DNA from: an uncultured Bacilli bacterium
GTDB taxonomy: Bacteria > Bacillota_I > Bacilli_A > RF39 > UBA660
Reading direction: 5' to 3'
Assembly: GCA_947629235.1 (NCBI GenBank)
Contig: CANRCX010000010.1
Coordinates: 1-50,830 of the forward strand
DNA: 50,830 nucleotides
The first letter of the stretch is position 1; every line of letters begins with the position of its first letter. Both the position numbers and the translations under genes were made by a program. Shown here one piece after another: positions 1 to 50,830 of this stretch. The notes under the pieces were generated by a model. The model was not told where the DNA came from. It did not search any database and worked only from the letters and a program-made list of their open reading frames with translations.

Positions 1-11
1 TTTTACTAAAA

Positions 12-42
12 AACTAGAAAAAGTTATTAACATTTTCTAGTT
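12..42 (+). terminator. Rho-independent terminator of a gene left of the window
   Basis: A 10-bp perfect stem (12-21 with 33-42) encloses an 11-nt loop and is followed by a T-rich tract (43-60) on the plus strand. It probably ends a plus-strand gene lying outside the window and converges on the ABC operon terminator at 88-105. Confidence 0.6.
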
Positions 43-87
43 CTTTTATTTTCTTTTAATTTTTACGGAAACTTAAATTAAATAAAA

Positions 88-105
88 AATCTCATTTTTG
101 AGATT
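88..105 (-). terminator. Terminator of the ABC importer operon
   Basis: A 7-bp stem (AATCTCA / TGAGATT, 88-94 with 99-105) is followed, read on the minus strand, by a run of six T. It lies directly after the stop codon of the split permease gene, so it is the natural end of the binding protein-ATPase-permease operon, now displaced 40 kb from its promoter. Confidence 0.7.
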
Positions 106-107
106 CT

Positions 108-272
108 TTACTTTTTTGATATTAATAATATAATTTTATACATAATAAACGAAATAATTGTAAGTAAGAATATTCCACTCATTACTAGATTTAAATTAAA
201 TACTTGTGATCCATATAATATTAAATAACCAATTCCTGCTTTTGAAGTTAAAAATTCACCTGTAATAACCCC
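108..272 (-). pseudogene. ABC importer permease, C-terminal fragment (cut off by element 1)
   Basis: The minus strand encodes 54 residues (GVITGEFLTSKAGIGYLILY onwards, ending LLISKK) with no start codon of its own. GEFL.SKAGIGYLI..G is the conserved C-terminal segment of SsuC/ThiX-type (BPD_transp_1) permeases, followed by one transmembrane helix. The rest of the gene is at 40272-40882. Joining the two at the shared GG restores the reading frame through a family-like CLIG-VITGEF and gives a protein of about 257 residues, normal for this family. The separation is therefore due to insertion of element 1. The fragment has no promoter and should not be translated. Confidence 0.9.
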
Positions 273-296
273 GCTATTACCCGTGGTGAGAGAAAA
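273..296. repeat. Left terminal inverted repeat of element 1
   Basis: The 24 bp starting GCTATTACCCGTGGTGAG match the reverse complement of 40248-40271 (starting ACTATCACCGGTGGTGGG) at 20 of 24 positions. The repeat abuts the GG core and is the expected integrase half-site. Its inner part TGGTGAGAGAAAA is the best conserved segment. Confidence 0.85.
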
Positions 297-335
297 TTAC
301 AAAGGTTATAAGATTCCAAGAAAGGTGTAATAAAT

Positions 336-962
336 ATGGGAGCAAGAATGAGTTGTCCTTATTGTAATAGTAAGGATACAACAAGTGTTATTTATCTTTA
401 TAGATATAATGATAATAATACTTTTATTAAAAAAAATAATGATGAAGTAAAATATTCAGAAAGGAAAAGAAAACCTAAAAGATTAAACTATGATGGAACT
501 CTTATAACTGATCATAATTATAATAAGTATTGTAATAATTGTCATAAGTCATTTAATTCAATAGAAAATTTATATGCAGTAGATATTAGTAAAATAACAT
601 TGGTATTTATATTAAGCAAAGCAAGATATAAATATGAATTTATATTTGATGATAAACCAATATTTATATTTAAAAAGAATTATGAATTAATTAGTCAAGA
701 AATAATTACTAATAAAGATAAAATAAAAATACTAGATAGTATAACTAATTCTAAAATAAATTTTTGGAATAAAGAATATATCAACAAAGATTATGATAAT
801 TATAAATGGATATTAAAGTTAGAATATTATAATGGACTTTCAAAATGCTTTAATGGACACGATATGATTCCACTTAATTGGAATATATTTATAAATGGTT
901 TTAAGAATTTTATAAATAGATATGATAATGATAATTTATTAAAAAAAATTACTAATAAATAA
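336..962 (+). CDS. Zinc-ribbon-like hypothetical protein (208 aa)
   Basis: The function is not recognised. The N-terminus has CPYC (residues 7-10), and about 55 residues later a second CNNC pair within YNKYCNNCHKSF, so the two CxxC knuckles could form one zinc ribbon of the transposase/transcription-factor type. The remainder is rich in Lys, Asn and Tyr, with no membrane segment. The start ATG has an AAAGGTG ribosome site 6 nt upstream; a second in-frame ATG four codons on is also possible. It is the first gene inside the left end of element 1 and is transcribed away from that end, a typical position for element-specific accessory genes. Confidence 0.6.
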   Translation: MGARMSCPYCNSKDTTSVIYLYRYNDNNTFIKKNNDEVKYSERKRKPKRLNYDGTLITDHNYNKYCNNCHKSFNSIENLYAVDISKITLVFILSKARYKYEFIFDDKPIFIFKKNYELISQEIITNKDKIKILDSITNSKINFWNKEYINKDYDNYKWILKLEYYNGLSKCFNGHDMIPLNWNIFINGFKNFINRYDNDNLLKKITNK

Positions 963-1016
963 AAAAATATAGTATAATTTAATTATTGATTTATTAGTTC
1001 TATTATAACTTTAATA

Positions 1017-1080
1017 AATGACACCAATGACACCAAAATTTGGAAGTACCCCTCCCAAAAATTGCTGTCATTCTGTCATT
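1017..1080. repeat. Compound inverted/direct repeat (operator, oriT-like or structured RNA)
   Basis: Two tandem copies of AATGACA-type units (1017-1032) face two tandem TGTCATT units (1066-1080). The outer arms pair almost completely, AATGACACCAATGACA against the complement of TGTCATTCTGTCATT. The 33-nt centre contains a CCAAAATTTGG near-palindrome and a C-rich ACCCCTCCC. GACACC/GGTGTC also forms the outer arms of the oriT-candidate hairpin at 22689-22740, which hints at a shared DNA-binding factor. Confidence 0.45.
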
Positions 1081-1087
1081 AAGTCAT

Positions 1088-1125
1088 AAAAAATAGTATG
1101 AATTTTTAATAATCATACTATTTTT
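1088..1125. terminator. Bidirectional terminator between convergent genes
   Basis: A 13-bp stem (AAAAATAGTATGA with TCATACTATTTTT) has A-rich and T-rich flanks that serve both strands. It sits between the convergent genes 336-962 (+) and 1182-1508 (-). Confidence 0.7.
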
Positions 1126-1181
1126 AAATGATAAAGTAGGTTAGATAATTTATGGAATAGTTATATATGCTTTGTTATATT

Positions 1182-1508
1182 TTATTCAATTTTTTCTATT
1201 ATCAATGGATTTTCTTTAACAATTTTTAATGAATATTTTTTTTCTAAAATATTTTTAAGTTTTTTTACATTAATGCTTTCAAATTCTGGCATAGAAGTTG
1301 CAAAATCAACAGCATCACAATATTCGTTTTCTAATGTAAAATTTTCAAATAATGCACTATTGTTATATGCACTTGATAAACTTTTAGCAAATAATTCATA
1401 TACTAAATTATTGTTGCAATACTTTTCCATCTCTTCTACATATGGATCAATAAGTTTGTAAAAATCTTCATCTGATAGTTCACTTACACAACTTGCTGGT
1501 CTAATCAT
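1182..1508 (-). CDS. Hypothetical acidic protein (108 aa)
   Basis: No family is recognised. The start is well supported by AAAAGGAGG placed 6 nt before the ATG. The protein is soluble and predicted mostly helical, with two Cys in the first half and an acidic LSDEDFYKLIDPYVEEMEKY segment. It is the only minus-strand gene inside element 1 and lies back to back with the HTH gene at 1658, so it may be paired with that regulator (for example as a regulated partner). This pairing is inferred from position only. Confidence 0.55.
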   Translation of the reverse strand: MIRPASCVSELSDEDFYKLIDPYVEEMEKYCNNNLVYELFAKSLSSAYNNSALFENFTLENEYCDAVDFATSMPEFESINVKKLKNILEKKYSLKIVKENPLIIEKIE

Positions 1509-1657
1509 AATAACCTCCTTTTTTATATTTTTTAATTAACATATTTATTTGTATTATTTAATGCTATTTTTTATGTTTTAATAAATCTTTTGCACTGATA
1601 CTTATTGGAGTATTTTATTTAAAAATCGTATCATAATAAACATAAATGGTGATACGA

Positions 1658-1906
1658 ATGAAGATAAATAAAGTCTTTGGTAATAATTTAAAATATTATA
1701 GATTTATTAAACATTATACACAAGAGAAACTAGCAGAACTTACAGAAACTAGTGTAACTTACATAAGTCAATTAGAACTAGGACATCATACTCCATCATT
1801 TGATAAATTAGAATTATTATCAAAAGCACTAGATGTTGAACCTTATGAATTTTATGTAAATAATAATAATATACATAAATTACCAAAGAGAGTTGATATG
1901 AAATAA
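1658..1906 (+). CDS. XRE/Cro-type HTH regulator (82 aa)
   Basis: A single-domain DNA-binding protein. The helix-turn-helix is visible as YTQEKLAELTETSVTYISQL followed by E.GHHTPSFDKLELLSKAL, the classic HTH_3 fold, with almost nothing else. The ATG at 1658 is preferred over the upstream in-frame ATG at 1646 because GGTGAT (1648-1653) then sits at correct ribosome-site spacing. It is divergent from the 108-aa gene and followed by its own terminator. It most likely represses its own promoter or the divergent one, as in ICE/phage control regions. Confidence 0.8.
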   Translation: MKINKVFGNNLKYYRFIKHYTQEKLAELTETSVTYISQLELGHHTPSFDKLELLSKALDVEPYEFYVNNNNIHKLPKRVDMK

Positions 1907-1907
1907 G

Positions 1908-1940
1908 CAAATACAAATAATTCTTGTGTTTGTTTTTTTT
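1908..1940 (+). terminator. Rho-independent terminator
   Basis: A 9-bp stem (CAAATACAA 1908-1916 with TTGTGTTTG 1924-1932, one G-U pair) is followed by eight T. It ends the HTH gene at 1658-1906. Confidence 0.75.
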
Positions 1941-2040
1941 ATTATACACTTTTTTTAAAAAAAGTCTATAATTTGTTGCATACATTTAGCAAAAAATATA
2001 AATAATCTTTTTAAATGAGAAAATTGAATTGGTGATATAA

Positions 2041-2466
2041 ATGTATATTAGCAATTTAAAAAAGTTAAGAGAAGATGCAGATATGACACAAGAAGAGTTA
2101 GCACAGAAATTAAATGTAAAAAGAGCAAGATATGGGTTTTGGGAAAATGATAGAATAATGATTCCATTATTAAAAGCAGATTATTTATCAGTTCTTTATC
2201 AAGTAAAATTATCATATATTTTAGGAATTGATAAAAAGTTAGAGCATAAAAAGATTAAACCTATTGATTATGATAAATTATTAACAAATTTAAATAATTT
2301 AAAAAAAGTTAATAAGTATTCATATGAAACAATAGCAATCCATTTAAATTGTAATAAATCTACTTGTCAAAGATATTTTAAAGGAGCAGTTATAATTCCC
2401 ATTGATAGACTTATACAATTAAGTGAATTATTTAAAATTGATATTGATAAATTATGTGGAAAATAA
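2041..2466 (+). CDS. Tandem-HTH transcriptional regulator (141 aa)
   Basis: Residues 1-65 form an XRE-type HTH (MTQEELAQKLNVKRARYGFW, then END and further helices). Residues 75-141 contain a second, degenerate HTH of similar layout (YSYETIAIHLNCNKSTCQRY). GGTGAT lies about 5 nt upstream of the ATG. Two HTH units in one chain suggest binding of two half-sites by a monomer, or recognition of an asymmetric operator. It is the second regulator in the control zone at the left end of element 1. Its target is unknown; the cargo genes directly downstream are the natural candidates. Confidence 0.75.
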   Translation: MYISNLKKLREDADMTQEELAQKLNVKRARYGFWENDRIMIPLLKADYLSVLYQVKLSYILGIDKKLEHKKIKPIDYDKLLTNLNNLKKVNKYSYETIAIHLNCNKSTCQRYFKGAVIIPIDRLIQLSELFKIDIDKLCGK

Positions 2467-2533
2467 ATACTTTTTATTTGCAATTTGTGTTAGATTAAAA
2501 ATAAAATGAAAAAAGGAATTTCACAAATGATTG

Positions 2534-2559
2534 AACCTCGTTTTTGATAGAATGAGGTT
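2534..2559 (+). terminator. Weak terminator hairpin
   Basis: AACCTC (2534-2539) pairs with GAGGTT (2554-2559) and is followed by a short T run. It probably ends the 2041-2466 transcript. The rest of the 329-bp gap up to 2795 is AT-rich without an ORF and includes the hairpin at 2724-2756. Confidence 0.45.
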
Positions 2560-2723
2560 TTTGAATGAATAAAAATTAAATATGAAAATAAAAAAAATTT
2601 AAAGTATTTTTTTATTTTCAATTTAAAAATTGAGTTTTTTATTTTAATTGGACTTAAAAGTTGAGTAATTCTATTTCAAAGTGGTGGAATATAAAATTAC
2701 AAAATAGTAAATTATACTTATAC

Positions 2724-2756
2724 AAGTAATATTTTTGCATTTCAAATGTATTACTT
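2724..2756 (+). promoter_or_regulatory. Nested inverted repeat upstream of the cargo operon
   Basis: An outer pair AAGTAATA / TATTACTT (8 bp) encloses an inner near-palindrome CATTTCAAATG (2738-2748). It lies about 40 bp upstream of the 2796 start codon with no T-run, so an operator or 5' UTR structure is more likely than a terminator. The HTH proteins nearby are possible ligands (inference). Confidence 0.4.
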
Positions 2757-2795
2757 AGAGTATATTATGTCTACTAAAATTTATTGGAGGAATTT

Positions 2796-3236
2796 ATGAA
2801 AAAAAAGCAAACTATATTTATAATATTAGTAACATTTATATTACTTATATTTGTTTGTTTAATTATTAGTAATATTGTTACTGATAAAAACGAATTTAAA
2901 ATTACAACTAGAACTAATAAATATACTGAATCTAATGAGGATGTTAAAGGATTCCCTATATATATAAAATGTAATAAAAATGAAAAAGTTAAAATTATAA
3001 TTTCAAAAGGTAAAATAATTGATGACTCTAAAAATATATTAAAAATTAATGATACTGAATATATTTCTAGTTGTAATCAAGAAGTATATTGGTCTCCAAA
3101 AGATTCAAGTGAGATAGAAGTAAATGAAGAAATTATTATAGAAATAAATTTGCAAAATACTTCTGAATATAAAAATGCAATTAGACTTCAAAGAAATGAA
3201 CTTAATGAATATGTTTATATCAAAGAAAATAATTAG
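2796..3236 (+). CDS. Membrane-anchored extracytoplasmic protein (146 aa)
   Basis: The family is not recognised. The N-terminus is KKKQT followed by one hydrophobic helix (residues about 6-27), giving an uncleaved anchor or signal sequence without a lipobox Cys. The remaining 115 residues are strand-rich and contain three Cys-bearing segments (IKCNK, SSCNQ), fitting a small secreted beta domain. ATG 2796 is chosen over the upstream TTG because TTGGAGG lies 7 nt before it. It heads the ABC cargo region and has its own terminator. It could be a lipoprotein-like immunity or ligand-binding partner of the exporters, but nothing in the sequence proves it. Confidence 0.6.
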   Translation: MKKKQTIFIILVTFILLIFVCLIISNIVTDKNEFKITTRTNKYTESNEDVKGFPIYIKCNKNEKVKIIISKGKIIDDSKNILKINDTEYISSCNQEVYWSPKDSSEIEVNEEIIIEINLQNTSEYKNAIRLQRNELNEYVYIKENN

Positions 3237-3262
3237 AAATGATAAAATTAATTATCATTTCT
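3235..3262 (+). terminator. Rho-independent terminator
   Basis: An 11-bp perfect stem (AGAAATGATAA with TTATCATTTCT) with a 6-nt loop overlaps the stop codon of the 2796-3236 gene and is followed by TTTGTTAT. Confidence 0.65.
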
Positions 3263-3485
3263 TTGTTATAAAATCATTTTAGGTTGTTATTTCTTATTAA
3301 AGAAAAAGAATATCCTTTATTCTAAAAATTTATTTTCATTTTTTATTACAATATTATAATATTGTAAAGCATATTATATTATTTATTAATAAATATATTA
3401 TAAATGTGTCAAAATTCACATATGTTTTTTTCTTTTAAAATAATTTATAATTTGTTAAAATATATATGTAAACTATGGAGGAAAT

Positions 3486-4262
3486 ATGAATTTAGAAAAA
3501 ACAGGAAAATTTATAGCAAAGTTAAGAAAAGAGCAAAATATGACACAAGAAGAATTAGCAGAAAGAATAGGTGTTAATGCTAAGACTATTTCAAAATGGG
3601 AAACAGGTATAAATTTACCAGATTCAGTTTTGCTATTTAATTTAAGTAAAGAATTAAAAGTAAGTGTTCAAGATTTATTAAATGGTGAAAAAATAAAGAA
3701 AGAAAAATCTAAAAAATCTTTTATTGATATTATAAATTCATATGTTTTTAAAACAAAGAAAAAATTTGTTCTTTTAATTGTTTTAACTATATTTATGTTA
3801 ACATTTCTTTTTTCTATAATTTATACTTTTTCAAATTATAATAAAAATAGTATTTATAATATAAATTTTAGTGATAATTTATACCAAATAAATGGTTATT
3901 TTATATTTAGTCCACAAAAATTATTTGTTGTAATTCCTAATTTTAATTATATTGGTGATAATATTAATACTAGTGAAGAACCTATTATAAAAAGTTTTAG
4001 TGTAAGTCTAGAAAATAATAATGGAGAAGTATATTTTAATAATGAATTAGATTTAAATGAAAATATCCAATTTATATCTGAGGTATTAAGTGAATATAAA
4101 ATAGATTACAATGAAGAAAGAAGTATGACATTATTAAATAAAAATAATCTCAAAGATTTATATTTAGTAATTATATATAGAGACAAAAATGATAAATCTT
4201 TTAAATCAAAATTTAAAGTAAAAGTTGATGAAGAATTTACTAATAATAAACTTTTTTATTAG
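3486..4262 (+). CDS. Membrane-tethered XRE regulator with extracytoplasmic domain (258 aa)
   Basis: Residues 1-68 are a clear HTH_3 DNA-binding domain (MTQEELAERIGVNAKTISKW followed by ETGINLPD). A Lys-rich linker leads to one transmembrane helix at about 94-116 (KFVLLIVLTIFMLTFLFSII), and some 140 residues are then outside the membrane. This is the layout of a one-component membrane sensor: the outer domain detects a signal and the inner HTH acts on DNA. GGAGG lies 5 nt before the ATG. The gene immediately precedes an ATPase and membrane-subunit cluster, so it probably controls that exporter. The ligand is unknown. Confidence 0.75.
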   Translation: MNLEKTGKFIAKLRKEQNMTQEELAERIGVNAKTISKWETGINLPDSVLLFNLSKELKVSVQDLLNGEKIKKEKSKKSFIDIINSYVFKTKKKFVLLIVLTIFMLTFLFSIIYTFSNYNKNSIYNINFSDNLYQINGYFIFSPQKLFVVIPNFNYIGDNINTSEEPIIKSFSVSLENNNGEVYFNNELDLNENIQFISEVLSEYKIDYNEERSMTLLNKNNLKDLYLVIIYRDKNDKSFKSKFKVKVDEEFTNNKLFY

Positions 4263-4364
4263 TATCCATCTAAAAGTGGAATAATTTTCTTTAAAAGTGG
4301 TTTTTAATGAAAATATTTTTACTTATAATTATTTATATGAAAATAGAAAAAAGGAGTGATAAAT

Positions 4365-5255
4365 ATAAAAACAATTAAACAAAATTTATTATCTATTGTA
4401 GTTATAATAGCATTATTTATTTTTACTACATTTTTATGTTACTCATATAAAATTAACACTTATCACGAGAATTTTGAAAATAGACTTGGAGTAATGTATT
4501 GTAGTGTTATATTAAAATATGAAGATTTAGATTTGTGTAAAAGTCAAATAGAAAGAGAAAATGTTACAAAAGATACATTAACATTATTTCAAAATATTAT
4601 TCAAGATGAATCTTTACCATACTATTTATTTAATTTGTCTTTTATAATTATTATTGCAATTTCAATTTTTAATGTACATAAAGAATTTAGATCGTTGAAT
4701 ATAAAAAATAATTTAACTAGAATGGACTATAAAAAATATTTAAAGAAAGTATTTTTGAATAGTTATTCTCATTCATTAATAATTCCTTTATTAGTTTTAT
4801 ATGTATTTATTTGGGCTTATTCTATTTCTGGTAGTTTTGACTATATTGGTGTCACAAAAGGATTTTATTATTCTTTTCCAATAGAATTTTTAAAAATTCC
4901 ATTTCAATTTATTATTTGCTATATTTTAAATCTATTCTTTATTAATATTGTTTATATTAGTATTGGATTATTAGTAGTTAAAAATAATAAAAATTATATT
5001 GTTTCAGTTATAGAAAGTTGTATTATATTTTTAGCACTAGTAATGTTTATGTCTTATGTTTTACCATTTATGTTTGGTAACAAAATATATTTTTATATAG
5101 ATATATTTGATATGTTTAGTTACTTTGGAAGACCAAGTTTATCATTCTTTACAATATATTGCTTTATATTATCTATAATTTCTATATTATTAGTATATTT
5201 TAGTTATAGAAATCAAGAAAAAACTATATTAATTTTAGAAAAAAATAAATATTAG
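4365..5255 (+). CDS. ABC-2-like membrane protein, apparent ATA start (296 aa)
   Basis: An integral membrane protein with about six hydrophobic helices. The first follows a short basic N-terminus, and a large extracytoplasmic loop carries two Cys. Neighbours suggest it is a permease subunit of the ABC exporter encoded by the ATPase 11 bp downstream. The start is unusual: AAGGAG (4351-4356) is at normal distance from an ATA codon at 4365, while the alternative GTG at 4356 overlaps that ribosome site and so cannot use it. No in-frame ATG lies near. Family assignment rests on topology and context, not on a motif. Confidence 0.6.
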   Translation: MKTIKQNLLSIVVIIALFIFTTFLCYSYKINTYHENFENRLGVMYCSVILKYEDLDLCKSQIERENVTKDTLTLFQNIIQDESLPYYLFNLSFIIIIAISIFNVHKEFRSLNIKNNLTRMDYKKYLKKVFLNSYSHSLIIPLLVLYVFIWAYSISGSFDYIGVTKGFYYSFPIEFLKIPFQFIICYILNLFFINIVYISIGLLVVKNNKNYIVSVIESCIIFLALVMFMSYVLPFMFGNKIYFYIDIFDMFSYFGRPSLSFFTIYCFILSIISILLVYFSYRNQEKTILILEKNKY

Positions 5256-5265
5256 GAGGAAAAAT

Positions 5266-5910
5266 ATGAAAATTACTGTTAAAAATTTAAGTAAAAAATT
5301 TAAAAGAGAAAATGTTTTAGAAAATGTTAATGCTACATTTGAAAGTGGTAAAATATATGGTCTTGTAGGTAGAAATGGATCTGGAAAAAGTGTATTTTTA
5401 AAAATATTATGTGGATTTTATAAACCTACTGATGGTGAAGTCTTATTTGATGATGTTAATTATGCAGAAAAAAACGAATTCCCACCAAATTTAAGAGCAT
5501 TAATTGAAAATCCATCATTTTTACCAGATTTAACAGGTTTTGAAAATTTAGAATTGTTAGCAAAAATACAAAACAAAATAGATGAAAAACAAATATTAAA
5601 AACAATGAATGATTTAAATTTATTAGTTGAAAAGGATAAGCAATATTTTAAATATTCATTAGGAATGAAACAAAAACTTGGTATAGCACAAGTATTAATG
5701 GAAAATCCAGATATTATAATATTGGATGAGCCTTTTAATGGTGTTGAAGAAAAAAGTGTAGGAGTAATTAAGAAAATATTATTAGAACTAAAAAAAGAAA
5801 ATAAAATAATTATTTTATCAAGTCATATAAAAGAAGACATAAATGAACTTGCTGATGTTGTATATTTCTTTGATAATGGTGAAGTTAAGAGAAAAAATGA
5901 AAAAGAGTAA
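5266..5910 (+). CDS. ABC transporter ATP-binding protein (214 aa)
   Basis: A complete ABC ATPase that would power export by the membrane proteins on both sides. Walker A is GRNGSGKS (35-42), the signature is a variant YSLGMKQK (from 130), and Walker B is DIIILDEP (149-156) with a switch His in SSH. The LSLGM-type signature is usual for ABC-2/LanF-like ATPases. AGGAGG lies before the ATG, 10 bp after the upstream gene. The order membrane protein, ATPase, two membrane proteins, plus a nearby sensor, resembles lantibiotic-immunity or bacitracin-type modules. The substrate is unproven. Confidence 0.85.
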   Translation: MKITVKNLSKKFKRENVLENVNATFESGKIYGLVGRNGSGKSVFLKILCGFYKPTDGEVLFDDVNYAEKNEFPPNLRALIENPSFLPDLTGFENLELLAKIQNKIDEKQILKTMNDLNLLVEKDKQYFKYSLGMKQKLGIAQVLMENPDIIILDEPFNGVEEKSVGVIKKILLELKKENKIIILSSHIKEDINELADVVYFFDNGEVKRKNEKE

Positions 5911-6646
5911 AAGTGAAAAAATTTATTTGGCTAAAATATTCAATAGTAAAATAATTTTATTAACTATTTTTGTCGTTGTATTATCTTTAATAGCATTTTT
6001 TTCATCAAATGAAGACAATAGTTTTTGGATTAATTTAAATTCATTATTTGTATATCCTTGGTTTAATATTATTTATTTTTCAATATTAATTATTAATGCT
6101 TATATTATAAATAATATTTATGAGAATAATTATGAATATGTAATTAGATGTAAAAATAAATTAAATTTAAATAAAAAAATAGTATTAAACATTTTAAAAT
6201 TTAATATGTATTTTATATTAGTAAGTTTTATATTTATAATGTTTTTTATATTATTACAAAGCCACTTTAATATTTCAATAGAAAGATACTATTATTATAA
6301 TGTCTACATAAATATTTATGCATTATTTATGTTATTTAAATTCATAATTTTTTCATTGTTAATTCCAATTTTAGTAATTTCAATTAAAAAAATATTTTCT
6401 GAAAAAATAACTACATTATTTATTTTATTAATGCTTATTGATATACTTTTTTCTAAAAGTAAAGAATATGTTATTGCATCAATTTTAAAGATGCCTATTA
6501 CAATTGGAGGTTTTTTAAATTTTAATCAATATTCTTCTTTCTTTTTTGAAATCGTTAATACTTTCTTTTTTATATTAATATTAATTGCATTAGTAGTTGT
6601 ATTATTTATTTTATCTACTAAATATAATAAAGGTGATGAAAAATGA
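5897..6646 (+). CDS. ABC-2-like membrane subunit (249 aa)
   Basis: A polytopic membrane protein with about six helices after a basic, Lys-rich N-terminus (MKKSKSEKIYLAK). The ATG at 5897 overlaps the ATPase gene by 14 nt and fits a LanE/LanG-like start; the upstream in-frame ATG at 5843 would add residues read from inside the ATPase. Overlapping genes on both sides imply translational coupling and one complex. No conserved motif can be named. Confidence 0.65.
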   Translation: MKKSKSEKIYLAKIFNSKIILLTIFVVVLSLIAFFSSNEDNSFWINLNSLFVYPWFNIIYFSILIINAYIINNIYENNYEYVIRCKNKLNLNKKIVLNILKFNMYFILVSFIFIMFFILLQSHFNISIERYYYYNVYINIYALFMLFKFIIFSLLIPILVISIKKIFSEKITTLFILLMLIDILFSKSKEYVIASILKMPITIGGFLNFNQYSSFFFEIVNTFFFILILIALVVVLFILSTKYNKGDEK

Positions 6647-7287
6647 AATATAATTATTTAAGTTTATGTAATATTTTAAAAAGTAAATTGATTAAATATT
6701 TTTTGGTAATGGTATTTTCATTTATAGTTAATATATTTTTTCAATTAACAGGTTTAAATTTTATAACAAATGAAATCTTATATAATTCATTAGGAATAAG
6801 TGTACTATCAAAAGGATACATATTAGATTGTTTTTTTACTATAATTTTGTTATTATTTATTATATTATTGTTTTATTATAGTTATACTTTTGAATTGGAT
6901 AATTATACAGAAGAGTTTTTTTTAAGAGAAAAAATGATTAATTGGTATAAAAATAGAACTCTTTTATTATTCCTTTTATTAATAGTATTTAAGTCATTAA
7001 TATACATTTCTTTATGTATAATTTTAAAAATTAAAAATATTAGTTTTGTTATTCCTTTAACAATATTTATTAAAGATATATTGATATGTTTTATACTTCA
7101 ATTATTAATTTCATTAAATGTTATGAATAAAAATAAATTAAATGTTTTTATATGTATAGCATATGTTTGCTTCATTTTATTTTATGATTGGAAAAATTTG
7201 AATATTTTTGTATTTCTAATTATGAGTTTAATTCTGCTAATAATAAATTGTTATTGTATAAAAATTAAAAAATATATTTTAGAATAA
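6643..7287 (+). CDS. ABC-2-like membrane subunit (214 aa)
   Basis: A polytopic membrane protein with about five or six helices, rich in Phe, Ile and Leu. It overlaps the previous gene by 4 nt (ATGA) and is therefore translationally coupled. Similar size, topology and position to the 5897 product suggest that the two form the membrane part of one exporter with the 5266 ATPase. It is the last gene of the cluster; a hairpin follows at 7329-7361. Confidence 0.65.
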   Translation: MKYNYLSLCNILKSKLIKYFLVMVFSFIVNIFFQLTGLNFITNEILYNSLGISVLSKGYILDCFFTIILLLFIILLFYYSYTFELDNYTEEFFLREKMINWYKNRTLLLFLLLIVFKSLIYISLCIILKIKNISFVIPLTIFIKDILICFILQLLISLNVMNKNKLNVFICIAYVCFILFYDWKNLNIFVFLIMSLILLIINCYCIKIKKYILE

Positions 7288-7328
7288 AATTAAAGAATAT
7301 TTATATGGAATAAAAAATTTTGTAAACT

Positions 7329-7361
7329 GATTGTTGCTAAAAAATAATTTTTTTAACAATC
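7329..7361 (+). terminator. Hairpin between exporter clusters
   Basis: GATTGTT (7329-7335) pairs with AACAATC (7355-7361), and A-rich and T-rich inner arms extend the stem. No clean T run follows, so it may be a weak terminator or leader structure for the 7430 gene. Confidence 0.4.
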
Positions 7362-7429
7362 AAGCAACTAAAAATTGGTTTAAAAAAAAATAATGTAATT
7401 TATAATTAATTTTAGAAAGGAATAATTTT

Positions 7430-9913
7430 ATGATAGAAATAAATAATTTAACAAAAATATATAACACAAAAAGGAAAAACAAAGTTACAGCCTTATCAAA
7501 TATTAACTTAAAAATTGGAAATAAAGGTTTAATATTTATAGTAGGTAAAAGTGGAAGTGGAAAATCAACATTACTTAATTTATTGGGTGGATTGGACGAT
7601 ATTACTAGTGGTGAAATAATAATAAATGGTAAAAATATAAGTAAATTTAATGAGCAAGAATTAGATTCTTATAGAAATACTTATATTGGTTTTGTATTTC
7701 AAGAATTTAATTTATTAGAAGAATATAATGTACAACAAAATATAGAACTTGCTAGTGAATTACAAAATGAAACACCATCAAAAGAATATATCTTAAAATT
7801 ATTAAAATTATTAGATATTGAAAATTTAGAAAATAGAAATATAAATGAATTATCAGGTGGACAAAAACAAAGAGTAGCAATTGCTCGTGCTATTATTAAA
7901 AACCCACAAATAATACTAGCAGATGAACCTACGGGTAATTTAGATACAAAATCTAGTACACAGATTTTTGATATATTAAAAGTAATAAGTCAGAGTAGAT
8001 TAGTTATTGTAATATCTCACGATATTTTATCTGCTCAAAAATATGCAGATAGAATAATAAAAATAGAAGATGGAAAATTGATAGAAGATACAAAATTTCA
8101 AGAAGAAAAAGAAATAACTAATAAATTTAAATTAAAGAAATCAAAACTACCTTTTTCTTATTCATTTAAAATGGCATTAAACAGATTAAAATTAAAACCT
8201 TTAAGATTAACTTTGACAATTTTACTAATTACTTTTTCATTTATATTTATGTCTGTTACAAGTAATTTAGCATTATTTAAAAAAGAAAATTTAATAATAA
8301 AAACTATGAAAGATAATAATGATTATGTAGTACGATTATTTAATTGTGATTATGGTTATGGAAGAAGTCCAAAATGTTTAATAAAGTTAAATGATGAAGA
8401 TATAAGTTATTTAAATTCTATCAATAAAGTAAAATTAAATAAGGAATATACTTTATATGATAATAATGAACAAATTAATTTTGAATTTGGTAAAAAAGAC
8501 AACAATTTTCAATTATCAACACCATATAACATAAGATTTATTGAAATAGAAGATGATAAAATAGTTGGACAAGTAATTGGAAGACTCCCACAAAGTAATA
8601 ATGAAATAGTTGTACATAAATTTTTTGCAGATTATATAATAAAATATGGAATAAAACTTTCTAATGGTGAAATCTATATTCCAAAAGACTATAATGATAT
8701 AATACAATCTAATAAACAATTAAAATTAGGGGATAATAAAGTAATTATTGTTGGTATTGTAGATGATGATAATAGTTTATTTATGGACATATTAAATGGT
8801 AAATCATCAGATAAAAAAATAATAAATTATTTTCATTCTAATTATGAAAGTTTATCAAGTGATATTTATGTAAAAGGTTTTACTAAAACTGCTAAATTAA
8901 ATTCAAGTGAGGAAAGTTTAATAAATAATTTATATTTGGAAGTATTTGACAAAATTCAAAATTCAAACATAAAAGAATTAAATAATGAAATTGAAATTAT
9001 AACAAAAGATGGTGTTAAAAGTGTAGATGAATTATCTAAAAATGAAATAATTATATCTGTTAATACATTAAGAGAATTACAAGAAAATTTTGAATCTGAA
9101 TTTCTTAATTATATGAAGAATAATAATATGAATTATGAAGAAGCATTAGAAAAATTTACATTGAATTATTTAAATAAAAACAATATAGAGAATCGTGCTA
9201 AAATTGTCTATTTATCTTTGGATGATGAAGATGAAAATATAGATGTTCAAATTGTTGGAATATCTATGGATGATAATAATTATATAAGTAAAAAATATAT
9301 TGATGAACTAAACTCAGAAACAAGAAGAATTTATGGAGTTAGAATTTATGAAAATGATAATAATAATTTATCACAATTATTTTCTAAATTAGAATTTTTA
9401 AATAATGAAGACACAGAAAATAAATTAAGTGGTATGCACTATTCATATAATATGAGAATTAATGATTATAATGAAGCAGTAATATTAATGACTAATATTT
9501 ATAAAATTGCTTTTATATATATTATAATAATTAGTTTAATCTTTGTAATATTTGCATTTTTATTGTTTTCTAACTTTATAACTATTTCAATAAATAATTG
9601 TAAAAAAGAAATAGGTATTTTAAGAAGTTTAGGAGCAAAAGTTAAAGATGTAGTAAAAATATTTACATATGAATCTCTTATTATTGGTTTTATTTCGTAT
9701 ATATTATCAATTATTGGATGGAGTATTTCAACTAATTTACTCAATAAATTTATATTTAAAAATTATTTATTTAATTTTAGTGGAATAATAATGAATCCAT
9801 TAATTATAGTTATATCATTAATTTTTTCAAGTTTAGTAGCAATACTAATTTCGGTATCATCTTCTAGTAAAATTGCTAAAATAAAACCCATAGAGGCAAT
9901 ATTAAATAAATAA
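7430..9913 (+). CDS. ATPase-FtsX fusion exporter (MacB/BceAB-like, 827 aa)
   Basis: Residues 1-225 form a LolD/MacB-type ABC ATPase: Walker [10 protein letters not shown] (39-47), Q-loop FVFQEF, signature LSGGQ, and Walker B with LADEPTGNL. The rest is one FtsX/MacB permease unit: a helix near 255-280, a roughly 400-residue extracytoplasmic domain, and three C-terminal helices ending in the typical [12 protein letters not shown] tail. Such ATPase-permease pairs remove or sense antimicrobial peptides, or act on lipoproteins and septal hydrolases. Having both in one chain is known for MacB. AGAAAGGAA lies before the ATG. It belongs to the cargo module, and its substrate is unknown. Confidence 0.85.
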
Positions 9914-9930
9914 GATAAAGAATAATAAGT

Positions 9931-9960
9931 AAATTCTATTTTATAGTAGAATTTATTTTT
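9931..9960 (+). terminator. Rho-independent terminator
   Basis: An 8-bp perfect stem (AAATTCTA 9931-9938 with TAGAATTT 9947-9954) is followed by ATTTTTTATT. It ends the ATPase-FtsX gene. Confidence 0.7.
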
Positions 9961-10017
9961 TATTATTCTAATTTAAAAATAATATAATTTCATCTTAGAT
10001 AAATTTTTTTAAAATTC

Positions 10018-10038
10018 AATAAAACGATGATATAATTA
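10018..10038 (+). promoter_or_regulatory. Extended -10 promoter of the 97-aa membrane protein
   Basis: TGATATAAT (10028-10036) is an extended -10 box without a recognisable -35. The 21-bp block around it recurs at 10420-10440 with two differences, which suggests a duplicated promoter. Confidence 0.5.
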
Positions 10039-10075
10039 ATTAAGTAAATAATTTATAATAGTAGGAGGATTAAAT

Positions 10076-10369
10076 ATGAATAGTATATTTTGGTTACTCA
10101 TTTGTTGTGTAATTGCATTTTTAGTACAATTAGTATTTTGTTTAAAAGTTAAACAAAATGCTTTAAAATTTATCCCATTATATCTAATAGGTATTGTTTT
10201 ACTCTATGGGATTGTAACCTATATGGGATTATTTGGTTCTTATTCTTTTGGTGCTATTTCTGGAAATGAACTTTCAGGACTTATCATAATGGTATTTGAT
10301 GGTGCTTTTTCACTTGGTATATTAATTGCTTGGATTACTTGGTTTATTTTAAAAAAGATAAATAAGTAG
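10076..10369 (+). CDS. Small four-helix membrane protein (97 aa)
   Basis: Hydrophobic throughout, with three to four predicted helices, a Gly/Ser-rich central loop (GSYSFGAISGNELSG) and a Lys-rich C-terminus. The ribosome site AGGAGG lies 7 nt before the ATG, and the gene has its own promoter. Proteins of this size and topology often sit with peptide exporters, but no family can be assigned from the sequence. Confidence 0.6.
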   Translation: MNSIFWLLICCVIAFLVQLVFCLKVKQNALKFIPLYLIGIVLLYGIVTYMGLFGSYSFGAISGNELSGLIIMVFDGAFSLGILIAWITWFILKKINK

Positions 10370-10419
10370 TTTAATTTGTTTCTTTTGTGTAAATATTGAC
10401 AAATTTTCTTTAAAAATAT

Positions 10420-10516
10420 ATTAAAACAATGATATAATTATTTTGGTAATATTAAAGAGATAATAAATATACTTGTGTTGAAAATAGTTGTACGAATAAT
10501 ATATTCTTTAATATTA
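10420..10516 (+). ncRNA. Candidate small structured RNA or 5' leader
   Basis: An extended -10 box (TGATATAAT, 10430-10438) is followed after about 8 nt by a perfect 12-bp inverted repeat, TAATATTAAAGA (10447-10458) with TCTTTAATATTA (10505-10516). It encloses 46 nt with a GTTGAAAATAGTTGTACG core. No ORF is present. The 321-bp gap 10370-10690 otherwise holds only AT-rich sequence and the ribosome site for 10691. This could be a stand-alone RNA or the leader of the 10691 gene. Confidence 0.35.
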
Positions 10517-10690
10517 TAAGTATTTCTATTGAAACATTATATGTAGTATTGGAAAAAAGTAATATTAGGTAATTAATTATAATTATCTTTTATTATTAAT
10601 TCATATTTTTAACAATAATTAATAAAAAAACTTGTATATTTTCTATATCTTGTTATAATAAATGTTAGAAATTTAATGAGGTGATGAAAT

Positions 10691-11014
10691 GTGACAAGTT
10701 TGCACATCTTCAAAAAATTAAAAAAATACTCAAAAAAATCTAATACTAAAAGAAAAAATAAAGAACTAATTAATATATATGAACAAAAAATTACAGATAA
10801 TTGTGATATGATATTAATTTCATATCATATAATTGATGATAATAAATATGAAACATTTATATCAGTGAGATATAACAAAAGTATTATTAGTAGATTGCTT
10901 TATAATATAACAGATAATAAAAATGATTCTATTATATATTTTAAAAAATTATTAAATGAAATAATTTATAAAAAAGATTTAAATATTTTATTAGATGCTT
11001 TAAATTCATTATAA
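10691..11014 (+). CDS. Hypothetical basic protein, GTG start (107 aa)
   Basis: No family is recognised. The strongly basic N-terminus (FKKLKKYSKKSNTKRKNK) is followed by a compact mixed alpha/beta region. The GTG start is fixed by GAGGTGAT (10677-10684) 6 nt upstream. No membrane segment is seen. It is isolated between long AT-rich gaps, so it is probably transcribed alone, possibly from the extended -10 promoter at 10430. Confidence 0.5.
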   Translation: MTSLHIFKKLKKYSKKSNTKRKNKELINIYEQKITDNCDMILISYHIIDDNKYETFISVRYNKSIISRLLYNITDNKNDSIIYFKKLLNEIIYKKDLNILLDALNSL

Positions 11015-11220
11015 TGATATAATGAATTTTTTTATTTATGTTAATACACACAATTTATACACAAAAAATAAACAATAAAAAAATTTAAAATGCAATTATA
11101 TAAAATAAAATTACTAATAAACTTCTACAAAATAACTATTGAATTTGCTTTTTAATGTGGTAAAATGTAGTAAAATCAGCAAAAAAAGGAACAAATATGA
11201 ATGATTTGTGAAAAAAATTG

Positions 11221-11248
11221 TTGATTTTTAAAAAAAAGTAATTATAAT
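11221..11248 (+). promoter_or_regulatory. Promoter for the sigma-like regulator leader
   Basis: TTGATT (11221-11226), a 16-bp spacer and TATAAT (11243-11248) are close to the housekeeping consensus. They lie about 50 bp upstream of the 42-codon leader ORF at 11301. The gap 11015-11300 shows nothing else apart from T-rich sequence. Confidence 0.65.
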
Positions 11249-11300
11249 AAACACTATATTTATTTTTTATTTTTAGTACATCTATGAAGGAGATGATAGT

Positions 11301-11429
11301 ATGGTTTTAATTCAGTTTAAAGTCAAATATCTAATTGATACTTCTAGGTGCAAAGTCGCTAAAAAATTAATCAAAGGGTATGAAATGGTTTTTCATCCCC
11401 TTTTTTTATTATTGGAGGTTTTGAAATGA
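11301..11429 (+). CDS. 42-codon leader ORF with internal terminator hairpin
   Basis: An ATG with GAAGGAGATGAT upstream opens 42 codons (MVLIQFKVKYLIDTSRCKVA onwards) whose TGA overlaps the next gene's ATG (ATGA). Bases around 11378-11400 fold into GGG.ATGAAA / TTTCATCCC followed by seven T (11401-11407), a convincing terminator inside the ORF. Ribosome movement over this ORF could therefore decide whether the sigma-like gene is transcribed. This is attenuation by arrangement; the trigger is unknown. It may not be a functional protein. Confidence 0.5.
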   Translation: MVLIQFKVKYLIDTSRCKVAKKLIKGYEMVFHPLFLLLEVLK

Positions 11430-11884
11430 AAGAGGAATATGCATTATTAAGTTTAAGATTAGTTAAATCTAGAAATTATGTTGAAACTAAAAGAAATGTA
11501 GATGAGATTATGTACAAATTTGAAGAATATAGATTTAAGTATCATAATATTTTACCTCCAACTATAACAACAAATTATGAAGTAAGATATGAAAGCAATT
11601 CAGATATGGTAGGAGATAAAGTTGGAAATTTTGTTCAAAGAAAAGTAGATTTAGAAATAGAGATAAAAGAGTTTTACGATAAATTAGCAGAATCTCTTAA
11701 AATGTTAAACTCAAAAGAATTATTGTATTTTAAGCAATCATACTTGAATAAATTAACAGAAGAAGCAATAGCAGAATTATTAAATATATCAAGAGAATCA
11801 TTAAAAAGAATAAAAGAAAGTTGTATTATTAAAATTGCTATGTTTTATAATATAGATGTAATGGCTACTCCAAAAAGTGAGTAG
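11426..11884 (+). CDS. Sigma-like/ArpU-type transcriptional regulator (152 aa)
   Basis: The C-terminal 45 residues (LNSKELLYFKQSYLNKLTEE, then AIAELLNISRESLKRIKESC) form a sigma-70 region-4-like HTH, as in phage and ICE late regulators of the ArpU/RinA type. The N-terminal half is helical. The start ATG follows TTGGAGG and overlaps the leader ORF. It stands immediately before the surface-protein and transfer genes and is the best candidate activator of that block (inference from position). Confidence 0.65.
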   Translation: MKEEYALLSLRLVKSRNYVETKRNVDEIMYKFEEYRFKYHNILPPTITTNYEVRYESNSDMVGDKVGNFVQRKVDLEIEIKEFYDKLAESLKMLNSKELLYFKQSYLNKLTEEAIAELLNISRESLKRIKESCIIKIAMFYNIDVMATPKSE

Positions 11885-11912
11885 TCTTTATTATTTAAAG
11901 GAGGTGAACAAT

Positions 11913-11988
11913 ATGTATATATTGGATTATGGATAAAGTTTTCATTAAAAAAATTATTATTGACCTACAAATAGGTCTTTTTTTATGA
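11913..11988 (+). promoter_or_regulatory. Micro-ORF leader before the adhesin gene
   Basis: A strong AAAGGAGGTGA site drives a 7-codon ORF (MYILDYG, 11913-11936), with an overlapping 19-codon ORF (MDKVFIKKIIIDLQIGLFL, 11929-11988) in another frame. The second ORF runs through the terminator stem at 11962-11977. The strength of the ribosome site is out of proportion to the ORF sizes, so translation of a short leader may modulate termination ahead of the surface-protein gene. Confidence 0.4.
11962..11984 (+). terminator. Terminator/attenuator before the adhesin-sortase gene
   Basis: GACCTA (11962-11967), a CAAA loop and TAGGTC (11972-11977) are followed by seven T. It separates the regulator from the surface-protein gene and may be read through conditionally. 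Confidence 0.75.
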
Positions 11989-12026
11989 AAATTAAAAAGT
12001 AAAAATAGGAGGAAAACAATTTAAAT

Positions 12027-15000
12027 ATGAAACAGAAATTATATAAGTATGCTATGAGTAGTATACTTTTTTTAATGTTATTTTTTAGTGTTTTTGATGT
12101 TAAAGCAGAAAAATACACTGGTCAGGCAATCTGGCCAAGTGAACACATTGATAATATTTATATAAAAAAAGAAAGAAAAGATGGTACTGTCAAAAATATC
12201 CAAGCAAGGTTTATGAGGAGAAGTGAAGATAACGAATTTGTATATTGCTTACAACCTTTTGAAGATATTCATAATTCACATACATATAATATTGCTAGAA
12301 GTGACTATGCAACTGTATTAAATATGACTGATGAGCAATGGGAAAAAATAAGTTTACTTGCTTACTATGGATATAACTATAAAGGTCATACTGCACATAA
12401 GTGGTATGCAATTACACAACTTTTAATTTGGAGAGTTGCTGAACCTACTAGTAAATTTTATTTTACTGACTCATTAGGTGGAAGTGTAAATAAAGATTTA
12501 TATAAAACAGAAATAGCAGAGTTAGAAAAATTAGTTAAAGACCATTATGAAGTACCTAATTTTAATCAAGAAACAATTACAATTCCATTAGGACAAACAA
12601 TTACTTTAACTGATGCTAATAAAATATTAAAAAATTTCAAAGTTAAAAGTCAGTCAAATGTTACAGCAACAATAAATAATGATGATAATACTATAAGTAT
12701 TAAAGCAACTTCAATTGGAAAAGGAAGTATTAAACTTGAAAAGAAAGATACAAAATATGATACACCACCAATTGTATATTATGTTGAAGAAAGTCAGGAT
12801 GTATTTAGAGTAGGATCTTATAATCCTTTATCTACAAATCTTAATATAACTATATTAGGTGGTAGAGTAGAAATTACTAAAAAAGACAACACAACAGGAT
12901 TAACAAAGCCACAGGGTATGGCAACTCTTATAGGTGCTGAATATGGTGTATATGACAGTGATACAAATAAATTAATTACCACATTAAAAACAAATAATAA
13001 TGCTTATGCTATAAGTGATTATCTACCTAAACTAGGAAATTTTTATTTAAAAGAAACAAAACCTAGCACAGGTTATAAAATAGATACTAATAAATATAAT
13101 TTTACAATAACAGAAGATAATTTGCTTGTGCATAAAGATGTGTTTGAAGAGGTTATTACTAGAAATTTTGAATTTACAAAAGTAAAAGCGACTGATAAAA
13201 CACAAATTATGACACCAGAACCTAATGTCAAATTTGCAATATATGATCATAATAATAATTTAGTTACAACTGAAACTACTGATGCAGAAGGTAAAATATA
13301 TCTTGAATTACCTTATGATGAATATACATTAAGACAACTAACTTCTACAACAGGATTTGAAAAAATAGAAGATTATAAGTTTGAAGTTAAAAGTGAGGGT
13401 GCAACTATTAATAAAGTATTTTCAAATGCAGAAATTACTTCTAGAATAAAAGTTATAAAAACTGATGAAAATGGAAATGTGATAACAAAGTCAAATATTA
13501 GATTTAAAATCAAAGATTTATCAACTAATAATTATGTATGTCAAACAGTTGCATATCCAACACATACAACATATTGTGAATTTGCAACAAATGAATCTGG
13601 TGTATTAATTACACCTTATCCATTGAATTCAGGAGATTATCAACTAGAAGAAGTAGATCAAGTTATTGATGGATATTTGTGGAATTCTAAACCTTTAAGT
13701 TTTTCAATCAATGAAAAATCAAATATTATTAAAGATAAAGATTTTGATGCAATTATTGAATTAAAATTTAAAAATACAGAAGTAAAAGGAAAAATTGTAC
13801 TTGAAAAAAGTGGTGAAGTTCCTGAATTAACTAAAAATGGATATGAATTTTTAAAAAAGCCATTAAAAGGAATCAAATTTGGATTATATGCTCTTGAAGA
13901 TATTGTTATAAATAATAAAGTTATTTATAAAAAAGATACTTTAATTGCAACTAAATTAACAGATGATGCAGGAAAAATAACATTTGATAATTTACATTTA
14001 GGTAAGTATTATGTTAAAGAATTAGAAACATTAAAAGATTATGTTTTAGATACAAATATTTATAATATTGAACTTAAATATAAAGATCAATATACACCAA
14101 TAATTTCTTATACAAAATCAATACTAAATATAATAAAGAAAGGTGAACTAGAATTCACAAAATTAGATATATCAACTGATGAGCCACTACCAAATACACT
14201 AATTGAAATTTATACTATAAACGATGAACTTGTTTTTAGTGGTGTTACAGATGAAAATGGAAAAATAGTGATAAAAAATCTCCCACTAGGTAAATACTAT
14301 ATTTTAGAAAAAGAAGCACCAGAAGGGTACAAGTTAAACACTGAAAAAATGCTATTTGAAATTAAAGGAAATGAAGAAATCGTTAAGTCAACAATGAAAG
14401 ATGAAATCATTAAAGGTACATTAGAATTCACAAAATTAGATATATCAACTGATGAGCCACTACCAAACACAAAAGTGGAAATTTATAATGAGAAAGATGA
14501 ATTGATTTTTAGTGGTATTACAGATATAAATGGAAAAATAGTAGTAGAAAATTTAAAGTATGGCAAATACTATATAATTGAAACAGAGTCTGCAACAGGT
14601 TATGTAATAACTACTGAAAAAGTATATTTTGAAATCAAAAACGATGGGGAAATAGTTAAAGCACAAATGACAAATAAGCCAATTATTGGATCATTAGAAT
14701 TTACAAAAACAGATTTAGTGGATGGCACACCAATACCAAATACAAAAGTGGAAATTTATAATGAGAAAGATGAATTGATTTTTAGTGGTGTTACAGATGA
14801 AAATGGAAAAATAGTAGTAGAAAATTTAAAGTATGGCAAATACTATATAATTGAAACAGAACCTGCAACAGGTTATAAAATAACTACTGAAAAAGTATAT
14901 TTTGAAATTAAAGAAGACAACCAAATAGTGAAAGCACAAATGTCAAATGAAAAAATAATAAAAATTCCTAAAACTTTAAAAAATGATTATAGTTTTATAA

Positions 15001-15716
15001 TTGTTATAAGTTTAATCTTAATTGGAATTATATTAATAATATTAAGTTTCTTTTTAAAGAGAAAACAAAATAAAAAACTTAATTATATATTATTTGGTAT
15101 TGGAACATTTTTAATTATATTATCTTCATCAATAACCTTATATAAATATATTACTTATAAAGAAGAAAATATATTAGAGAAAGAAAATATAGAAAACTAT
15201 TTTCATTTAGAAGATTTTGAAGATAATGAAGAAAAAAGCAATGAAGAAGAATCAACACCAGAGAATAATAATGTAGTTGCAAAATCAGTAAAAAAAAATA
15301 ATAATTCTGTAAATTATATGGCAGTTATAGAAATTCCAAAAATAAATTTAAAAAAAGGAATATATAGTAAAAATAGTTCTTTAAATAATGTAAATAAAAA
15401 TATATATGTTGTAAAAGAAAGTGTATTCCCAAATGAAGAAAAAAATAGTCATATAATTTTAGCAAGTCATTCAGGAAATAGTAAAGTTTCATATTTTAGA
15501 AAATTAAATAAATTAACACTTAATGATGAAGTATATTTATATTATAAAAATATAAAATATGTATATAAAGTTTCTAATAGATATGAAATCAAAAAGACAG
15601 GAAAAGCAGAGTTAAAATTCACAAATGGAAATGATATTACTTTAATAACTTGTTTAACAGGTAAAAATAAACAAGTAGTTTATGTAGCAAAATTAATCTC
15701 TCAACAAGAATATTAA
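12027..15716 (+). CDS. Thioester adhesin with SpaA-like repeats fused to a sortase domain (1229 aa)
   Basis: Residues 1-27 are a signal peptide (ends VKA). A thioester domain follows: Cys74 in FVYCLQPF and Gln131 in AITQLLIW are the pair that forms the internal thioester in Gram-positive adhesins. Next are several prealbumin-like (SpaA/Cna-B) domains, the last three being 91-residue repeats (706-978), each with an FTKxD start and a YYI.E.E...GY end. IPKTLKND (980-987), a hydrophobic helix and KRKQNKK resemble a cell-wall sorting signal with Leu for Gly. A second helix (about 1018-1040) and an acidic linker lead to a sortase fold with His1148 (ASHSGN) and Cys1209 (TLITC). The usual Arg before the last strand reads as Lys/Gln (KNKQVVYVAK). 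GGAGG is 14 nt from the ATG, longer than normal. Confidence 0.85.
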   Translation: MKQKLYKYAMSSILFLMLFFSVFDVKAEKYTGQAIWPSEHIDNIYIKKERKDGTVKNIQARFMRRSEDNEFVYCLQPFEDIHNSHTYNIARSDYATVLNMTDEQWEKISLLAYYGYNYKGHTAHKWYAITQLLIWRVAEPTSKFYFTDSLGGSVNKDLYKTEIAELEKLVKDHYEVPNFNQETITIPLGQTITLTDANKILKNFKVKSQSNVTATINNDDNTISIKATSIGKGSIKLEKKDTKYDTPPIVYYVEESQDVFRVGSYNPLSTNLNITILGGRVEITKKDNTTGLTKPQGMATLIGAEYGVYDSDTNKLITTLKTNNNAYAISDYLPKLGNFYLKETKPSTGYKIDTNKYNFTITEDNLLVHKDVFEEVITRNFEFTKVKATDKTQIMTPEPNVKFAIYDHNNNLVTTETTDAEGKIYLELPYDEYTLRQLTSTTGFEKIEDYKFEVKSEGATINKVFSNAEITSRIKVIKTDENGNVITKSNIRFKIKDLSTNNYVCQTVAYPTHTTYCEFATNESGVLITPYPLNSGDYQLEEVDQVIDGYLWNSKPLSFSINEKSNIIKDKDFDAIIELKFKNTEVKGKIVLEKSGEVPELTKNGYEFLKKPLKGIKFGLYALEDIVINNKVIYKKDTLIATKLTDDAGKITFDNLHLGKYYVKELETLKDYVLDTNIYNIELKYKDQYTPIISYTKSILNIIKKGELEFTKLDISTDEPLPNTLIEIYTINDELVFSGVTDENGKIVIKNLPLGKYYILEKEAPEGYKLNTEKMLFEIKGNEEIVKSTMKDEIIKGTLEFTKLDISTDEPLPNTKVEIYNEKDELIFSGITDINGKIVVENLKYGKYYIIETESATGYVITTEKVYFEIKNDGEIVKAQMTNKPIIGSLEFTKTDLVDGTPIPNTKVEIYNEKDELIFSGVTDENGKIVVENLKYGKYYIIETEPATGYKITTEKVYFEIKEDNQIVKAQMSNEKIIKIPKTLKNDYSFIIVISLILIGIILIILSFFLKRKQNKKLNYILFGIGTFLIILSSSITLYKYITYKEENILEKENIENYFHLEDFEDNEEKSNEEESTPENNNVVAKSVKKNNNSVNYMAVIEIPKINLKKGIYSKNSSLNNVNKNIYVVKESVFPNEEKNSHIILASHSGNSKVSYFRKLNKLTLNDEVYLYYKNIKYVYKVSNRYEIKKTGKAELKFTNGNDITLITCLTGKNKQVVYVAKLISQQEY
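14142..14960 (+). repeat. Three tandem 273-bp repeats in the adhesin gene
   Basis: Units 14142-14414, 14415-14687 and 14688-14960 are each exactly 273 bp (91 codons). Units 2 and 3 are nearly identical over about 120 bp (around 14470-14590 and 14743-14863), which indicates recent duplication or gene conversion. Copy number may vary by recombination or slippage. Confidence 0.85.
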
Positions 15717-15728
15717 TAGGAGGCAGTT

Positions 15729-16112
15729 ATGGAAAAGGTTGCAATATATGCTAGTTATAAAAATGATAATAGAGATTATATAGAGTTCTTATTAAATCAA
15801 ATTAAAGATTGGTGCTATTCAAAAAATTACGATTATACTATTTATTTAGATAAAAGAGAAAAAAACTTAAATAATAGAAGTGAATTTAAAAAATTAAAGA
15901 AAGATATAGAAAATCATAAATATTCTAAAATTATAATAAAAGATATTAGACATATAACAAGAAATTTACATTATAGTATGGATTTTTTAGATTTTCTAGA
16001 AAGAAACAATTGTAAGATAGAAAGTCTTAATGGAGAAGATTTAAATACTCATCTAAAAATATATAAACAAATAATTAACAATGTAAAAAATAAGGAGGAA
16101 TTAGAAAGATGA
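15729..16112 (+). CDS. Resolvase-fold protein without catalytic residues (127 aa)
   Basis: The whole protein matches the N-terminal domain of serine recombinases in order: VAIYASYKN at the site of YARVS, D41 after a beta strand, RSEFKKLKKDI, then IIIKDIRHITRN and a final strand ending ESLNGE. At aligned positions the first Arg is Ser9, the nucleophile Ser is Lys11 and one later Arg is His75; Arg78 remains. There is no DNA-binding C-terminal domain. It therefore cannot recombine DNA and has probably been co-opted as a structural or regulatory transfer protein. AGGAGG precedes the ATG, and the gene overlaps the next by 4 nt at the head of the transfer operon. Confidence 0.7.
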   Translation: MEKVAIYASYKNDNRDYIEFLLNQIKDWCYSKNYDYTIYLDKREKNLNNRSEFKKLKKDIENHKYSKIIIKDIRHITRNLHYSMDFLDFLERNNCKIESLNGEDLNTHLKIYKQIINNVKNKEELER

Positions 16113-16501
16113 ATAATGAAAAAATAAATGAAAAAAACAAATTTGAATTAGAGGGAAATGTTGCTAATATTAGTGACATTTTAATTAATAAAAATGGAAA
16201 AGTAACATTAAAATTTGATTTAGGACAAAATAATGGAGAAAATACACAATTTATTCCTATTGCTTTAAAGGGTGGATTAGTTAAAAGTTATGGAAATCAA
16301 ATAAAAAAAGGAGATTGGATTTTAGTTAAAGGCAAAATAAATTCTTATTTAAAAGATGTAGAAAGAGATGGAAAACTATTCAAAGACAAAGTAATAGAAA
16401 TTCTAGGTTTTGAAGTAACTGATAAAGTAGCCCATAAAGTTTATACAAGTGATGGACAAATCAAAGATTTAGATGTTAATAAAGAAGAAAAGGAAAGATA
16501 A
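16109..16501 (+). CDS. OB-fold single-stranded-DNA-binding-like protein (130 aa)
   Basis: FELEGNVANISDILINKNGK, then KVTLKFDL..., a central strand and GDWILVKGKINSYLKD followed by IEILGFEV give the strand order of an SSB/OB fold. The acidic tail typical of housekeeping SSB is missing; the end is Lys/Glu-rich. It is one of three OB-fold genes in element 1 (with 35950 and 38227) and may coat the transferred strand. GGAGG lies before the ATG inside the upstream gene, giving coupling. Confidence 0.7.
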   Translation: MNNEKINEKNKFELEGNVANISDILINKNGKVTLKFDLGQNNGENTQFIPIALKGGLVKSYGNQIKKGDWILVKGKINSYLKDVERDGKLFKDKVIEILGFEVTDKVAHKVYTSDGQIKDLDVNKEEKER

Positions 16502-16507
16502 AATTTA

Positions 16508-17002
16508 ATGTATAATTATGAAATAATAAATTTTTGGAATGACCAAGATGATTTATATGTTCAGTATATAGTTGAAGATACAACAACAAATGAAAAAGTA
16601 AATACAATAGGTTATTACAACACAGCAGATATAGAGTGTGATTATAATATGTCTTCTTATGAAACAATACAAAAACATTTATTAGATATTTTAGAAAAAA
16701 ATAATGGTGTAGAATTTAATATTCCAAAAGTTAGTGAATTGAGTTCATTATTAAAATATGTTTATGATTCTATTTGTGAAAGTGAATCAAATATGTTCTA
16801 TGTTGATTATGACGAATGGGAAGAATTAAAAGATAGTGATGAATTTACAGAAGAAGATTTTAATATTTTAAAGAAAGAAATAAAAAAATATAATCTTGAA
16901 GATGTAATAAGTATTGATGATAAAGAATACAAAATATGTGCTTATGGTATGTTGCAAACATTATTTAATGATGATAGAGAAAAAGATAATTTTATAAGAT
17001 AA
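16508..17002 (+). CDS. Hypothetical acidic protein of the transfer operon (164 aa)
   Basis: No family is recognised. It is strongly acidic (runs such as DYDEWEELKDSDEFTEEDF) and soluble, with a strand-rich N-terminus and a helical C-terminal half. It starts 6 nt after the OB-fold gene, without a strong ribosome site, so it may rely on coupling. Small acidic proteins in such operons sometimes act as DNA mimics against host defence; that is only a possibility here. Confidence 0.5.
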   Translation: MYNYEIINFWNDQDDLYVQYIVEDTTTNEKVNTIGYYNTADIECDYNMSSYETIQKHLLDILEKNNGVEFNIPKVSELSSLLKYVYDSICESESNMFYVDYDEWEELKDSDEFTEEDFNILKKEIKKYNLEDVISIDDKEYKICAYGMLQTLFNDDREKDNFIR

Positions 17003-17015
17003 AAAAATTCATTGA

Positions 17016-17055
17016 AAAAGATTAATAATTACGAGTTTGTGATTATTAATCTTTT
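17016..17055 (+). terminator. Stem-loop ahead of the T4SS genes
   Basis: A 14-bp perfect stem (AAAAGATTAATAAT with ATTATTAATCTTTT) has a 12-nt loop. Only four T end the stem and no T run follows it, so it may be a partial terminator or mRNA-processing element tuning expression of the VirB genes. Confidence 0.5.
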
Positions 17056-17087
17056 CATTGAAAATAAAAAAGAAAGGGTGAATATAA

Positions 17088-17369
17088 ATGAAATATTTAT
17101 TAAGTTTAATTAAAATTCAAGAACTTGAAGGTGGGACTTATAACATTGATACAATACTAAAAGTTATTAAACAAATAACAGATTGGGCAATAGTTGTTGG
17201 TTTATCATTATCAGGTGTAGCATTAGTTATAAGTTTTATTATGTATGCTGTTGTAGATGTTGACCAAAAACAGAGAGTTAAGCAAAGAATAATTCAAACT
17301 TTTTTTGGAATAATTGGAATACTTTTAGCAATTTCTTTTGTAAATATTATAATAAGATTATTCACATAA
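17088..17369 (+). CDS. VirB2/TrbC-like pilin or small T4SS membrane protein (93 aa)
   Basis: Two hydrophobic helices (about 33-53 and 67-90) are separated by a short polar VDVDQKQRVKQR loop, and the N-terminus is short. This is the layout of VirB2/TrbC-type subunits in Gram-positive conjugation operons. It lies directly before the VirB6-, VirB3- and VirB4-like genes in conserved order. AAAGGGTG lies before the ATG. Confidence 0.7.
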   Translation: MKYLLSLIKIQELEGGTYNIDTILKVIKQITDWAIVVGLSLSGVALVISFIMYAVVDVDQKQRVKQRIIQTFFGIIGILLAISFVNIIIRLFT

Positions 17370-17377
17370 TTTAGAAA

Positions 17378-18727
17378 ATGATAAAGATATTTGATTTGTT
17401 AAGAAGTTTAATGTGGTATATAGTAAATTTTATATATGAATTAATTGATACTTTACTTACTATTATAAAAAAATTAAATGCTTTTGATATAATAAATTCA
17501 TTATCAAATAATGCTACTTTTAAATCTTTATATAGAGGTATAATGATAATTTCAGTAACTTTATTTGCACTATTCATAATATGGAGAATAATAAATAAAT
17601 TTCTTGATACAGATGAAGGAGTTTCAATGAAAAATATATTTGTTGAATCAATGAAATGTGGTGCATTAATAATGCTATCAACTTTTTTATTTGTACAAGT
17701 ATCTAATTTTTCTATTCAATTATCCAACTTTACAAGTAATATATTTGAAAATGGAGCAAACTTGAATATGAGTGATGCAATGTTAACTTTATTTATATCA
17801 TATAAAGATACTTATAAAAATAGTAATAAATTTAATGAAACAAAAAGTATTGAAGAATTAGTTAAAGATAAATCATTTAAAAATGATGAATTATATTTAG
17901 ATAAATTTGAAACAAAATCTAGAATAATACTTGCAGATGAAAAAGATTATAAATATGAAATTAATTGGATAATGTCAATTTTATGTGGAGGTTTTTTTCT
18001 TTATAGTTTATTCTTTTCTGCAATAATGTTAGGAAGAAGACAAATAGAATTTTTATTTTTATTTGTTATTTCACCAATTGTATTTTCTACTAGTATTTGT
18101 AATAAACAAAGAAGAGGAGCAGTAATAGAACAACTAGTGTCCTTAACACTTCAAAGTGCAGTAGTAATTTTAATTGTAAGTTTAAGTATTATGATTATGA
18201 AAGAAGTAAATGACACAGTATTCTTTACAAATGTATTTACAAATGTAATAGCAAAATCATTATTATATTTAGGTTGTGCTACATTTATTTTAACAGGAAG
18301 TCAAGTAATTAATAGATTTATTGGTGCTAATATAAGTGCAATAAATGGTAGAGAACAAATGATGTCAATGATAGGTTATACAAATGCTATAAAAACAGGA
18401 GTTACAGCAACAAGTATTGGTTCAGTAGGTGCTTTATCAGTAGGAGCAGGAGTTGCAAGTAGTGTAGTAGGAAATGTAGGTGGAAATAAATTATTATCAG
18501 GAGCTGGAAAACTTGTGTCAAACTATGGAAATAATATTAGAAATAATACAGATAATTCTACTACAAAAAAAGTAGGAAACATAGTTACAAAACTAGGAGA
18601 TAAAATTCAAGAAAAACCTTTTTCTAAAATAGGAAATACATTAAGAAGTGATGGATATAGAAAAATTGAAAGAGCATTTAATTCAGTAACACCATACAAT
18701 ATGAATTACAGAAATAGGAGGAAATAA
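17378..18727 (+). CDS. VirB6/TrbL-like conjugation channel protein (449 aa)
   Basis: Five or six transmembrane helices lie in residues 1-310, with a soluble loop at about 140-190. The C-terminal tail is rich in Gly, Ser and Asn (SIGSVGALSVGAGVASSVVG), like TrbL/VirB6. It would form the inner-membrane channel through which DNA passes. It overlaps the next gene by one base (TAATG). The ribosome site is weak (TTTAGAAA), and coupling to the pilin-like gene 8 nt upstream is likely. Confidence 0.75.
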   Translation: MIKIFDLLRSLMWYIVNFIYELIDTLLTIIKKLNAFDIINSLSNNATFKSLYRGIMIISVTLFALFIIWRIINKFLDTDEGVSMKNIFVESMKCGALIMLSTFLFVQVSNFSIQLSNFTSNIFENGANLNMSDAMLTLFISYKDTYKNSNKFNETKSIEELVKDKSFKNDELYLDKFETKSRIILADEKDYKYEINWIMSILCGGFFLYSLFFSAIMLGRRQIEFLFLFVISPIVFSTSICNKQRRGAVIEQLVSLTLQSAVVILIVSLSIMIMKEVNDTVFFTNVFTNVIAKSLLYLGCATFILTGSQVINRFIGANISAINGREQMMSMIGYTNAIKTGVTATSIGSVGALSVGAGVASSVVGNVGGNKLLSGAGKLVSNYGNNIRNNTDNSTTKKVGNIVTKLGDKIQEKPFSKIGNTLRSDGYRKIERAFNSVTPYNMNYRNRRK

Positions 18728-19005
18728 TGTATATAACATTAGGATCAATAAAAAGAAACATAGGATTTAATGGTCTTGAATTTCAAGATATTATAATAGG
18801 ATTACCAATTGGTGTTTTTTGTATAATTTTATTTTGTTTTACAAAATATAAAATCTTATCATTGGTTATTTTTATGATTGGAATATTTAGTTTACTACCA
18901 ATTAAAGTGTCAAAAAAGAATAGAATGTATAAAGTAATAATATTAATTATAAATTATTTAATTAGAAATAAGATATTTGTTTATAAGGAAAGTACAGGTG
19001 ATTAG
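18727..19005 (+). CDS. VirB3/PrgI-like membrane protein (92 aa)
   Basis: Two adjacent hydrophobic helices (about 23-42 and 45-62) sit between a polar N-terminus (TLGSIKRNIGFNGLEFQDI) and a basic C-terminus, the layout of PrgI/VirB3-family proteins. These almost always precede VirB4, as here (the VirB4 ATG is 5 nt downstream). It anchors the ATPase to the channel. AGGAGG lies before the ATG. Confidence 0.75.
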   Translation: MYITLGSIKRNIGFNGLEFQDIIIGLPIGVFCIILFCFTKYKILSLVIFMIGIFSLLPIKVSKKNRMYKVIILIINYLIRNKIFVYKESTGD

Positions 19006-19010
19006 TTTTA

Positions 19011-21524
19011 ATGAAACAAAAACTTAAACAAGAAGAAAAACGAAAAAATAAAGAAACAAAAATAATAAAAAAATTTATTACTAAAAAGGAAAAACAAAAA
19101 TATATAACAAAACAAGATTTAAAGCATAAATTTAAAAATTCACAAATATTTGTAAATGTAGATAAAGTATTAGATAATGGTATTATAAAATTAAAAGATA
19201 ATAGTTTTGCAAAAATATATTCAGTAGGAGCAATAGATTTATCTTTAACATCAAATTTTCAAAAACAATCATTTTTTCAACAATTAAAATTTTTATATCA
19301 AATAAATAATTTAAATTTAAGAATATATAAATTAGATGATAAAATTGATTTAAGTGAAAATAAAGATTATTATAATGAGTTAATAAATAAGTACATAAAT
19401 GATAAAGAGAAAAAAGAATTTTTAGAAGAAAGAATGTATAGATTAGAACAATTAGAACAAGAGAATTTAGCAATATCAAGTAGGTACTATTTTGTAGTAA
19501 TTGAAGATGATGAAATAGCACTTGAAAAAGTATCAAATGATATTGAAACAATATGTTCAAATTTAAATCCAAGACTAGATATAGAGAATATACAAAATAA
19601 ATTGGAAATATACCAATTTTTAATTAATCTTTATGGTACAAATGTAAATTTAGAACAATTAATGTGGAGTAATTTAACAGAGTTAATTACTCCATATTTT
19701 ATAAATGAAAATATTAATTATCTAAAATTAGATGAAGAAGAGGCACAAGTTATAACTATAAAAAATATACCACCATTTGTAGATGAATTGTTTTTTGAAC
19801 AATTATTTAATTCTCCAAATATAAAATCTTGCATACATATTAAAGATACAATAACAACAGAAGAATTAATAAAAAGATTAGATAGTAATTATGAATTCTT
19901 AATTTCTGAAAGAAATACAACTAGAAAATTGAGTGATGCTACTGAAATGGACTTAATAAAAGAAAATATGCAAATTTTAATGAATGATATAAAAAATGGA
20001 GATGAAGTAATTAAAGAAGTAGATTTTATTGTTATTATTACAGGAAACAAAAAAGAAAGAGAAGAAAAGTTTAGAGAATTAAAAAAATTAGCCAATAGTT
20101 TTAAAATAAAATTAGATATACCAAGAATGAGACAATTAGAGGGATATAAAGCATTTGATATTTCAAAAAATAGTTTTGAAGATTATCATAATTATTTACC
20201 AAGTTTGACATTGGCATCGTCATTCCCATTAACGATAACAAATTTTAATGATAGAACAGGTTATATTTGGGGAATAGATACTCATACATTATTACCAATA
20301 ATTTTTGATTTATTTTATAAAGACTCATCAAGACCATCAAGTAATTTAGCAATTATTTCATCAACAGGTGGTGGAAAAAGTTTTGCATTAAAAAAACTTA
20401 TTGTTAATGAAATAAATAGGGGAAATAAATGTTTTATATTTGATGCAGAGGGTGAGTATGAAAATTTAGTTAAATCTAATAATGGACAATATATAGATTT
20501 ATATTCATCAAGTGGTGGAGTTATAAACCCACTTCAAGTAAGATTTTTAGCAAGTGATAAAGAAATACAAGATGAAAATAAAACGCTTAATTATGAATTT
20601 AATTATGAAGATTGTCCACTTGCAAAACATTTAGGATCACTTGAAACATTTATAAAATGTGCATTTGAAGAAATAAAAGAAAGTGAAGTAGTTGTTATGC
20701 TAGATATGATAGAAAATTTGTATAAAAGATTTGGTATAACAAAGAATACAAAAATATCATATTTAGAAAAATTAGAAAATACTGATTATCCAATATTTAA
20801 AGATTTAATTGAATTTATACCAGATTATAGAAATATGGTAACAAATCAAGAACAACTTAAAATTATTGATAAATTAGAAATACTTTTAGATAGATTTAAT
20901 GTAGGTATAGACTCAATTTTATTTAATGGTTATACGACAGTAAATCTTGATTCTGATTTAATAGCATTCAATGTTAAAGATTTATTGTATAGCAAAAATA
21001 CAAGACTAATAACAACTCAATTAGTAAATCTATTAACTTATTTAAATAATATAATTGTAAAGAATAAAATGATAAATGATAAATCAAAAGAAGAAAAATG
21101 TATGGCAATAATAGTAGATGAATTCCATTTGTATTTAAAGATAAATAATGAAGTAATTTTATCATTTGAGCAATTGGCTCGTAGAATTAGAAAATACAAT
21201 GGAGCATTTATACCTGCAACACAAAGTATTCACGATTTTTTAGGAGATGATGAGTCTGTTAGAAGTGCTACTGCTATATTTAATAATTCACAATATTTAC
21301 TTGTTGGTATGCTAAAAGAAGATGACTTAACTACATATATAAAATTATTTAATCAAAATCCATTAACAGATACACAAAAAGAATTTTTAATAAAAGCAGA
21401 GCAAGGAAATTTTTTACTATCAATAAATTCAAAGAATAGATTAAAAATAAAAATCATAGCAACACCAAAAGAGTTAGAAATTATGCAAGAGGTTAAGAAT
21501 TATGAAAAAAATAAAAACAAGTGA
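19011..21524 (+). CDS. virB4: VirB4 (TraE/TraC-like) conjugation ATPase (837 aa)
   Basis: An ATPase that powers pilus/channel assembly and DNA export. The basic N-terminal 60 residues are followed by the VirB4 N-domain. The AAA core has Walker A STGGGKS (451-457), Walker B IIVDEFH (Asp703-Glu704), and the PATQSIHDFL segment conserved in TraG/VirB4 ATPases. Length is normal for the family. The gene is in the expected place between VirB3-like and peptidase genes and overlaps the small downstream gene. Confidence 0.92.
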   Translation: MKQKLKQEEKRKNKETKIIKKFITKKEKQKYITKQDLKHKFKNSQIFVNVDKVLDNGIIKLKDNSFAKIYSVGAIDLSLTSNFQKQSFFQQLKFLYQINNLNLRIYKLDDKIDLSENKDYYNELINKYINDKEKKEFLEERMYRLEQLEQENLAISSRYYFVVIEDDEIALEKVSNDIETICSNLNPRLDIENIQNKLEIYQFLINLYGTNVNLEQLMWSNLTELITPYFINENINYLKLDEEEAQVITIKNIPPFVDELFFEQLFNSPNIKSCIHIKDTITTEELIKRLDSNYEFLISERNTTRKLSDATEMDLIKENMQILMNDIKNGDEVIKEVDFIVIITGNKKEREEKFRELKKLANSFKIKLDIPRMRQLEGYKAFDISKNSFEDYHNYLPSLTLASSFPLTITNFNDRTGYIWGIDTHTLLPIIFDLFYKDSSRPSSNLAIISSTGGGKSFALKKLIVNEINRGNKCFIFDAEGEYENLVKSNNGQYIDLYSSSGGVINPLQVRFLASDKEIQDENKTLNYEFNYEDCPLAKHLGSLETFIKCAFEEIKESEVVVMLDMIENLYKRFGITKNTKISYLEKLENTDYPIFKDLIEFIPDYRNMVTNQEQLKIIDKLEILLDRFNVGIDSILFNGYTTVNLDSDLIAFNVKDLLYSKNTRLITTQLVNLLTYLNNIIVKNKMINDKSKEEKCMAIIVDEFHLYLKINNEVILSFEQLARRIRKYNGAFIPATQSIHDFLGDDESVRSATAIFNNSQYLLVGMLKEDDLTTYIKLFNQNPLTDTQKEFLIKAEQGNFLLSINSKNRLKIKIIATPKELEIMQEVKNYEKNKNK

Positions 21525-21684
21525 TTTAAGAAAAAAATTCAAAAAAATGTATATTGAAGAATTTGAAGATAGTAATGAATCGTTTATGGATTTTATGTTA
21601 GATCTTATTCCAAGAAGAGAATTAATGAATGTTCTAAAAAAAGGAAAGAAACATTATTATATTATAAGTTCAAAATATAGATAA
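21502..21684 (+). CDS. Small basic protein between VirB4 and the peptidase (60 aa)
   Basis: No family is recognised. It is Lys-rich with KKIKTSDLRKKFKKMYIEEF at the start and KKGKKHYYIISSKYR at the end. GAGGTTAAG lies before the ATG inside virB4 (23-nt overlap), and its stop overlaps the peptidase ATG. Tight overlap on both sides supports it as a real, coupled gene. Confidence 0.6.
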   Translation: MKKIKTSDLRKKFKKMYIEEFEDSNESFMDFMLDLIPRRELMNVLKKGKKHYYIISSKYR

Positions 21685-22538
21685 TGAAAAAAATAATTAT
21701 TGCTATATGTGGTAGTTCAATTTTTTTAATATCATTTATATTAATTATAATAATTAGTAGTTTTATGATATTAAATCTTTTTGGAGTAAAACTAACAAAA
21801 GAAAAAATATTAGATAATGCAGAATATGCAACTGCTTATCAAAATGCTTTAAATAAATATTTAAAAGATGGTTATGTTCCACTTCAAAGATTATTATATT
21901 TTTATTTAGAAGATGATAGTTATTCTCTTGAAACATTATATTTAATGAATCAAGATTCAATAAATAAAACAGCAAAAGATATTTATGAAGTATGTGAAGA
22001 TGAAAGAGTAAAAAATATGAGTGCTTGTAACAAAAATAATTTAAAAGAAAATGAAGAATACCTTGTTGTTAGTACAGGACTTTTTAACTTCCCATTAGAA
22101 AGTTTTAATCATTCAGTTACAAGTTTTTTTCATAAACAAAGAGTTGTGTATGGGAAAAGTAATATACACGGAGGTTGGGATTTTAGTGCATCTGCAAAAA
22201 CAAAAGTATATTCAGTTTGTGATGGAGTAGTAACAAAAGTTAATTTTACACAAAATGAAAATATACCATATGATAAAAGTGGTAATAGTGTTGGAAACTC
22301 TATAACTATAAAATGTGATAAAGATTATGAAGATATTTATTATGTAATATTTCATCATCTATATCCACAGAGTTCAAAAGTAAAGGTAGGACAAAGAGTT
22401 AGTCATTGGACAGAAATAGCAGGAGTAGGAACAACAGGACATTCAACAGGAAATCATTTACATTATGAAGTACATAATTCCAATGGAGATAAAATTGATG
22501 GTTTACATTTAATAAATTTTAATTTAACAAAATCATAG
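21684..22538 (+). CDS. Membrane-anchored M23 (LytM) peptidoglycan peptidase (284 aa)
   Basis: An N-terminal transmembrane anchor (about 4-33) leads to an outside domain ending in a complete LytM fold. Zinc ligands are visible as His162 and Asp166 (HGGWD) and His260 with His258 (HLHYEV). It would open the peptidoglycan for the conjugation channel, the job of VirB1/CwlT-type enzymes. No transglycosylase domain is fused, unlike Tn916-type CwlT. It is the last gene of the VirB block. Confidence 0.9.
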   Translation: MKKIIIAICGSSIFLISFILIIIISSFMILNLFGVKLTKEKILDNAEYATAYQNALNKYLKDGYVPLQRLLYFYLEDDSYSLETLYLMNQDSINKTAKDIYEVCEDERVKNMSACNKNNLKENEEYLVVSTGLFNFPLESFNHSVTSFFHKQRVVYGKSNIHGGWDFSASAKTKVYSVCDGVVTKVNFTQNENIPYDKSGNSVGNSITIKCDKDYEDIYYVIFHHLYPQSSKVKVGQRVSHWTEIAGVGTTGHSTGNHLHYEVHNSNGDKIDGLHLINFNLTKS

Positions 22539-22567
22539 GAAGCATATAAAAATAATGATATTTAAAA

Positions 22568-22817
22568 AGGTAGCCACTTTTAACAAAAAGAGTAGTCTTT
22601 AATATGATAATAATTAAAGGCAAATATAATAAAGAGTAGCCACTTTTAACATAACAAGTAGTCATTTTTGCAAGTGCAAAAATAGTAAGACACCATTAGA
22701 TTTGTCCTAAAAAATAGGATAAATCTAAATTATTGGTGTCGTTTTTCTTATGCTCATTAAAAATAAAGAGTATTTTTACTATGAAATAATGATGATATAT
22801 GTTAAAAGTGGCTACCT
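22568..22817 (+). other. Origin-of-transfer candidate with phased repeats and hairpin
   Basis: AGGTAGCCACTTTTAACA (22568-22585) is repeated inverted at 22800-22817 (perfect 18 bp), and its 16-bp core is repeated directly at 22636-22651. GTAGYC units begin at 22570, 22592, 22636 and 22658, all multiples of 22 bp apart. In the centre, GACACCA (22689-22695) pairs with TGGTGTC (22734-22740) around a 14-bp inner stem (22696-22709 with 22715-22728, one G-T). It lies just before two ribbon-helix-helix genes and the relaxase, as an oriT would. The hairpin plus GTTTTTC could also end the VirB operon. This is the whole 304-bp gap. Confidence 0.65.
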
Positions 22818-22842
22818 AAAAAAGTAAAGGAGGTATTAGAAA

Positions 22843-23052
22843 ATGATAAAAAGTTTAATTAGAACTACAATAAGAATTGATAATAATTTAAAAACTAGAT
22901 TACAGTTATTGTCTATAAAAAATAATATAAGTTTTAATAAAATGATTATTTACTTACTTGAATTAGGTTATAACACCTACATAGAAAAATTTGATGATTA
23001 CTATAAAAGTGAAAATAATAAATTGCAAAAGGAAGGAAATAAAAATGAATAA
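22843..23052 (+). CDS. Ribbon-helix-helix relaxosome accessory protein (69 aa)
   Basis: LIRTTIRIDNNLKTRLQLLS gives the beta strand and first helix of an RHH fold, and NISFNKMIIYLLELGYN the second helix, as in MobC/ParG-like proteins. AAAGGAGG lies 8 nt before the ATG. It directly follows the phased repeats, which are plausible binding sites. It overlaps the next gene by 8 nt. Confidence 0.75.
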   Translation: MIKSLIRTTIRIDNNLKTRLQLLSIKNNISFNKMIIYLLELGYNTYIEKFDDYYKSENNKLQKEGNKNE

Positions 23053-23482
23053 AATAAGAATATATAATGAAGAAGAAATAAATAAACTTTTAAAAAATCC
23101 AAATATTGAATCTATAAAAAATAAAAGAAGTATTATTTATAAAAATAGTTTTAAACTTTGGGCAGTTAAAGAAAAAATAAAAAATGAAGAGAAAACAGCA
23201 AAAGATATTTTTATTGATGGGGGTTTTGATATGAATATTTTAGATGATAGAACACCACAAAGAAGACTTTGTAGTTGGAAGAAAAAATATGAATTATTTG
23301 GAGAAGATTATTTTAGAGATGATAGATTATTTTACAAAACAATTCAAAATAAACCAAAAGATTATCAATGTAAATTATTTAATGATCCTAACTTTATAGC
23401 ACTAATAATAGAAAAAGAAGATGATGGTACTATAAATAGTAGAGTTGTAAGGAAATTACAAAATGAAAAAGATGACAATTAG
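23045..23482 (+). CDS. IS3-type transposase HTH domain protein in the mob operon (145 aa)
   Basis: Residues about 5-95 look like the N-terminal HTH region found ahead of IS3/IS150-type transposases. A NEEEINKLLKNPNIESIKNK segment is followed by IIYKNSFKLWAV, then by ...TAKDIFIDGGFDMNIL and a basic RRLCSWKKK. No DDE catalytic domain is present. It is embedded in the relaxase operon with overlaps on both sides, so it is a domesticated DNA-binding protein rather than an IS remnant (inference). ATG 23045 follows AAGGAAGGAAA; an upstream in-frame ATG would lie inside the RHH gene. Confidence 0.6.
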   Translation: MNKIRIYNEEEINKLLKNPNIESIKNKRSIIYKNSFKLWAVKEKIKNEEKTAKDIFIDGGFDMNILDDRTPQRRLCSWKKKYELFGEDYFRDDRLFYKTIQNKPKDYQCKLFNDPNFIALIIEKEDDGTINSRVVRKLQNEKDDN

Positions 23483-23792
23483 ATTAGAAGAAAATATGTA
23501 TGATAAACTTTATCTTGTATCAAAAGATAATCATACTTCTGTTAATAAAGTAGTTGCTTTAATTATTGAAAAATATATTAATGAACCCAGAGAAATTAAT
23601 TATTTAAAAGAATTAGATAAAAAATTAGAAAGTATAAATTTATATTTAGATAAATTATCAAAAAGACAATATAAACATTTTTTACTTTCACAACAACACT
23701 TTGCTAATTTTGGTTATCTCTCAAATGCTGATATTAATGAAGATAAATGTTTGAAAGAAATTTTAAATAATAAGGATAATTTTAATGAATAA
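23463..23792 (+). CDS. MobC-like ribbon-helix-helix protein (109 aa)
   Basis: The start KKMTIRLEENMYDKLYLVSK, then NHTSVNKVVALIIEKYI, is a clear RHH fold followed by a helical, coiled-coil-like region (ELDKKLESINLYLDKLSKRQ). This is the layout of MobC-type relaxosome proteins that help the relaxase melt oriT. It overlaps its neighbours by 20 and 8 nt. The second in-frame ATG three codons on is an equally possible start. Confidence 0.75.
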   Translation: MKKMTIRLEENMYDKLYLVSKDNHTSVNKVVALIIEKYINEPREINYLKELDKKLESINLYLDKLSKRQYKHFLLSQQHFANFGYLSNADINEDKCLKEILNNKDNFNE

Positions 23793-25140
23793 AAGTCCAA
23801 ATGTAATTTTTAAAAGTAAATATTGTTTGGCTTTGAATAGTAGAGATAATAATATGAATAATTCAATGAATTATCAAAAAAATCGTTTGAATGATATTGA
23901 TAAGATGATTGATTATTTTTCTAATGAGAAGAAAAAAGTAGTTGGTATGTTTGAATATTTTATGGGACATACAAGAAATGAAAACATAAATTTAGTTTTA
24001 GAAAATGGTAATTATGCAACAAAAGAAGATATAAAAAAACTAAAAACAAACTATAAAAAATATATTGAAAATTCTAATTTATGGAAATGTATATTAAGTT
24101 TCAATAGTGAATATTTATATAATAATATTGATATTAAAACTTTTGAGCAAAAATTGGCAAAAGAAATAATACCACAGTTTTTAAAATATTGTGGTTTCAA
24201 AGATATAAAAAATATGAGTTATGTATTTTCTATTCATACAAATAAAACACATCCACATATTCATTTTGCATTTATTGAAAAAAAGCCCAATTATTTATAT
24301 TGTGATAAAAAGGTCAATTACAGAAGAAAAGGAAAAATTACAATAGATGAGCAAAGATATTTAAAAAGATTAGTAGAACTTGTTATTGAAAGAGAAAAAT
24401 ATTATACACCACAATTAAAAAAAACAAATGAAGATATAGATTATTTAAAATCATATTTTAATATAAAAGATAAAAATTTTGTTTTGAAAAATGTTGATGA
24501 AATATTTATAGAAGAAAAAATATTAAAGTTAGGTGAGTTATTAAAAGAATATAGACAAATTAATTCACAAAATTCAAATGGGATAAAATATAATTCAATT
24601 AAAAATGATGATATAGGAAGAAAAATAAAAGTATTAACAAAAGAAATAAAAAAATATTTATTTAATGATGAAAATTCTAGTTTATATTCTATGAAAAAAA
24701 ATATAGATGAAGATATAAAAAAATTAAATAATTATTTTGTTTTATTAAATGAAAATAATAATATTGATGATAATAATTTTAAAAATGCTATTACTGAAAA
24801 TAAAATAAAATATATTGATAACTATATTTATAATTCAATAGTAAATTACTCATTATATAAATATGAAAAAATATCTTTAATAGTTAAGAAAAATACTAAT
24901 AAAGAAGAAATTAGTATAGAAGATTTAATACAAGAAATAGTTTATCTAAATCATAAATATAAAGGAAATAATAGTGATAAGCAAATTAGAAAAGAAGTTT
25001 TAGAAAACTATTTTAAAGGTTCTACTAATGCTACAAAATTCCCTAATAAATATATGTTAGAAAAAGCAATAAAAAATATAAATTATGAAATGGATAGAGC
25101 AACAGAAGAATTTAATAAACTTTTTGATTATGAAAAATAA
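23785..25140 (+). CDS. Relaxase, MobL-like (451 aa)
   Basis: A nicking and strand-transfer enzyme for conjugation. The HUH motif is visible as HTNKTHPHIHFAF, with His151, His158 and His160 as the metal ligands, after LWKCILSFNSEYL, the conserved strand of MobL/MobP-type relaxases. The first 60 residues contain several Tyr (30, 44, 58), one of which should be catalytic. The C-terminal 200 residues are charged and coiled-coil rich. The operon (RHH, HTH, RHH, relaxase) sits beside the oriT candidate. The MobL label rests on motif and length. Confidence 0.82.
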   Translation: MNKSPNVIFKSKYCLALNSRDNNMNNSMNYQKNRLNDIDKMIDYFSNEKKKVVGMFEYFMGHTRNENINLVLENGNYATKEDIKKLKTNYKKYIENSNLWKCILSFNSEYLYNNIDIKTFEQKLAKEIIPQFLKYCGFKDIKNMSYVFSIHTNKTHPHIHFAFIEKKPNYLYCDKKVNYRRKGKITIDEQRYLKRLVELVIEREKYYTPQLKKTNEDIDYLKSYFNIKDKNFVLKNVDEIFIEEKILKLGELLKEYRQINSQNSNGIKYNSIKNDDIGRKIKVLTKEIKKYLFNDENSSLYSMKKNIDEDIKKLNNYFVLLNENNNIDDNNFKNAITENKIKYIDNYIYNSIVNYSLYKYEKISLIVKKNTNKEEISIEDLIQEIVYLNHKYKGNNSDKQIRKEVLENYFKGSTNATKFPNKYMLEKAIKNINYEMDRATEEFNKLFDYEK

Positions 25141-25232
25141 TTTTATTGATAATCTTTTTAATATTTTAAAATTATAGTATAATAAAAACAGAAATTATAA
25201 GAAAGTAAAAGTAATAAAAATGGTGATAAATT

Positions 25233-26153
25233 ATGAAAAAGAATTCAAGTATTATAATTTATACAAAAAAGAATGATAAATGTAGAAATATAAAATATAT
25301 GTATGAAAATATTGTTTTATATTTTTGTGATTTATTTAATCAAGAAGTTGAAGAATTTAGTTTTTTTAGTAATTGTACAGAAAAAAAGTATAATATAAAA
25401 AGAAGTTTAGAAAAAATATATGATTTAAATATTTTGGATGATGATAATATTTATACTTCTTATGTTTTTTCTAGTAAAACACTTAATAATAATGAATTTC
25501 CTTTATTTTATTTAGATTTTAACTATTATAATAATTATTTTCAAATATCAATTGCTTTAAACAATAAAATATTAGATTTGAATGTTTATAAAGATAAAAT
25601 TATAGATTATTTAATAAAGCATAAATTTATAATATATACTTCTTTTATACATAGATATAAAGATAGAGAAAGAGCAATAGTTGAACTAGGTGGTGATGAG
25701 TTATCATATATACCTATATCTATAAGATCATATTCACAGTATAGACTACAAAAGTTAATGTGTAAGTATAAACAACAAAATAAAATAGAATCTATATCTG
25801 ATATATTTTATATCAATTGCATAAATAAAAATTTGCTTAAAAATAAACAAATAGAAGCAATAAAAGAGATTATAGAAAAAAAAGATTATATAGTAACAGA
25901 TACATATTTTTTGTTTAAATGTGATAAAGTATCTACAAGAAATAAAATAAGAAAATTATTAGGTATTAAATTATTTGTGATTGAGTATAATCCTTACTAT
26001 TTAACTATTATATTACCTGTTGCAATTTATTGTATTATTTATCATTTTTTATCAGATAAATATAAAAATCAATTTTTAATAGCAACTATGATTATTTTTT
26101 TATTAGTTATAATTGGAATTTTAATATATTTAAAAATTAAAAATAAAAAATAA
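25233..26153 (+). CDS. Hypothetical protein with C-terminal membrane hairpin (306 aa)
   Basis: The family is not recognised. About 245 cytoplasmic residues are followed by two transmembrane helices (about 251-271 and 278-300) and a Lys-rich end (KIKNKK). The soluble part is Tyr- and Asn-rich with a possible TDTYFLFKCDKVSTRNKIRK domain edge. GGTGAT lies before the ATG. It stands after the relaxase and before a terminator, so it may be transcribed with the mob genes or alone. Confidence 0.55.
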   Translation: MKKNSSIIIYTKKNDKCRNIKYMYENIVLYFCDLFNQEVEEFSFFSNCTEKKYNIKRSLEKIYDLNILDDDNIYTSYVFSSKTLNNNEFPLFYLDFNYYNNYFQISIALNNKILDLNVYKDKIIDYLIKHKFIIYTSFIHRYKDRERAIVELGGDELSYIPISIRSYSQYRLQKLMCKYKQQNKIESISDIFYINCINKNLLKNKQIEAIKEIIEKKDYIVTDTYFLFKCDKVSTRNKIRKLLGIKLFVIEYNPYYLTIILPVAIYCIIYHFLSDKYKNQFLIATMIIFLLVIIGILIYLKIKNKK

Positions 26154-26199
26154 ATTTAATTTTATGGGCAAACAATAAAAAATTACAATTCGTATGAGT

Positions 26200-26232
26200 A
26201 AGATTATCAGTTTAAAATTGATAATCTTTTTT
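26200..26232 (+). terminator. Rho-independent terminator
   Basis: A 10-bp stem (AAGATTATCA 26200-26209 with TGATAATCTT 26219-26228) ends in a T run to 26232. It closes the relaxase/306-aa operon and argues against the in-frame ATG at 26194 as the start of the next gene. Confidence 0.75.
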
Positions 26233-26253
26233 AATATGAAAATGGAGGTAGAA

Positions 26254-26397
26254 ATGTTAATAATTATATTATATGCAATAGGTTTATTACTATTGCTTTT
26301 TATTTACTCTGCTTTAATAGTATCAAGCAGGTGTTCAAGAAAGGAGGAAGAATATGAACATTTTAGAGATGTACAAAAAATTATCAAAAGAAGATAA
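26254..26397 (+). CDS. Small single-pass membrane protein (47 aa)
   Basis: One hydrophobic helix (MLIIILYAIGLLLLLFIYSA) is followed by a charged tail. ATG 26254 follows ATGGAGGTAGAA, a good ribosome site; the longer in-frame ORF from 26194 would start inside the terminator. It overlaps the next gene by 44 nt and heads the second large operon of element 1. The function is unknown. Confidence 0.55.
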   Translation: MLIIILYAIGLLLLLFIYSALIVSSRCSRKEEEYEHFRDVQKIIKRR

Positions 26398-26686
26398 AGC
26401 AAATTTATCTATATATTGTATATATGATAGTATCTATGATGTTGCTAAAAATGAAGAGGTTGAACTTGATGATAAAATTGTAACAGATATACAAGAACTT
26501 ACATATAATTTATATTTAGATGATTCAAGAAATTTGTCATTATCACAAATTGCTAATTTTATTACAGAATGTTATATAGAAGTTGAAACATTTTTGGATA
26601 AAGTAAAAGATTTTGATTATGATGATATACTTGAAGCAGTAGAAAATGATGATTATGATTTTTATAAAGATGAAATAGAAAGGTAG
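26354..26686 (+). CDS. Hypothetical acidic protein (110 aa)
   Basis: No family is recognised. It is helical and strongly acidic, especially near the end (FDYDDILEAVENDDYDFYKD). AAAGGAGGAAGA lies before the ATG, one of the stronger ribosome sites in the window, so it may be abundant. It is part of the operon leading to VirD4. The acidity could fit a DNA-mimic or chaperone role (speculative). Confidence 0.55.
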   Translation: MNILEMYKKLSKEDKANLSIYCIYDSIYDVAKNEEVELDDKIVTDIQELTYNLYLDDSRNLSLSQIANFITECYIEVETFLDKVKDFDYDDILEAVENDDYDFYKDEIER

Positions 26687-26694
26687 GGAAAATT

Positions 26695-26958
26695 ATGGAT
26701 TTTTCTAAATTAAATATAGAATTTTCAAATATGCAAAAGACAGTATTTAAATATACTGAAATAGTTTCAAAAATAAATAGTAAGATAAAAGAAAATTTAA
26801 AAATAATTAGTAAATATGAAACAAAATCAAAAAACGCAAATGATAGTTTTGAAAAAGAACTATCACATTTATATATAACTTATTTAAAAAATGAAAATAA
26901 ATTTTTAGAAAATATTATAAAAGATGAAGAGGTGAAAGATAGTGAGAAAAAAATTTGA
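26695..26958 (+). CDS. Coiled-coil small protein (87 aa)
   Basis: Almost entirely helical with heptad-like spacing (ISKINSKIKENLKIISKYET). No Cys, no membrane segment, no known domain. It overlaps the next gene by 17 nt. It is probably a structural or adaptor protein of the transfer operon, with no direct evidence. Confidence 0.5.
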   Translation: MDFSKLNIEFSNMQKTVFKYTEIVSKINSKIKENLKIISKYETKSKNANDSFEKELSHLYITYLKNENKFLENIIKDEEVKDSEKKI

Positions 26959-27676
26959 TACAGACTCAAATAATGAATATTACTTAAATGTATTAAGATA
27001 TTCTTGTAATAATCGTTTATATATTGGAATAAGTAATCAAGCAGATGATTTAATTAGTGATATAACTATAAATTTACCAGATGTAAAAATTAAAAGTAAT
27101 AATCAAATATTTTTATCAGGAGATGTTTTGGATGAGATTAAATTTAAATTAATTGAAAAAGGTATAATTAGTGAAATTAGTGACACACAAAAATATAATA
27201 TGGGAGAATATCAAATTGCTTATGTAAATTTAGATATATTAAAAGAATATGATAGTTCAGGTGTTGAAGAATTCTTAAATAGTCAAGAAAAAGAAAATGA
27301 TAGTTTATTTGATTTTTATGATGAAGATGAAATAAGAAAATTATTAGATAATAAAGAAAGACTAGTTTATATTGATAATGGAGTAGATGAAGTAGTAGCA
27401 AGATATGAAGATTTACCAGATATTATAGTTGATGTAAATGAAAAATTTAATCATACTGAAAATTTAAAAGTATATGATTTTGATAATCCTATGTTAGATA
27501 ATCCATTACTAACTACAATTGGTTCTTTTTTAGATAAATGTGATTCACAAGTAAGAAATGATATTATTGAAAGATTAACTGAATTGCAAACAGGAAAGCA
27601 AGAAGTAAAATCATATAAATTTATTGATGAAGATATGTTAGATGATATTATAAATGATTTTGAAATGGAAAATTGA
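26942..27676 (+). CDS. ICE accessory protein, possibly DUF4313-like (244 aa)
   Basis: A GTG start 9 nt after GAGGTGA. The N-terminal 110 residues (YIGISNQADDLISDITINLP, then VKIKSNNQIFLSGDVLDEI and YVNLDILKEYDSSGVEEF) resemble a conserved accessory protein of Gram-positive conjugative elements, possibly DUF4313. I recall the pattern but cannot confirm the family. The C-terminal half is very acidic. It lies directly before virD4 with a 3-nt gap at most. Confidence 0.5.
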   Translation: MRKKFDTDSNNEYYLNVLRYSCNNRLYIGISNQADDLISDITINLPDVKIKSNNQIFLSGDVLDEIKFKLIEKGIISEISDTQKYNMGEYQIAYVNLDILKEYDSSGVEEFLNSQEKENDSLFDFYDEDEIRKLLDNKERLVYIDNGVDEVVARYEDLPDIIVDVNEKFNHTENLKVYDFDNPMLDNPLLTTIGSFLDKCDSQVRNDIIERLTELQTGKQEVKSYKFIDEDMLDDIINDFEMEN

Positions 27677-27678
27677 TA

Positions 27679-29640
27679 ATGTTTAAATTATATTTAATTC
27701 TAGGAATTATCATATTATTGATAATTATTTTTTTATATTTAGAGCCAATTATAACAAAACAAAAAATTAAAAATAATAATGAACACGGTAGTGCTAGATT
27801 TTCAACAATGAGAGAAATTAAAAAAAATTTTCATATGGAGAAAATTAAAAATATAAAAGAAAGTGGTTTCCCAATCTGGTATTCAAAAAATAAAAAAAGA
27901 GTATGGTTTGATATGGATACACCACATTGGATATATTTAGGTAGCACAGGTAGTGGAAAGAGTGTTACTGCTGTAATACCACAATGTAGTTTTATTGCAA
28001 CTGCAAATATTAAAAAAAGTGTATTCATAACAGATCCAAAAGGAGAAATATTTTCTACTACAAGTAAAATGTTTGCAGACAAAGGATATAAAGTATTAAC
28101 ATTAGATTTTAGAAATCCAAGTTTATCAAATCATTTAAATGTATTAGAACCTATTATTAGAGAATATGAATTATATATTGAAAATGAAAAATTATCAAAA
28201 ACTGCATCAACAGAAGAAGATAAAATAAACTTTATGAATAAATCAATAGAACATTTAGCAGTATGTAATCAATTAATAAATACTATTTCAAAAATAATAA
28301 TGGAAGATAAAACTGCAAAAGAGGCATTTTGGAATAATAGTGCAAGTGATATGTTATATGGAATTATTGCATTATTTTTAGAAGATTATGCAGATGGAAA
28401 AATAAAAAGAGAACAAATTACATTATCATCAATAAAAAAATTTCAAAATAGTTCAATGAATGATAAAAATTTGAAATCTTTAAAAAATTATTTACAAAGT
28501 AAAAGTTATGGATTAAAAAGTAAAGATAAATTAATTCCTATTATTACTACTAGTGAAAATACACAAAAAAGTATAGCAAGTGTATTTAATGAAAGAATGA
28601 GTTTGTTTGATGATATTAATGTAGAAAATATAACATCAAATTCTGATTTTGATTTTGATATACTTGGTAAAGAGCCAACAGTGTTATATTGTTGTATTCC
28701 AGATGAATCAAAAATATATTATTCATTAGTTTCAATAATTGTTTCTTTAATTTATAAAACATTAGTATTATTATGTAATACACTACCTAATAAAAGATTA
28801 AAGTGTGAATTAGTTTTTTTACTTGATGAATTTGCAAATACACCACCATTAGAAGATATTGAAACTATTGTGTCAGTAGCAAGGTCAAGAGGTATGTATT
28901 TTCAATTCTTCTTACAAAGTTTTGCTCAACTTGATAATTTGTATGGCAAAGAAGTTAGTCAAATAATACAAGACAATTGTGGACTTGCTTATCTTAAAAC
29001 AAATACCCAAGAAACAGCAGAGGCAATTTCTAAAAGATTAGGAAATCAAACAATAGAAACAACATCATTGAATTATTCGTTAAGTTATTCTAATAATAGT
29101 GGAAGTAAAGGTATAAACTTAATAGCAAGAAGTTTGATGACAGCAGATGAAATAAAACAATTACATTTTAAAACAATTATATTCCCAACAATAGGTTATC
29201 CAATATTTAGAGATACAGTTGTATATCAAAAATTTAGTTGTTATAAAGAGGGAGTTATAGAAAGAAAGATAAGACCATTATCAAGATTAACTAATACCTA
29301 TTACACAGTAGAGCAATTAAAATTTAATAAAAATGAAGATAATACTAATCAACTTGATTTAGAAAAGAAATCAAAATTAGAAAAAATTGTAAATGAGATA
29401 GTAAAAATATTTGGTAAAGTAGATTTTAATGTAAATTATACTCAAAATAATAATTCTTTAATTGCTAACATTTATTTAGTACCACCATTATCACTTGTTG
29501 ATATAGCAAATTTAGAAGAGTTGAGTGATAGATTAAATTTTAAATATAATGCAATATCTGATAGAGAAAAAATTAATAAAAAAAATATTAATTCTTTAAT
29601 AGAAATTTACTTAGATGAAGATAGAGAAAAAGAAATATGA
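27679..29640 (+). CDS. virD4: VirD4/TraG-type coupling ATPase (653 aa)
   Basis: This protein couples the relaxosome to the secretion channel. It has a single N-terminal transmembrane helix (about 2-22). Walker A is GSTGSGKS (88-95) and Walker B is FLLDEFAN (Asp383-Glu384), followed by the conserved [20 protein letters not shown] and later GLAYLKTN. The ATG at 27679 overlaps the upstream stop region (TGATAATG); TTG 27673 is a less likely start. Length and motif order are normal. It overlaps nothing downstream, and the giant helicase gene starts 13 nt later. Confidence 0.92.
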
Positions 29641-29653
29641 AAGAAGGTGTAAT

Positions 29654-32600
29654 ATGAACAATCAATTTATGGAAGAATTTATTACATTAAGAAATGAAAC
29701 TCTACAAAATATACAATTAGATATAAATAGTTGGAATAAATTTATTATATATTGGTCAAAAATTTTAGATAAATATAGTATAGATAATGTACTTAATTTA
29801 TTTGGTTATAATTCAAGTGGCAGAATTTTTATGACATTTGATGAGTGGAATAGTGATGATATAGGAAGAAAAATAAAACCCAAAAGTAAAGGAATACCTA
29901 TTTTAAAAGATAATAGTAAGATATATGTTTTTGATATAAGGCAAACTTATGGAAAAGATTATAGTGAATGGAATTATAATCATTTAGTAGATTATTCTAT
30001 TTTAAATTACTATCAAGATAGTATTAAACTTAATAACAATGATAGTAAAAATATAAATGAGAATTTTTATGATATTTTTTATAAAATATCATTAAATCAA
30101 ATAAATAATGATTATCAAAATTTACAAAAAAATGAAGTGGAGTTTATTGCTAAAACAATGACTTCACTTTTTTTATCAAAGTCTAATTTTAATATATATA
30201 ATCTTACAAGTTCTTATGAAATGTTAGAAGAATTTGATAATGATGATATTTTAAAATGTATGGAAATTGCTAATAAAGAAACAGCAATTATTTATAATGA
30301 TTTTGTAAAAAAAGTAAATATTTTACAAAAGGTTCAAGATTATATGCAGTCAAATGTTCTTTCTCAATTTAAGGAAAATAAATTTTTAAATAATCAAGAA
30401 AGACAAGATTTTATTTTAGATTTAAATTTTAATACTCAAATTAATGAAAATGTTTTAGATACAATTTATAGTAGATATGTAGATAAATATGAGCATACTT
30501 TTAAAAGAAAAATTGAAAATAAAGAAGATGAAACAGAACAAATAAAAATAGAAGAAATTGAAAATGATAAAGAAGAAAAAAACTACAATGAACAATTATC
30601 ATTATTTGCACCAAGAGAAGAAGAGTTAGCAAATAAGATTTGTGATATATTTAATTCATTTGATACTAAATATCAAAATACTTTTAAAATAGATAATGTT
30701 GAATTACAAGTATGGGAACATATAGCATCTAAAAAAAGAAATTTAACTATTATTTTAAAAAGTTCTTTGATTAATGAATATGCTGATAGTGAAAATAGTT
30801 TTACTTATTTTAATATTGATAAAACTGATGAAAAGAAATTAAATGATTTAATAAGAAATAATGCTTTTATTCAATCTTTGTATAAAGATAAAGATTTTTC
30901 AATTACATTTACTCCAAATATGATTCACATTATTTGGAATAATTTTGATGAAAAGCAATTTAATATGGATATACCAAATACAAAATTAATAAGTCAAGAA
31001 GAAATTGATAGTCAAGAATTAGAACAAATAGATAACGAAGTGTCTTCTATTGTTAAAGATAATAATATTAGTTATAGAGTTACTACATCAGAGATAATAC
31101 CAACTTATGATGGTATTAAAACTAATGTAATTGAAGAACATAGTTATAATAGTAGTGGAGAAGAAATAGAAGAATACCCAGCAATTAATTATCATATTAA
31201 TGATGATAAAATTGATACAAATTTTGGTGCTAAAACTAGATTTGAAGATAATATAAAAGCAATAAATCTTTTAAAAGATTTAGAAAAAGAAGATAGAAAT
31301 GCAACAAAAGAAGAACAAGATGTTTTATCTCATTATGTAGGTTGGGGAGGAATTGCAGATGCTTTTGATGAAAGAAAAGATAATTGGAAAAGTGAAAGAG
31401 AAAGATTAAGGTCAATTTTAAATGATGAAGAATATAAAGCAGCAGCACATTCCACATTATCTTCTTTTTATACTCCAAATATTGCAATAGATTTAATATA
31501 TAATGCTTTAAAACAATTTGGTTTTAAAAAAGGAAATATTTTAGAGCCAAGTTGTGGCATAGGTAATTTTTTTGGAAGACTACCTAGTGAATTTGATAAA
31601 TCTAAACTTTATGGTGTAGAGTTAGATAGTATTAGTGGTAGAATTGCAAAAAAACTTTATCCTACTGCTAAAATAGAAATAAATGGTTATGAAAATTCAA
31701 AAGTTGCTGATGAATTTTTTGATATTGCAATAGGTAATGTACCTTTTGGTAATAATACTGTATATGATAAAAGATATAAAGATAAGTTTTTAATTCACGA
31801 CTACTTTTTTCAAAAAACATTGGATAAAGTTAGAGATGGTGGAATAATTGCTTTTATAACTACTTCTGGAACATTAGATAAAAAAGATACAAGAGTAAGA
31901 GAATATATAGCAAAGAGAGCAGAGTTTTTAGGAGCAATAAGATTACCAAATAATACTTTCACAGGAAATGCAAATGCAAAAGTAACATCAGATATTATAT
32001 TCTTGAAAAAAAGAGATGAATTAAAATTAGATGTAAGTGATGAAAATTGGATTTATACAAGTGAATATAATGATGGAATAACTATTAATAATTATTATAT
32101 TGATAATCCTTATATGATGCTTGGAAAAATGGAATTACATTCAACTGCTTATGGATATGATAGTACATTAAATCCAATAGATGAAGATATAAATGTTTTA
32201 ATAAACAATGCACTAAAAAAACTACCAAGTAATATTTATGAGCAAATGGAATTTATACAAAATAATGAAAGTGATTATGAGGTATTAGATGCAGATGATA
32301 CTATAAAAAATAATGCTTTTACTATTATAAATAAAGATGGTAAAGATATTATTTATCAAAGGCAATTTTCAAGTTTAGTACCATATTCTATTCAAGATGG
32401 TATGGTTGCAAAAAGAATTATTGGACTATGTAAATTAAAGAAAGCATTAAGAGAAGTATTTGATATACAACTTCGTGATGGTAGTGATGATGAATTGTCA
32501 TTTGCTCAAAAAAAATTAAGTGAAGAATATGATGAATTTTGTAAGAAATATGGTTATATAAATGATAGTGCAAATGCAAGAGTATTTGATGATGATCCAG

Positions 32601-35600
32601 ATTATTATTTGCTTACATCAATTGAAAATAAAATTAGTAAAGATGAAGAAGATGATAAACCTAAATATGAAAAAGGTGATGTTTTTACAAAAAGAACAAT
32701 TAGAAAGAGTATAAAAATTACTAGTGCAGAAAATGCGGAAGAGGCATTAAGATATTCTTTAAATAATCGTGGTTGTGTAGATTTTGAATATATGAAAACA
32801 TTATATCCAAAGAGTGAAGAAGAAATGGTAGAAGAACTTGATAATTTAATATTTCAAGATCCAGAAAAAATAAATGACTTTAATAAAGGATGGGTTATAT
32901 CTAGTGAATATTTAAGTGGCAATGTAAAGTATAAACTTAACTATGCTAAATCAATTAATGAAGATAATAAATATGATAAAAATATTGAAGCACTTGAAAG
33001 AGTGCAACCTGCACCACTTGAATTTGATGAAATTAGTGTAAAATTAGGTTCTACTTGGATACCAGAAGATGTTTATCATAAATTTTGTTGTGAACTACTT
33101 GATATTCCTAATTGGACTAAAAGCAATTTAAAAATAAAATATGTAAAAGAAGGAAATACTTGGCTATTTCAAGCAAGTGGTTTATATGGTTATGGAGTTA
33201 AAAATACAAACACTTGGGGAACTAAACGAGCAGATGCTTTATCATTAATAAAAAATGCTTTAAATCTTCAAAGTGTAACAGTATATGATAGTTTAGAAGA
33301 TGAAAGAAGAGTTGTAAATCCTATTGAAACAGCAAATGCAAGAGAAAAGCAAGAACTCATAAAGCAAGAATTTAAGGATTGGATATGGAAAGATGAAGAA
33401 AGAAGAAACAGATTAGTTAAGATTTATAATGATAATTTTAATTGTATGAGAGAAAGAGAATATGATGGAAGTCATTTAACTTTTGATGGTATGAATCCAA
33501 ACATTGAACTTCGTCCACATCAAAAAAATGCAGTTGCTCGTGTATTATATGGTGGGAATGCTTTACTTGCTCACGCAGTTGGTGCTGGAAAAACTTATGA
33601 ATGTATTGCTAGTGCTATGGAATTAAAAAGACTTGGTATTGTTAATAAGCCAATGTTTGTTGTTCCAAATCATTTATTAGGACAATGGGCAAATGAAATA
33701 TTAAAACTTTATCCTACTGCAAATGTTTTAGTTGCAACACAAAAAGATTTTGAAAAAACAAGAAGAAAAAAACTTATGGCAAAGATAGCAACAGGAGAAT
33801 GGGATGCAGTTTTAATTGCACATTCAAGTTTTGGACTTATTCCAATGAGTAAAAAATACGAAAAAGAACATATGGAAAGACAAATAGAAGAAATTACTAA
33901 TGCTATTGAAAGAGTTAAAGAAGAGTCTAATGAAAGTTTAAGTGTAAAGAGATTAGAGCAATTAAAAACAAGTATGGATACAAAATTAAAATCATTATTA
34001 GATGCACCAAAGGATGATGTAGTAACATTTGAAGAACTTGGAGTTGATGAATTAATTGTAGATGAAGCACATATGTTTAAAAATCTTCCAATGTTTTCTA
34101 AAATAAGAAATGTAGCAGGAATAAATAATACTGAATCTAAAAAAGCAACTGATTTATTTATGAAAATAAGTTATATTCTTGAAAATAATGGAGGTAAGGG
34201 AGTAATATTTGCAACAGGAACACCTATTTCAAATTCAATGGGAGAATTATTTGCAATGCAAAAATATTTACAATTAGATAGGTTGAGAGAAATGGGACTA
34301 GAGCATTTTGATGAGTGGGCTTCAACCTTTGGTGAAATAGTTAATAGTTTTGAAATAGCACCAGATGGTAGTGGTTTTAGAACAAAAGCACGATTTGCTC
34401 AATTCTTTAATATACCAGAGTTAATGACTTTATTTAAAGAGATAGCAGATATAAAAACAACAAAAATGTTAAATTTACCAACACCAAAACTAAAAGGTGG
34501 AGATTATAAAACAATAGTTGCACCTAAAAGTGAAGAATTAGGAGAATATGTTGAGAAACTAGCAGAAAGAAGTGAAATAATTAAAAATGGTTGTGATCCA
34601 AGAGAAGATAATATGCTATTAGTTACAAATGATGGTAGAAAAGCAGCATTAGATTTAAGATTAATAGATCCAAGTATGCCAGATTTACCAAATTCAAAAA
34701 TAAATATTGCAATAGAAAATATTTATAGAATATGGTTAGAAAATAAGGAAGACAAGTTAACACAACTTGTCTTTTGTGATTTATCCACTCCAAAAAATGA
34801 TGGTACTTTTAATGTTTATGATGATATTAAAAATAAATTAATAGCAAGAGGAGTACCAGAAGATGAAATAGAATTTATTCATAATGCTAAAACCAACCCA
34901 CAAAAATTAAAATTATTTGAAGATATGAGAAGTGGTAAAAAGAGGATTTTAATAGGTTCAACATCAAAGATGGGAGCAGGAATGAATGTTCAAGATAAAC
35001 TTATTGCTTTACATCATCTTGATTGTCCTTGGAGACCATCTGATATAGAGCAAAGAGAGGGAAGAATATTAAGACAGGGAAATCAAAATGAAGAGGTTGA
35101 AATTTATAGATATGTAACTGAGGGAAGTTTTGATGCTTATTCATATCAATTAATTCAAACAAAATCAACTTTTATAAATCAAATTATGGCTAATAGTAAT
35201 GGTGGAGGAAGAACAGCAGAAGATTTAGATAGAGATACACTTACTTATGCAGAAGTTAAAGCACTTGCAAGTGGTAATCCATTAATATTAGAAAAATTTA
35301 AAGTGGAAAATGAATTAAAACAATTATATTTATCTAAAAGTAGATATGATAAATCACATATAGAACTTGAATCAAAGTATAATATTGAAATTCCAAGACA
35401 ATTAAAATACCAAAAACAATATTTAAGTAGTCTTGAAGAAGATATAAAAAATGTTAAAGATTTATCAGGAGATAATTTTTCAATTTTAATAAAAGATAAA
35501 ATCTATAATTCAAGAAAAGAAGCAAGTTCTAAATTATATGAAAATTTTTCTATATTAAAAGCAAGTGAGGAAACAAAAATAGGAGAGATAAGTGGATTTG

Positions 35601-35947
35601 ATATTATTGGTACTTGTGAAGAATTAAGATATACTCCTGTAATTTTTATTAAAGGAGCAGGAAAGTATAAAGTGGAAATTAATAATACTGATGAAATAGG
35701 AAATATTTTAAAATTAGAAAATATGTTAAAAAGTTTTGTAAACAAAATTAATACAGTTAAAGAACAAATTGCTTATAATGAAAAGCAATTATTAGACATT
35801 AAAGAAGAACTTGATAAACCTTTCACAGGACAAGATAGAATTAGGGAATTGCAAAAAGAAAAGTTAAGAATAGATGGAGAACTTGATTTAGATAAGCAAG
35901 AAAATACTAGAAATATAGAATCAAATGAAACTGAAATGGAGAGATAG
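29654..35947 (+). CDS. N6-adenine methylase/SNF2-type helicase fusion (2097 aa)
   Basis: An N-terminal ~550-residue region of unknown fold is followed by a Rossmann methylase: motif [11 protein letters not shown] (from 631) and a catalytic-loop variant NVPF (695-698; canonical DPPY/NPPY). A superfamily-2 helicase comes next: Walker A VGAGKT (Lys1313), DEAH (1470-1473), [23 protein letters not shown] and QREGR (1800-1804). The final ~200 residues are coiled coil. This giant is a hallmark of Tn1549-like and related ICEs, where it is thought to protect or process transferred DNA. ATG 29654 follows AGAAGGTG; in-frame codons upstream lie inside virD4. Confidence 0.9.
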
Positions 35948-35949
35948 TT

Positions 35950-36795
35950 ATGAGTTTAAAAGATAAAATATTAAATAAAATTGCTGATAGGTTAAAAGAT
36001 TATAGAACACCAGAGTATGATAAAATTTTATCTTGTAATATTAAAGGTGAGGTAAAAGGTGTACTTATGACAACTGATTATACAACTATTAAAGAACTTA
36101 CAAATAAATCTCAAAGTGGAATATTAGATATTAATAAATTATTAGATAAAGAATTGAATATTGGAAAAACATATCATAATAGAGAAATAATATTTTGTGA
36201 TAATGATAATGTAGTCTGTCTTTATAATAGTGCAAATAATACTTATTATGAAGATGGATATGAATTTTTTAAAAGTGCAGATGAAATAGTTTATATAAAA
36301 TGTGATAATAGCAATGAATATCAATTATTAAAATATTTTATAAATCAAAGTAGTAAATACCACAAATATGTGAAATATGAAAATGAAATACCTAGAAAAA
36401 AAGCATTTGAAACAATATTCAAAAAGGAAAATAATATTGATAATTCTATTAATGAGAAAAAAAGTTATGATAATTTAATTGAAATTAAAGGACAAGTATT
36501 AAATATAAGTAAAGAATTTGTAAATAAAGATGGTAGCAAAGTACAATTTATTGAAATACAACAAGAATATGAAGATAACGATAAAATTAAATATAATAAG
36601 ATATCAGTTATGCTACCAAATAATTTAATTAATAGTATTAGTGATATGAAAGAAGAAGATATGATATCAATAAAAGGAAAATTGAGTAAACACAATGATA
36701 AAAATAACAATTTAAAAACAATAATCACTTGCTCAAAAATTGAAAAATTAGAAAATATAAAAGATAAAAATAATAATGTAGAAATGGAGAGATAG
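35950..36795 (+). CDS. Protein with C-terminal OB fold (281 aa)
   Basis: Residues about 170-275 form an OB-like unit (LIEIKGQVLNISKEFVNKDG, then VQFIEIQQ..., ISVMLPNNLI and DMISIKGKLSKHND), as in SSB. The N-terminal 160 residues are mixed alpha/beta and unrecognised. It starts 2 nt after the helicase stop with GGAGAG upstream, so it is coupled and probably acts with the helicase on single-stranded DNA. It is the second of three OB-fold genes. Confidence 0.65.
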   Translation: MSLKDKILNKIADRLKDYRTPEYDKILSCNIKGEVKGVLMTTDYTTIKELTNKSQSGILDINKLLDKELNIGKTYHNREIIFCDNDNVVCLYNSANNTYYEDGYEFFKSADEIVYIKCDNSNEYQLLKYFINQSSKYHKYVKYENEIPRKKAFETIFKKENNIDNSINEKKSYDNLIEIKGQVLNISKEFVNKDGSKVQFIEIQQEYEDNDKIKYNKISVMLPNNLINSISDMKEEDMISIKGKLSKHNDKNNNLKTIITCSKIEKLENIKDKNNNVEMER

Positions 36796-36952
36796 AGATT
36801 ATTAATTTTTTTAAAAAAAACACTTGCAAAAATTGAATTTTAGAGTGATAAATTAATTAGTAAAAAAATTAATTTAAACATACCTAATTTAAATAATTTT
36901 AAATGAAGTATAACTTGTCATAGAGTTATTTGCAAAAAATAAAAAAAGTCTA

Positions 36953-36974
36953 AAAAGTGCTTTAAAACACTTTT
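36953..36974 (+). terminator. Hairpin after the helicase operon
   Basis: A perfect 7-bp stem (AAAAGTG with CACTTTT) has an 8-nt loop. The remainder of the 36796-37007 gap is AT-rich with nothing recognisable other than the AAAGGAGGG ribosome site of the next gene. Confidence 0.4.
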
Positions 36975-37007
36975 GAAAATATACATAAAATAAAGGAGGG
37001 ATTAATT

Positions 37008-37523
37008 ATGTATATAACACAAACAACTGATAATGTTAAAAAAATATTTGAAGAATTAGAAAGTAAAACAGACGAACAAAAATTGAAATTTCTTATTTAT
37101 GTATTTGGATTATTAAATAATAATCAAATAAATGATAAGAATGAATCAAACCCAGATTTAGTAGAAAATGATGATATGAATATATTTACTTTTGAATCTA
37201 TTGGAATTACAAATGGTGTATGTATGCTTTTATTAGAATATTTCACTATGCTTTATAACAAATTAACTAATACAAAAGATGCTTATATTGATAATGGAAA
37301 TGTTTTAGGTATTAAAAGTGATGAAGAAGATAAAAAATTTGAATCACATTTTGAAAAACTTAATTTTAATGAAAAATTAGATGTATTTAGTGAAATTTTT
37401 ATTAAATATGATAATGAAACTTATTTTAAAGATAAACTACCTATGTTTACATTTGCTATTGAATATGATGGATACACTATTGCTAGTATGATAAAAGATT
37501 ATAAAAATAAATTAATTAAATGA
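37008..37523 (+). CDS. Hypothetical soluble protein (171 aa)
   Basis: No family is recognised. It is acidic, helical and Asn/Asp-rich, with a central SIGITNGVCMLLLEYFTMLY helix and a C-terminal FTFAIEYDGYTIASMIKDYK. AAAGGAGGG lies 8 nt before the ATG. It lies alone between two hairpins, near the replication-like module of element 1. Confidence 0.5.
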   Translation: MYITQTTDNVKKIFEELESKTDEQKLKFLIYVFGLLNNNQINDKNESNPDLVENDDMNIFTFESIGITNGVCMLLLEYFTMLYNKLTNTKDAYIDNGNVLGIKSDEEDKKFESHFEKLNFNEKLDVFSEIFIKYDNETYFKDKLPMFTFAIEYDGYTIASMIKDYKNKLIK

Positions 37524-37693
37524 AATGAAATAAATAATGAAAAGATAATTAAATAATATCAAGAAAGTCATAAAAAAATTTATATATGTAAAGAAATCTG
37601 TGGTATGTGATAGTGAAAAATAAAAAAATATTAGAAAAACTAAAACTACTAAATGTATGAAATACATATTTGCTTCTACTTTAACTCGTTTTT

Positions 37694-37719
37694 ACTTGTA
37701 TGATTTATACAAGTTTTTT
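37694..37719 (+). terminator. Rho-independent terminator
   Basis: An 8-bp stem (ACTTGTAT 37694-37701 with ATACAAGT 37707-37714) is followed by TTTTTT. It ends the 37008-37523 transcript. Confidence 0.8.
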
Positions 37720-37745
37720 ATTGGAATTTTATTTGAGAGAGGAGA

Positions 37746-37802
37746 ATGCCTATGCCAAACAAAATAGTAAAAGGAATAGTATATGGGTTGTATTGTAATT
37801 AA
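37746..37802 (+). CDS. 18-codon ORF overlapping the HTH/Rep-like gene
   Basis: A strong GAGAGGAG site serves an ATG opening 18 codons (MPMPNKIVKGIVYGLYCN) that end inside the start of the next gene in another frame. Either it is a coupling leader, or a single-base indel has split one gene: MPNKIVKGIVYG followed by CIVINDNVIEDKKL would read naturally as one N-terminus. Confidence 0.4.
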   Translation: MPMPNKIVKGIVYGLYCN

Positions 37803-38037
37803 TGATAATGTTATTGAAGATAAGAAATTAAATTCAACAGATAAAGTGGTATATGGATTAGTAAAAGCATTAAGTAATGATAAAGGTTATTGCTTTGCTA
37901 CCAATGATTATATTGGTAAAAGATTAAATCTTTCAAAAAGCACAATATCAAATACTATTAGTAAATTGAAAAAACTAGACTATATTAAAGCAAAGACAGT
38001 AGATTATCAAAGAAGAATTATTATAAGTGATAAGTAA
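37783..38037 (+). CDS. Short HTH protein, Rep-initiator N-domain-like (84 aa)
   Basis: NSTDKVVYGLVKALSNDKGY, then CFATNDYIGKRLNLSKSTIS and NTISKLKKLDYIKAK is the winged HTH_36-type domain found at the N-terminus of RepA/DnaD-like initiators in plasmids and ICEs. The family protein is usually longer, so this is either a minimal stand-alone DNA binder or a truncated initiator. AAAGGA lies before the ATG. Hairpins and 12-bp repeats follow directly (38046-38186), consistent with a replication or control locus. Confidence 0.6.
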   Translation: MGCIVINDNVIEDKKLNSTDKVVYGLVKALSNDKGYCFATNDYIGKRLNLSKSTISNTISKLKKLDYIKAKTVDYQRRIIISDK

Positions 38038-38045
38038 ATTTTAAG

Positions 38046-38186
38046 AGGGGTATATTAAATTATTAATATAGTCCCTATTAAAAAAATAAGATAGGTATAT
38101 GTATATTTTCTTATACCATCTATGAATAAATTAAGAACATAATAAATAATATAAAAAATAATTTAATAGATAATATAATAGATAAT
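38046..38186 (+). other. Structured AT-rich segment downstream of the HTH/Rep-like gene
   Basis: Hairpin A: AGGG and TATATTAA (38046-38058) pair with TTAATATA and CCCT (38063-38076). Hairpin B: AGAT-A-GGTATA (38089-38099) pairs with TATACC-ATCT (38112-38121), with one bulged A. Then TAATAGATAAT occurs twice, at 38164 and 38176, a 12-bp period. The layout suits an ICE replication origin or single-strand origin, or an mRNA leader for the OB-fold gene at 38227. Confidence 0.4.
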
Positions 38187-38226
38187 TTAGTATTTTTAAA
38201 TATCATAAAAGAAAGGATGTGTTAAT

Positions 38227-38661
38227 ATGGATATAGAAAAAATAAATTATAATGAAGTTTTAATATCAGGTAAAATAAATAACATTAAGCATTTTAATAA
38301 CTATATAGCATTTGGACTTACTTGTAATACTTTTTCTAAAAATAAATCTAATTGTTTTATTAGTTTTCATATGTATGAAGATCTTTATAATATTTATAAG
38401 GATTTTTTTTATAAGAACAATAAGATTTTTGTAAGAGGATATTTAAATTCATATACTGATAAAGATAATAAAATTGTAACTTATGTTAAAGTAACAGAAA
38501 TATCTAATAATCCCAAAAATGTTATTAATGGACGAAAAGGTCCATACATAAGATATGATGAAGATGGAGTTATGGTTTGGAATGGTAAAAGATGTGAAAC
38601 AGATCCTTTTAGTGAAGATAATTCTGAATATTTGGAATTGGTAGAAATGATAAAGGAATAA
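38227..38661 (+). CDS. OB-fold/SSB-like protein (144 aa)
   Basis: VLISGKINNIKHFNNYIAFG, then FISFHMYEDLYNIY and NKIFVRGYLNSYTDKDNK with a final VKVTEIS strand form an SSB-type OB fold over residues 10-100. The tail carries a conserved-looking GRKGPYIRYDEDGVMVWNGK. AAAGGATGTG lies before the ATG. It is the third OB-fold gene in element 1 and the closest to the Rep-like locus, possibly serving plasmid-like replication of the excised circle. Confidence 0.65.
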   Translation: MDIEKINYNEVLISGKINNIKHFNNYIAFGLTCNTFSKNKSNCFISFHMYEDLYNIYKDFFYKNNKIFVRGYLNSYTDKDNKIVTYVKVTEISNNPKNVINGRKGPYIRYDEDGVMVWNGKRCETDPFSEDNSEYLELVEMIKE

Positions 38662-38700
38662 TAGTTTTTAAAACTTCATAAAAATTATTGGAGGTGTCCT

Positions 38701-38811
38701 ATGATAATTGTGAATAACTATGATAAAAATGGAAATAAAATTAATCCAAGTGAGATAAAGATTACTGATGTGGTTATATATGAGATTGTTAAAAAGTATA
38801 CACATATATAA
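38701..38811 (+). CDS. 36-aa small protein upstream of the integrase
   Basis: A strong ATTGGAGGTG site precedes an ATG opening 36 codons (MIIVNNYDKNGNKINPSEIK onwards). The reading has a strand-turn-strand-helix pattern with no strong hydrophobic stretch. The equivalent position in element 2 (42095-42235) also holds a small ORF before the recombinase, so a recombination directionality or partner role is possible, although the sequences do not look alike. Confidence 0.45.
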   Translation: MIIVNNYDKNGNKINPSEIKITDVVIYEIVKKYTHI

Positions 38812-38892
38812 ATATTATTATGTAATAAAACCCAATTATGTGGTAAAATGTAATTGGAATCTTATAATCTTGCTTTATAAGGAGGAGTTAAT

Positions 38893-40239
38893 ATAAAAGC
38901 CGGATTATATGCAAGAGTTTCTACTGACAGCCAACTTGAAGGATATTCAATAGATGCCCAAAAAGAATTTTTGTTGAGTTATGCAAAAAGCAAAGACTAT
39001 ACAGATTTTGAATATTATATTGATGGTGGATATTCTGGTAAAGATTTAAATAGACCAGCAATTCAAAAACTAATTGAAGATTGTAAAAATCATAAAATTG
39101 ATGCTGTATTTGTATTTAAACTAGATAGAATATCAAGAAGTCAAAGAGATACATTATATTTAATAGAAGAAGTATTTAATAAATATAATGTAAGTTTTAT
39201 TTCAATGAGAGAGAACTTTGATACATCAACTCCATTTGGTAAAGCAATGATTGGTGTATTATCAGTATTTGCTCAACTTGAAAGAGAAACAATATTAGAA
39301 AGAACTCGTATTGGACTTAAAAAACGAGCAGAAGCAGGTCTTTGGAGAGGTGGAGGTAAAATACCATTTCCTTATCGTTATGATAGAAATACAGGCACTT
39401 TAATACCAATTCCAGAACAAGTAGAATTACTTCATAAAATGATTTCACTTTATATTAGTGGTAAAAGTTTTAATGCTATTGGAGATATAGTTGGAATGGA
39501 TGAATCATTAGTTGAAACTAGGATATTATCCATAACTAATACAGGTAAAGTTCCATATAGAGATGAAGTTTATGAAGGAAAACATAAGGCAGTAGTATCT
39601 GATGAACTTTATGAAGAAATACTACGAGTAAATAAAGTTAGAAGTCGTGAAAAATATGAAAGACATTATTTACTATCTGGAAAAGTATATTGTGGACATT
39701 GTGGGGCTAAGTATAGATATCAAAAATGGGGAAAACGATTAATTATGTATTGTTATTCACAACAAAAAAGTAAACCAAGATATATTAAAAATCCTAATTG
39801 TAATAATAAAAGATGGGACACATTTGAAGTTGAGGATGCAGTATTAGAAGAATTATTTAAAATGAGTTTGGATTTAGATTTGTTTAAAAAAACTTTTAAT
39901 ATAGCAACTATCAATGTAAAAAATGAATATAGAGGTAGAATTGAAGAAATAACTAAACAAATAAATAATTTATTAAATAATATAGCAAGTGGTATTGCTG
40001 TTGAAGAAACTAATAATAAAATAAGTGAATTAGAAAAAGAAAAAGAAAACATAGAAGAAAAATTGATTGAATCTGATCAAAAAGAAAAAGATAACAAAGT
40101 ATCTTTAAATATGATAAAAAATTTAAAAGCAACTTGGTTTGATATGGACTTTGATGAACAAAGAAGAATTATTGAACATTTAATTGACAAAGTTATAGTA
40201 AATGATAATGAAATCAATATCTACTATAACATTTATTAA
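38893..40239 (+). CDS. Large serine recombinase (integrase) of element 1, apparent ATA start (448 aa)
   Basis: This enzyme excises and integrates element 1. The catalytic N-domain starts KAGLYARVSTDSQLEGYSID (nucleophile Ser10, Arg8), with FKLDRISRSQRD and the TPFGKAMIGVLSVFAQLERE helix. A recombinase domain and zinc ribbon (YCGHCGAKYRY ... CNNK) follow, then a coiled coil (about 330-395). In-frame TAA at 38878 and GGAGGAG (38881-38887) leave ATA at 38893 as the only sensible start; the next ATG (38971) would remove the catalytic Ser. The weak start may keep integrase levels low. The gene ends 8 bp before the right inverted repeat. Confidence 0.9.
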   Translation: MKAGLYARVSTDSQLEGYSIDAQKEFLLSYAKSKDYTDFEYYIDGGYSGKDLNRPAIQKLIEDCKNHKIDAVFVFKLDRISRSQRDTLYLIEEVFNKYNVSFISMRENFDTSTPFGKAMIGVLSVFAQLERETILERTRIGLKKRAEAGLWRGGGKIPFPYRYDRNTGTLIPIPEQVELLHKMISLYISGKSFNAIGDIVGMDESLVETRILSITNTGKVPYRDEVYEGKHKAVVSDELYEEILRVNKVRSREKYERHYLLSGKVYCGHCGAKYRYQKWGKRLIMYCYSQQKSKPRYIKNPNCNNKRWDTFEVEDAVLEELFKMSLDLDLFKKTFNIATINVKNEYRGRIEEITKQINNLLNNIASGIAVEETNNKISELEKEKENIEEKLIESDQKEKDNKVSLNMIKNLKATWFDMDFDEQRRIIEHLIDKVIVNDNEINIYYNIY

Positions 40240-40247
40240 AAAATATT

Positions 40248-40271
40248 TTTTCTCCCACCACCGGTGATAGT
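40248..40271. repeat. Right terminal inverted repeat of element 1
   Basis: On the minus strand it reads ACTATCACCGGTGGTGGGAG then AAAA, matching 273-296 at 20 of 24 positions. It abuts the GG core at 40272-40273. Confidence 0.85.
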
Positions 40272-40882
40272 CCAATTAAACACATAGAAATATTTATTTT
40301 AAATGTATTTAATATTATATCTTTATTAGATGGAATTACAACATTTAAAAGTATATCTTTTTTAGTAGCATTAAATGTATTTAATAGTTTTATTTTTAAT
40401 TTATCTGTATTTTTAAAACCATTATATATAGTTTGAATACTAACAATAATAGAAATTAATACTGATATAGTAATAATACTTTTAGTATTAGCACCAATCC
40501 ATATTATAATAATTGGTCCAAGGGCTACTTTAGGTAATGAATTTAATATAGTTAAATATGGATCTAATACTTTTGATAAGAAATTAAAATTATATAAAAT
40601 TATTGCTATTATAATAGATATAATACTAGTTATTAAAAAAGCAATAATTGTTTCTTTAATAGTAACCCATATATGTAAAAATAAATTGTTTTGATTATAT
40701 AAACTAATTAATGTATTTATTATATTTTTAGGTGAGCTTGTAATAAATGTATTAATTAAGTTTTTATCTGCTAGTATTTGCCATATAACAATAAATAATA
40801 CAGCAATTAATATTTGACATAACATTATCTTACATTTATTAATTTTTAATTTTTTAATATAGTTTTTATATTCTTTTGACAT
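40272..40882 (-). pseudogene. ABC importer permease, N-terminal fragment (cut off by element 1)
   Basis: 203 residues of an SsuC/ThiX-type permease with about five helices and the EAA-like segment NSLPKVALGPIIIIWIGANT. Translation continues past the junction into element 1 for 18 foreign residues before a stop, removing the last helix. Its true end is at 108-272. The ATG overlaps the ATPase stop by one base, so the fragment may still be made but should be non-functional. Confidence 0.9.
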
Positions 40883-41631
40883 TATTTATCAATTTCCTTC
40901 CAAATAATATCATAATAAATAGAAAATTCTTTTGCCTTTCTATTTTCTATTGGGGATTTTTTATTTGTAAGTTCAATATTATGAATATTTTTAATAGTAG
41001 AAGGTCTTTTACTAAAAACAATTATTCTATCACAACTTGCAATTGCTTCTGATAAATCATGTGTTACGATTATAACAGTTTTCTTTTCTTCTTTAATTAT
41101 ATTATAAACATCATTACCGACATTTAATCTTGTTTGATAATCAAGAGCAGAGTAAGGTTCATCAAGTAATAATATATCAGGTTTAGTAGCAAGAGTACGA
41201 ATAAGAGCAAGTCTTTGTTTCATACCACCAGAAAGTTCACTTGGATATTTATTTCTAAAATCATATAAACCATATTTTTTAAGTAAGTTTAATACATAAT
41301 TTTTATTTTCTTGATTTAATTTTTTAGATATTTTAAGTCCTAAAAGAGCATTATCTAATATAGTAAGCCATGGAAATAATACGTCTTCTTGAAACATATA
41401 TCCAATTTTAATACCATCTTTAATCCATATTTTACCTTTATATTCTTTATCTAATCCTGAAATTATATTTAATATAGAACTTTTACCACATCCAGATGGA
41501 CCTATTATTCCTAAAAATTCTCCTTCATATAAATCAAATGATATATTATCTAAAGCATTAGTTTCTCCATTAAGTGAATAATATGATTTAGATACATTAT
41601 TTATTGATAAAATTTTATTTGTTAAATTCAT
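40882..41631 (-). CDS. ABC importer ATPase, SsuB/TauB/ThiZ-like (249 aa)
   Basis: An intact nitrate/sulfonate/thiamine-precursor-type ATPase. Walker A is GPSGCGKSS, followed by GYMFQEDVLFPWLTILDNAL (Q-loop), signature LSGGMKQR, Walker B DILLLDEPYSALD and the switch TVIIVTHDLSEAI. Full length and undamaged, although the genes on both sides are split by mobile elements. Its start overlaps the binding-protein gene by 17 nt. The substrate is not decidable; aliphatic sulfonates, thiamine pyrimidine or riboflavin precursors are typical of relatives. Confidence 0.9.
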   Translation of the reverse strand: MNLTNKILSINNVSKSYYSLNGETNALDNISFDLYEGEFLGIIGPSGCGKSSILNIISGLDKEYKGKIWIKDGIKIGYMFQEDVLFPWLTILDNALLGLKISKKLNQENKNYVLNLLKKYGLYDFRNKYPSELSGGMKQRLALIRTLATKPDILLLDEPYSALDYQTRLNVGNDVYNIIKEEKKTVIIVTHDLSEAIASCDRIIVFSKRPSTIKNIHNIELTNKKSPIENRKAKEFSIYYDIIWKEIDK

Positions 41632-42026
41632 TAGTAATAAGATCTTCTACATTAATTCTTTTATCTATTGTTTTACCATAAATCATAATATCAACAAGTC
41701 TATTATAGTCTTTAGTATCTACATAAGTACTATCATACCATGAGTCTGCAGTTTTATATCTATCAACTATTTTAATTAAATCTTCTAATGAAGTATCTGG
41801 AAATTGATTAATAATTGTATTAGCAATAGTTTTACTATCATTTTCTTTTACAAATTTTAGACCTTTATTTAGAGCATTATTAAATCTTTGTATTAAATCT
41901 TTATTTTCTTTTATATATTCTTCTCTTGCATAAAAAGCTGTATATGGAACAGTACCAGTTAATTTACCAAGAGATGCTAAAACACAACCATATCCTTCAT
42001 TTTCTAAAGCAGTAGCATTAGGTTCT
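41615..42026 (-). pseudogene. ABC importer binding protein, C-terminal fragment with frameshift
   Basis: The reading starts EPNATALE, then needs one base removed from the five-T tract at 42000-42004 (plus strand) to continue NEGYGCVLASLGKLTGTVPY and TAFYAREEYIKENK to a stop at 41615-41617. The EP.A..LE.EG.G.V.ASLG......PYT.FYA pattern is the C-lobe of NMT1/THI5/SsuA-type binding proteins. The gene is thus broken twice, by element 2 and by a +1 frameshift. A base-calling error in the homopolymer cannot be excluded. Confidence 0.85.
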
Positions 42027-42051
42027 CTTAATGTTATAAAAGAAAGTCAGT
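42027..42051. repeat. Left terminal inverted repeat of element 2
   Basis: Matches the reverse complement of 47932-47956 at 20 of 25 positions, including a perfect 13-bp core ATAAAAGAAAGTC. It adjoins the TC/GA core dinucleotide at 42025-42026. Confidence 0.85.
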
Positions 42052-42094
42052 AAAAATTGTAATAATTTACTCTTAAATATACATATTTTTTAAT

Positions 42095-42235
42095 ATGAAA
42101 AGTAAAAATAAAAAAATTATTTATGAATTATCATTAATTATAAATAAAGAAATGTTAGAAGATAATTATATATCATATAAAACATACAAATATACTGAAG
42201 ATAATATTTTAAAAAAATTAAATAGTTTGAGGTGA
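42095..42235 (+). CDS. 46-aa small protein coupled to the recombinase (SHOCT-like)
   Basis: Reads MKSKNKKIIYELSLIINKEM then LEDNYISYKTYKYTEDNILK and a Lys-rich end. The pattern of a helix followed by KEML...YIS...Y is like the short SHOCT-type ORFs often found before large serine recombinases. Its stop (42233-42235) lies within the recombinase ribosome site, so the two are coupled. It has no strong ribosome site itself. It may be the directionality factor or a recombinase helper. Confidence 0.55.
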   Translation: MKSKNKKIIYELSLIINKEMLEDNYISYKTYKYTEDNILKKLNSLR

Positions 42236-42240
42236 TCTTT

Positions 42241-43863
42241 TTGAATTTATATAAAATAAGAAATGAATTAAATATGGGAGTACCACTTTCAAACATTAAG
42301 CTTAGAGTAACAGATTATGTAAGAGTATCAACTGATTCATTAGAACAAAAGAAATCATTAACTAATCAAAAAGAACATTTTTATGAATATATAAAATCTA
42401 ATCCTAACTGGACTTATGTAAAAGGATATATAGATGATGGTATAAGTGGAACAAGTGATATTAAAAGAGATAACTTTATGAAAATGATAGAAGATGCAAG
42501 AAGTGATAAATTTGATTTAATTATTACGAAAGAAATATCAAGATTTTCAAGAAATACTTTAGATAGTATCAAATATACAAGAGAATTACTTTCATATGGA
42601 GTTGCTGTACTTTTTGTAAATGATAATATTAATACTCTTCTTAGTGATTCAGAATTAAGACTTACAATAATGGCATCTATGGCACAAGATGAAGTAAGAA
42701 GACTTTCTGAAAGAGTAAAATTTGGTATGAAAAGAGCAATTAAAAATAGAGAAATTCTTGGTAATGATATGATGTATGGATATAAAAAAGATAAAATAAA
42801 TAATAAACTTATAATTGTAGAAAAAGAAGCTAATATAGTAAGAAAAATATATGAAATGTATACAATAGATAATTTATCACTTACTAAAATAACAAATAAA
42901 TTAAATGACTTAAATATAAAAACAAGTTTTAATAATAAATGGAGTGTATCTACTATATCAAGAATGATTGAAAATCCTAAATATAAAGGATATTATTGTG
43001 CTAACAAAACACATGTTATTGATTATATGACTAAAAGAGTAGACTATTTAAATAAAAATAAATGGATTATATATAAAGATAATATTAAAATACCACCAAT
43101 AGTTAGTGAAGAATTATGGCAAAGAGCAAACCTATTACTTAATAAAAGAAAGAAAAAAATTAATAATAAACAATTATATTTATATTCAAATAAAATATAT
43201 TGTAAATGTGATAATTCACTATTTTATAGAAGAATATTTAGAAAAAATAAACAAGATGTAACTTGGGTATGTAGTAAATATTTAAAAAAAGGTAAAAGTT
43301 ATTGTGATAGTCCAAATATTAGAGAAAGTGAATTAAATAAAATAATGTTTGATTTAATAGATAATTTAAATATTAATTTAAAAGAAATAGAAGAAATATT
43401 ATTAAATAATTATAAATATTATGAAATTGATAATACTCATGAAAAAGAAAAAATAGAAAATAAAATTAAATATTTAAATTTAAAAAAAGAAAAAATATTA
43501 GAACTTAATTTAGAAAATAGTTTATCTAATAAGGAATTTAAAAATAAAAATGAAGAATTAAATAAAGAAATATTAGAATTAAAAAATAAATTAAATCATT
43601 TAAATTCTAAATCTAAAATAAATTATAAACAAAAATTAAATAACAAAATAAAAAATATAAATAAAGAAAAAATAATAAATATAATATTAAAATATATAAA
43701 AACTTATAAAATAGATAATATTATTTATTTAGATATATATTTAAATTATAATGATGAAATAAATTTTAATAAAGAATTTAAGTTTAAAAGAGGTTATGAT
43801 ACTAAAAGTACTAAAAGATATAATATTTTTTATAAAATTAATGTTTATTTTGTTGATAATTAA
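42241..43863 (+). CDS. Large serine recombinase of element 2 (540 aa)
   Basis: The catalytic domain begins RVTDYVRVSTDSLEQKKSLT (nucleophile Ser30, Arg28), followed by YIDDGISGTS, ITKEISRFSRNTLDS and the MASMAQDEVRRLSERVKFGM helix. A recombinase domain, a Cys-rich zinc ribbon (IYCKCDN ... WVCSKYLKKGKSYC) and a long Lys/Asn coiled coil follow. TTG 42241 is chosen because GAGGTGAT (42229-42236) is then correctly spaced; GTG 42232 overlaps that site. It is distinct from the element 1 enzyme in length and core dinucleotide. Confidence 0.88.
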   Translation: MNLYKIRNELNMGVPLSNIKLRVTDYVRVSTDSLEQKKSLTNQKEHFYEYIKSNPNWTYVKGYIDDGISGTSDIKRDNFMKMIEDARSDKFDLIITKEISRFSRNTLDSIKYTRELLSYGVAVLFVNDNINTLLSDSELRLTIMASMAQDEVRRLSERVKFGMKRAIKNREILGNDMMYGYKKDKINNKLIIVEKEANIVRKIYEMYTIDNLSLTKITNKLNDLNIKTSFNNKWSVSTISRMIENPKYKGYYCANKTHVIDYMTKRVDYLNKNKWIIYKDNIKIPPIVSEELWQRANLLLNKRKKKINNKQLYLYSNKIYCKCDNSLFYRRIFRKNKQDVTWVCSKYLKKGKSYCDSPNIRESELNKIMFDLIDNLNINLKEIEEILLNNYKYYEIDNTHEKEKIENKIKYLNLKKEKILELNLENSLSNKEFKNKNEELNKEILELKNKLNHLNSKSKINYKQKLNNKIKNINKEKIINIILKYIKTYKIDNIIYLDIYLNYNDEINFNKEFKFKRGYDTKSTKRYNIFYKINVYFVDN

Positions 43864-43881
43864 TTTATTTATAAGTATAAT
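43853..43881 (+). promoter_or_regulatory. Consensus promoter of the NahK-like kinase
   Basis: TTGATA (43853-43858), a 17-bp spacer and TATAAT (43876-43881), 27 bp before the ATG. This is the best sigma-A-type promoter in the window and predicts constitutive cargo expression. Confidence 0.75.
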
Positions 43882-43908
43882 AAATACTTGTAATTTAAAG
43901 GAGATACT

Positions 43909-45057
43909 ATGATAGAAGAAATAATTAATAATTTTAATATAGAAGGAAAAATTATTAACATTGAAGAAAACAATTCAGGAAATATTAATAGTACATATGT
44001 AGTAACTATGGAATTAGAAGATGGTTCTTTTAAAAAATATTTAGTACAAAAGATTAATACTAATGTTTTTTCAGAACCATATAAATTAATGAAAAATATT
44101 GAAAATATCACTGATTATTTAGAAGTACAAATGCAAAAAGAAGGGGATTCTACTCATAAAGTTTTAAAAGTTATTAAAACTAAAAATAATAAATCTTTAT
44201 GTTATATAGAACCACATCCAGGTGAAAGACAATATTATAGAATATATGAATATATTGATAATGCTATTTCATATGATACATCAATAGATCCAAATATTGT
44301 ATATAATACTGGAAAAGCATTTGGTAATTTTCAAAGATTACTAAGAAATTATCCTATTAAAAGATTGACTGAAACTATTAAAGATTTTCACATTACAGAT
44401 AAAAGATATAAACAATTAATGGATGATATTAAAATAGATTCTGAAGGAAGAGCACTTGAAGTAGCACCTGAAATAGTATTTATATTAATGAGAGAAGAAA
44501 TATGTTCATTAATAACAGAAGAATTAGGAAGTGATGCAATTCCACTTAGAGTTACTCATAATGATACTAAAGTTAATAATGTTATGATGGATAAAGATAC
44601 TAATGATTATCTTGCTGTTATAGATTTAGATACTGTTATGCCAGGAAGTATGTTATTTGATTATGGTGATGGTGTTAGAAGTACAGCATCTAATGCAAAA
44701 GAAGATGAAACTGATTTAAGTAAAGTTTATTTAAATTTAGAATTATTTAAATCATATACTAAAGGATTTTTAAGTGAAATGGCAAATTATATTACTTATG
44801 AAGAATTATCTTTAATGGCAGAATCAATTAGAATAATTACATTAGAACTTGCTATTAGATTTTTAAATGATTATATAAATGGAGATACATATTTTAAAAT
44901 AAATTATGAAAAGCATAATTTAGATAGAGCAAGAAATCAAATAGCATTAGTTAAAGATATTGAAAATAAAATGGAATATATTAAACATTATATAAAAGAA
45001 TGTTATGAAGAATATGCAAAAGAAAATAATTTAGTAAAAAAGTTAAGTAGAATGTAA
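43909..45057 (+). CDS. nahK: N-acetylhexosamine 1-kinase-like phosphotransferase (382 aa)
   Basis: An APH-fold kinase. RVTHNDTKVNNVMMD (catalytic Asp219, with Asn223/Asn224 nearby) and AVIDLDTVMPG (Asp239/Asp241), followed by LFDYGDGVRS, match NahK more closely than aminoglycoside kinases. NahK phosphorylates GlcNAc/GalNAc at C1 in the lacto-N-biose/mucin salvage pathway of gut bacteria. The length is slightly above the usual 360. No phosphorylase or epimerase lies beside it, so any pathway would rely on host genes. AAAGGAGA lies before the ATG. Substrate specificity is inferred from motifs. Confidence 0.75.
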   Translation: MIEEIINNFNIEGKIINIEENNSGNINSTYVVTMELEDGSFKKYLVQKINTNVFSEPYKLMKNIENITDYLEVQMQKEGDSTHKVLKVIKTKNNKSLCYIEPHPGERQYYRIYEYIDNAISYDTSIDPNIVYNTGKAFGNFQRLLRNYPIKRLTETIKDFHITDKRYKQLMDDIKIDSEGRALEVAPEIVFILMREEICSLITEELGSDAIPLRVTHNDTKVNNVMMDKDTNDYLAVIDLDTVMPGSMLFDYGDGVRSTASNAKEDETDLSKVYLNLELFKSYTKGFLSEMANYITYEELSLMAESIRIITLELAIRFLNDYINGDTYFKINYEKHNLDRARNQIALVKDIENKMEYIKHYIKECYEEYAKENNLVKKLSRM

Positions 45058-45119
45058 ATTGTCTTTTAATAAATTATTTGTTAAAATTATATATAATAAA
45101 AATAGTGGTGGTGTTGTAA

Positions 45120-46412
45120 ATGAAATATTGTACTAATTGTGGAGCTGAATTAAGTGAAGAAGATAAATTTTGTGAAAAGTGTGGTAAAGCAGTAAAAAAA
45201 TCAAAAGAAAAAGAAGAAAAAGAAGAGAAAGAAGAGAAAGAAAATCATACATCAAAAAGACAAAATCAAAAAGAAAATACAGATTCTACTATAGTATGTC
45301 CTAATTGTGGAGCAATTCTAAAATCTTTTGAATCTTATTGTGAATTTTGTAGATGTGAAATAAGAAACACTTCAACAACATCTTCAATAAAAAAATTTGC
45401 TGAAGGCTTAAGAGAAATAAAAGAAAGAAAACTTCCTAAATATGTAGCAGAAGATTCATTAATAAAAAAAATAACTGGTAAAGGATTTAGAGAAGATAAA
45501 GAAAGAGAAGAGTTTGAAAGTGCAGCACAAGAAGAAAGAATAGAAGAAATAGCTAGTTATATAAAAAATTATCCTATACCTAATGCAAAAGAAGATTTAC
45601 TTGAATTTATGATATTAGCTGAAACAAATATTAAATCTGAAAATGAAGAAATTATTAAAGATTCATGGATACATAAAATGGATCAAATATATAAAAAAGC
45701 AAATATATCAATTAAAAGTCAAAATGAATTAAAAGAAATAGAAGACATTTATAATAAATGTAGAAAAAAAATAAAGAAAGAAACAACAATAGATTATATA
45801 ATAATTGCAGTATTACTTATACTACCAATATTAATATTCATTATTTATGTTAATTTCTTAATATTTTTAGGTATATTATTTTTAGCATTAAGTATATCAT
45901 CATTCATATTTTATAGATTAAAAGGAAAAAATATTAAATTTTTAAAGGATAAAGAAAAAATAGTATATATAGTATGTGCTGTTATATTATTAATTTCAAT
46001 TATATTTTTTATAATTGGAGCAGTTAGAAAAACTGATGAAGATAGAATAATTGAAGATTATTATAATGAAGCTATAGTAAAATATAATGTTGAAATTAAT
46101 ATTCAATTTGAAGAAAATATTTTATTTAATCGATATGATGTTGAATTATTAGCTTATGATCAAAAAGCTATGTTATTGCATGGAGAGAATAAAACAATTA
46201 ATTTTAAATTACCTAATGGTATTCATAAATTAAAATTTAAAAATGCAGATAATGAAAGTTATGATACTATTAATTTAACAGTTAATGGAAATACAAAAGT
46301 TGATTATAAAATATCTTGTCATACAGATGAAATAAAAATAAGAGAATTATCTGTTGAATATATAGATAAAACAGATCAAGAACCATCACAAGAAAATGTT
46401 GATACAGAATAA
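45120..46412 (+). CDS. Double zinc-ribbon membrane protein (430 aa)
   Basis: CTNCGAELSEEDKFCEKCGK (3-22) and CPNCG ... CEFCRCEI (about 60-80) are two four-Cys ribbons joined by a Lys/Glu run. A helical region follows, then four transmembrane helices in two pairs (about 225-270 and 285-305), and a C-terminal domain of about 120 residues resembling a PEGA/Ig-like beta unit (LPNGIHKLKFKNADNESY). The function is unknown; such proteins often scaffold membrane stress or envelope complexes. GGTGGTG lies before the ATG. Confidence 0.6.
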   Translation: MKYCTNCGAELSEEDKFCEKCGKAVKKSKEKEEKEEKEEKENHTSKRQNQKENTDSTIVCPNCGAILKSFESYCEFCRCEIRNTSTTSSIKKFAEGLREIKERKLPKYVAEDSLIKKITGKGFREDKEREEFESAAQEERIEEIASYIKNYPIPNAKEDLLEFMILAETNIKSENEEIIKDSWIHKMDQIYKKANISIKSQNELKEIEDIYNKCRKKIKKETTIDYIIIAVLLILPILIFIIYVNFLIFLGILFLALSISSFIFYRLKGKNIKFLKDKEKIVYIVCAVILLISIIFFIIGAVRKTDEDRIIEDYYNEAIVKYNVEINIQFEENILFNRYDVELLAYDQKAMLLHGENKTINFKLPNGIHKLKFKNADNESYDTINLTVNGNTKVDYKISCHTDEIKIRELSVEYIDKTDQEPSQENVDTE

Positions 46413-46437
46413 AAAATTGGTAAAAAACCAATTTTTA
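46413..46437. terminator. Bidirectional terminator
   Basis: A 9-bp stem (AAAAATTGG with CCAATTTTT) has a 7-nt A-rich loop and lies between convergent genes. It serves the zinc-ribbon gene (+) and the DUF2207-like gene (-). Confidence 0.75.
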
Positions 46438-46451
46438 ATTTGCTTAAAATG

Positions 46452-47831
46452 TTAATTTTCTGATGGTGGTTCTTCAATCATAACATTTCTTAAATATTTA
46501 TATAAATTATCAAATTCTTTTATATCAAATTCTTTTGAACAAATATACCAATTTGGAGCAGTTAAATTAACATCTTTATACTTTTTTATCCATTCATCAT
46601 TCATATCTAATACATAAGAAAAAGGTAAAATATCATAAAATTCATTATAGTCTTTTGAAATTCCTAAAGTTAGAAGAAAGTTTTTATATCCACGAAGTTT
46701 TCCTAATACTTCATTTCCATATTTTGTTGTATTTGGTAAAAAATGTAAACAAACAAGCATTCCTAAAATACATACTAATTCTATATATTGTGCTATTAAA
46801 TAGAATGAATCAATTATTAAAATAGGATAAATTACAAATCTCCAAAGTATAAATAGAAATATAAAAGCGACCCCACCATATAATAATTTAGTACTAATCG
46901 AATTAGATGTTACATTTAAAAATATATTTTCAAATATTGTAAGTAATATAATAGAAAATAAAAATACTAAGGAAAAAACAGTAACTAAATCATAAATATT
47001 ATATTTACATACAGGTGGTATTGTTACTGCTAGATATGTAAATACAATAATTAATAAAATATAATATTTTTTATTTATAGATGATTCTTTTTGTACTTTA
47101 AATCTATTTTCTTTTGAATTAATATGTGTTAGTATTCTATTTATTGTTTTATAAAATTCATATTTTATATCTCTTAATTTTATTTCATTTTTAAACCAAA
47201 ATAAACTATTCATAAATAATTCTTCATATTCATTATTACCATCATATTCTTTTACTTTTTTAATAATTAAATTTTCTTTTGGAAAACTATTTTTATCAAT
47301 TGTTTTTTCAATATGTTTATATTCATTTGGATTATTTAAATCTTTATAAATATTTAACATATTTTCATAATATTTAATTTTTTTTGAATTAGGATTGTTT
47401 TTCTTTTCTAATTCTATTTTATTCTCTAATTCTAATATTTTTTTGTTTGCATTTTTAATTGATTTATCATCCAAAATTACTTTTTCTTGATTTGAATCAG
47501 TCTCTTTATCAATTATTTGAATATATCCTTTATTTGCTAAATATATAAGCAAAGATACTACATCATATTTTGTTGCTTTTCCTTTATATAAAAGTGCTGT
47601 TTCTAAACTGTTTAAATCATGTGGTAAATAAAATTCTACTGTTTCGATTACTTGTTCATTCTTTCCATATTTATACCATATTAATATTGACATTATTAAA
47701 CCAACTATTGGTATAACAAATAATATATAAGCAAATATAGTATGATGTATTTCATTTTCATATGCAAAAATATGAAATGGAATAAATAGAAAAAAAGTAA
47801 ATGCTAAAAAATATTTTAATTTGTTTTTCAT
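46452..47831 (-). CDS. DUF2207-like membrane protein lacking the usual N-domain (459 aa)
   Basis: A signal peptide-like N-terminus (to about residue 24) and one helix (32-52) precede a cytoplasmic winged-helix-like segment LPHDLNSLETALLYKGKATK, then YDVVSLLIYLANKGYIQI, which is the conserved C-terminal half of DUF2207 proteins. A coiled coil, then two helix pairs (about 255-310 and 320-355) and a GYKNFLLTLGISKDYNEFYD segment near the end also fit. The large extracytoplasmic beta domain normally first in the family is absent. The function is unknown. It is the only minus-strand cargo of element 2. Confidence 0.65.
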   Translation of the reverse strand: MKNKLKYFLAFTFFLFIPFHIFAYENEIHHTIFAYILFVIPIVGLIMSILIWYKYGKNEQVIETVEFYLPHDLNSLETALLYKGKATKYDVVSLLIYLANKGYIQIIDKETDSNQEKVILDDKSIKNANKKILELENKIELEKKNNPNSKKIKYYENMLNIYKDLNNPNEYKHIEKTIDKNSFPKENLIIKKVKEYDGNNEYEELFMNSLFWFKNEIKLRDIKYEFYKTINRILTHINSKENRFKVQKESSINKKYYILLIIVFTYLAVTIPPVCKYNIYDLVTVFSLVFLFSIILLTIFENIFLNVTSNSISTKLLYGGVAFIFLFILWRFVIYPILIIDSFYLIAQYIELVCILGMLVCLHFLPNTTKYGNEVLGKLRGYKNFLLTLGISKDYNEFYDILPFSYVLDMNDEWIKKYKDVNLTAPNWYICSKEFDIKEFDNLYKYLRNVMIEEPPSEN

Positions 47832-47931
47832 AAATTCCTCTACTATAATTTTATTTATATATTTAGTTTAACATATTTATTATAAAATTTTTACTTTAAA
47901 ATATTTAATTTTACTAATATGTACAAAAATT

Positions 47932-47956
47932 CAGACTTTCTTTTATTACATTTTGT
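47932..47956. repeat. Right terminal inverted repeat of element 2
   Basis: On the minus strand it begins ACAAAATGTAATAAAAGAAA and matches 42027-42051 at 20 of 25 positions. It adjoins the GA core of the interrupted Glu codon. Confidence 0.85.
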
Positions 47957-48540
47957 TCAAATAAGTTTACAAAGTCACCTTGTCCACCAATAAATGCACC
48001 AGTAAGTCCTGCAAATTCTACACTAGTATCAATGTTTACTTTGTTTTTATCAATATTTGATTCTTTTAGTGCATATTCAAACATCATAAGTGGCATACCA
48101 GCACTTCTTCCAGCTAGAACAGTTTTACCAATTAACATGTCCATTGTAAAGTTGTCTTTTAGTTTACAATCTCCTACTAAAAATTGACCATCTCTTTTTG
48201 TTAATGATGCAAAAGTTAGTAATTTTTGTTTTGAATTATTGTAAACATAAATAGTTGCTTCTGGTCCAGAAAATCCAATATCAGCATCTTTTGATATAAC
48301 TGATGTTGCAACTTTATCTGCTCCTGGAGTTAATAATACTTCAACATCAATATTTTCATCTTTAAAATAACCTTTTTCAATTGACACATACCATGGTGCA
48401 TAAAACACTGAATGTGTAACTTCACTGACAACTACTTTGTCAAGTTTATTATCATCTTTATCATTTACATAAATTCCTACAATAATACTAATTCCAATAA
48501 TAATTATTGCTGCTACTATAGTTAAAATTATTTTTTTCAT
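47957..48540 (-). pseudogene. ABC importer binding protein, N-terminal fragment (cut off by element 2)
   Basis: A signal sequence/anchor (3-24, no lipobox Cys) precedes an NMT1/SsuA-type N-lobe: EVTHSVFYAPWYVSIEKGYF, DADIGFSGPEATIYVY, GKTVLAGRSAGMPLMMFEYA and GGQGDFVNLFE. After the GA core, translation runs into element 2 for 14 foreign residues. Homologues continue FEPNA, exactly the start of the 41615-42026 fragment. GAAAGGAAGG lies before the ATG, and TATAAT is visible about 40 bp upstream on the minus strand. The stable N-lobe alone should not transport. Confidence 0.9.
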
Positions 48541-48640
48541 AAGTTACCTTCCTTTCTTTCATAGTATTATATTCTAAACATAATTAATTGTTATAAATTT
48601 ACTATTTTTAAAATGTTTGCTATAAAAAAAATAAAATAAA

Positions 48641-48649
48641 TGTTATAAT
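48641..48649 (+). promoter_or_regulatory. Extended -10 promoter of pcrA
   Basis: TGTTATAAT is a perfect extended -10 located 19 bp before the start codon, with AAGAGG as ribosome site. The intergenic region is shared with the divergent ABC operon promoter. No TPP or other riboswitch-like structure is evident in it. Confidence 0.6.
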
Positions 48650-48668
48650 TTTTTAAGAGGTAAATAGT

Positions 48669-50753
48669 ATGACACTAAATGAAAAGCAAATTGAAGCAAT
48701 TGAGCATAAAGATGGACCTTGTTTAGTACTAGCAGGAGCTGGAAGTGGAAAAACAAGAGTACTAACTGAAAGAATAATAAAATTAATTGATGAAGGAGTA
48801 AGTCCTTATAATATTTTAGCTATAACATTTACAAATAAAGCAGCTAAAGAAATGAGAGATAGAGTAGAATTAAAATTAGGTACTAGTACTGATTCTATTT
48901 TTATTGGAACTTTTCATTCATTTGGACTTAGAATATTAAGAGAAAATTATAGAGAAGTAGGATATACTTCAAATATTACAATACTTGATAGTGATGATAC
49001 TAAATCATTAATAAAAAGAATTATAAAAGAAATGGATTTAGATCCAAAAGATTATGATATAAAACATATAATATCAAGAATTAGTAGTTCTAAAAATGAT
49101 GGAATTACACCTAGTGAATATAATAGATTATTCTTAAGAGAAGATGATAAAGTAATTGCAATAATATATGAAAAATATTTAAAATTATTAAAAGAAAATA
49201 ATTCTGTTGATTTTGATGATTTATTGTTAAAACCAGTAGAATTATTTAAAAAATATCCAGAAATATTAGATAAATATCAAACAAGATTTAAATATATTTT
49301 AGTAGATGAATATCAAGATACTAATAGTATTCAATATGAATTATGTAAAATACTTGCAAGTAGATATAAAAATATATTTGTAGTAGGAGATTCTAATCAA
49401 TCAATATATTCATGGAGAAATGCTGATTATAGAAATATATTAAATTTTGAAAAAGATTATAAAAATACAAAAGTAGTTTTACTTGAAGAAAATTATAGAA
49501 GTACAAATAATATTTTAAAAGCAGCAAATTCTGTTATAAAAAATAATAATGAAGGTAAAAAATTAAATCTATGGACTTCTTCTGGTGATGGAGAAAAGAT
49601 TGATTATATTAGAGTAGATGATGAAATAAAAGAAGCACATTATGTTACTAGTAAGATAAAAGATTTAGTTACACTTGGATATAATTATAATGATTTTGCT
49701 ATACTTTATAGAACAAATGCTCAAAGTAGAGTTATAGAAAATGAATTTCTTAATAGTAGTATTCCATATAATATTATAGGTAGTTATTACTTTTATAATA
49801 GAAAAGAAATAAAAGATTTAATAGCATATTTAAATTTAATTTATAATTCAAATGATTCTGTTAGTTTAGAAAGAGTTATTAATACTCCTAAAAGGGGAAT
49901 TGGTTCTAAAACAATAGAAGCATTAAGAGAAAAAGCAGAATTAAATAATATATCTATGTTTGATGCAATTGAATCAGGAAAAGAAGCAGAATGGAAAAAT
50001 ATAATTATAGAATTAAAAGAAGATTCAAATAATTTAAGTTTACCTGATTTAATTGAAGATGTTCTTGTTAAAACTGGACTTAGAATGGAATATGAAAATA
50101 ATAAATCACTTGAAAATGAAGCTAAAATAGAAAACTTAAATGAATTTAAAAGTGTAGCAGTTGCAAATGAAGAAAGTGGTATTTATGATTTAGAAACATT
50201 TTTAGAAAATATACTTTTAGTAAGTGATGCAGGACAATATAAAGAAAATAAAGAAGCAGTTAATTTAATGACATTACATTCTGCTAAAGGACTTGAATTT
50301 AAAGTGGTATTTATATTAGGAATGGAAGAAGGAATATTCCCACATATGAGAAGTTTTGAAAATGAAAGTGAACTTGAAGAAGAAAGAAGACTTTGTTATG
50401 TAGGAATTACTCGTGCTAAAACTAAATTATATTTACTTAGTGCAAGAAGTAGAACATTATATGGAAAAACAAGTGGTACTATAGAAAGTAGATTTATTAA
50501 AGAAATAGATCCAAGTTTATTAAATATTACAGATACAAAGAAAGAACATATTCAAACTAAAGAATCTAAAATAGTAAGTAATATGTATAATGAAACATCA
50601 GATGAAATAAAAGCAGGGGATAAAGTTATTCATACTGTATTTGGAGAAGGAGTAGTTATAAATGTTAGTGGTGGTATAGCTACTATTGCTTTTTCTCATA
50701 AAATAGGTATTAAAACTATTGCAGCAAATCACAAATATTTAACAAAGAAATAG
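48669..50753 (+). CDS. pcrA: ATP-dependent DNA helicase PcrA (UvrD family, 694 aa)
   Basis: A 3'-5' helicase for repair and replication-fork maintenance. Motifs in order: LNEKQIEAI (Q), GAGSGKT (Ia), ITFTNKAAKEM, IFIGTFHSFGLRIL, ILVDEYQDTN (II), VVGDSNQSIYSWRNAD (III), LEENYRST (IV), LMTLHSAKGLEF (V) and YVGITRAK (VI). It ends with the GDKVIHTVFGEGVV Tudor-like C-terminal domain that binds RNA polymerase in PcrA. The length is a little under the usual 720-750. It is a chromosomal gene, undisturbed, and marks the right border of the backbone. Confidence 0.97.
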   Translation: MTLNEKQIEAIEHKDGPCLVLAGAGSGKTRVLTERIIKLIDEGVSPYNILAITFTNKAAKEMRDRVELKLGTSTDSIFIGTFHSFGLRILRENYREVGYTSNITILDSDDTKSLIKRIIKEMDLDPKDYDIKHIISRISSSKNDGITPSEYNRLFLREDDKVIAIIYEKYLKLLKENNSVDFDDLLLKPVELFKKYPEILDKYQTRFKYILVDEYQDTNSIQYELCKILASRYKNIFVVGDSNQSIYSWRNADYRNILNFEKDYKNTKVVLLEENYRSTNNILKAANSVIKNNNEGKKLNLWTSSGDGEKIDYIRVDDEIKEAHYVTSKIKDLVTLGYNYNDFAILYRTNAQSRVIENEFLNSSIPYNIIGSYYFYNRKEIKDLIAYLNLIYNSNDSVSLERVINTPKRGIGSKTIEALREKAELNNISMFDAIESGKEAEWKNIIIELKEDSNNLSLPDLIEDVLVKTGLRMEYENNKSLENEAKIENLNEFKSVAVANEESGIYDLETFLENILLVSDAGQYKENKEAVNLMTLHSAKGLEFKVVFILGMEEGIFPHMRSFENESELEEERRLCYVGITRAKTKLYLLSARSRTLYGKTSGTIESRFIKEIDPSLLNITDTKKEHIQTKESKIVSNMYNETSDEIKAGDKVIHTVFGEGVVINVSGGIATIAFSHKIGIKTIAANHKYLTKK

Positions 50754-50830
50754 GTTAGTGTAGAATAAGTGTGGAGATTTAACTCCTAAAAAATAAGAAA
50801 TATAATTATATAAAAATATTAATATGTAAA

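Follow-up and report, generated by a model that had tools for sequence, protein, structure and literature searches.

The window, the whole stretch of 50,830 nt that we analyzed, is one entire contig of a 1.43-Mb draft genome (64 contigs, 91.68% complete) from an uncultured Bacilli bacterium. On its forward strand it carries an open reading frame of 1229 amino acids without internal stop, in which a signal peptide, a thioester domain (TED), SpaA-like repeats, a sorting signal, a second membrane helix and a sortase follow one another (Table 1). A Pfam search of this frame found TED (residues 72-150; 31.4 bits against a cut-off of 22), SpaA (seven stretches; 307.6 bits) and Sortase (residues 1101-1223; 56.2 bits against a cut-off of 26.6). 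Since each domain lies above its curated cut-off and all are in a single frame, the arrangement is far beyond chance. Ala27, the last residue of the signal peptide, is kept in 95% of 78 homologues. The marks of a sortase-anchored surface protein, namely IPKTL, a hydrophobic helix and a positive KRK tail, are present; the sorting signal is not C-terminal in the window protein, and the sortase continues in frame behind it. The original prediction, read from the letters of this DNA, had described this order of parts and proposed a domain search and a structural model. The single frame, as it stands in this sequence, and all three domains were borne out, the IPKTL-helix-KRK segment, the second helix, His1148 and Cys1209 lie where it had placed them, and the models returned a class II TED and a sortase fold, as described below.

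Table 1. Features of the adhesin-sortase locus, genes of the surrounding element, and class B fusions found elsewhere. Positions are those of the window unless a locus is named.
Feature	Position	Strand	Basis or remark
Fused adhesin-sortase ORF	12027-15716	+	Uninterrupted frame of 1229 aa
Signal peptide, residues 1-27, probable cleavage behind VKA	12027-12107	+	Read from sequence; cleavage site inferred
Class II thioester domain, residues 29-278	12111-12860	+	Pfam TED, model, 6fx6 match
Thioester Cys74	12246-12248	+	Invariant in 78 homologues
Gln131 (TQXXPhiW motif), which does not form the thioester	12417-12419	+	Literature motif and alignment
Gln257, likely thioester partner	12795-12797	+	Invariant in 78 homologues; class II spacing and motif
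SpaA/CnaB-type repeats (stalk)	12867-14951	+	Pfam SpaA, 7 stretches
Sorting motif IPKTL, residues 980-984	14964-14978	+	Read from sequence and relatives
Putative first transmembrane helix (sorting-signal helix), residues about 989-1010	14991-15056	+	Hydrophobic stretch read from sequence
Positively charged loop KRKQNKK, residues 1011-1017, presumed cytoplasmic	15057-15077	+	Read from sequence
Fusion point, where a T of the split layout is lacking	15058-15059	+	Edit scan
Relic TAA, the adhesin stop in the other frame	15071-15073	+	Edit scan
Second transmembrane helix, residues about 1019-1042; N-terminal anchor of the sortase in relatives	15081-15152	+	Comparison with relatives
Sortase catalytic domain	15309-15704	+	Pfam Sortase, model
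Catalytic His1148	15468-15470	+	Invariant in 37 aligned sortases
Catalytic Cys1209	15651-15653	+	Invariant in 37 aligned sortases
Gln1216, where the catalytic Arg is usual	15672-15674	+	Aligned to the Arg of 4d70
Three small genes (resolvase-like, SSB-like, one of no assigned kind)	15729-17002	+	Same position behind the pair in close relatives
VirB4-like ATPase	19011-21524	+	Conjugation gene
M23 peptidase	21684-22538	+	Conjugation gene
Relaxase	23785-25140	+	Conjugation gene
Coupling protein	27673-29640	+	Conjugation gene
Class B fusions, 1641-1659 aa	L219:5417-10396; L255:1029-5993; L256:1083-6008; L257:1050-5999; L258:1050-5999		

The VirB4-like ATPase, M23 peptidase, relaxase and coupling protein, together with serine recombinases also carried by the window, indicate that it likely holds a conjugative or integrative element, in agreement with the conjugative setting proposed earlier. 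The element also encodes a 2110-aa protein with SNF2/ResIII helicase domains (29615-35947).

For residues 29-278, the AlphaFold model (pLDDT 94.9) matched 6fx6, the TED of SaTIE from S. aureus, with Z 19.3 and rmsd 3.9 over 231 aligned residues; the predicted fold is that of a class II TED with its inserted β-sandwich. The Cys motif [YFL]C-hydrophobic is present as VYCLQ (Cys74) and the TQXXPhiW motif as TQLLIW. Cys74, Gln131 and Gln257 are all invariant among the 78 homologues, and Trp135 is conserved in 99% of them. The thioester had originally been assigned to Cys74 and Gln131, an assignment of which Cys74 stands and Gln131 falls: the Gln of TQXXPhiW does not form the bond, and the partner belongs to a later, weak PhiQzetaPhiPhi motif (PMC6194298). 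Gln257 (SQDVF) fits this motif best, with Ser at the first position as the sole mismatch, and its spacing of 183 residues from Cys74 is typical of class II TEDs. By motif and spacing, Cys74 and Gln257 would be the likely thioester pair.

Homologues of the adhesin were found in 231 of 291 genomes of the same bacterial family, and homologues of the sortase in 209 of 291 genomes of the family and in 225 of 288 genomes of the order; a separate collection supplied 80 further loci. In every one of the 81 distinct readable pairs in which adhesin and sortase adjoin, they are two genes. These split pairs share the domains and the position of the sorting motif with the window, and close relatives share the downstream genes as well, whereas their sortase has an ATG of its own, usually within the lysine-rich 3' end of the adhesin gene. 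The sortase starts in +1 phase to the adhesin in 77 of the pairs, mostly within the adhesin 3' end (overlap mostly 14-38 nt), and an [ILMV]PxT motif (VPNT/VPDT and similar) lies near the adhesin end in 77/81. That the two genes are neighbours in 81 distinct pairs supports the sortase as the dedicated partner of the adhesin. The original prediction took the fusion for an evolved arrangement, and named homologues consistently split at the junction as the result that would speak against it; within the family of the window this is the result we obtained, with all 81 pairs split and the window one nucleotide away from them.

Among the sortase matches listed for the family and the order, frames are about 150-290 aa long, against 1235 aa for the window frame, and no second fused member of the window's family appeared among the matches listed for the 291 family and 288 order genomes. 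Frames of 423 and 424 aa in G068 and G288 seemed fused, but the actual sortases there are 227-228 aa long. A 546-aa frame on another contig (C26) of the same genome as the window (L077:4974-6614) holds a class B-like sortase with an extra, unrelated N-terminal region and is no adhesin fusion; sortase matches within frames of 526-570 aa also occur in the family genomes G057, G044, G020 and G070. Viral contigs gave no match to the whole window protein, and no relative by junction pattern and sortase alignment. The +1 phase of the split pairs (77/81; for example, L011:4250-4284) spans an A-rich stretch, at which slippage could in principle yield some fusion protein in the relatives. In one genome (G080; L075:3441-7386), the adhesin closes with VPNTG and an unusual tail that lacks a helix, and a 180-aa sortase-like frame overlaps it, possibly through another indel at the same place.

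In the window, the sortase frame contains no ATG, GTG or TTG from position 14940, before the sorting signal, to 15318, within the catalytic domain. We enumerated every single-base change. No single substitution or 1-nt deletion led to a split like that of the relatives, and several 1-nt insertions gave a split pair. Among them, a T added between 15058 and 15059 places the ATG at the family-like position and keeps the K-rich tail; the adhesin then ends in LSFFLNEKTK and a stop, the sortase reads MRKQNKKLNYILFG, and the two overlap by 17 nt, as they do at locus L102. The loss of one base would explain why the start is missing as well as why the frames are joined, and the relic stop at 15071 with a near-complete start, one base from the split layout, points to a recent event. 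Judged from the sequence, the window fusion most plausibly arose when one nucleotide of the sortase ATG was recently lost. Our preferred reading, to which we assign a probability of a little under 60%, is that two overlapping genes, one for a class II thioester adhesin and one for the sortase dedicated to it, were joined by this recent deletion, and that the product would be a hairpin precursor cleaved by the sortase of its own or of a neighbouring chain.

The missing base could also be an artefact of the consensus, the true genome having two overlapping genes and one base of the sortase start codon having been missed. That exactly one base separates the window from the layout of the family suits such an error, as do the uniqueness of the fusion among the family and order members listed and its presence in only one assembly, that of a single, incomplete and fragmented draft genome. 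However, the base is not missing from a homopolymer, an error would have had to hit the start codon itself for no ATG to survive, and 77 kb of comparable sequence, set against relatives, showed no further broken frame, in a comparison limited to pairs with at least 50% identity that bounds the error rate loosely. We consider an artefact unlikely, though it deserves to be taken seriously; either a recent mutation or an error probably lies behind the window's case.

A scan for sortases across the phylum revealed one sortase in a frame of 1659 aa (genome G599), in the order signal peptide, TED, SpaA repeats, VPQTG, helix, KKGK loop, helix and sortase. This sortase reaches the class B cut-off TIGR03064. 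Four contigs of a viral collection hold relatives of 1641-1654 aa, each in a single frame and 70-78% identical over the C-terminal 330 aa, two of the four looking nearly identical; the plasmid and phage collections held no record covering at least 80% of the C-terminal part. Because several different sequences occur in different assemblies, an error is unlikely here and the class B fusion is stable. Within the family of G599, the fusion is confined to 1 of 43 genomes, G599 itself. The gene neighbouring the fusion is CD1107-like, and the G599 element carries coupling protein, VirB6-like and M23/NlpC genes. The architecture, which the original prediction proposed to look for in other integrative and conjugative elements, thus recurs in CD1107-type conjugative elements (one genome and four viral-collection contigs). 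The class B fusions arrange their parts along one chain in the same order as the window protein; unlike the window, they have a class B sortase that retains the catalytic Arg, lie on a GC-rich element in another family, and are conserved rather than singular. This independent, conserved family shows that the cis architecture is workable, and it upholds the wider notion that an adhesin and its sortase can naturally share one chain.

A broader reading is that adhesin-sortase fusion is recurrent and selected on conjugative elements, in which case a self-anchoring precursor would have arisen independently in the class B and window lineages and would bring one anchoring enzyme per adhesin into a new host, possibly by cis cleavage or in a retained uncleaved form; we regard this as doubtful. 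Less probable again, at about the level of an outside chance, is that the window fusion itself is older and selected and acts strictly in cis, in which case the sortase domain of the same chain would anchor or hold the adhesin and the protein would have a function of its own when uncleaved. The loss of every sortase start, the intact sortase residues and the conservation of the independent family over several contigs (70-78% identity) would fit such a history, but the relic stop and the near-complete start, one base from the split layout, favour a recent event, and the rest of the window's family is unfused among the matches listed.

The model of the sortase domain (pLDDT 84.9) aligned with 3re9 over 130 residues (Z 16.1, rmsd 2.6). 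Its top structural match is a SrtC, but sortases of classes C, D, E and A all score close together (Z about 14-16). In a profile search, 4d70 (C. perfringens sortase D) ranked first. The best NCBIfam match is class C, with 72.6 bits against a cut-off of 160, and the class D cut-offs are missed (41.2 against 140 and 34.2 against 165 bits). The DPW/DPF-type lid motif of class C sortases is absent, with no Asp-Pro pair in residues 1043-1100. The window sortase is best called C/D-like, without a formal class. Where the catalytic Arg is usual, 33 of the 37 aligned sortases (the window and 32 of 36 relatives) have Gln and the other four have Arg; given this replacement, transpeptidase activity of the window sortase is assumed here. 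A self-polymerizing pilin, in which the sortase would build a pilus from its own adhesin, is very hard to credit. In its favour, the best NCBIfam class is the pilus-building one and a SrtC is the top structural match; against it, the class C score is far under its cut-off, sortases of classes A, D and E score about as well structurally, the linker lacks the lid motif, and no pilin motif came to notice, short of a systematic search. Nothing specific to either self-polymerization or intramolecular capping, both of which had been suggested, emerged.

Sortases and their substrates are usually regarded as separate proteins, and no natural adhesin-sortase fusion was found by title or abstract in the open-access literature; for the class B fusion family, too, we found no description in the open-access literature searched. 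BISOP is reportedly an engineered, self-cleaving fusion in which the sortase cuts the sorting motif in its own chain, and fusions of this type are said to be artificial purification tools, soluble and without a membrane hairpin. They resemble the mode that we propose for the window in cutting the motif within their own chain, and differ in being artificial and soluble.

TIE-pLS20, the product of gene 34 of the Bacillus subtilis plasmid pLS20, is a TED adhesin required for efficient conjugation (PMC8092201). Like the window protein, it has a signal peptide, a class II TED (Cys68/Gln256) and a CnaB-type stalk, and is encoded in a conjugation operon; unlike the window protein, it is unfused, has no LPXTG-like signal, plasmid sortase or reported sortase dependence, and is reported as not sortase-anchored (PMC8092201), which weighs against our reading of the window protein. 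By tblastn, SpaA proteins 28-29% identical were found on B. subtilis plasmids. BaTIE, SaTIE and EfmTIE86 share the class II TED fold and spacing and an isopeptide stalk with the window protein, and BaTIE has an LPXTG-type sorting motif, but their anchoring sortase is a separate protein (PMC6194298).

If the adhesin and its partner sortase were indeed joined by a recent deletion, as we prefer, the most likely mode of the fused protein is that of a membrane-hairpin precursor, which would be cleaved after the motif Thr into a wall-anchored adhesin and a free sortase. The signal peptide would export the chain, and the two helices would insert as a hairpin with KRKQNKK in the cytoplasm, displaying both adhesin and sortase outside. 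Cys1209 would then cut IPKT-L, either in cis, with a reach that a roughly 50-residue flexible tether (low model confidence) may provide, or in a neighbouring molecule. Cleavage would hand the adhesin to the cell wall and leave the two-helix sortase free; the split genes would give the same end products, which the fusion would supply in a constant 1:1 proportion. The wall-anchored adhesin may promote mating contact, as the thioester adhesin of pLS20 does.

Owing to the conserved second family, the question is testable even though the window's own case may be accidental. A natural chain of adhesin and sortase would permit a direct test of own-chain processing across a membrane hairpin, and such a polypeptide would show how mobile elements deliver all parts of an adhesion module to a new host.
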